This document shows positions 1 to 32,899 of a stretch of DNA of 32,899 nt, in pieces. How positions within the stretch are numbered: position 1 is the stretch's first letter; every line of letters begins with the position of its first letter. Made by a program: the position numbers and the translations under genes. The notes below the pieces were generated by a model. The model searched no databases, was not told the origin of the DNA, and worked only from the letters and a program-made list of their open reading frames with translations. The DNA is taken from assembly GCA_905479995.1 (NCBI GenBank), contig CAJQON010000049.1, positions 1-32,899 on the forward strand, written 5' to 3'. Source of the DNA: an uncultured Flavobacteriales bacterium (GTDB taxonomy: Bacteria; Bacteroidota; Bacteroidia; Flavobacteriales_E; Vicingaceae).

Positions 1-588
1 TCTAATTTCTGTAAACATTTCTGGACGAGTAGCACCAACTACATACATAAGGTTGTTTGCATCACCCCATTTTTTAGATTGACTCAATACCTTTTCAAAT
101 AACTTTGATGATCCATCATCAAAAAATTGAAAATCATCTGCTCCTTTATTGCTGGTTAATGCCAACAATATCACCCATTTATTATTAAACTCTAAAAATG
201 GTTTTACCGAATCTTCTCCCATATATGGTGCAACAGTAACAGAATCGAAATTCATGTTGTTAAAAAAGGCACTAGCATACATCTTAGAGGTGTTTCCAAT
301 GTCGCCTCGCTTAGCATCGGCTATGGTAAATATATCTTTAGGAATATAATCAATTGTTTTTTGCAGCGATTCCCAACCTTTAGCTCCTAAACTTTCGTAA
401 AAAGCAGTATTTGGCTTATATGCTACACATAAATCTTTGGTAGCATCTATTATTTGTTTGTTAAATTCAAATATTGGATCATCTTCGTCCAACAAGTGTT
501 TAGGAATTTTAGTAATGTCGGCATCTAAACCAATGCATAAAAAAGAGTGTTTTTGTTTAATCTGATTGATTAATTCCTGTCTATTCAT
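1..588 (-). CDS. pyrF: Orotidine 5'-phosphate decarboxylase, 3' end missing
   Basis: The enzyme decarboxylates orotidine 5'-monophosphate to UMP, the last step of de novo pyrimidine synthesis, in the cytosol. The open frame starts at an ATG (586-588) and is still open at the window edge, giving the first 196 residues of a protein that I expect to be about 270-280 long. The substrate-binding FLCIGLD segment lies at residues 16-22. The catalytic [10 protein letters not shown] block lies at 91-100, with the Asp/Lys pair at 91 and 93. The overall pattern fits the longer type 2 PyrF subfamily. It is the last visible gene of a purM-prfA-pyrF operon, starting 10 bases after the prfA stop. The family call is secure; only the C-terminus is unseen. 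Confidence 0.93.
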
Positions 589-598
589 TTTTTATTTT

Positions 599-1675
599 TT
601 ATTCTATTCCAGCTGTTAGTTTCTCAGCATTTTCGGCAATTTTTAGAGAATCTATTATCTCATTCATGTCTCCAGTCATTACACCATCTAAGTTATAAAG
701 AGTTAACCCGATTCTATGGTCGGTAACTCTACCTTGTGGATAATTATACGTTCTAATTTTAGCCGATCTATCTCCTGTAGAAATTTGTGATTTTCTATTT
801 GCTGCTCTTTCTTTTTCCTTTTTAATTACTTCGGCTTCGTACAATCTAGATCGCAGTACTTTTAAAGCTTTATCGTAATTTTTAATCTGTGATCTTCCAT
901 CCTGACATTCTACAACTGTTCCTGTTGGAATGTGTGTTAACCTTACTGCTGATTCCGTTTTATTAACGTGCTGACCACCAGCTCCTGATGATCTAAAAGT
1001 ATCTTTACGAATGTCATCTTTTCTAATTTCAATATCTACTTCTTCAGCTTCTGGCAAAACAGCCACTGTAACAGCAGAAGTATGCACTCGTCCTTGAGAT
1101 TCTGTTTGGGGTACACGCTGAACACGATGAACACCAGACTCAAATTTTAGTACTCCATAAACGTTTTCACCTTCTACACTAAATCCTATTTCTTTAAATC
1201 CACCAGCGGTTCCTTCGTTTACTGTTGTTACATCAATTTTCCAGCCTTTTTTCTCTAGGTATCTAGAGTACATTTTAAACAAATCTCCTACAAAAATACT
1301 TGCCTCATCCCCTCCTGTCCCTGCTCTAATTTCTATAATAACATTCTTACTATCCTCTTCATCCTTAGGTATTAGCATAACCTTTACCTCTTCATCCATT
1401 TGCTCTTTTACCGGCAACAATTCATTCAATTCTTCTTTGGCCATATCCACAAACTCTCTGTCTGTTTCGTTGGCTATTATTTCTTTTGAAGAGGCTATGT
1501 TTTCAATTACTTCTTTATATTTTTTATATACGGCTACAATTGCACCTAACTCTTTGTATTCTCTGTTAATTTTAACATAACGATCCATATCCGAAATAAT
1601 TTCAGGATCAACAATTTGCTCACTTACCTGATCGTAACGAATATTAATTTGTTCTAATTTTTTTAATAAACTCAT
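599..1675 (-). CDS. prfA: Peptide chain release factor 1
   Basis: RF1 reads UAA and UAG stop codons in the ribosomal A site and triggers hydrolysis of peptidyl-tRNA. The 358-residue length is typical. The GGQ catalytic motif is at residues 233-235 inside a SSGAGGQHVNKTESAVR block. The stop-codon-reading PxT tripeptide is PQT at 189-191, followed by HTS at 198-200, which marks RF1 rather than RF2. The N-terminal 100 residues are helical and highly charged, as in domain 1. The gene lies five bases downstream of purM and ten bases upstream of pyrF, so it is almost certainly co-transcribed with both. No programmed frameshift is present, as expected for RF1. The usual partner prmC (glutamine methyltransferase acting on GGQ) is not in the window. 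Confidence 0.97.
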   Translation of the reverse strand: MSLLKKLEQINIRYDQVSEQIVDPEIISDMDRYVKINREYKELGAIVAVYKKYKEVIENIASSKEIIANETDREFVDMAKEELNELLPVKEQMDEEVKVMLIPKDEEDSKNVIIEIRAGTGGDEASIFVGDLFKMYSRYLEKKGWKIDVTTVNEGTAGGFKEIGFSVEGENVYGVLKFESGVHRVQRVPQTESQGRVHTSAVTVAVLPEAEEVDIEIRKDDIRKDTFRSSGAGGQHVNKTESAVRLTHIPTGTVVECQDGRSQIKNYDKALKVLRSRLYEAEVIKKEKERAANRKSQISTGDRSAKIRTYNYPQGRVTDHRIGLTLYNLDGVMTGDMNEIIDSLKIAENAEKLTAGIE

Positions 1676-1680
1676 AGTTA

Positions 1681-2853
1681 TTAATTATAGATAAATTCTC
1701 CGTGAACACTCTTAATCGTTAGTTGCTTGGCACCTTCTGCCTCAACCCTTCCAATTATTTTTGCATCTACATTAAATGATTTAGAAATAGCAATAATATC
1801 TGCAGCAATTTCTTGCGGCACATACAATTCCATTCTGTGGCCCATATTAAATACCTTGTACATTTCTTTCCAATCTGTTCCTGATTGATCTTGAATCATT
1901 TTAAACAAAGGTGGAATATCAAACATATTGTCTTTTACAATTTTCAACTCATCTACAAAATGTAAAATTTTTGTTTGAGCTCCTCCACTACAATGCACCA
2001 TTCCATGAACATCTTTTCGGTGAGTATCGAGTATTCTTTTAATGATAGGTGCATAAGTTCTTGTTGGAGATAACACCAATTTACCAGCATCTAAACTTAC
2101 TCCATCCACTTTATCAGTTAAGTTAAATTCGCCCGAATAAACTAATTCTTCTGGTACAGCAGCATCATATGTTTGAGGATATTTTTCAGCTACAGACTTA
2201 TTAAATACATCATGCCTTGCAGATGTTAAACCATTACTCCCCATTCCTCCGTTGTATTCTGTTTCATAAGTAGCCTGTCCGAATGATTCTAATCCTACTA
2301 TAACATCTCCAACGCTAATATTTGCATTGTCTACAACATCTTCTCGTTTCATTCTACAGGTTACCGTAGAATCAACAATAATCGTTCGAACTAAATCACC
2401 TACATCAGCAGTTTCTCCACCTGTAGAGTAAATACCTATACCTTGACTTCTTAAGTCTTCTAACAATTCTTCAGTACCATTAATTAAAACAGCCAATACC
2501 TCTCCAGGAATTAAGTTCTTATTCCTTCCAATAGTAGATGATAACAAAATATTATCGACAGCACCAACACACAGCAAGTCATCAATATTCATAATTAATG
2601 CATCTTGCGCAATTCCTTTCCACACGGAAATATCACCAGTTTCTTTCCAATACGCAAAAGCCAACGAAGATTTTGTACCCGCACCATCCGCATGCATTAC
2701 CACACAATGGTTTTCATCACCAGTTAAAAAATCGGGTATTATTTTACAAAACGCCTTTGGATATAATCCTTTGTCAATTTTTTTAATGGCATTATGAACA
2801 TCTTCTTTTGAGGCTGAAACCCCTCTCTGCATGTATCTTTCTGATTGACTCAT
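1681..2853 (-). CDS. purM: Phosphoribosylformylglycinamidine cyclo-ligase (AIR synthetase)
   Basis: PurM closes the imidazole ring of the purine precursor, turning FGAM into AIR with ATP, in the cytosol. The sequence has the ATP-binding HADGAGTKS segment at residues 54-62, the MNIDDLLCVGA segment at 88-98 and a STGGETADVGD stretch near 143-153, all typical of the AIR synthetase fold. At 390 residues it is longer than the roughly 345-residue E. coli enzyme, which fits the longer form I associate with Bacteroidota. It is the first gene of a purM-prfA-pyrF operon that mixes purine synthesis, translation termination and pyrimidine synthesis. A possible promoter lies about 20 bases upstream. An in-frame second ATG at codon 8 could be an alternative start. 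Confidence 0.95.
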   Translation of the reverse strand: MSQSERYMQRGVSASKEDVHNAIKKIDKGLYPKAFCKIIPDFLTGDENHCVVMHADGAGTKSSLAFAYWKETGDISVWKGIAQDALIMNIDDLLCVGAVDNILLSSTIGRNKNLIPGEVLAVLINGTEELLEDLRSQGIGIYSTGGETADVGDLVRTIIVDSTVTCRMKREDVVDNANISVGDVIVGLESFGQATYETEYNGGMGSNGLTSARHDVFNKSVAEKYPQTYDAAVPEELVYSGEFNLTDKVDGVSLDAGKLVLSPTRTYAPIIKRILDTHRKDVHGMVHCSGGAQTKILHFVDELKIVKDNMFDIPPLFKMIQDQSGTDWKEMYKVFNMGHRMELYVPQEIAADIIAISKSFNVDAKIIGRVEAEGAKQLTIKSVHGEFIYN

Positions 2854-2872
2854 TTTACATTAATTTTGAAAG

Positions 2873-2880
2873 CAAATTTA
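2873..2880 (-). promoter_or_regulatory. Putative -7 promoter element of purM-prfA-pyrF
   Basis: Read on the minus strand this is TAAATTTG, an exact fit to the Bacteroidota -7 consensus TAnnTTTG, 19 bases before the purM ATG. No clear -33 TTTG is seen at the expected distance, so strength is uncertain. Confidence 0.45.
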
Positions 2881-2904
2881 ATACTCTTATTAATATTGGG
2901 GTAT

Positions 2905-2943
2905 AAAAAAAGCATCCTAATTTTTATTAGGATGCTTTTTTTT
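2905..2943 (-). terminator. Rho-independent terminator after the PorE-like gene
   Basis: A perfect 10-base stem AGCATCCTAA/TTAGGATGCT (2911-2920 and 2927-2936) encloses a 6-base loop and is flanked by A and T runs on either side. On the minus strand it follows the stop codon at 2955 and ends in a T run. It also insulates purM from the upstream gene. The symmetry would allow it to act in both directions. Confidence 0.85.
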
Positions 2944-2954
2944 ATGCTGTTAAT

Positions 2955-4967
2955 CTAATTTTCTGGTGTACCTTCTGGTGCAGCAGTTTTAGGAACGTAA
3001 TCAGAATTTAATACTTTAAAGTCGGTACGTCTATTTCGTTGATGTGCCGCTTCAACATCTGCTTTGTTTTTTAATGTTTTAATGAACTTTTCATCTAACA
3101 CTACTCCATCTGCACCTTTAATTGGTTCAGCTTCTCCCATTCCTTTCGCTTTAATTCTAGCAGCATCGATTCCTTTTTCTTTAACTAAGTAATCCACACA
3201 AGACTGAGCTCTTCGTTGAGATAGTTTTTGATTGTAAGAAGCAGAACCTCTAAAATCTGTATGAGATCTTAATTGAATTACAATTGTTGGGTTATCAATC
3301 ATAATATTATACAAGTAATTTAACGAATCTTTAGAGTTAGGTCTCAAATCAGCTTTATTGTATTCGTACTCAATTAATGGTAACTTAATTACTTCACCAA
3401 TTACAGGTTGTAACACATACTCATGGAAAAAGTTTTTAGAAACTTCCAAATCAATTGTTGTCTCATTCCCTTTAGCATTTAAGTAATCCTTTTTACTTAC
3501 TACTAAATTGTACGAAGTTTCTTCATTGATATACCTAGTATCAGGACCATTTTCTTTAAAGAAGAATCTTCCTTCTGCATCTGTTGTTGCTTCAGCAGAA
3601 CTTCCATCAGTTCCAATTAACTTAATGCTAGCATTTGCTATTATTTCACCTGTTACTACATCTTTAACAACACCTTCTAAAGAGAATACTTTTGGTGGTA
3701 CATAAAACTCCCAAAGATCATCTCCACCTTTACCTCCATCTCTGCCAGTAGTCAAAAACCCTCTTTCTTGATTTGGTTCAAATACAATTCCGAAATCATG
3801 TGCTTGAGAATTTAATGGGTATTGTAGGTTTTCTACTGCACTCCATTGGTTAACTCCAGTACTTGTTGCTTTATAGATATCTAAACCTCCCATTCCAATA
3901 CGTCCATTTGAAGAGAAGTACAATTCACCATTGTCTCTAATAAATGGAAACATATCATCTCCTGCCGTATTAATATCAGCTCCAAGGTTAGTTGCTTCAG
4001 ACCATACTTTAGCTTTTTTATTGTAAGTAATGTACCATAAATCTTTTCCTCCAAGTCCACCTGGCATATTAGAAGCAAAAACTAAAGTTAAATCATCTCC
4101 AGAAATAGCTGGATGACCAACTGTAAATGTATCTGCTGCAATAGGAATTGCTTCAGGCTGCCCCCATTTTTGACCAGCTTTTTTAGCCCACATAATGCTA
4201 CATCCCATTACCCCTTTTTCTTCAACACCACATCTTGTAAAATAAATTGTATTCTTTTTTTTGTTTAAACAAGAAGCTCCCTCACTTGCAGGTGAGTTTA
4301 CTGTTTCATTTAATAACGTTGGCTCACTCCACTTTCCTTTTTTATCTCTCTTACTTGTGTAAATGTCTGAGAAATTCATTCCTGTAACATCTGAAACCTC
4401 AGCACCTGCAGCACCTTGTCTTGTTGACGTAAAATAAATGCTTTGATTTTTTTTATCTGCATAAACAGGTGAGAAATCGTAGTCTTCTGAATTTAATAAT
4501 GGCATAGGATTTACAACTGTTCTTGTTGGATTGTCTTTCCATTCTACAGCAGACTCACATGACTTAATCCCCATGTCTGCTCTTTTATCTGTAGGCTTAG
4601 CAGCTTTATACTTTTTATAGTGAGCAATCGCTTCTTCATACTTTCCTTGAGCTCTGTAAATTTCAGCCAAATGAAAAAGTGCTATAGGATCTTCATACAT
4701 TGCTTTAATTGACTTACTGTACCATACAGCAGCTTCTTTACCTTCGTTTTTACGGTTGTGGCATTCTCCAATTTGAAATAAAATCTCAGCTTTCACAGAA
4801 GCTTTAGACTCTTTTGTATAAGCTTTCTTATACATTTCTATTGCTTTATAGTACTTACTTCCACTAAAAGCAACGTCTGCTTCCAATTTATAGTTTTTCT
4901 GAGCATTTGCTGTAAAACTAAGCACCATTAAAAGTGCTAAAACTCCAATTATCCTGTATATCTTCAT
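2955..4967 (-). CDS. PorE-like TPR / beta-propeller / CRD / OmpA-domain protein
   Basis: This is an exported envelope protein of 670 residues. A signal peptide covers residues 1-22 (cleavage after TANA). TPR-like helices follow at about 28-140, then WD40-like PD40 propeller repeats at 160-425, a carboxypeptidase-regulatory-like domain at 427-525 and an OmpA C-terminal domain at 528-655. The OmpA domain keeps the HTDFRG aspartate (D571) and the NRRTDF arginines (646-647) that bind diaminopimelate in peptidoglycan. The same four-domain order is known for PorE of Porphyromonas gingivalis, a type IX secretion component thought to anchor the machine to peptidoglycan. Bacteroidota often carry several paralogs of this layout, so the T9SS role is inferred. 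A promoter-like site lies upstream and a strong terminator downstream, so it looks monocistronic. Confidence 0.85.
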   Translation of the reverse strand: MKIYRIIGVLALLMVLSFTANAQKNYKLEADVAFSGSKYYKAIEMYKKAYTKESKASVKAEILFQIGECHNRKNEGKEAAVWYSKSIKAMYEDPIALFHLAEIYRAQGKYEEAIAHYKKYKAAKPTDKRADMGIKSCESAVEWKDNPTRTVVNPMPLLNSEDYDFSPVYADKKNQSIYFTSTRQGAAGAEVSDVTGMNFSDIYTSKRDKKGKWSEPTLLNETVNSPASEGASCLNKKKNTIYFTRCGVEEKGVMGCSIMWAKKAGQKWGQPEAIPIAADTFTVGHPAISGDDLTLVFASNMPGGLGGKDLWYITYNKKAKVWSEATNLGADINTAGDDMFPFIRDNGELYFSSNGRIGMGGLDIYKATSTGVNQWSAVENLQYPLNSQAHDFGIVFEPNQERGFLTTGRDGGKGGDDLWEFYVPPKVFSLEGVVKDVVTGEIIANASIKLIGTDGSSAEATTDAEGRFFFKENGPDTRYINEETSYNLVVSKKDYLNAKGNETTIDLEVSKNFFHEYVLQPVIGEVIKLPLIEYEYNKADLRPNSKDSLNYLYNIMIDNPTIVIQLRSHTDFRGSASYNQKLSQRRAQSCVDYLVKEKGIDAARIKAKGMGEAEPIKGADGVVLDEKFIKTLKNKADVEAAHQRNRRTDFKVLNSDYVPKTAAPEGTPEN

Positions 4968-4998
4968 CTTATAAAGTAATTTATCCTTTGAATAGCCG

Positions 4999-5029
4999 CT
5001 AAAGTAAAAATTCTTTTCAAGTAATCAAA
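4999..5029 (-). promoter_or_regulatory. Putative promoter of the PorE-like gene
   Basis: On the minus strand TTTG (5026-5029) is followed after 19 bases by TACTTTAG (4999-5006), which resembles the Bacteroidota -33 TTTG and -7 TAnnTTTG elements with one mismatch in the latter. It ends 31 bases before the ATG at 4967. Confidence 0.45.
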
Positions 5030-5050
5030 GTAATGAGGTTAATTTATGTC

Positions 5051-5087
5051 ATAAAAAATCCCTCTAAAACAAGATTTTAGAGGGATT
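5051..5087 (-). terminator. Rho-independent terminator after glutamine synthetase
   Basis: A perfect 13-base stem AATCCCTCTAAAA/TTTTAGAGGGATT (5057-5069 and 5075-5087) has a 5-base loop. Read on the minus strand it ends in a T run, just after the glutamine synthetase stop at 5110. Confidence 0.85.
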
Positions 5088-5109
5088 AATAAGCCTTTTT
5101 TAAAGATAA

Positions 5110-7299
5110 CTATCTCGTAAACAATAATTCTCTCAATTTTGGTAATGGCCACATTTCATCATCAATTAATAATTCCAACTTATCTGAATGATACTTTACC
5201 TCATCGAAATATGGTTTTACTTTATCACAATATGCTAGAGCCTTTTTCTCAGAACCCTCAATCTTATTGGCTTTTTTTCGCTCATCTAGCATTTTTTGAG
5301 ATTTCTCTCTTATACCATTAATATGACCAGCCAACTCTTCTAACATTTGAACTTGTGTTTCCGCCATTTTAGCCGCAGTACTCTTACCAAAAACATCATA
5401 AAAGCCTTTTACGTTTTCAATCAATATATTTTGATATTTTATTCCTGCAGGTATAACATGATTTTGAGCTATATCACCCAAAGTTCTTGACTCAATTTGA
5501 AGCTTTAAGATATAATTTTCTAATTCAATCTCATAACGTGCATCTATCTCTATCTCAGAAAGCACTTCCAAGTCAGCATATAACTTCTTGGTACTTTTTT
5601 GGGTCATTACTTTTAATGCACGAGGTGTATCTCTTAAGTTAGATAAGCCTCTTTTTGCTGCTTCTTTCACCCAATCATCTCCATAACCGTTTCCTTCAAA
5701 ACGAATGGCCTTAGATTCTTTAATTAGCTTTTGTAATTCTTGCAATATTGCCTCATCCTTTTTAAGTCCTGATCCTATTCTTAAATCAACGGCTTTTTTA
5801 AAGTCGTTTAACTGCTTGGCAACAATAACATTTAATGCAATCATTGAATTGGCACAATTGGCGGTTGAACCAACAGCTCTAAATTCAAATTTATTCCCTG
5901 TAAAGGCAAAAGGTGAAGTTCTATTTCTATCTGTATTATCAAGTAATATTTGAGGAATTTTACCGATACTTAGTTTTAATTCGGTTTTATCTTCAGGAGT
6001 CATTTTTCCAGCTTTAACACTTTTTTCCAAGTTATCTAACATTTGTGTTAGTTGAGACCCTATAAACACAGACATAATTGCTGGTGGTGCCTCATTAGCT
6101 CCCAATCTATGATCGTTCCCAGCAGAAGCGATACTTGCTCTTAGTACATCTGCATTGTCATAAATAGCCTTAATAGTGTTTACAAAAAATGTTAAAAACC
6201 TCAAGTTTGTTTTTGGGTTCTTCCCTGGGGCCAACAAGTTAACTCCGGTATTTGTACTCAATGACCAATTGTTGTGTTTTCCAGAACCATTTAAGCCTCC
6301 AAAAGGTTTTTCATGGTACAAAATTCTAAAATCATGCTTACGCGCAACCTTCTCCATTAAGTCCATTAACAACAAATTGTGGTCATTCGCCAGGTTTGTT
6401 TCCTCATACATAGGAGCACATTCAAACTGATTAGGTGCTACTTCATTATGCCTAGTTGTAACTGGTATCCCTAATTGCAATGCTTCAATTTCATATTCTT
6501 TCATAAACGCCACTGCACGCTCTGGAATAGATCCAAAATAGTGATCATCTAATTGCTGTCCTTTTGCGGGACTATGACCAACAAGTGCTCTACCTGTCAT
6601 CATAATATCTGGACGCGCATTATACAAGGCTTTATCCACCAAAAAATACTCTTGTTCCCATCCTAAGCTTGCATTAACTTTAGTAATGTCTTTATCAAAA
6701 TACTGACAAACACTAGTAGCTGCTTTATCAACAGCGTTTAGCGCTTTTAACAATGGCATTTTATAATCTAACGATTCTCCTGTATAAGCAATAAATACAG
6801 TAGGAATACATAAGGTTTTTCCAATTACAAAAGCTGGAGAAGTAGGGTCCCAAGCGGTATAACCTCTTGCTTCAAAAGTATTTCTTATTCCTCCATTCGG
6901 AAAGCTAGATGCGTCTGGCTCTTGTTGTACAAGATTTTCTCCATCAAACTTTTCAATTGCTCTACCTCCACTAATAGGTGTAAAAAAAGAGTCATGCTTT
7001 TCTGCTGTTGCTCCAGTTAAAGGCTGAAACCAGTGCGTATAATGTGTAGCACCTTTAGTTAAAGACCAATCTTTCATAGAAGAAGCTACCTGATTAGCCA
7101 TACTTCTTTCTAAACGAGTACCTTCATTAATAGAACTAATAACACTTTTATAAGCCTCATCTGGAAGATAAGCTCTCATTGTTTCTTGAGAAAAAACATT
7201 TGTTGCATAGTAATCCGATACTCTATCAGAAGGATAGACAACTTCTTTTGGTTCTCTTGCAAGAACATCTTCTAAGGCTTTAAATCTAAATTTTGGCAT
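5110..7299 (-). CDS. glnA: Glutamine synthetase, type III
   Basis: The enzyme makes glutamine from glutamate, ammonia and ATP, the main entry of ammonium into metabolism, in the cytosol. The 729-residue length, well above the roughly 470 of type I enzymes, marks the GSIII class (also called GlnN) that is usual in Bacteroidota. Visible motifs are GWEQEYF (213-219, metal-binding glutamates), APNQFECAP (288-296) and KPFGGLNGSGKHNNWSL (331-347, glutamate/ATP binding). The C-terminal 150 residues form the helical extension typical of GSIII. No adenylylation loop of the type I kind is seen. A dyad of GGGGGTAT and ATACCCCC sits upstream near a possible promoter and may be an operator. A hairpin terminator follows, so the gene seems monocistronic. 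Confidence 0.96.
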   Translation of the reverse strand: MPKFRFKALEDVLAREPKEVVYPSDRVSDYYATNVFSQETMRAYLPDEAYKSVISSINEGTRLERSMANQVASSMKDWSLTKGATHYTHWFQPLTGATAEKHDSFFTPISGGRAIEKFDGENLVQQEPDASSFPNGGIRNTFEARGYTAWDPTSPAFVIGKTLCIPTVFIAYTGESLDYKMPLLKALNAVDKAATSVCQYFDKDITKVNASLGWEQEYFLVDKALYNARPDIMMTGRALVGHSPAKGQQLDDHYFGSIPERAVAFMKEYEIEALQLGIPVTTRHNEVAPNQFECAPMYEETNLANDHNLLLMDLMEKVARKHDFRILYHEKPFGGLNGSGKHNNWSLSTNTGVNLLAPGKNPKTNLRFLTFFVNTIKAIYDNADVLRASIASAGNDHRLGANEAPPAIMSVFIGSQLTQMLDNLEKSVKAGKMTPEDKTELKLSIGKIPQILLDNTDRNRTSPFAFTGNKFEFRAVGSTANCANSMIALNVIVAKQLNDFKKAVDLRIGSGLKKDEAILQELQKLIKESKAIRFEGNGYGDDWVKEAAKRGLSNLRDTPRALKVMTQKSTKKLYADLEVLSEIEIDARYEIELENYILKLQIESRTLGDIAQNHVIPAGIKYQNILIENVKGFYDVFGKSTAAKMAETQVQMLEELAGHINGIREKSQKMLDERKKANKIEGSEKKALAYCDKVKPYFDEVKYHSDKLELLIDDEMWPLPKLRELLFTR

Positions 7300-7339
7300 A
7301 ATAAAATGATTAAATGAAGTGTTTTTAAAAATTATTCAA

Positions 7340-7347
7340 CAAAAATA
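7340..7347 (-). promoter_or_regulatory. Putative -7 promoter element of glnA
   Basis: The minus strand reads TATTTTTG, an exact TAnnTTTG match, 40 bases before the glnA ATG. No -33 TTTG is obvious; instead one arm of a GGGGGTAT dyad lies 9 bases upstream of it. Confidence 0.4.
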
Positions 7348-7356
7348 TAATATTAA

Positions 7357-7401
7357 GGGGGTATAAATCAGAAAAAGTAATTTTTATTTGAAAATACCCC
7401 C
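7357..7401. promoter_or_regulatory. Inverted repeat upstream of glnA, possible operator
   Basis: GGGGGTAT (7357-7364) and ATACCCCC (7394-7401) form an 8-base dyad with a 29-base spacer. G runs like this are rare in this AT-rich intergenic DNA. The near arm overlaps the zone where the -33 element should be, a position suited to a repressor or activator site. No regulator can be named from sequence. Confidence 0.4.
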
Positions 7402-7460
7402 ATATTTTTATCAACACCATGTTAAAAAACACAAAACACCTTTCAAATCAATATTCACAC

Positions 7461-7495
7461 AAAAAAAAATCCTACTGAAAACATCAGTAGGATTT
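7461..7495 (-). terminator. Rho-independent terminator after the 403-residue OmpA-domain gene
   Basis: A perfect 12-base stem AAATCCTACTGA/TCAGTAGGATTT (7467-7478 and 7484-7495) has a 5-base loop. On the minus strand it ends in a T run, 22 bases beyond the stop at 7517. Confidence 0.85.
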
Positions 7496-7516
7496 AATAA
7501 ATTTATTGTGAAGGAA

Positions 7517-8728
7517 TTATTCTGAAGAAACAATTGAAATTTCTACCCTCATGTTCTTCATTTTTTGTTTCTCATCAATAGGATCATTTCCACCCAACTC
7601 TCTAGCAACTCTTTCTTTTGCAATTCCTTTTGAGACTAAATACTTATAAACAGACCCAACTCTTCTACCGTCAAGCTTTTCTACGTCTGCTTCAGATTTA
7701 TCAAAATATCCAGCAACATTAATTTTCACATCAACATTAGCCTTCAAGTAGGCTGCTGCTTTATCCAATTGCGCTGCTCCATCTCCAGAAAGTGCAAATG
7801 ACTTTGGATCAAACACAACCACCATTCCATCAACAGAAACAGTTGTTGCAGCCTCTTTTACTTTAACAACAGTTGTTGCGATTTCTGTTTTTTTCTCTCC
7901 ATCAGAACCGTCTGTATTAATAATTTTTACTGTTTTAAATTCAGCGTTTTTATCACTACTAAAATCACGTTCAATAGTTTTTACATTAACCATTCCTGGA
8001 TCCAAATCGCAATCACATTCATTCTTTTCAGCTTTTAATACTACAGATACATTATCTATATAATAATAAGCATCATATTTTTGCGATTTAGTAAAACCTC
8101 TTGGACGTTTAATCTTAGCTGTTGTCAATTTTTCATCTGCGGTAAAGTTTCCAATGGTTAAAAATTGTTCCCCACCAGTTGCTTTATAAACACCACAAAC
8201 TGGAATCCAATAATATTGTTGTTCATAAACTTTAAGCTTAGAACCTTCTATAGGGTTCTCAAAAGATAAAATATCAGAATTGTTTTCGAGAACTGCATTT
8301 TTTGAGATAGCAGCTGCCAAATGGTTAGTAGCAAATTTGGAAAGGTCTGATAAACTAACATGAAAAGTAACACAATACTCTTTTCCAGCTTCTAGTTTTT
8401 TAGTAAGCGGTGTTTGAATATAGCTTCGTTCTGCTTTATTTGTTTTATAACTATAAGCCACCAATCCAGCATAACCTGTTCCCTTCATTGGTTTTTCTGC
8501 TCCACGCCCATTTTCAGGAATAGCAATGTCATAAACTTTAGTTTTTGAAACAAACAAATCTGCTGGAGTTAACGTTGGAGATGTCCAGGGTTTAGCCATT
8601 GCAATTTGACCAACCATTTTTATTTTTTTAGTATCAATTTTTTCAAAAGTTCCATTCTCTACTAAGTTTTCTTGAGAAAACAAAGCGATAGCAGATAATA
8701 AGAAACTAGATAATAGTAAATTTTTCAT
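7517..8728 (-). CDS. Exported OmpA-domain protein with an N-terminal beta-sandwich-like region
   Basis: This is a 403-residue envelope protein. The signal peptide is residues 1-18 (MKNLLLSSFLLSAIALFS). The NLVENGTFE start of the mature part, running to about residue 240, resembles carbohydrate-binding-module-like beta-sandwich regions found on many Bacteroidota OmpA proteins. A linker with two close cysteines (CDCDLDPG) and charged strands follows. The last 105 residues or so form an OmpA C-terminal domain. That domain is divergent: the usual HTDxxG is GYFDKSE and the usual NRRVxI is NMRVEI, keeping the single Asp and Arg that contact peptidoglycan. It probably sits in the periplasm or on the outer membrane and binds the cell wall. 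It lies between two other wall-linked proteins but has its own terminator, so co-transcription is not indicated. Confidence 0.78.
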   Translation of the reverse strand: MKNLLLSSFLLSAIALFSQENLVENGTFEKIDTKKIKMVGQIAMAKPWTSPTLTPADLFVSKTKVYDIAIPENGRGAEKPMKGTGYAGLVAYSYKTNKAERSYIQTPLTKKLEAGKEYCVTFHVSLSDLSKFATNHLAAAISKNAVLENNSDILSFENPIEGSKLKVYEQQYYWIPVCGVYKATGGEQFLTIGNFTADEKLTTAKIKRPRGFTKSQKYDAYYYIDNVSVVLKAEKNECDCDLDPGMVNVKTIERDFSSDKNAEFKTVKIINTDGSDGEKKTEIATTVVKVKEAATTVSVDGMVVVFDPKSFALSGDGAAQLDKAAAYLKANVDVKINVAGYFDKSEADVEKLDGRRVGSVYKYLVSKGIAKERVARELGGNDPIDEKQKMKNMRVEISIVSSE

Positions 8729-8802
8729 AATGACAGAATTTTATAGGCAAGTTTACAAATTTTATACCGTAAAATAAAAGAAGACTTAAAATCAAGATAA
8801 TA

Positions 8803-8827
8803 TAAAAAAAAGCCGCCCGAAGGCGAC
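8803..8827 (-). terminator. Rho-independent terminator after the TPR/propeller/SPOR-like gene
   Basis: On the minus strand GTCGCC-TTCG-GGCGGC forms a GC-rich stem (8822-8827 with 8812-8817, one G-T wobble) with a UUCG tetraloop, followed by eight or more T residues (8803-8811). It lies 7 bases past the stop at 8835. Confidence 0.9.
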
Positions 8828-8834
8828 CCTTTTC

Positions 8835-11783
8835 TTAGTTCACGCTTTTGCCATAAAAGTTGACAGCAATCAACTCTTCCAAAAGCATTCTTTTGCCATT
8901 ATAAAATGGCGTTATCCACGCGTCTTTTTGACCCGATTTTATAATTTTTTGACGAAGTACTTCAGCTTCCTTCATAGTTGTAAATACACCCTGAGTAAAC
9001 CTTGTAATTTGATCAGGATAATTTGTTATTAATGGATTACCATATTGAACTAAATGATCCCACTTATAATTTTTTGGAAAGCGGTACGCTGCTATCTGTA
9101 TCCTAAACTCTAATCCTTCAGCACAAGAGTTTCCTCCCATTGCAATAAGCTTATCATAAACCGATTTCACATTTAAATCCTTACCAATAAACCACGCAAA
9201 GTCTTTTATTTCCGTTTCACAAGGTCCGCTAAGCAAAGCCTCAACTACTGGCTCAACCACCGGCTCTACAATTGGCTCAACAATTAGTTCAACTACTGGT
9301 TCCACATCAGGCTTTGTGTTTGCCAAATCTTCTTGTTGCTTTTCAGGTAACTCTTCAAATACTTTTCGTTTACCAAATACAAACACTGTAACAAATGCAT
9401 CAGCATTATCTTTTTCCTTTTCCACTAACATTTCACGAAATTTTTCGGCATCTTCAAGTGTTTTGAATGGACCAAAAGTATAACGAGTCATTCCATCTGG
9501 ATAAACTTTTGCAGTTATTTTACCATATTTTTCTAATTCAGCAGAATTAAAATCTTCTGGATTTTTTACCGCACCAATTTCAACTTTAAAACTTAATCCG
9601 GTTATAGTTTTATCAGCAGCATCTGTAAGCTTATCATTGGTAAGATCCAAATCATTATTATCAACTAAATCGGTAGCACTATTTTCATTAACATCTTCTC
9701 CTTCTGGAATAGTATCATTCCCAGTTAACTTGTCATGAATATTTACCTTTGGCTCATCAAACTCTGTTTTAACAAACTCTTCAGGATAATACTGTTTTAG
9801 TGTTTTTTCTACACCATTATCATTAACTGTAACAATTAGTTCCTTACAATCATCATCACTTTTTACGATGTTAACTCGATCTATTTCAGAAGCTAAAAGC
9901 GTTTCATAAGGTCCAACAATAGTTTTAGATGTCCCATCAGGATAATTTACCGTATTTAATTTAGAAAGAATCTCTTGATCAACCTTAGTTGTATCTATAC
10001 AATCTGCATTTAAAAAATACTGAACCCCAGCTTCTTTCACATCCCCTTTTCGGTCTAAAATTCTACTATAAACCATTTCCTCATAGCCTTCCTTTGTGCT
10101 TTCTACTTTATATTTTTCTATTTGTTTATCAATTTTCCCTTGAAGAGGATCTAACTCATCAGCAACCGAAACACCTTCTACTTTTTCTTTTGAATAAACA
10201 TTAAAATCATGCTCAACCTGAACATAAGTAGATAGAGACTCTATGTCGATGTAATCAATTTTAGTTTCATAACCTTCTACTTCAATGGCAATTTTGTATT
10301 TGTTACCTGGAGTAAGGGCCAACATATATTTTCCTGAGGTTGCATTAGACTTGTACTCACCCTCAACTTCTCCTGTAGTTTCATTTGATACAGTAATATC
10401 TGCAGAAACTGGTTCACCATCAGCCTGAGTAACACCAACAACCAATGCTAAAATTGGTCGTTTTCCAAAATGACCAGGAGCAACAGTATAAATATCGTGT
10501 TTCCCATTCTCACTTCTTCCTGCAGTAGAATAATACCCTGTTTTTGCGTCTGCAGAGAGCACATAATACCTGTCATCATCAATTGTATTAACTGGGTAAC
10601 CAACATTTTCAGGAGCATCCCACCCATCATTATCTAAATAGGTGTAAAAAATATCGTACCCACCCATACTATTATGTCCTTTAGAACTAAAGTACATCGT
10701 TCTTCCATCAGGATGAATAAAAGGTGCGTCATCATCAAACTTAGTATTAATAGTAGGCCCTAAATTCATAATCTCTCCCCAAGTATCATCGGGCTGTTTG
10801 GTTGCAGAATAAAGATCTCTACCTCCAAAACCACCTTCTCTATCACTCGAAAAATAAAGTGTTTTCCCATTAGCAACCAACGTAGCACTTCCTTCCCAAG
10901 CATCTGTATTTATACTACCTGCTAACTTTTCAGGTTTCATCCACTCTTCACCATTTAACTTACTCAGATAAATATCTCCATGATCCTTCTTATTTTGTTT
11001 GTACACAAAAAGCGACTGACCATCTACAGATAAAGCAATACTTGCATCATGGTTATTGGTATTAATATTTTCACCTATACTTTCTGGCTCTAACCATTCA
11101 TCTCTCAACTTATAAGAGATCATAACATCCTCATAATATTGTCCATCCGAATCTGGTTTCCCAGAAGTATTTAGCAATCCTCCTTTACTTCTGTCTCCTC
11201 TATAAGTATAAATAATCATTGTCTCATCTGGAGTTATAACAGGTACATACTCTGAGTTTTCCGTGTTAATTGGAGATCCAATAGGAACAATTTCAACTAC
11301 AACACTATCTTGCATGTAAATTTCTGCGTTTTGACAATACACAATATTTTGACGGGCTAAAGCCTTCTGTTCATCTGAAATATCTTGAGATTGAATGTAA
11401 GCCTCGTAAACCCCTATAGCCTCATCAAATCTACCATTAACAGCATACGCTCTTCCTAAATAAAAATTCACCTCATTAAAATCTACATTTAAATCTTTTA
11501 CTGAAAGTAAAGTCTCTAACGCTTCTATTTTTCTATTCTTAAAATAAGTATAGCAAATACCCGTCATAAGCTTATAATAAGGATCCTCAGGTTTATTTTC
11601 TAACAATTTCTCAAACAACCTAACAGCTTTAGGTATATTTCGATTATCCTCATCTTCATAGTATGACTCAGCCTTTTCCAACATCTGCTTCTCTTCCTTA
11701 TTTGAAAGAGTACCCTGAGCAAAAGTGGAACCAACAACTATTATTATTAACAATATAGTTGAAAAAATTTTCTTTTCAATCAT
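8835..11783 (-). CDS. TPR / PD40 propeller / CRD protein with tandem SPOR-like C-terminal modules
   Basis: This is a large exported protein, 982 residues from the ATG at 11783. I chose that start because MIEKKIFSTILLIIIVVGSTFAQ is a clean signal peptide; upstream ATGs at 11804 and 11852 add a charged or odd extension. Order: TPR-like helices (about 30-155), PD40 propeller repeats (about 165-430), a carboxypeptidase-regulatory-like domain (about 440-530), then three divergent modules sharing a YPDG...GPF.T pattern (YPDG-GPY, YPDG-GPF, YPDQ-GVF), which look like SPOR domains. A Val-Glu-Pro-rich linker lies between the second and third. SPOR domains bind denuded glycan strands, so this seems to swap the OmpA anchor of the PorE layout for SPOR-type anchoring. 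Exact role unknown. It is divergent from the M16 gene at 11937. Confidence 0.78.
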   Translation of the reverse strand: MIEKKIFSTILLIIIVVGSTFAQGTLSNKEEKQMLEKAESYYEDEDNRNIPKAVRLFEKLLENKPEDPYYKLMTGICYTYFKNRKIEALETLLSVKDLNVDFNEVNFYLGRAYAVNGRFDEAIGVYEAYIQSQDISDEQKALARQNIVYCQNAEIYMQDSVVVEIVPIGSPINTENSEYVPVITPDETMIIYTYRGDRSKGGLLNTSGKPDSDGQYYEDVMISYKLRDEWLEPESIGENINTNNHDASIALSVDGQSLFVYKQNKKDHGDIYLSKLNGEEWMKPEKLAGSINTDAWEGSATLVANGKTLYFSSDREGGFGGRDLYSATKQPDDTWGEIMNLGPTINTKFDDDAPFIHPDGRTMYFSSKGHNSMGGYDIFYTYLDNDGWDAPENVGYPVNTIDDDRYYVLSADAKTGYYSTAGRSENGKHDIYTVAPGHFGKRPILALVVGVTQADGEPVSADITVSNETTGEVEGEYKSNATSGKYMLALTPGNKYKIAIEVEGYETKIDYIDIESLSTYVQVEHDFNVYSKEKVEGVSVADELDPLQGKIDKQIEKYKVESTKEGYEEMVYSRILDRKGDVKEAGVQYFLNADCIDTTKVDQEILSKLNTVNYPDGTSKTIVGPYETLLASEIDRVNIVKSDDDCKELIVTVNDNGVEKTLKQYYPEEFVKTEFDEPKVNIHDKLTGNDTIPEGEDVNENSATDLVDNNDLDLTNDKLTDAADKTITGLSFKVEIGAVKNPEDFNSAELEKYGKITAKVYPDGMTRYTFGPFKTLEDAEKFREMLVEKEKDNADAFVTVFVFGKRKVFEELPEKQQEDLANTKPDVEPVVELIVEPIVEPVVEPVVEALLSGPCETEIKDFAWFIGKDLNVKSVYDKLIAMGGNSCAEGLEFRIQIAAYRFPKNYKWDHLVQYGNPLITNYPDQITRFTQGVFTTMKEAEVLRQKIIKSGQKDAWITPFYNGKRMLLEELIAVNFYGKSVN
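9233..9309 (-). repeat. Degenerate repeats encoding a Val-Glu-Pro-rich linker
   Basis: Short direct repeats of the type GGCTCAAC/GGTTCCAC encode a run of VEP(V/I) units in the TPR/propeller/SPOR-like protein. Such a proline-rich acidic linker would hold the last SPOR-like module away from the rest. Repeat number could vary between strains. Confidence 0.6.
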
Positions 11784-11841
11784 TTTAAAATCAGATTTAT
11801 ACATGAAACCGAGGCTAAAATAATTGAATATAAGACACGAT

Positions 11842-11881
11842 GTTATTAACATTTTTTGCAGTTATTAACGCAGTTATTAAC
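11842..11881. repeat. Three direct GTTATTAAC repeats in a divergent intergenic region
   Basis: GTTATTAAC occurs at 11842-11850, 11861-11869 and 11873-11881; the last two extend to GCAGTTATTAAC. They lie between the divergent starts of the TPR/propeller gene (11783) and the M16 peptidase (11937), just upstream of the -7 element at 11904. The placement suits a regulator binding site. No known regulator was recognised. Confidence 0.6.
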
Positions 11882-11903
11882 ACACCCTTAACTAATTGTG
11901 GTT

Positions 11904-11911
11904 TATATTTG
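11904..11911 (+). promoter_or_regulatory. Putative -7 promoter element of the M16 peptidase operon
   Basis: TATATTTG is an exact TAnnTTTG match, 25 bases before the GTG start at 11937. It overlaps the longer reading frame that opens at 11898, which argues against that earlier start. No clear -33 TTTG is seen; the third GTTATTAAC repeat lies 22 bases upstream. Confidence 0.5.
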
Positions 11912-11936
11912 TCTAAAATTCTTTAATAATAAGGGC

Positions 11937-13166
11937 GTGGAGTATAATTTGTATTCGTTAAAAAATGGTATTCGTATCATTCACAAACGCACTTTAAGCG
12001 AGGTTACGCACTGTGGCTTTGTTATAAATACAGGAAGTCGAGATGAAAATATTGACAAAAGCGGTATAACCCATTTTATTGAGCATGCTTTTTTTAAAGG
12101 AACGAACAAAAGAAAATCTCATCACATTTTAAATAGAATTGACAGTGTTGGAGGCGAAATAAATGCTTATACCACAAAAGAGAATACCAGTATTTACGCT
12201 TCTTTTACCAACCAACACTTTGAACGAGCAATTGAGCTACTTAGTGATATCCTCTTCAATTCTACTTTTCCAAAAGTAGAATTAGATAAAGAAAAAGAAG
12301 TGGTTATTGATGAAATAAACTCTTACTTAGACAGCCCATACGAACAAATTTATGACGATTTTGAGGAGATGGTTTTTAAAGACCACCCCTTAGGAATGAA
12401 CATCTTAGGTACTGAAAAAACAGTAAAAAAATTGAAGCAAAAGGATATTTTAACACATATTTCCAATAATTACCAAACAGATCAAATTGTTTTTAGCATT
12501 GTTGGAAATATACCCTTAAAAAAGGTTGAAAAATTATGCGAAAAGTATTTGGCTGCTATTCCTGAGAAAAAATCAATAATAAAAAGAAATAAGTTTAATA
12601 CCTACCAAGCAAAGCAAACAAAAATAACTAAAGAAATTTACCAAACACATTGCTTAATTGGATCTGAAGCATACAGTTCATTCGACCCAAGCAAAACAGG
12701 TTTTATTTTACTCAACAACATACTTGGCGGACCTGCCATGAATAGCAGACTAAACATGGGGATTAGAGAGAAGTATGGCTATGCTTACAACATAGAATCA
12801 TCTTATACCACATTTTCAGATACTGGCTTATTTTACATCTATTTTGGAACGGATCAAAAACATTTAGGTAGATGTTTAAGTTTAGTACACAAAGAATTGA
12901 AGTTATTAAGAGAAAAACAAATTTCTAGCGCTCAGCTCAAAAAAGCCAAACAGCAATTAATTGGTCAAATTACCCTATCTGAAGAGAATAACTGCAATGT
13001 AATGCTTGGCATTGGGAAGAGCATCTTACTACACAACAAGGTCGACAGCCTATTAGAAACTTATGAAAAGATTAATGCTATCAGTCAAACCCAACTGCAA
13101 GAAATAGCAAACAACGTATTTGAAGCCAACAAATTAAGCAGTTTAATTTACACTCAAAAAACATAA
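11937..13166 (+). CDS. M16 family zinc peptidase (processing-peptidase-like)
   Basis: This is an intact M16 metallopeptidase of 409 residues. The inverted zinc motif HFIEH is at residues 46-50. A glutamate at 126 (VVIDEI), 76 residues after the second His, fits the third zinc ligand spacing of the family. The C-terminal half has the inactive-like second domain with the IREKYGYAYNIES Arg/Tyr segment that holds substrate. I chose the GTG at 11937 because it gives the usual MEYNLYSLKNGIRIIHK opening, and because the longer frame from GTG 11898 runs through the likely -7 element. No signal peptide, so cytosolic. It is followed after 5 bases by an O-methyltransferase and probably heads a three-gene operon. 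Substrate unknown. Confidence 0.88.
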   Translation: MEYNLYSLKNGIRIIHKRTLSEVTHCGFVINTGSRDENIDKSGITHFIEHAFFKGTNKRKSHHILNRIDSVGGEINAYTTKENTSIYASFTNQHFERAIELLSDILFNSTFPKVELDKEKEVVIDEINSYLDSPYEQIYDDFEEMVFKDHPLGMNILGTEKTVKKLKQKDILTHISNNYQTDQIVFSIVGNIPLKKVEKLCEKYLAAIPEKKSIIKRNKFNTYQAKQTKITKEIYQTHCLIGSEAYSSFDPSKTGFILLNNILGGPAMNSRLNMGIREKYGYAYNIESSYTTFSDTGLFYIYFGTDQKHLGRCLSLVHKELKLLREKQISSAQLKKAKQQLIGQITLSEENNCNVMLGIGKSILLHNKVDSLLETYEKINAISQTQLQEIANNVFEANKLSSLIYTQKT

Positions 13167-13171
13167 ATAAA

Positions 13172-13813
13172 ATGGATTTTTTACCTGAAGAAATAGAAAA
13201 TTATGTAGCGAAACATTCTGAATCAGAACCTCAATTATTAAATGAACTCAACCATGAAACTTGGGAAAAAGTATTGATTCCAAGAATGCTTTCGGGACAT
13301 ATTCAAGGAAGAATATTGAGCATGCTTTCACACATGATAAAGCCAAGTTGTGTTTTAGAAATAGGAACTTATACTGGCTATTCTGCCCTATGTTTTGCAG
13401 AAGGACTTCAAGCCAATGGGCATATCCATACTATAGATATTAACGAAGAGTTAAAAACAATGGTAGATTCTTATATTGAAAAATCTGATTTAAGGAACTC
13501 CATTACCAACCACATTGGGAATGCTCTTGAAATTATTCCACGCTTAGACCTAACTTTTGACCTTGTATTTATTGATGCTGATAAAACAAATTATTCTAAT
13601 TATTACGATTTGGTTTTTGACAAGGTTAAACCTGGTGGATATATTATTGCCGACAATGTACTTTGGAGTGGAAAAGTTGTTGAAGCAAAAGAAAATTTAG
13701 ATCCAGACACGATATCTCTAATAGAATATTCTGAAAAAATTCAGGCAGATGAAAGAGTTCAGAATGTTCTTTTACCAGTTAGAGATGGTTTAATGATTTT
13801 ACGTAAAAAATAA
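13172..13813 (+). CDS. SAM-dependent O-methyltransferase, family 3
   Basis: This is a 213-residue cytosolic methyltransferase of the caffeoyl-CoA/catechol O-methyltransferase type. The SAM-binding glycine motif EIGTYTGYSA lies at residues 63-72, the ribose-binding acid in HTIDIN at about 86-91, and the metal-binding FIDADKTNY and ADNVLWSGKV segments follow at about 132 and 153. These acids bind the divalent metal in this family. It begins 5 bases after the M16 gene and is surely co-transcribed. Bacterial members act on small catechol-like compounds, but the substrate cannot be read from sequence. The length is normal and nothing is broken. Confidence 0.9.
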   Translation: MDFLPEEIENYVAKHSESEPQLLNELNHETWEKVLIPRMLSGHIQGRILSMLSHMIKPSCVLEIGTYTGYSALCFAEGLQANGHIHTIDINEELKTMVDSYIEKSDLRNSITNHIGNALEIIPRLDLTFDLVFIDADKTNYSNYYDLVFDKVKPGGYIIADNVLWSGKVVEAKENLDPDTISLIEYSEKIQADERVQNVLLPVRDGLMILRKK

Positions 13814-13844
13814 ATTCTGTACATTTATTAGATAAATTGAAAAT

Positions 13845-14126
13845 ATGAAGTCTACCCTAAATGTTTTAAGATTAATTGCCTTGTTAGAAGGTATTTCATT
13901 GCTCGTTTTATTATTCATAGCAATGCCGCTTAAGTATTTTTTTGACAAACCCGAAGCGGTTAAAATAGTAGGAATGGCTCACGGAGTGCTCTTTGTTTTG
14001 TACTCCATTAATTTATTAATTGTACACCTACAATTTAAGTGGAATATAGGCAAAACAGCAGCAGCTTTTATTGCCTCATTTATTCCTTTTGGAACATTTT
14101 ATGCAGACAAAAAATGGTTTAGATAG
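13845..14126 (+). CDS. DUF3817 small integral membrane protein
   Basis: This is a 93-residue membrane protein with three hydrophobic segments, at about 5-28, 40-60 and 68-85. The LLEGISLLVLLFIAMPLKY, VGMAHGVLFVLY and FIPFGTFYADK blocks match the DUF3817 pattern, including the His in the second helix. The gene lies 31 bases after the methyltransferase on the same strand and is probably part of the operon that starts at the M16 peptidase. Its function is not known. It converges on the nfu gene, leaving only 5 bases between the two stops. Confidence 0.85.
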   Translation: MKSTLNVLRLIALLEGISLLVLLFIAMPLKYFFDKPEAVKIVGMAHGVLFVLYSINLLIVHLQFKWNIGKTAAAFIASFIPFGTFYADKKWFR

Positions 14127-14131
14127 TATTT

Positions 14132-14758
14132 CTAGCCATTAATAGCTTCTACCTCTTTTACTTCTGGCAACATATTTTTAAGCAAAGATTCAATTCCGCC
14201 TTTTAAAGTCATTGTAGATGATGGACATCCACTACAAGAGCCTTTTAAAACAACTTTCACAACACCATCTTCAAATGAATCCAATTCAATTGCACCACCA
14301 TCACTTTCCACAGCAGGCTTAATGTACTCGTCTAAAATCTCTGAAATACGCTTTTCAAAATCTGAATATTCTTTAACCGTAAGTTCCTCTGAAGCAACAT
14401 CCTCAACAGAATCATCTTCAACGGTTGGAGCATTTAAAACTTCTGCTTTAATTACTTCCATACCCTCAACATTTAAATACTCCTTTATAAACTCTCGCAA
14501 CTCCATTACAACATCTGTCCACTCTATAGACTCACTTTTTGTAATAGTAACAAAATTTCCGGCAATAAAGACACCGTTAATAAACGGAAAACTAAACAAT
14601 TTTTCTGCCAATGGTGAAGGACCTCCTACTCTTTGATTGGCCAAAACTTCATATGACTTATCATTGGTAATCAACCACCTGTTTGACACAAACTTCATTG
14701 TACTTGGGTTGGGTGTACTTTCGGCATATACCGTATATGGAGCATCAGATTCTTTCAT
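14132..14758 (-). CDS. nfu: Nfu-type iron-sulfur cluster carrier
   Basis: This protein carries and delivers Fe-S clusters to apoproteins in the cytosol. At 208 residues it has an Nfu N-terminal domain (about 8-95, YAESTPNPSTMKFV opening) joined by an acidic linker to a NifU-like C-terminal domain. The cluster-binding CxxC is GSCSGCPSS, with Cys 175 and 178. The earlier TTG start at 14779 falls inside an apparent -7 element (14777-14784), so the ATG at 14758 is preferred. The gene converges with the DUF3817 gene and diverges from the FG-GAP gene. No suf or isc genes are in the window. Confidence 0.92.
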   Translation of the reverse strand: MKESDAPYTVYAESTPNPSTMKFVSNRWLITNDKSYEVLANQRVGGPSPLAEKLFSFPFINGVFIAGNFVTITKSESIEWTDVVMELREFIKEYLNVEGMEVIKAEVLNAPTVEDDSVEDVASEELTVKEYSDFEKRISEILDEYIKPAVESDGGAIELDSFEDGVVKVVLKGSCSGCPSSTMTLKGGIESLLKNMLPEVKEVEAING

Positions 14759-14776
14759 TGTATTATAAGTTTTATA

Positions 14777-14784
14777 CAAAAGTA
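14777..14784 (-). promoter_or_regulatory. Putative -7 promoter element of nfu
   Basis: The minus strand reads TACTTTTG, an exact TAnnTTTG match, 18 bases before the ATG at 14758. A TTTG is present upstream but only about 14 bases away, too close for a standard -33. The same AATTACTTTTG string precedes cysD. Confidence 0.5.
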
Positions 14785-14907
14785 ATTAAGAAAGCTTACA
14801 AAAAAGCCTTTTTTGTCTCTCTAAGTAGTTTTAAGTAATTTTAAAGCTGCATAAATCCCTCTTATCATAAAATTTAGACGATTTAAAAGCATATAATATT
14901 TTACGCT

Positions 14908-17163
14908 ATGAAACGAACCCTACTACTCTTCACACTCATCAATATACTTTTTATTAACATTACTATAGCTCAAACTAAATTTTTTAGATCAGACTCTATT
15001 ATAGTATTAGCAGTTAACGGAGACACGTTGCAAAATCCTTGGACAGGAGGTTTTAATGCAGTTCAATTTTCTGAAGTTGATTTAAACATTGATGGAGTAA
15101 TGGATCTTTTTGTTTATGACAGAACTGGAAACAAAATATCAACCTTTATTAATGCCGGAATACCAAATACAATTCAATACAAGCACGAACCTTACTACCA
15201 ACAATTTTTTCCAAATGACTTAAACGGATGGGTACTCTTAAGAGATTACAATTGTGATGGAAAAGTCGATTTGTTTACATCTTATAAGGGTGGTATAGCA
15301 GCTTATAAAAACAACTCAACTACTCAGTTAAGTTTTGAGTTAGACACCAATCAGCTTTTTAGTGATTCTCAACCCGACTCAATCAACCCTGTTTACCAAA
15401 ACATATTTTTAAGCAGTGCAGATATTCCTGCTTTTGATGACATAGATAATGATGGAGATTTAGACCTTTTAGCCTTAAGTAATGTAGGCGACAGAGTGGT
15501 ATATCACAAAAATATGTCTATGGAAAAGTATGGCAACTGTAGTGCCTTAGATTTTCAAGTTAGAAACAAATGTTGGGGATATTTTAAAGAAAATGCACTG
15601 ATAAATCAAGTAGTTTTATACGACACTTGCACAATTAATATTGGTAGCCCTGAAAAATCTACTCCAAGAGACAAGCACATTGGAGGATCTTCATTTTTCA
15701 CACTAGATGTTGATGGGAACAACAGTAAAGACCTTGTTATTGGTGGCAACTCATTTAAGGATTTACTTCTACTTATTAACAGCGACTTAAGCCCTAACCT
15801 TACAGCTTCATCAGTAAGCAGTCAAAATACTAATTTCCCCTCCAACACAACTAGTACATCAGCGGTAAACATTGATCATTTTCCAGCAGGATTCTACATA
15901 GATGTAAACAACAACAACATTAAGGATTTAATCGCTTCAGCAAATTGCACCTTTTCTTGTCAAGACATGAAAAATGTTTGGCACTATGAAAATACTGGAG
16001 CAAACAACAATCCAGATTTCAATTTTACTTCCAATTCATTTCTTCAAGATGACATGATAGAAATAGGTTCGGGCGCTCACCCAGTGTTTTTTGATTATAA
16101 TGCTGATGGTTTGGACGATATAATTATTGGAAATTACGGATACTACGAACCTCTTGTTACTGAGTTTTACATCTCTTCTTTGTGGCTTTACGAAAACATT
16201 GGAACACTAACCAAACCAAGATATCAATTGGTAGATTCTAATTATTTAAACATACCAAGTCTCGACTTAGATTTGTTTAGCACAAGAAAAACCTTATCTA
16301 TAATACCATGCTTTGGTGATATTGATGGAGATGGAGATGAAGATTTATTACTAGGAGATTACCTCGGTCATTTACACTATTTCGAAAATTCTGCTGGCCC
16401 AGGAAATCCTGCTTCATTTAGCTTAACACAAGCTGAATATGCCGGACTTGATGTTGGAACAAATGCTTCTCCACAACTAATAGATTTAAACAGAGATAAT
16501 TTACTTGACCTAGTTATTGGTAAGGAAGACGGTTTTATTAGTTACTATGAAAACACTGGAACTGCTTTGGCACCTATTTTCACTTTAACAACTAACTCCT
16601 TAGGAAATGTTCACACCAAACGACCAAGCGACTTTAAAGGAAATAGCACTCCATTTGTTTATGATGACGGTGGAACATATTCAATACTTTCTGGCTCTAA
16701 CCACGGAGCACTCTTTAAATTTACCAACATTGATGGAAACCTAGGTGGTACATTTACTGCAGACACTTCTTATCTTGGTATTTGGGAAGGTATTCAATCA
16801 ACAATAAACATGAATGACATTAACAATGATGGTGTTATTGATTTTATAATTGGAAATTATGCTGGAGGAGTATCCATGTATCAAGGATATACACCAAACA
16901 ACATAAGCTCCTTCCAATATTCACAATCATCAATTAACATATATCCTAATCCTGCAAAAGACCAATTAAACGTAACTATAAATGATGATGATATTAAAAT
17001 TGACTTTGTTACAATTTTAGATTTATCAGGAAAAGTATTGTTTTCTGAAAAAACAGAAAATACGAGCATTATTATAAACCTAAATGGCATTTCTAAAGGA
17101 ATTTATTTTGTAAAAGTGAATACTATCAATGGTTATACAACAAAAAAATTTATTAAAAATTGA
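14908..17163 (+). CDS. Secreted FG-GAP/VCBS-repeat protein with T9SS type A sorting domain
   Basis: This 751-residue protein is exported by Sec and then probably by the type IX system to the cell surface or outside. A signal peptide covers residues 1-21. Several FG-GAP/VCBS beta-propeller repeats follow, with calcium-loop motifs such as DIDNDGDLD, DYNADGLDD, DIDGDGDEDL and DINNDGVIDF. The last 80 residues form a type A C-terminal sorting domain, with INIYPNPAKDQLNV, a DLSGKVLF strand and a GIYFVKV...KKFIKN end. Such proteins often take part in adhesion or carry other domains, but no catalytic domain is visible here. It lies directly upstream of the metal cassette, 76 bases before the next ATG, with no terminator seen, so read-through is possible. 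Confidence 0.9.
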   Translation: MKRTLLLFTLINILFINITIAQTKFFRSDSIIVLAVNGDTLQNPWTGGFNAVQFSEVDLNIDGVMDLFVYDRTGNKISTFINAGIPNTIQYKHEPYYQQFFPNDLNGWVLLRDYNCDGKVDLFTSYKGGIAAYKNNSTTQLSFELDTNQLFSDSQPDSINPVYQNIFLSSADIPAFDDIDNDGDLDLLALSNVGDRVVYHKNMSMEKYGNCSALDFQVRNKCWGYFKENALINQVVLYDTCTINIGSPEKSTPRDKHIGGSSFFTLDVDGNNSKDLVIGGNSFKDLLLLINSDLSPNLTASSVSSQNTNFPSNTTSTSAVNIDHFPAGFYIDVNNNNIKDLIASANCTFSCQDMKNVWHYENTGANNNPDFNFTSNSFLQDDMIEIGSGAHPVFFDYNADGLDDIIIGNYGYYEPLVTEFYISSLWLYENIGTLTKPRYQLVDSNYLNIPSLDLDLFSTRKTLSIIPCFGDIDGDGDEDLLLGDYLGHLHYFENSAGPGNPASFSLTQAEYAGLDVGTNASPQLIDLNRDNLLDLVIGKEDGFISYYENTGTALAPIFTLTTNSLGNVHTKRPSDFKGNSTPFVYDDGGTYSILSGSNHGALFKFTNIDGNLGGTFTADTSYLGIWEGIQSTINMNDINNDGVIDFIIGNYAGGVSMYQGYTPNNISSFQYSQSSINIYPNPAKDQLNVTINDDDIKIDFVTILDLSGKVLFSEKTENTSIIINLNGISKGIYFVKVNTINGYTTKKFIKN

Positions 17164-17239
17164 TTCTAATTAAGTGTTATCTTCCCAAAAAATCATAAAA
17201 TATTAATAAAAACTAATATTATACCTATTTTTGATAAAG

Positions 17240-17629
17240 ATGACAAAGCACTTTAAACATATAACTTGTATTAGCCTAGCAGTAATTTTACTGTCTGCGA
17301 GCTTTCATTTTACGGTTTATAAAATGGAGTGCCTAATTAGCGGAAACACACAAATAAGCCTCTCTGATTTTGGTGAATGCAATGAAACAACAACTGGACA
17401 AAACATCATTAAAGAAACATGTTGCAGCTTTGACCAATTTAACATAGACTTTGATGTAGAATCTAATGTGTCACCTAAAATTCTACTTGCAACAACCTTA
17501 ACTAAAACTATAATTACCAATTATACTACTCAACCAATTGCTCAAAAAATAAGTCTAAACTTTGCTTCCAACCTTCCGCCCCCCGGTGGAACCGACCTAT
17601 TAAAATCTATACAAGTTTTCAGAATCTGA
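17240..17629 (+). CDS. Small exported Cys-rich protein, HYC_CC_PP-like
   Basis: This is a 129-residue protein with an N-terminal hydrophobic export segment (about 8-24). It has Cys31, Cys47, a CC pair at 61-62 and a C-terminal NLPPPGG motif (112-117) ending in QVFRI. The layout (cysteine near the end of the hydrophobic segment, a central CC, a late PP) resembles the HYC_CC_PP family of small Bacteroidota proteins found next to metal-related TonB receptors; the HYC motif itself is degenerate here (HFTVYKMEC). I start it at the ATG 17240 rather than the TTG at 17231. Its place just before a TonB receptor and an HMA protein suggests a periplasmic metal-binding or delivery role, possibly copper. 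The function is inferred. Confidence 0.75.
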   Translation: MTKHFKHITCISLAVILLSASFHFTVYKMECLISGNTQISLSDFGECNETTTGQNIIKETCCSFDQFNIDFDVESNVSPKILLATTLTKTIITNYTTQPIAQKISLNFASNLPPPGGTDLLKSIQVFRI

Positions 17630-17649
17630 TTCAATTTAATTGATCCAAC

Positions 17650-17686
17650 TTCCCATTTACAGTTTTACTTAAAAGCTTAATGGGAA
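17650..17686 (+). other. Stem-loop between the Cys-rich gene and the TonB receptor gene
   Basis: TTCCCATT (17650-17657) and AATGGGAA (17679-17686) form an 8-base stem with a 21-base loop that can partly pair again. It lies in the 85-base gap inside the cassette and lacks a T tract right after it, so it looks more like an attenuator, mRNA stability element or operator than a full terminator. Confidence 0.5.
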
Positions 17687-17714
17687 ACCTTTATTTACTT
17701 CAATTAAAAGAATT

Positions 17715-19928
17715 ATGAAAACAAAAAATATATTAATACTCATCTGCATCCTGATTTCCAATTTGGTTTCTGCTCAAAAAACCATTCAAGGTTTTGTTTT
17801 TGAGAACAGCCAACATGACGGAAAGATGAAGAAAGAAGCCATTCCATTTTCGAACATCTACTGGAACGGAACTAATAATGGGGTTGTAGCTGATGAAAAC
17901 GGAAAGTTTAAAATTGCTGAACCAACATCTTACCCAGCACAATTAATTGTAAGCTTTGTAGGCTTCCAAACTGACACAATTCGCTTAAACTCATACACCA
18001 AAAAACTAGACATAGTACTAAAAAGCACTGTAAATCTTGGTGAATTTGAATTAAAAGCCAAACAGGCAAGCACCTTTATAAACACTATAGACCCACACTA
18101 TGCAGAAACAATAACGGCTAAAGAACTTGGAAAAGCAGCGTGTTGTAATATTTCAGAAAGTTTTGAAACCAATGCTTCTGTAGATGTTAATGTAACTGAT
18201 GCTGTATCGGGAACAAAAAAAATTCAAATGCTTGGTTTGGATGGTATTTATACTCAAATTCAGTATGAAAACCTTCCTCTTGTAAGAGGCCTTTCATCTG
18301 CCTACGGTCTTACATTTATTCCGGGAACACAAGTTGAATCTATTCAAATTAAAAAAGGAGCAGGATCTGTTTTAAATGGTTATGAATCCATCACTGGACA
18401 AATTAATTTAGAACTTCAAAAACCTGATAAAGCAGAAAAACTTTATGTAAATGTTTACGCAAATTTAATGTCTCGTGCAGAAATAAATGTTCAAGCAGCT
18501 CAAAAAATTAACGACAAATGGTCTTCAATAACAATGGCTCATGCTAGTAGTCAAAGTTTAGAACACGATAAAAATGAAGATAATTTTTATGACACTCCTA
18601 TAAGATCGCAATACAATTTATTTCATCGTTGGAAATATGCTGGTGAAAAACGTTTTTTTCAAGCTGGTTTTAGAGCCGTTTCTGATGACTTATCATCAGG
18701 ACAAATCAAAGCCAATCCAAGAGAACCTCTGTATTATATTGGAGCAAAGACAAAACAGTTAGAGCTTTTTAGTAAAAATGGTTTTCTTTTCCCTAAAACG
18801 CCTTACAAGAGCATAGGAATAATAAATAGTTTTAGAATTCATGACCACCAATCTACTTACGGATCGAATACTTTTGACGCCAAACAATATAGTGGATATT
18901 TGAATGTTATTTATCAAACTATTATTAAAACTACAGCAAACACTTTAAAGTTTGGAGGTAGTTGGGTATATGACAACTACGATAAAAACTTAAACAAATC
19001 ATACAAGTTTGGAAAAATTGAAAGCGTTCCTGGAGCATTTATGGAATATGCCTATAACGATGATAAAAAAACTGCTATTGTTCTTGGTTTAAGAGGAGAT
19101 TATCACAATAAATTTGGCGCATTTTTAACACCAAGAGCCCATTACAAATATAATTTTACCGACCGGTCTGCCTTTAGACTTTCTGCAGGAAGAGGATTTA
19201 GAACTGCTAACCCTATCATTGAAAATTTAGGTGCGCTAGCAAGCTCTAGAACTATTATTTTAAACGAAAATGAACTGTTGCCTGAAATTGCATGGAATTA
19301 TGGAAGCAGTATTACCCACCAATTTGATGTTTTTGACAAAGAGACCAATTTCTCTATAGATTATTATTTTACTGATTTTAGCAATAAGGTTGTCGTAGAT
19401 TACGAAAAACCTAGAGAAATCTCCTTCTACAACCTAAACGGTAAGTCATACTCTCATAGTTTTCAAGTAGAATATAGCATAGAGATTACCCCTACTCTGT
19501 CATTAAAAACTGCCTATAAATGGTATGATATTAAAACAGATTTTAACGATGGATCAAAAACAAAACCTTTAACCCCAAAAAACAGGATTATAGCCAATAT
19601 AAGTTATGTCACCAATTTTGATAAATGGAAATTTGATTTAACAGGTCATTGGTTTGAGCAAAGCAGGTTACCTAGTACAGCAATAATGCCTATTGACTAT
19701 GTAGCACCAACTGACCCAGAATCGTATTATACTTTTAATGCTCAAATAACTAGAACCTTTAAAAAATTTGAAGTTTATGTAGGTGGAGAAAACCTTTTAA
19801 ACTACAGACAAGATAATCCGATTATAACGCCAGAAGATCCTTTTGGCCCAAACTTTGATGCTTCCTTAGTCTGGGGGCCAATAGTTGGACGAAATATTTA
19901 TTTCGGATTACGATTTAAAATTAAATAA
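17715..19928 (+). CDS. TonB-dependent outer-membrane receptor, probably for metal
   Basis: This is a 737-residue outer-membrane receptor that imports a ligand with energy from TonB. It has a signal peptide at 1-20, a carboxypeptidase-D-regulatory-like beta-sandwich domain at about 23-105, a plug domain at about 125-235 and a 22-stranded-type barrel to the end. The plug carries an unusual Cys-Cys pair (KAACCNISESFETN, Cys 143-144), then VDVNVTDAVSGTKKIQMLGLDG, a pattern I associate with receptors lying beside HMA-domain proteins. No Ton-box can be set with certainty. The gene lies between a small Cys-rich protein and an HMA protein (19-base gap), which points to a metal such as copper as ligand. 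This is inferred; a metallophore complex is also possible. Confidence 0.87.
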   Translation: MKTKNILILICILISNLVSAQKTIQGFVFENSQHDGKMKKEAIPFSNIYWNGTNNGVVADENGKFKIAEPTSYPAQLIVSFVGFQTDTIRLNSYTKKLDIVLKSTVNLGEFELKAKQASTFINTIDPHYAETITAKELGKAACCNISESFETNASVDVNVTDAVSGTKKIQMLGLDGIYTQIQYENLPLVRGLSSAYGLTFIPGTQVESIQIKKGAGSVLNGYESITGQINLELQKPDKAEKLYVNVYANLMSRAEINVQAAQKINDKWSSITMAHASSQSLEHDKNEDNFYDTPIRSQYNLFHRWKYAGEKRFFQAGFRAVSDDLSSGQIKANPREPLYYIGAKTKQLELFSKNGFLFPKTPYKSIGIINSFRIHDHQSTYGSNTFDAKQYSGYLNVIYQTIIKTTANTLKFGGSWVYDNYDKNLNKSYKFGKIESVPGAFMEYAYNDDKKTAIVLGLRGDYHNKFGAFLTPRAHYKYNFTDRSAFRLSAGRGFRTANPIIENLGALASSRTIILNENELLPEIAWNYGSSITHQFDVFDKETNFSIDYYFTDFSNKVVVDYEKPREISFYNLNGKSYSHSFQVEYSIEITPTLSLKTAYKWYDIKTDFNDGSKTKPLTPKNRIIANISYVTNFDKWKFDLTGHWFEQSRLPSTAIMPIDYVAPTDPESYYTFNAQITRTFKKFEVYVGGENLLNYRQDNPIITPEDPFGPNFDASLVWGPIVGRNIYFGLRFKIK

Positions 19929-19947
19929 TTACCTAAAAATAGAAAAC

Positions 19948-20301
19948 ATGAAAAACTTAATCATACTAATAATCATAACATTATTTGCCTTAAGTACTAC
20001 TAATGTTGTTGCTCAAAAAGCGAATAAAACCGATACAATTTCCATAAAAACATCTAGTCAATGTGGCATGTGTAAAGCACGATTAGAAAAAGCGATGGCT
20101 TATGAAAAAGGAATTGTTTCTTCTGAATTAAATGTTGCATCAGCAACCCTATCTGTAGTGTATAAACCAACAAAAACGAGTCCCGAAAAAATAAGGTTGG
20201 CAATTAGTGCCGTTGGATATGATGCCGATGCAGTGAAAGCCAACCAAAAAAGCTATAATGGGTTACCAGCTTGCTGCAAAAAAGGAGGCATGGATCATTA
20301 A
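19948..20301 (+). CDS. Exported heavy-metal-associated (HMA) domain protein
   Basis: This is a 117-residue protein with a signal peptide at 1-22, so it acts in the periplasm rather than the cytosol. The HMA fold follows at about 28-98, with the metal-binding CGMC motif (Cys 39 and 42) in the CxxC position typical of CopZ/MerP proteins. The C-terminus adds a second Cys/His cluster, ACCKKGGMDH (Cys 109-110, His 117). I chose the ATG at 19948 because it gives the signal peptide; the longer frame begins inside the receptor gene. It is the last gene of the cassette and is followed at once by a strong terminator. The likely role is to accept or pass on a soft metal ion such as Cu(I). Confidence 0.88.
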   Translation: MKNLIILIIITLFALSTTNVVAQKANKTDTISIKTSSQCGMCKARLEKAMAYEKGIVSSELNVASATLSVVYKPTKTSPEKIRLAISAVGYDADAVKANQKSYNGLPACCKKGGMDH

Positions 20302-20302
20302 T

Positions 20303-20332
20303 AAAAAAGGCTCCAAAATTGGAGCCTTTTTT
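20303..20332. terminator. Bidirectional terminator between the HMA gene and cysN
   Basis: The inverted repeat AAAAAAGGCTCCAA / TTGGAGCCTTTTTT (20303-20316 and 20319-20332) gives a GC core with A and T runs on both sides. The HMA stop ends at 20301 and the convergent cysN stop begins at 20337, so it can serve both genes. Confidence 0.9.
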
Positions 20333-20336
20333 ATTG

Positions 20337-21602
20337 TTAAACTATCATTGCAGCGCCAACTGTTTCGTTGGTGGCCTCATCTATAAAAATGAGACTTCCT
20401 GTAGATCTGTTTCTTGAATATTTATCAAACATTAAAGGCTTAGTAGTTCGAATGGTAATTCTAGCAATTTCATTCATACTTACCTCTTTATCATCTTCTA
20501 TTCTATGTAAATTATTAACGTTGATCTTGTATTTTACCTCTTTAATAATACAACGTACATCATTTGAAGTATGTTTAATGGCGTATTTACCATTGGGCAC
20601 CATCTTTTTCTCATTTAACCAACAAACCATCACATCCATGTCCTGATCAACCTCTGTTTTATTGTTTTCTCTAACAATCATATCTCCTCTACTGATATCA
20701 ATGTCATCTTCCAGTGTCATACACACAGACATTGGTGCAAAAGCCTGTTCTAAACTTCCTTTTTCTGTATCGATCGATTTAACTTTAGAAGTAAACCCTG
20801 AAGGCAATACCATTACCTCATCACCTGGTTTAAACACTCCACCAGCAATTCTACCTGCATAACCTCTATAATCAGGGTATTTCTCAGACTGAGGTCTTAT
20901 AACTGTTTGAACAGGAAAACGACAATCAATGTGATTGTAATCACTACCTATGTGAATATTTTCAAGCAAATACATTAAGGTTGAACCCTGGTACCAATCC
21001 ATATTTTCAGAAGCATGTACCACGTTATCTCCTTTTAATGCACTAATTGGTACAAATCGAATATCCTTCACATCTAGCTTAGATGAAAATGCTTCTAAAT
21101 CAGCTTTAATTTTTTCAAATACAGCTTCATCGTAATCCACCAAGTCCATTTTATTAATACAAAAAACAACATGAGGAATCCCCAATAAAGCAGAGATAAA
21201 TGTGTGTCTACAAGTTTGTTCAACTACTCCATGACGGGCATCAACCAAAATTATTGAAAGGTTAGAAGTAGATGAACCAGTAACCATATTTCGAGTATAC
21301 TGAATATGACCAGGAGTATCTGCAATTATAAACTTTCGTTTAGGTGTAGCAAAATAACGGTAGGCCACATCAATGGTAATCCCTTGCTCACGTTCAGCTC
21401 TTAAGCCATCCGTTAATAAAGCAAGGTTTACATTTTCATCGCCTTTTCTTCTACTAGATTCTTCTATTGCTTCATATTGATCCGTAAATATTGATTTCGA
21501 ATCATATAAAAGTCTTCCTATTAACGTACTCTTACCATCATCAACACTTCCTGCTGTTGAAAACCGTAAAAGTTCCATATCTAAGTATGAGTTTGTTTCC
21601 AT
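20337..21602 (-). CDS. cysN: Sulfate adenylyltransferase, GTPase subunit
   Basis: CysN is the GTPase subunit of ATP sulfurylase; GTP hydrolysis drives CysD to form adenylyl sulfate (APS) from sulfate and ATP. The 421-residue protein has the P-loop GSVDDGKS at 18-25, the G3 motif DTPGH and the G4 motif NKMD in an EF-Tu-like G domain, then two beta-barrel domains. There is no fused APS kinase (CysC) domain. A second ATG at codon 9 is a possible start. The gene begins 2 bases after the cysD stop, so the two are translated from one mRNA. No APS kinase, PAPS reductase or sulfite reductase gene is in the window, so whether APS feeds reduction or sulfation cannot be told. Confidence 0.96.
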   Translation of the reverse strand: METNSYLDMELLRFSTAGSVDDGKSTLIGRLLYDSKSIFTDQYEAIEESSRRKGDENVNLALLTDGLRAEREQGITIDVAYRYFATPKRKFIIADTPGHIQYTRNMVTGSSTSNLSIILVDARHGVVEQTCRHTFISALLGIPHVVFCINKMDLVDYDEAVFEKIKADLEAFSSKLDVKDIRFVPISALKGDNVVHASENMDWYQGSTLMYLLENIHIGSDYNHIDCRFPVQTVIRPQSEKYPDYRGYAGRIAGGVFKPGDEVMVLPSGFTSKVKSIDTEKGSLEQAFAPMSVCMTLEDDIDISRGDMIVRENNKTEVDQDMDVMVCWLNEKKMVPNGKYAIKHTSNDVRCIIKEVKYKINVNNLHRIEDDKEVSMNEIARITIRTTKPLMFDKYSRNRSTGSLIFIDEATNETVGAAMIV

Positions 21603-21604
21603 AA

Positions 21605-22510
21605 TTAAAAATATCCTTGTTTTTTTCTATCTTCCATAGCGGCTTCCGATCTTTTATCATCCGATCTTGTTCCTCTTTCTGTTGTTCTTGCCGAAGCAAC
21701 TTCTTCTATTATTTTTTCTAAACTATCCGCATCCGATTCAACTGCACCTGTACATGTTGCGTCTCCAATAGTTCTAAATCTTACTTGTTTTTTTATAGTT
21801 GGCTCGGATTCTCTTTGCTCAATAAAATCTGTTGTAGACATTATCACTCCATCTCTAATAAAAACATCTCTTTCGTGAGCGAGATAAATGGATGGGATTT
21901 CAATTTTTTCATGTAAAATGTACTGCCACACATCCATTTCTGTCCAATTACTTATAGGAAACACTCTAAAATGCTCTCCCATACTTTTTCTACCATTAAA
22001 TATATTCCACAACTCTGGTCGTTGGTTTTTTGGATCCCATTGTCCAAAATCATCTCGATGTGAGAAAAAACGCTCTTTGGCTCTCGCTTTTTCCTCATCT
22101 CTTCTAGCACCACCCATTGCACAATCAAATTTATGCAACTCAATAGTATCTAATAAAGTAACTGTTTGTAATCCATTTCTACTGGCATTAAAACCTTTCT
22201 CTTCTGTAGATTTTCCTTCATCTATCGACTGTTGAACAGAACCGACAATTAATGTAGCTCCTGCTTGCTCTACAAATCGATCCCTAAACTCAATCGTTTC
22301 AGGGAAGTTATGACCTGTATCAACATGTACTAAAGGAAAAGGAATTTTTCCTGGCCAAAAAGCTTTTTTAGCCATGTGCGCCACTATAATAGAGTCTTTC
22401 CCTCCAGAAAATAACAATGCTGGATTCTCAAATTGAGCCGCCACTTCACGAAGTACAAATATGGCTTCAGCCTCTAACTCTTCTAAATGTGTTAAATTAT
22501 AAGATTGCAT
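21605..22510 (-). CDS. cysD: Sulfate adenylyltransferase, catalytic subunit
   Basis: CysD is the catalytic subunit of ATP sulfurylase, joining sulfate to the AMP part of ATP. The 301-residue length is standard. The PP-loop SGGKDS is at residues 35-40, and the downstream blocks MGGARRDEEKARAKER, FPISNWTEMDVWQYI and the C-terminal MEDRKKQGYF end are typical of CysD. It is the first gene of a two-gene cysDN unit with a possible promoter just upstream. No regulator or sulfate transporter is nearby. Confidence 0.97.
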   Translation of the reverse strand: MQSYNLTHLEELEAEAIFVLREVAAQFENPALLFSGGKDSIIVAHMAKKAFWPGKIPFPLVHVDTGHNFPETIEFRDRFVEQAGATLIVGSVQQSIDEGKSTEEKGFNASRNGLQTVTLLDTIELHKFDCAMGGARRDEEKARAKERFFSHRDDFGQWDPKNQRPELWNIFNGRKSMGEHFRVFPISNWTEMDVWQYILHEKIEIPSIYLAHERDVFIRDGVIMSTTDFIEQRESEPTIKKQVRFRTIGDATCTGAVESDADSLEKIIEEVASARTTERGTRSDDKRSEAAMEDRKKQGYF

Positions 22511-22529
22511 AATTTTATTTATTAAAATT

Positions 22530-22537
22530 CAAAAGTA
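22530..22537 (-). promoter_or_regulatory. Putative -7 promoter element of cysDN
   Basis: The minus strand reads TACTTTTG, an exact TAnnTTTG match, 19 bases before the cysD ATG. The -33 element is unclear. The layout matches that before nfu. Confidence 0.5.
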
Positions 22538-22572
22538 ATTAATGTATTTTCAATTTATGAAACGATTGAATT

Positions 22573-22605
22573 AAAAAAAAGAGCATTTAAAAATGCTCTT
22601 TTTTT
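22573..22605 (-). terminator. Rho-independent terminator after the PorG-like gene
   Basis: A perfect stem GAGCATTT/AAATGCTC (22581-22588 and 22591-22598) is flanked by eight A on one side and seven T on the other, and lies 25 bases beyond the stop at 22623. It separates this gene from cysD. Confidence 0.85.
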
Positions 22606-22622
22606 CTAATATTATTTTTTGA

Positions 22623-23546
22623 CTAGAACTTAGCTCTCGACTTTCTTCTTCTTCTTCGTTTCTTTTTACCAAGTACCCAGCTATTTTTAGATCTATAAAA
22701 TTTACTTCTTCCTCGAATTGCCCAACTAAAATTAACTGTAATGGTAGCGTAAGCATCATCGTGTTCTGGATCCCCTCTTTTTCTTCCTGGCTGATAAGTA
22801 GACGGATATGGAAGCTGTTCTGTATCTGGGTTTTCAGCTCTAATCTGAGCCGATAATGCAGGACTACTTTTATCTGCCAATTCACTAGAATGAACAATAT
22901 AGTCCGAGCTTATATCATCAATATAATCAGTAAAGGTCGTTCGCCAACCCACTTCCATTCCCAATCGATATTTTCTGTCTATCGTATAATAAAATCCTAT
23001 CCCCAATGGAATAGCAAAATTAAAACTACTATAAGCTATTCCTTCAGTTTGAAGAGATCGTAATGACTCCCAACTACCACTAGCAGTTTGACCCTTAGGA
23101 TTGCTATAAAACAATCCTGCTCCACCAAAAAAGTATAAATTAAAATCTGTAGAATATCGACCAGTTCCACCAACATCATTTACTTTATAAATATAAAGTT
23201 CTCCATTAACAAGGAACTCGAACATGTCATTCTTAAAATTCAAGTTCCTTCCTCGTCTTGCAGGATTGGTTGTATTAGCATCATCACCAGTTAAACGAAT
23301 ATAATTTAAAGAAGCTTTAACACCTAGTTTAGGAGAAATTCTATACCTAAAAAATCCACCAGCAGTCCAACGTGATGCATTTAACTTCATATCTACAAAG
23401 CCACCTCTTCTAGCTTCATCTCCACCACCAATCTCACCTAAATAATTTGATGCACCAACAGAAAAGCCATAATCTACATAGTATTGAGTCCATCCAGTAA
23501 GGGAGGACAAAGAAACCAATAGGATTATCAAGCATAATTTACGCAT
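22623..23546 (-). CDS. PorG-like (DUF6089) outer-membrane protein with polybasic C-terminal tail
   Basis: This is a 307-residue protein with a signal peptide at 1-20 (MRKLCLIILLVSLSSLTGWT). The mature part opens with YYVDYGFSVGASNYLGEIGG and carries the NFKNDMFEFLVNGELYIY and YFFGGAGLFYSNPKG blocks that I recognise from DUF6089 proteins, whose best-known member is PorG of the type IX secretion system. The rest reads as an outer-membrane beta-barrel. The last 15 residues (293-307) are GKKKRRRRRKSRAKF, with eleven Lys or Arg, an odd end for a barrel, which normally finishes in an aromatic-terminated strand. The call as PorG-like is likely but rests on motif memory; a generic barrel is the alternative. 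It is monocistronic, with a likely promoter at 23552 and a terminator after it. Confidence 0.75.
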   Translation of the reverse strand: MRKLCLIILLVSLSSLTGWTQYYVDYGFSVGASNYLGEIGGGDEARRGGFVDMKLNASRWTAGGFFRYRISPKLGVKASLNYIRLTGDDANTTNPARRGRNLNFKNDMFEFLVNGELYIYKVNDVGGTGRYSTDFNLYFFGGAGLFYSNPKGQTASGSWESLRSLQTEGIAYSSFNFAIPLGIGFYYTIDRKYRLGMEVGWRTTFTDYIDDISSDYIVHSSELADKSSPALSAQIRAENPDTEQLPYPSTYQPGRKRGDPEHDDAYATITVNFSWAIRGRSKFYRSKNSWVLGKKKRRRRRKSRAKF

Positions 23547-23551
23547 AGCTG

Positions 23552-23583
23552 CAAATATATAAAACTTATAGGTTACAACACAA
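23552..23583 (-). promoter_or_regulatory. Putative promoter of the PorG-like gene
   Basis: The minus strand has TATATTTG (23552-23559), an exact TAnnTTTG match, with TTG at 23581-23583 some 21 bases upstream as a possible -33 element. Only five bases separate the -7 G from the ATG at 23546, so the mRNA leader would be very short or absent. Confidence 0.5.
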
Positions 23584-23627
23584 TAATACCATCAAATAAT
23601 TTAGCCCTCAAACTAGCACATATTGTG

Positions 23628-23635
23628 TACTTTAG
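23628..23635 (+). promoter_or_regulatory. Possible -7 element of the nitronate monooxygenase-like gene
   Basis: TACTTTAG is one base off TAnnTTTG and is the same string seen before the PorE-like gene. It lies 18 bases before the ATG at 23654. Confidence 0.3.
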
Positions 23636-23653
23636 AGCTCTAATTTAAAGCAT

Positions 23654-24607
23654 ATGAATAACAAAATAGTTGATCTTTTTAAAATTAAATACCCAATTAT
23701 TCAAGGAGGAATGATCTGGAACAGTGGTTGGAAGTTAGCTTCTGCTGTTAGTAATAATGGTGGCCTAGGGTTGATTGGAGCTGGATCTATGCATCCAGAA
23801 ACATTCAGAGAACATATTCAAAAATGTAAAGCTGCCACTAAAAAACCTTTTGGAGTAAACCTTCCTATGCTCTACCCTCAAATTGATGAGTTAATAAACA
23901 TTATACTTGAAGAAGAGGTGAAAATTGTTTTTACATCAGCTGGAAATCCAAAAACATACACTAAGTTTTTTCAAGATAATGGAATTACAGTTACCCATGT
24001 GGTTCCAGGATTAATGTTTGCCTTAAAAGCTCAAAATGCTGGTGTAGATGCCATTGTTGTAGAAGGTTTTGAAGCTGGCGGACACAATGGAAGAGATGAA
24101 ACTACAACACTATGTTTAGTTCCTATGGTTAAAAAAGAAATTACCATACCCATTATTGCAGCGGGAGGAATTGCTACCGGAAGTGCTATTTTGGCAGTAA
24201 TGACTCTAGGTGCTGATGGCGTTCAATTGGGAAGCAAATTTGCTGCTTCCATTGAAGCTTCTTCTCATGAACTGTTTAAAAACGAAATAGTTAACGCAAA
24301 GGAAGGCGACACTATGCTAACACTTAAAGATGTGACTCCTGTTCGGTTAATAAAGAATCCATTTTTCGATAAAATCAATGACGCAATAAACAATGGCGCC
24401 ACTATAGATGATCAAAAAGAATTGCTTGGAAGAGGCAGAGCAAAAAAAGGTATGTTTGAAGGCGATTTAGTAGAGGGAGAATTGGAAATTGGTCAAGTTT
24501 CAGGATTAATCGATTCCATTGAGTTGGTAGAAAACATTATGAAAACACTAATGGATGAATTTAATGCTGCTAAAAATGAAATAACTAATGATAAATTCAA
24601 CTTTTAA
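23654..24607 (+). CDS. Nitronate monooxygenase / FabK-like flavoprotein
   Basis: This is a 317-residue TIM-barrel FMN protein. It opens with IKYPIIQGGMIW, the FMN-site start shared by nitronate monooxygenase and enoyl-ACP reductase II (FabK). Other marks are EGFEAGGHNG at 137-146, with the His seen in both groups, and the phosphate-binding IIAAGGIATG (167-176) and LGADGVQLGSKF (185-196) segments. These two activities cannot be told apart safely by eye. The gene is not in a fatty-acid synthesis cluster, so FabK is not supported by context, while the fatty-acid breakdown genes lie about 5 kb away on the other strand. It is cytosolic, of normal length and apparently monocistronic. Confidence 0.87.
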   Translation: MNNKIVDLFKIKYPIIQGGMIWNSGWKLASAVSNNGGLGLIGAGSMHPETFREHIQKCKAATKKPFGVNLPMLYPQIDELINIILEEEVKIVFTSAGNPKTYTKFFQDNGITVTHVVPGLMFALKAQNAGVDAIVVEGFEAGGHNGRDETTTLCLVPMVKKEITIPIIAAGGIATGSAILAVMTLGADGVQLGSKFAASIEASSHELFKNEIVNAKEGDTMLTLKDVTPVRLIKNPFFDKINDAINNGATIDDQKELLGRGRAKKGMFEGDLVEGELEIGQVSGLIDSIELVENIMKTLMDEFNAAKNEITNDKFNF

Positions 24608-24723
24608 AAGTCATTTTTAGAACAATCGAAACCACCATAAAACATATACATAACAACATAAAACAACTGCCAACAAAGTCAGTTTTAACCAATTAATTGT
24701 TTCAATAGTTTTCAATGAGATTT

Positions 24724-24731
24724 TAGATTTG
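24724..24731 (+). promoter_or_regulatory. Putative -7 promoter element of the gene at 24762
   Basis: TAGATTTG is an exact TAnnTTTG match, 30 bases before the ATG. TTG at 24697-24699 is a loose -33 candidate, 24 bases upstream. Confidence 0.5.
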
Positions 24732-24761
24732 CAGCCTACTTACAAACTAAAATTATTTTAA

Positions 24762-25916
24762 ATGAAAACTTCTTACTTTGCTATTTTAGCATTATTACTC
24801 CTCAATGGATCTCACTTATTTTCTCAATCCAACAAACCAAATTGTGCTGTATTAAACATCAAACAAGTTGGTGTTTTTAATTACTCTAACGAAGTTCTAG
24901 GAAACATTACTAGAAGAGAATTTAGCAAATTGGATATTTACGAAATTCTTTATTCGGAAGATGTTAAAGATTTAACAAAAAAAGATTCTTTGGGCAGATC
25001 AAATTCCTTTGACTGTTTTAGCAAACAATGTTTAACTAATACCGGCAAACTAATTGGTGCCGACAAAATGTTAAGCGGTCAAGTTGAACAAATGAAAGAT
25101 GCCATTGTTATTTCGTTTCGAATTATAGATGTAAAAACAAATAAAGTGGAATACTCTAACACGAAAGAGTTTTTAAACATCAATGACCAAATCAAAAACA
25201 TGATTATTATTTCGTTAAAAGAAATGATGGGAAGAGAATTGGATGAAGAACTCGAAAACCTATTGATTAAAAAATTTAGCAGAGAAAACTACATCAACAA
25301 TAGTGGTGTTAATCAATTAAATTTATCTGGAACAAGAATGGGAATGGTTTACTTATTTGGCAGCAACAAAGATATTGTAACCAAATCTGAAGCAGAAGGA
25401 GGTTTTGAAGCAAACCCTATCTTTTTTAATTTTGGATATCAATTTGAACGCCAATATTTAAACCAAGGAAGAATACAAGGACTTTTTGAATTGATTCCAT
25501 CTATTACTGGCTTGGAGCAAGGTCTTGCAATGCCTTCAATAACGCTATTACATGGAATAAGAGACAACAAAACTGGCTTTGAATTTGCTTTCGGTCCAAG
25601 TTTCGGAATGGCGCCATACGCTAATGGGTATTATGATGAAAACGAAAACTGGCACTTAGAATCTGATTGGGATGTACAGCAAGTCAACTCATTAGACAGC
25701 ACAATAATAGAAGCTGCTCCAAACCCACACACTATTGTAAACAGATTGGACAGTAGAGGCAAATACAAACTAACTACAGGGTTTTTAATTGGTATGGGAT
25801 TTAGTATTAAATCAGGAGAAATAAACATTCCCGTAAACTTTTATACTGTTCTTCAAAAAAGTTCCATGAGAGCAGGAATATCATTGGGAATAAATGCCCG
25901 CAAACGTAAAAGATAA
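24762..25916 (+). CDS. Exported protein with CsgG/TolB-N-like front half and probable beta-barrel back half
   Basis: This is a 384-residue protein of unassigned family. A signal peptide covers 1-21. Residues about 27-150 read like a CsgG or TolB N-terminal-type alpha/beta domain, with a CLTNTGKLIGADKMLSGQV core and a VISFRIIDVKTNKVEYS strand pair, the typical pattern of gauging whether a component is present and then building a sum of terms. From about 190 the chain has alternating hydrophobic strands with aromatic and glycine residues (FFNFGYQFERQYL, FEFAFGPSFGMAPY, LTTGFLIGMGFSI) that suit an outer-membrane barrel or surface beta structure. The last residues are NARKRKR, again a basic tail. 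It appears monocistronic; the following M16 genes begin 48 bases later. Function not known. Confidence 0.65.
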   Translation: MKTSYFAILALLLLNGSHLFSQSNKPNCAVLNIKQVGVFNYSNEVLGNITRREFSKLDIYEILYSEDVKDLTKKDSLGRSNSFDCFSKQCLTNTGKLIGADKMLSGQVEQMKDAIVISFRIIDVKTNKVEYSNTKEFLNINDQIKNMIIISLKEMMGRELDEELENLLIKKFSRENYINNSGVNQLNLSGTRMGMVYLFGSNKDIVTKSEAEGGFEANPIFFNFGYQFERQYLNQGRIQGLFELIPSITGLEQGLAMPSITLLHGIRDNKTGFEFAFGPSFGMAPYANGYYDENENWHLESDWDVQQVNSLDSTIIEAAPNPHTIVNRLDSRGKYKLTTGFLIGMGFSIKSGEINIPVNFYTVLQKSSMRAGISLGINARKRKR

Positions 25917-25939
25917 TTTTTAATCCAAGTTATTTTCGA

Positions 25940-25947
25940 TTCCTTTG
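25940..25947 (+). promoter_or_regulatory. Possible -7 element of the M16 pair
   Basis: TTCCTTTG differs from TAnnTTTG by one base and lies 17 bases before the ATG at 25965. No -33 element is obvious and the gap to the upstream gene is only 48 bases, so read-through from 24762 is also possible. Confidence 0.3.
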
Positions 25948-25964
25948 CAATTCAAAATAAGCTT

Positions 25965-27206
25965 ATGATAAATTTCGAAAAATTTACGCTCGACAATGGC
26001 CTTAAAGTTATCGTTCATAAAGATAACAGTACACCAATTGTAGCCGTAAATATACTTTATGATGTTGGTGCTAGAGATGAAAATGAAGCGCAAACCGGTT
26101 TTGCTCATTTGTTTGAACATTTAATGTTTGGCGGGTCGGTTAACATCCCAAATTTTGACGAGCCTTTGCAACGTGTTGGAGGAACAAACAATGCATTTAC
26201 TTCAAATGATATTACCAATTATTACATTACCGTTCCTAAAGAAAACATTGAAACTGCTTTTTGGTTAGAGTCGGATAGAATGTTGAGTTTGGCATTTACA
26301 GATAAGAGCTTAGAAGTTCAAAGAAGTGTTGTAATTGAAGAGTTTAAACAAAACTATTTAAACCAACCTTATGGTGATGTTTGGCTGCTATTACGACCAT
26401 TGGCTTACAAAATACACCCTTACAAATGGGCAACCATAGGAAAGGAAGTGAGTCACATCGAAAACGCCACCATGGACGATGTTAAACGTTTTTTTTACAA
26501 ACATTATTTGCCCAACAATGCCATTATGGTAGTTGCTGGAAATGTAGAAACAGAAGAAATTGAAGTGCTTGCTAAGAAATGGTTTGGAGCTATTCCTTCT
26601 AAAGAAATACCGAAGCGAAATTTACCGAAAGAACCTCAACAAAACGAAGAACGAAGACTTGAAGTGACAAGAGATGTTCCTGCAAATGCCATTTATAAAG
26701 CTTATAAAATGTGTAGCAAAATTGATAATGATTATGCCGCTACAGATTTGCTTAGTGATGTTTTATCGTTAGGATCATCTTCAAGGTTCCACACTTCATT
26801 AATTAAAGAACAAAAACTATTTAGCGAAATCAATGCTTTTATTTTTGGAAGTACTGACGAAGGCCTTTTTGTAATAAGTGGAAAATTATTGAATGGCGTT
26901 TCCTACCAAAATGCGGAAGAAGCAATTGAAACTGAATTAGAAAAAATTAAAGCTCAATTTGTTGATTCTAATGAATTGAATAAAGTGAAAAACAAAATAG
27001 AGTCTACCCATCAGTTTTCTGAAACCAATGTACTAAACAAAGCCATGAACTTGGCTTTTGCCGAATTACAAAATGATGCTAACGATGTAAATTTAGAAGT
27101 TGAAAAATACCAAAAAGTTTCTGCAGAAGACATCAACAGAATTGCCAATCAGATTTTGATTAGCACCAATTGTTCTACTTTAATTTATGCTAAAAAAGAA
27201 GATTAA
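25965..27206 (+). CDS. M16 family zinc peptidase, catalytic partner
   Basis: This is a 413-residue M16 peptidase with the inverted zinc motif HLFEH at 48-52 and the downstream acidic ligand in VVIEEF (Glu 125/126). The FTLDNGLKVIVHKDNSTPIVAVNILYDVG start is typical of the family. There is no signal peptide, so it would act in the cytosol unless an uncommon export route is used. The next gene, one base after its stop, encodes an M16 protein lacking the zinc site. Such pairs act as heterodimers in which only one chain has the metal, as in mitochondrial processing peptidase. Its substrate is unknown. It is a distinct paralog of the M16 gene at 11937, which works without a partner here. Confidence 0.93.
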   Translation: MINFEKFTLDNGLKVIVHKDNSTPIVAVNILYDVGARDENEAQTGFAHLFEHLMFGGSVNIPNFDEPLQRVGGTNNAFTSNDITNYYITVPKENIETAFWLESDRMLSLAFTDKSLEVQRSVVIEEFKQNYLNQPYGDVWLLLRPLAYKIHPYKWATIGKEVSHIENATMDDVKRFFYKHYLPNNAIMVVAGNVETEEIEVLAKKWFGAIPSKEIPKRNLPKEPQQNEERRLEVTRDVPANAIYKAYKMCSKIDNDYAATDLLSDVLSLGSSSRFHTSLIKEQKLFSEINAFIFGSTDEGLFVISGKLLNGVSYQNAEEAIETELEKIKAQFVDSNELNKVKNKIESTHQFSETNVLNKAMNLAFAELQNDANDVNLEVEKYQKVSAEDINRIANQILISTNCSTLIYAKKED

Positions 27207-27207
27207 T

Positions 27208-28488
27208 ATGAGTTTAGATAGAAAGAAAGCCCCCGAATTTAAGCAAGTAGATCGTATTGATTTTATTAATCCAATTGAAAAAGTTTTAGACAATGGTATT
27301 GTCTTAAATTACCTAAATGGTGGATCTCAAGACATTTTAAAAATAGATTTTATTTTTAACGCAGGAGTTTGGACACAGCCTAAAGCATTGGTTGCTGGAG
27401 CTACAAACAACCTCATGAAAGAAGGTACAAAATCGTACTCCGCTTTTGAAATTGCTGAAGGAATTGATCAGTATGGCGCTTTTTTGGAAATGGACAATTC
27501 ATTTGACGAATCATCGGTTACACTTTATACACTTACAAAACATTTGGACAAGGTTTTACCGCTAGTTAAAGAGGTAATTTGTTTTCCGGCTTTTTCTCAA
27601 AAAGAGTTTAACATTTACAAAAACAATGCAATAGAACGTTTTAACATTAACCTTGAAAAAGGATCTTTTGTAGCTAGAAAGGAATTTTCTGCATTAATTT
27701 TTGGAATGGAAAATCCTTATGGTGGAAATGTTAGTCTTTCGGATTATGAAAACTTATCACTAGAAGACATCAAAGTTTACCATCAAAAAAATTATCAATT
27801 GAGTAATTGTAAAATTGTTGTTTCTGGAAAAGTAAACGACACTGCTTTAGCTTCAATCAATACTGCATTTGGCAAAGATAAAACTACATTAAACTCAACA
27901 CCAACAAAAGAAACAAAAGCACATCATTCCTCAGAGAAAAATCGTTTTATACTCAAGGAAAACGCATTACAATCGGCCATAAGAATAGGAAGATTAATGC
28001 CCAACAAATTGCATCCAGACTATTTTGGTTTACAAATTTTCAACACTGTTTTAGGTGGATATTTTGGCTCGAGGTTAATGACCAATATAAGAGAAGATAA
28101 AGGATATACTTATGGTATTGGATCAGGAATTTTGTCTTTAAAAAATGGGGGGTACTTCTTCATTTCCACAGAAGTGGGAGCTGACGTTACAAAAGATGCT
28201 TTAAAAGAAATCTATAAAGAAATAGATGTATTGACCAAAGAATTGGTTCCTCAAGAAGAGCTTGATTTGGTAAAAAACTATATGCTGGGTCAGTTTTTAA
28301 AATCGTGTGACGGTGCTTTTAACATGGCCTCCTTGTTTGAATCGGTTGACAATTATGATTTAAAATATGATTTTTATGATAAGTATATTGACACTATAAA
28401 AAACATAACCCCTAAAACCTTGATGGAATTAGGGGCCAAATATTTTATGCGAATAGATTTAAAAGAAGTTGTGGTTGGGAAGGTTTAA
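27208..28488 (+). CDS. M16 family protein, non-catalytic partner
   Basis: This 426-residue protein keeps the M16 fold but lacks the HxxEH zinc motif; the matching stretch reads VAGATNNLMKEGT. It retains the Arg/Tyr substrate-holding segment NIREDKGYTYGIGSG in the second half. This is the pattern of a regulatory or substrate-binding subunit. The ATG at 27208 lies one base after the stop of the catalytic partner, so the two are probably made in equal amounts by coupled translation. The upstream in-frame start at 27187 lies inside the partner gene and is less likely. The stop codon overlaps that of the convergent outer-membrane gene by four bases (28485-28488). No signal peptide is seen. Confidence 0.9.
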   Translation: MSLDRKKAPEFKQVDRIDFINPIEKVLDNGIVLNYLNGGSQDILKIDFIFNAGVWTQPKALVAGATNNLMKEGTKSYSAFEIAEGIDQYGAFLEMDNSFDESSVTLYTLTKHLDKVLPLVKEVICFPAFSQKEFNIYKNNAIERFNINLEKGSFVARKEFSALIFGMENPYGGNVSLSDYENLSLEDIKVYHQKNYQLSNCKIVVSGKVNDTALASINTAFGKDKTTLNSTPTKETKAHHSSEKNRFILKENALQSAIRIGRLMPNKLHPDYFGLQIFNTVLGGYFGSRLMTNIREDKGYTYGIGSGILSLKNGGYFFISTEVGADVTKDALKEIYKEIDVLTKELVPQEELDLVKNYMLGQFLKSCDGAFNMASLFESVDNYDLKYDFYDKYIDTIKNITPKTLMELGAKYFMRIDLKEVVVGKV

Positions 28489-29132
28489 AATTTCAAGGCT
28501 AATCCCGTTCCAATATTGACTCCTGTCAAGCTCCATTCAAAATTCTCTATAAAGGTATTGTTACTAGAAGATTCTAACCCAGAATAATTATAGGCGGTAT
28601 AACCAAGGTTAAACAATATACCAATGTGATCATTAAAGAATATTCTATCTGTTATGTATAAGCTAGCATAAGAACCAGCCCCAGTAAAGCTTTCACCACT
28701 CATATCTAACCACTTAACACTAGATCCACCTACCGCTAAACCAATAAATAAATCATTTTTATCAGCATTAAGCAAGTGATAATTAACCTTTAGAGCCCAA
28801 TCAAAACTTTTAACACTCTCCGTAGTTTCTGTAGAATCTTCGTTATCAATAAAATAGTTGGATGTTCCCAATTGTAAACCTAACCCAAATTTATTTGATA
28901 TTCCGTACTCAAAAGAAACTGGAATCATGGTACTCGCAGCACCATCTTTATCCGTAAGCGTAATTGGTGTACCAAAAAAATCAAACGTAAAAGTTGTTAC
29001 AGTTGAATAAGCACCTATACCCAAACCGACATCAGCATTTAAATTACCTTTTTCGAAAGCTTGTCCATTTGCGTTTTGTGTAATAGAAAGACTAACAATA
29101 ATTGCTAGTAATAATAGGCTATTTTTTTTCAT
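28485..29132 (-). CDS. Outer-membrane beta-barrel protein
   Basis: This is a 215-residue protein with a signal peptide at 1-24 (MKKNSLLLLAIIVSLSITQNANG then QAFEKG). The mature part is made of amphipathic strands with Gly and aromatic residues (LNADVGLGIGAYSTV, FGLGLQLGTSNYF, HIGILFNLGYTAYNYSG) and ends GTGLALKF, with a C-terminal Phe, the usual mark of an outer-membrane barrel of the small OmpW/porin type. The start at 29132 is chosen because the longer frame begins with a TTG inside the apparent -7 element. Its 3' end overlaps the M16 partner gene. There is no room for a terminator between the two. Function is not known. Confidence 0.82.
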   Translation of the reverse strand: MKKNSLLLLAIIVSLSITQNANGQAFEKGNLNADVGLGIGAYSTVTTFTFDFFGTPITLTDKDGAASTMIPVSFEYGISNKFGLGLQLGTSNYFIDNEDSTETTESVKSFDWALKVNYHLLNADKNDLFIGLAVGGSSVKWLDMSGESFTGAGSYASLYITDRIFFNDHIGILFNLGYTAYNYSGLESSSNNTFIENFEWSLTGVNIGTGLALKF

Positions 29133-29162
29133 CGTTTTTAAAATTTGGTTTGAGGTTAAAAC

Positions 29163-29170
29163 CAAATATA
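29163..29170 (-). promoter_or_regulatory. Putative -7 promoter element of the beta-barrel gene
   Basis: The minus strand reads TATATTTG, an exact TAnnTTTG match, 30 bases before the ATG at 29132. No -33 TTTG is clear. Confidence 0.5.
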
Positions 29171-29241
29171 TAAATAAAATTCTATTCTTACATTACATTT
29201 TTTAACACGAAAAATAGATTACCGACAAGCTAACTACTTAA

Positions 29242-31029
29242 TTAATAACAATATTTACCTTCACTAATAAGGTGCTGCGCAATTCGTTGCCTTGCTTCCT
29301 TGGGATTAAAAGTTTCTTGTTTGGTAAATCGTTTTAATCCCATCAACATCATTCTTAACTCATCACCTTCCACAAAAGAATTTAGTGCGTCTTTTCCACT
29401 TTTTGCAATTTTATCGGCTGCATCATAAAGGTAAACATTCATAATATCCACTTGTTCACTAATGGCAGCATCCTTTTTTACCTTAACTAGTTTTTCTACT
29501 CTCAGCAAAACAGATTCGGCTACATAAGTTTCAATAATCATGTCTGAGATGTTCATCAAAATTTCTTGCTCTTTTGCCAATTCCATCATTAATTTTTGAG
29601 CAGCAGTTCCAGCAATCATCAACACTGCTTTTTTAAACTTTTTCACTTGCTCATGTGCTTGTTCAAAAACGTCATCACTTCCAGTACCAAAATCTGGAAT
29701 ACTCATTAAATCTTTGGCTACATTTTGAGCTGGTGTCATTAAATCGAGCTCCCCTTTCATGGCTTTTTTAAGTAAGGTATCAACAATTAGCATTCTGTTA
29801 ATTTCATTGGTACCTTCAAAAATTCTATTGATTCGAGCATCTCTATAAGCTCTCTCCATAGGTGCTTCAGCAGAATAACCCATTCCACCATAAATTTGAA
29901 CACCTTCATCTACCACGAAGTCCAATACTTCAGAACCGTTGACTTTTAAAATAGCAGCCTCAGCTGCAAATTGACGAATTCCTTCTAAAGTTGCCTTTTC
30001 TTTGTCCATTCCACCCGAAACAAACGAATTAATGGCGTCATCTATATTTTGAGAACATCTATAAATAGCAGCATTACAAGCATATGTTTTTATTGCTTGT
30101 TCAGCTAGTTTATGTCTAATTGCACCATATTTAGCAATAGGTCTTCCAAATTGATTTCTATCGTTGGCGTACTGCAAAGAAGCATCAATCACTCTTTTAG
30201 ATCCGCCAATAGCTGCGCCAGCTAATTTTACTCTACCAACATTTAAAATGTTTAAAGCAATTTTAAAACCTCCCCCCCTAACTCCAAGCAAATTCTCAAC
30301 TGGCACTTGGCAGTCGTTAAAAAACACCTGACAAGTGGACGACCCTTTTATTCCCATTTTCTTTTCTTCAGGATTAATGGTTATTCCTCCAAAATCTTTT
30401 TCGATAATAAAAGCCGACAAAGTTTCATCCTCATCAATTTTAGCAAAAACGGTAAATACATCTGCAAATCCTGCATTGGTAATCCACATTTTTTGACCAG
30501 TAATGGTATAATGTTTTCCATCTGCCGATAACGTAGCCTTTGTTTTTCCAGAGTTGGCATCTGAGCCAGAACTTGGTTCCGTTAAACAATAAGAAGCTTT
30601 CCATTGACCGCTAGCCAGCTTTGGAACATACTTTTGTTTTTGCGCATCAGTTCCATAATACAATATTGGTAATGTACCTATGCCGGTATGTGCAGAAAGT
30701 GAAACTGCAAAAGAATGAGATCCTCCAAAAACTTCAGTGGCCAACATTCCCGTTACAAAGTTTTTTCCGAATCCACCCAAATCTTCTGGTACAGAAATTC
30801 CTAACAAGCCTAATTCACCTGCTTTTTCTAATAACATTGTGTTCAAACCTTCTTCTAAACTGTCTATCCGATCTAAGTTAGGGTCAATTTCTTGTTTTAT
30901 AAAATCTAGGCAACTTTGCGCTATCATGCGTTGCTCTTCATCAAATTCTTCTGGTATAAAAACAGCTGCTGGGTCTGTTTCTCTAATTAGGAATTCTCCG
31001 CCTTTTATTGCTTTGTTTTCGTTTTCCAT
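29242..31029 (-). CDS. Acyl-CoA dehydrogenase, long C-terminal-extension type
   Basis: The enzyme takes two hydrogens from fatty acyl-CoA by way of FAD, the first step of beta-oxidation, in the cytosol. At 595 residues from the ATG at 31029 it is about 200 longer than short or medium-chain enzymes and resembles the very-long-chain (VLCAD/ACAD9-like) form with an added helical C-terminal domain. The FAD-binding CLTEPSSGSDANS and MWITNAGFADVFTVFAK blocks are present, and the catalytic base is Glu405 in IFEGTNEINR. The alternative TTG start at 31068 adds only 13 residues. A site resembling a -7 element (TATAGTTG) lies just upstream. It is downstream of the thiolase gene, separated by 152 bases holding a degenerate repeat, so it may be its own unit. 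Electron-transfer flavoprotein genes are not in the window. Confidence 0.93.
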   Translation of the reverse strand: MENENKAIKGGEFLIRETDPAAVFIPEEFDEEQRMIAQSCLDFIKQEIDPNLDRIDSLEEGLNTMLLEKAGELGLLGISVPEDLGGFGKNFVTGMLATEVFGGSHSFAVSLSAHTGIGTLPILYYGTDAQKQKYVPKLASGQWKASYCLTEPSSGSDANSGKTKATLSADGKHYTITGQKMWITNAGFADVFTVFAKIDEDETLSAFIIEKDFGGITINPEEKKMGIKGSSTCQVFFNDCQVPVENLLGVRGGGFKIALNILNVGRVKLAGAAIGGSKRVIDASLQYANDRNQFGRPIAKYGAIRHKLAEQAIKTYACNAAIYRCSQNIDDAINSFVSGGMDKEKATLEGIRQFAAEAAILKVNGSEVLDFVVDEGVQIYGGMGYSAEAPMERAYRDARINRIFEGTNEINRMLIVDTLLKKAMKGELDLMTPAQNVAKDLMSIPDFGTGSDDVFEQAHEQVKKFKKAVLMIAGTAAQKLMMELAKEQEILMNISDMIIETYVAESVLLRVEKLVKVKKDAAISEQVDIMNVYLYDAADKIAKSGKDALNSFVEGDELRMMLMGLKRFTKQETFNPKEARQRIAQHLISEGKYCY

Positions 31030-31075
31030 GGGTTTTAATTTTAGTTCGTTAATTCGTAATACATTCAACTATACA

Positions 31076-31176
31076 AATGACATTACTTTTATTTGTTATA
31101 CTGAGGGTAACCGAAGCATCTTTTAAATCCATTAAAAAGATTCCTCTATTGCGTTACACTCCAATCGGAATGACAT
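31076..31176. repeat. Degenerate intergenic repeat with flanking direct repeats
   Basis: Between the thiolase and acyl-CoA dehydrogenase genes lies a non-coding stretch bounded by AATGACAT at 31076-31083 and 31169-31176. Inside are CTGAGGGTAACCGAAGCATC and, further on, AGATTCCTCTATT and CGGAATGACAT. These resemble the dispersed short intergenic repeats (patterns like TGAG..GAAG.ATCT and AGATTCCTC..CGGAATGACA) that I recall from many Bacteroidota and other genomes. An inner hairpin ATCTTTT/AAAAGAT is at 31118-31124 and 31135-31141. Whether it is mobile or structural is not known. Confidence 0.5.
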
Positions 31177-31181
31177 CATAA

Positions 31182-32360
31182 TTATTTTAAAAACTCAAAT
31201 ATTCCTGCTGCTCCTTGTCCTGATCCTACACACATGGTAACCATACCATATTTTTGTTTTCTTTTTCTCATTTCATTAATGAGTTGAACCGATAATTTGG
31301 CTCCAGAACAACCTAAAGGATGCCCTAATGCAATTGCTCCTCCGTTTACATTAACTATGTCTGGATTTAAATCTAATTCATTCATTACAGCAACCGACTG
31401 AGATGCAAATGCTTCATTTAACTCTATAAGCTCAATATCTTTTATACTCATTCCAGCTCTTTTTAGCACTGCAGGAATTGCTTTTACAGGACCTATTCCC
31501 ATAATTCTTGGTTCTACTCCTACTACCTGATAGCTAACTAAACGAGCAATTGGTTCTAATCCTAATTCTTTTACACGTTGCTCGCTCATTACCATTACAA
31601 AAGCTGCTCCATCAGAAGTTTGTGACGAATTTCCTGCTGTTACACTTCCTCCTTGCGTAAATACTGGACGTAATTTAGAAAGCGCTTCAACGCTCGTCCC
31701 TTTTCTTGGACCTTCATCATTATCAACAACATAACTTCTCTTCTCTCGCTTTTTGTTTTCGTTTAAGAACATTTCTTCTACTTCAATAGGAACAATATCA
31801 TCGGTAAACCTTCCATCCTCAATTGCTTTTAGGGCTTTCATGTGAGAGTTATAAGCAAATTCATCTTGAATTTCTCGAGATATATTGTATTGATTGGCAA
31901 CAGCTTCAGCTGTTAATCCCATTCCCCAATACCAATCAGGATGATGTTTGGCAACGTCAGCATTCGGTACAATTCGCCAGCCTCCAAATGGAATAGGGCT
32001 CATTGTTTCAACCCCTCCAGCAATAATACAATCGGCCATGCCCGCATTTATTTTAGCCGCAGCCAAAGCAATTGTTTCTAATCCAGAGGAGCAATACCGG
32101 TTCACAGTCATACCAGGAACTTGGTCGGTATTTAATCCAATTAAGGATATCATTCTTCCAATGTTTAATCCTTGTTCTGCTTCTGGTGTAGCATTCCCAA
32201 CAATAACATCGTCAATGGTTTCTTTATCCAAATTTGGGATCGATTTCACCAAATGGTTCACCACTTTAGCGGCCAAATCATCTGGCCTCATAAATTTAAA
32301 CAATCCTCTTGGTGCTTTACCAACTGCTGTTCTGTATCCTGCTACTATATATGCGTTCAT
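31182..32360 (-). CDS. fadA: Acetyl-CoA C-acyltransferase (thiolase)
   Basis: The enzyme splits 3-ketoacyl-CoA with CoA to give acetyl-CoA and a shortened acyl-CoA, the last step of beta-oxidation. At 392 residues it has standard length. The acyl-carrying Cys90 is in NRYCSSG, the His347 base is in GHPLGCSG, and the second Cys377 is in MCVGSGQG. The ATG at 32360 gives the usual [15 protein letters not shown] opening; the longer frame starts inside the upstream gene. It lies 11 bases after the 3-hydroxyacyl-CoA dehydrogenase stop, so both are on one mRNA. In this family the same fold can also act in synthesis, but the neighbours support breakdown. Confidence 0.94.
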
Positions 32361-32371
32361 AATTCTTACGA

Positions 32372-32899
32372 TTAATTTCTTAAAACTTTTCCTGATGTAA
32401 TGATACTTTGCAAACGTTCGAGTGTTTTCCTTTCCATGCAGCATTCTAGAAATGCTTTGCGCTCCATATCTAATAAATATTGTTCATCTACTTCTGTAGG
32501 CTGTGACAAATCCCCGCCACACATTACCCAACCTAATTTTTCTGAGATGAGTTGATCGTGTTCTGAAATGTACTTGCCAGATTTCATGGTATTGGCTCCA
32601 ACATAAACAATTCCCAAACCTTCTTTACCTAACACTTTAATATCTGTGCGTTGTATTGGTTGAGAATATCCTTTATTAGCAAGATTTAATGCTGCTTGTT
32701 TAGCATAGGCTAATTGATGTTTTCTACTCACAATCCATTCATCAATTCCTTCACGTAAATAACCCAAATCAAATGCTTCTTGCCCTGATGTTGCTACTTG
32801 TGCCTGACCTATGGTTAAAAAACGATTTCTTAAAACATTCAATCTCATACCATCACCAAATTCATCAGAAGCTCTTAAGGTAAATTCTTTACTTCCGCC
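32372..32899 (-). CDS. 3-hydroxyacyl-CoA dehydrogenase/enoyl-CoA hydratase, C-terminal end only
   Basis: This is the last 176 residues of a large beta-oxidation protein cut by the right window edge. The frame stays open to the edge; its first visible residues are GGSKEFTLRASDEFGDGM. The C-terminus has the MCGGDLSQPTEVDEQYLLDMERKAFLECC block that I recognise from the long (about 800-residue) Bacteroidota two-domain enzymes. Their N-terminal NAD-binding and crotonase-type domains would lie outside the window. The enzyme hydrates enoyl-CoA and oxidises 3-hydroxyacyl-CoA. It is the first visible gene of the beta-oxidation set, 11 bases before the thiolase ATG. The catalytic residues are not visible here, so the call rests on the tail and the context. 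Confidence 0.85.
   Translation of the reverse strand, partial: GGSKEFTLRASDEFGDGMRLNVLRNRFLTIGQAQVATSGQEAFDLGYLREGIDEWIVSRKHQLAYAKQAALNLANKGYSQPIQRTDIKVLGKEGLGIVYVGANTMKSGKYISEHDQLISEKLGWVMCGGDLSQPTEVDEQYLLDMERKAFLECCMERKTLERLQSIITSGKVLRN

Follow-up and report, generated by a model that had tools for sequence, protein, structure and literature searches.

Three adjacent genes on the forward strand of the window (the whole stretch of 32,899 nucleotides that was analysed) raise the question of what their products, all carrying paired cysteines, do together: a small exported protein containing Cys, a TonB-dependent receptor (TBDT) and an HMA protein that is also exported. The small protein (17240..17629, +) starts with ATG and has 129 aa, with Cys at 10, 31, 47, 61 and 62. 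The TBDT (17715..19928, +; 737 aa) comprises a signal region, a CarboxypepD_reg-like domain, a plug and a barrel, and the HMA protein (19948..20301, +; 117 aa) has Cys at 39, 42, 109 and 110. The gaps between the genes are 85 nt (small protein to TBDT) and 19 nt (TBDT to HMA). An intrinsic-terminator-like hairpin at 20299..20336, with a U-run on one side and an A-run on the other, lies between convergent genes; its z is -6.6 versus shuffles of 20290-20345, and it is absent from the output of a simple terminator scan. The earlier note had placed three genes and a single terminator here, and this is borne out: the three genes are an operon-like set closed by one hairpin.

We favor, with modest confidence, the view that these genes make up an operon for acquiring copper and carry their own copper-sensing leader, where the metal, the direction of transport and the leader activity are what we infer. 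As read from the sequences, it is probably a leader-controlled TBDT for copper with a dedicated, sometimes tethered, HMA chaperone.

The receptor has the Pfam domains CarbopepD_reg_2, Plug (PF07715) and barrel (PF00593), with PF07715 and PF00593 over cut-off. Its cysteines are at residues 11, 143 and 144, so the plug Cys143-Cys144 (codons 18141..18146, +; motif KAACCNxSESFxTN) are the sole cysteines after the signal region. In a weak alignment to the Cir receptor (11 bits for the stretch), this pair falls where the region of the first plug helix begins; the receptor model was not used for the geometry of the pair because the plug is below 50 pLDDT. We defined a CC-plug TBDT family from 77 of 296 genomes that each have one match of at least 71 bits, the next match being at 40 bits, and the window TBDT belongs to it, with the Cys-Cys and a profile score clear of other TBDTs. 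The pair is present in all 77 of these phylum-sample receptors, for which the search profile itself contains the Cys-Cys columns, and in the window and 23 of 23 relatives retrieved with patterns in which Cys-Cys was no part. Its invariance in a 26-row plug alignment was not counted because the rows were partly chosen on Cys-Cys. A Fisher test tying the pair to HMA linkage was void, as the five variants it missed (ACCNLSEAF, ACCDL[SA]GCF) do carry Cys-Cys; since the pair does not vary, it is uninformative on that linkage. Within the class Bacteroidia, the plug profile is found in 254 of 346 genomes, in single copy in 247 of those, and the CC-plug TBDT is nearly core and mostly single-copy there.

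The HMA protein matches Pfam HMA (PF00403) with 31 bits against a cut-off of 24.8. Its CxxC (residues 39-42; codons 20062-20073, +) and tail Cys-Cys (residues 109 and 110; codons 20272-20277, +) are unchanged in all 18 aligned HMA rows, window included; from its model (mean pLDDT 84.6) we took the secondary structure alone. The tail had been described as a Cys/His cluster; the Cys-Cys is there, but with only a single C-terminal His the tail is not Cys/His-rich. A copy from Parabacteroides distasonis, a gut anaerobe that has little evident need of copper, has an HMA without the tail Cys-Cys, which weighs against copper acquisition. In nine of the 77 loci, HMA and TBDT form a single protein. A quick TBDT tree, 17 of whose 74 inner branches are open, places these fusions in two clades that lie apart on it. 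The nine natural fusions support a putative direct hand-over from plug to HMA.

Linkage across Bacteroidota is given as raw counts rather than as a formal chance estimate. A tail-CC HMA is fused to the TBDT or on the same strand within 1.2 kb in 55 of the 77 TBDT loci, a small Cys protein lies upstream in 56 (44 by profile and 12 by the CC..PP pattern only), and both are found in 42; some of the 22 loci without a linked tail-CC HMA are at contig edges. The locus arrangement changes at least nine times on the quick TBDT tree. The earlier note had let its proposal depend on the three genes often being together in related genomes and on the cysteines being conserved in homologs, and it comes through on both counts, with all three genes in many related genomes and with the plug and tail pairs conserved.

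In the small protein, the Cys-Cys codons are at 17420-17425 (+), and Pro-Pro-Pro codons at 17576-17584 (+) end 14 residues before the stop, PPP being residues 113-115 of 129. Across the family the spacing from Cys-Cys to Pro varies little (51-57 residues in the central 80%), a median of 15 residues follows the Pro run, and the Pro motif is missing in 8 of 84 relatives. The published rule for CutF-like proteins (PMC9973294) specifies fewer than 150 aa, an N-terminal signal peptide, PP within the last 15 residues and a downstream gene on the same strand less than 1000 nt away; the window protein has 129 aa (73 of 84 family members are under 150), an N-terminus that looks hydrophobic and a gene 85 nt downstream, and its PP starts 16 residues from the end, narrowly outside. 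The NCBIfam model NF047658 (HYC_CC_PP) has no match to this protein or anywhere in the window's genome. Among seven same-slot relatives scanned, L016 and L018 are above its cut-off, L017 is below, and L004, L009, L014 and L020 have no match. In a profile-profile comparison, the HYC_CC_PP-matching and non-matching same-slot groups were related with 94% probability, and by these comparisons the window small protein is a divergent relative of HYC_CC_PP. Searches with 17 and 7 family members at E 5 did not bring up DUF2946 (PF11162); that model is absent from the window's own genome and over cut-off in 2 of 148 Bacteroidota genomes.

The RNA from the end and stop of this gene to the TBDT start (17615..17722, +) is predicted to be structured, with z -4.07 on folding of 17600-17740. 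The strands of the stop/start helix are 17615-17621/17716-17722, 17627-17632/17710-17715 and 17635-17643/17700-17708, and they enclose an inner hairpin at 17650-17657/17679-17686 (+). Gaps after HYC-type genes have a median z of -2.69 versus -1.11 for control gaps (84 and 150 gaps, p = 1.5e-8), and the helix is found in 61 of 84 HYC-type gaps versus 48 of 150 controls. The HYC-to-TBDT duplex energy averages -8.80 kcal/mol with the gene's own partner versus -4.39 kcal/mol when partners are exchanged among species (0 of 5000), in swaps that do not preserve relatedness between species and that also slightly favor the own partner in control gaps (50 of 5000). By this partner-swap test, the predicted pairing of the leader stop region with that around the TBDT start has been maintained by compensatory change. 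Aligning seven close gaps with MAFFT/RNAalifold yielded two inner hairpins, in which some changes are compensatory; because the window was misaligned there and the stop/start helix did not appear, we preferred the family-wide test. Sequestration of the start region is modest (mean unpaired probability across the family, 0.47 vs 0.53). A structure covering the next gene's start is known for CutF itself and is outside the published CutF-like rule.

These traits bear on an unlikely reading in which the small protein serves the periplasm as a stable carrier of copper and works with the receptor and the HMA protein in a three-part thiol relay. Conserved cysteines in all three linked proteins speak for such a carrier, as does export, which we judged by inspection alone from the hydrophobic N-terminus. 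However, wherever it is detected the small protein is upstream of the TBDT (56 of 56 loci; L148 has an additional downstream pattern match), and outside the Cys and Pro motifs it is less conserved than its partners (in L002, 42% vs 72% and 74%). In 100 HMA-centred loci, no ORF was tagged both as small protein and as partner. In the f4 lineage, a different Cys protein with a C-terminal PP occupies the slot in five of six loci, and the three replacements with ends inspected end in IWQPPK plus two residues, their PP falling within the last 15. Small-protein presence changes at least 15 times on the quick TBDT tree, which may reflect missed detection. Being upstream-only, weakly conserved outside its motifs, replaceable and tied to the following gene through an RNA helix that covaries, the small protein behaves as a cis-acting leader would, and not as a carrier; it looks like a copper-sensing leader of the CutF/CruR kind, by analogy with those proteins. 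The ligand relay that had been proposed is supported for its plug-to-HMA step and not for the small protein as third member, and nothing was found to place any of the three proteins at the inner-membrane face, where one part had been suggested.

The direction of transport separates copper acquisition from a copper/silver resistance cassette, in which the receptor and HMA protein would serve efflux or periplasmic detoxification and to which we give equally little credence. In L004 and L007, a second HYC_CC_PP gene (that of L004 passes the NF047658 cut-off) and a CusA/CzcA-type RND gene are directly downstream, in L149 an RND gene is 70 bp away, and many receptor-less HMA loci have RND or P-type ATPase genes nearby. 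Elsewhere a CusB-type adaptor carries the HMA module as a fusion, and a variant receptor lies within a Haliscomenobacter plasmid island, all of which would suit resistance. On the other side, TonB-dependent receptors are importers, the receptor gene is close to core in Bacteroidia and usually present once, and BLAST detects copper-type pumps at just 5 of the 77 TBDT loci, a low count that weighs against copper acquisition as well. Many Flavobacteriaceae-like TBDT loci also sit among genes that we take to be core (groEL, rpsO), which again argues against resistance.

The same architecture could serve another soft metal (zinc, cadmium, mercury or silver), which is quite improbable. In its favor, CutF-like leaders are not all copper-specific in the available text of PMC9973294. 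Below the NCBIfam thresholds, the HMA protein scores best with MerTP (32.3 bits), followed by CopZ (29.0), and MerP (TIGR02052) scores 24.8 bits against a cut-off of 92.55. Among 46 solved relatives of the HMA profile, MerP and zinc-pump domains occur; however, most are Cu ATPases and CopZ, though few other kinds have been solved. Where neighboring pumps could be typed, they are CusA-type and CopA-type: the RND gene that follows the L004 cassette has E. coli CusA as its nearest relative (620 bits; ZneA 386), with Met at three positions that we take to be CusA's copper methionines, and CopA-type ATPases adjoin the receptor in L065 and L146. The earlier note had left the metal as copper or another soft metal; copper is indicated by the HMA relatives, by the copper-Met CusA and by the CopA-type pumps that a few relatives have, the metal being read from this context. 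A cross-check of receptor against COX2 (CuA oxidase subunit II; 219 of 296 genomes) was dropped as uninformative with no statistic drawn, as both probably follow phylogeny; some genomes with the receptor lack a COX2 match, among them the six f4 genomes and G238. A role of the Cys-Cys pairs as redox switches or disulfide relays instead of metal sites is highly improbable: vicinal cysteines can form disulfides, and in the window's own genome the second HMA gene is followed by one that we judge thioredoxin-like by eye (no Pfam match), with a similar-looking one after the cassette in L023, but the HMA CxxC has copper-chaperone relatives and some loci have copper-type neighbors.

Returning to copper acquisition under a copper-sensing leader, we propose the following order of events. 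The first gene would give an exported leader, and, by analogy with CutF and CruR, copper bound to its cysteines as it emerges may alter translation near the Pro-Pro and C-terminus. The position of the ribosome at the leader end would then decide whether the long-range helix, which covariation supports, forms, and this may set receptor output. The TBDT, energized by TonB as its family would imply, would import a copper species, and the conserved plug Cys-Cys, located where the first plug helix begins and expected at the periplasmic mouth, would capture Cu(I). The HMA protein, free or on the receptor N-terminus, may take the metal by thiol exchange through its CxxC and tail Cys-Cys and carry it onward in the periplasm.

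We know of no account of how a TBDT passes metal to the periplasm. In the part of the open-licence literature covered, we found no description of the three-gene set, and none of dedicated copper uptake in Bacteroidota beyond one OprC-like guess made in a genome survey (PMC11213822). A near-core, mostly single-copy receptor with a conserved plug Cys-Cys and natural chaperone fusions makes both Bacteroidota copper uptake and TBDT metal transfer testable in Flavobacterium. If the small protein is indeed a leader, nascent-chain metal sensing would extend to proteins beyond the reach of the DUF2946 model, and the unexplained NCBI family HYC_CC_PP would gain a function. More tentatively, and with rather less than even confidence, we suggest jointly that HYC_CC_PP and the WQPP-ended stand-ins may be Bacteroidota-wide metal-sensing arrest peptides that set both TBDT copper import and CusA copper export, and that the near-core CC-plug TBDT may pass Cu(I) from its plug thiols directly to a free or tethered HMA, which would make it a TBDT that brings its own periplasmic acceptor.

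Among known families, HYC_CC_PP (NF047658) shares the slot in many loci, the Cys-Cys and the Pro-Pro, and two of seven same-slot relatives pass its cut-off, whereas the window member has no match and the NCBIfam entry gives no function. MerP and CopZ share with the HMA protein a domain with CxxC and sub-threshold matches, but it is below their curated cut-offs, and their usual partner is an inner-membrane transporter or ATPase, not a TBDT. OprC of Pseudomonas aeruginosa is likewise a copper TBDT, but, in the source text available, it binds copper extracellularly by CxxxM-HxM and not by a plug Cys-Cys. In Bordetella pertussis, CruR heads the copper TBDT operon cruR-crtA(bfrG)-bp2921, which, as described in the available parts of PMC9426467 and PMC12914433, resembles the present set in having an exported small Cys protein with C-terminal Pro-Pro first, a TBDT second and a copper context. 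In those same parts, CruR differs in having DUF2946, a CXXC and RAPP near its C-terminus and in acting through Rho, with a gap of 162 bp; conserved Cys and Met are absent from CrtA, and the third gene is PepSY_TM, not HMA (PMC9426467, PMC12914433). CutF of Rhodobacter capsulatus (cutFOG), in the available text of PMC9973294, controls a multicopper oxidase and is a DUF2946 member, unlike the window small protein, and resembles the leader proposed here in being exported and Cu-binding, with a C-terminal Pro motif and a stem-loop over the next start. The same text describes many CutF-like proteins in Bacteroidota, with TonB-like proteins among their frequent downstream neighbors (PMC9973294).

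The earlier note placed the three genes of a probable metal cassette together in the window, and all three were confirmed at its positions on the forward strand: a small exported cysteine protein (17240-17629), a TonB-dependent receptor (TBDT; 17715-19928), and an exported HMA protein (19948-20301). The small gene and the receptor gene are 85 nt apart, the receptor and HMA genes 19 nt, and a single hairpin lies 3′ of the cassette (z = −6.6). The receptor is a TBDT by class, matching the Pfam models CarbopepD_reg_2, Plug, and barrel, and the Cys143-Cys144 pair in its plug provides its sole cysteines apart from Cys11 in the signal region. The third protein matches Pfam HMA and has cysteines 39, 42, 109, and 110; it scores below the MerP curated cut-off and so is not MerP by that criterion. 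The window is contig C49 within a 3.1-Mb assembly, and among named genomes its closest relatives are Flavobacteriales assemblies, including one that carries the name Vicingaceae. Directly upstream of the cassette, at 14908-17163, we also saw a gene for a secreted FG-GAP protein that carries a type IX sorting tail; a similar-looking FG-GAP-type gene lies upstream of the cassette in three comparison loci (L002, L006, and L020), so the local gene order is kept.

Searching named genomes for the receptor with patterns that omitted the Cys-Cys gave 23 loci with receptor identities of 36-72%, and the KAACCN motif, Cys-Cys included, is present in all 23 as well as in the window. Two loci cut upstream (L005, L008) were omitted from the upstream count and two cut downstream (L001, L015) from the downstream count, leaving 21 in each. 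By eye in the ORF lists, the gene directly upstream of the receptor encodes a small cysteine protein in 21/21, in most cases ending with a Pro-Pro near the C-terminus; on the downstream side, 16/21 have an HMA protein bearing a tail Cys-Cys, and none was seen in L007, L014, L018, L019, or L021. Every row of an 18-row HMA protein alignment keeps both the CxxC and the tail Cys-Cys. Among 17 aligned small proteins, Cys31, Cys47, Cys61-Cys62, and Pro115 are invariant, with identity to the window protein of only 16-42%; seven more were aligned apart from this set.

A 68-residue plug profile that includes the Cys-Cys columns was then run against 296 Bacteroidota genomes, where 77 have one match of at least 71 bits and the next match scores 40 bits, a clean gap. 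The resulting 77 loci include the window and leave out L030 as a duplicate of L159. All 77 have the plug Cys-Cys, counting five variant motifs and bearing in mind that the profile itself contains the pair, and 49 of the 68 unfused receptors have exactly two cysteines past residue 25. A tail Cys-Cys HMA is linked to the receptor at 55 loci, fused to it in 9 and encoded no more than 1.2 kb away on its strand in 46; a small cysteine protein is upstream at 56 (44 by profile, 12 by the CC..PP pattern only), and both partners occur together at 42. Eight loci lie less than 1.5 kb from an end of the sequence examined, mostly contig ends, and thus some absences of partner genes are not real. HMA-type matches at E 1e-3 occur in 253/296 genomes and are common per se, so it is adjacency and fusion that carry the weight. 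Across the class Bacteroidia, the plug profile matches at E 1e-10 or better in 254/346 genomes, once in 247 and twice in 7, a count that rests on profile score rather than on reading the Cys-Cys, with a few matches close to the limit.

The plug Cys-Cys is present in all nine fused receptors. In the six fused proteins inspected in sequence, one or two HMA domains lie N-terminal to the receptor, each with a CxxC and a tail Cys-Cys, and Pfam confirmed two fused proteins. On a quick receptor tree, one-HMA and two-HMA fusions fall in two separate supported clades, and the HMA arrangement (fused, upstream, downstream, or absent) shifts at least nine times. Because the partner is kept through this reshuffling and fusion, there is good evidence that the HMA protein acts in concert with the receptor.

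The HMA-plus-tail module was also seen at the C-terminus of CusB-type RND adaptors with a heavy-metal-binding domain (L055 6998-8593 by Pfam; L107 5702-7285 and L115 6992-8572 by similarity). It appears fused to a DUF3347-type domain in L075, L093 (the one checked by Pfam), L094, L102, L103, L104, L108, and L120, several of these loci being near P-type ATPase or CusA-like genes. On contig 50 of the window's own genome (L036 7236-9328), a second tail Cys-Cys HMA gene has a TetR-like-looking gene upstream and, after it, genes for a thioredoxin-like and then a GCC-containing barrel-like protein, neither of which matched Pfam. L023 has a comparable pair after its cassette, and in L126, with a COX2-like ORF nearby, an HMA is fused to a barrel-like protein.

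The cassette's metal is best read as copper, short of proof. Copper ATPases and CopZ make up most of the HMA profile's 46 solved relatives, MerP and zinc pumps are represented too, and the best sub-threshold NCBIfam models for the window HMA protein are MerTP (32.3 bits) and then CopZ (29.0). Downstream of the L004 cassette come a second HYC_CC_PP gene and an RND gene, a pair also found in L007. The L004 RND gene is closest to E. coli CusA (620 bits versus 386 for ZneA), and its alignment has Met at the three positions taken as the CusA copper-binding methionines named in PMC11213822, given an inferred 7-residue offset in chain numbering. BLAST with a few pump queries found pump genes at 5/77 loci. 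L065 and L146 have CopA-type ATPases next to the receptor, L149 has an RND gene 70 bp away, and pump genes in L084 and L155 are farther off or on the opposite strand. We infer that copper is the substrate and import the direction, and Cu(I) would be captured by the plug Cys-Cys and passed by thiol transfer to the HMA protein. In TBDTs the first plug helix region faces the periplasm, close to the TonB box; a weak alignment places the Cys-Cys at the start of this region in Cir, and the plug of an AlphaFold receptor model was too poor to confirm the position.

Some family members may have a role in resistance, given two kinds of case. The gut anaerobe Parabacteroides distasonis has the trio with an HMA lacking the tail Cys-Cys, and variant CC-plug receptors carrying an additional Cys (ACCDL[SA]GCF) have no linked tail Cys-Cys HMA in L154-L157 or at L162 11905-14133, the latter inside a heavy-metal efflux island (CusA/CzcA, adaptor, and P-type ATPase genes) on Haliscomenobacter plasmid pHALHY01. 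A small protein upstream of the variant receptor in L162 and L157 looks like a degenerate HMA domain. L160 (NZ_OY725762.1), Parabacteroides distasonis 'plasmid 17', has the genes ftsK, trxB, smpB, and metH; it resembles a chromosome fragment mislabelled as a plasmid.

In the window RNA, the final codons and stop region of the small gene pair with the receptor start region, AUG included (z −4.07), and folding of the stretch from the receptor stop to just beyond the HMA start gave no structure. We compared 84 distinct gaps after profile-detected HYC-type genes (the small cysteine protein family) with 150 control gaps drawn at random from 541 in the same loci. The median fold z is −2.69 after HYC-type genes versus −1.11 for controls (p = 1.5e-8), a stop/start helix of at least 4 pairs occurs in 61/84 versus 48/150, and start-region accessibility is modestly lower (0.47 versus 0.53, p = 0.007). 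Duplex energies between the two gap ends were also calculated with true partners and with partners exchanged between species. For HYC-to-TBDT gaps (48 dissimilar of 59), the mean is −8.80 kcal/mol with true partners versus −4.39 (sd 0.32) swapped (0/5000); the values are −6.39 versus −4.54 (1/5000) into HMA genes (n = 17) and −7.51 versus −5.42 (103/5000) into other genes (n = 8). Control gaps gave −5.65 versus −5.14 (50/5000) into other genes (114 of 122) and −3.13 versus −3.00 (1885/5000) from other genes into HMA genes (14 of 15). From these energies relative to controls, the stop/start pairing is upheld by compensatory change, far above the small control effect, with swaps preserving neither relatedness nor base composition in either group. 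Of 13 control gaps into TBDT genes, 9 follow a small CC-containing protein missed by the profile and several are structured; if this portion of the control errs, it is on the strict side.

We read the small protein as a probable leader. Among 84 family members, the distance from Cys-Cys to Pro varies little (51-57 residues in the central 80%), and ~15 residues separate the end of the Pro run from the stop; the Pro motif is missing in 8/84, with a search pattern that also accepted Pro-Ala. The six genomes with two-HMA fusions, apparently Chryseobacterium-like, have a different Cys-rich protein in the first slot in 5/6, and three inspected ends read IWQPPK plus two further residues. Farther upstream, 5/6 of these loci (L123, L124, L135, L136, L158) have response regulator and histidine kinase genes, one of each checked by Pfam.

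Model matching found no DUF2946 in the small protein; the window member does not match HYC_CC_PP, which 2/7 scanned same-slot relatives pass, and its Pro-Pro lies one residue outside the limit of the published rule for CutF-like proteins. According to PMC9973294, CutF of Rhodobacter capsulatus is a small exported Cys protein with a C-terminal Pro motif that senses copper during its synthesis and controls the next gene; CutF-like proteins are numerous in Bacteroidota, with TonB-like proteins among their commonest downstream neighbours, so the general leader idea is partly anticipated there. CruR of Bordetella pertussis, as described in PMC9426467 and PMC12914433, is the same kind of leader and the first gene of a copper TBDT operon, and Cys-to-Pro spacing is likewise fixed in its family (PMC9426467). 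By this likeness the nascent chain of the small protein would do the sensing, and it looks as if the protein acts as a CutF/CruR leader though not classed as one.
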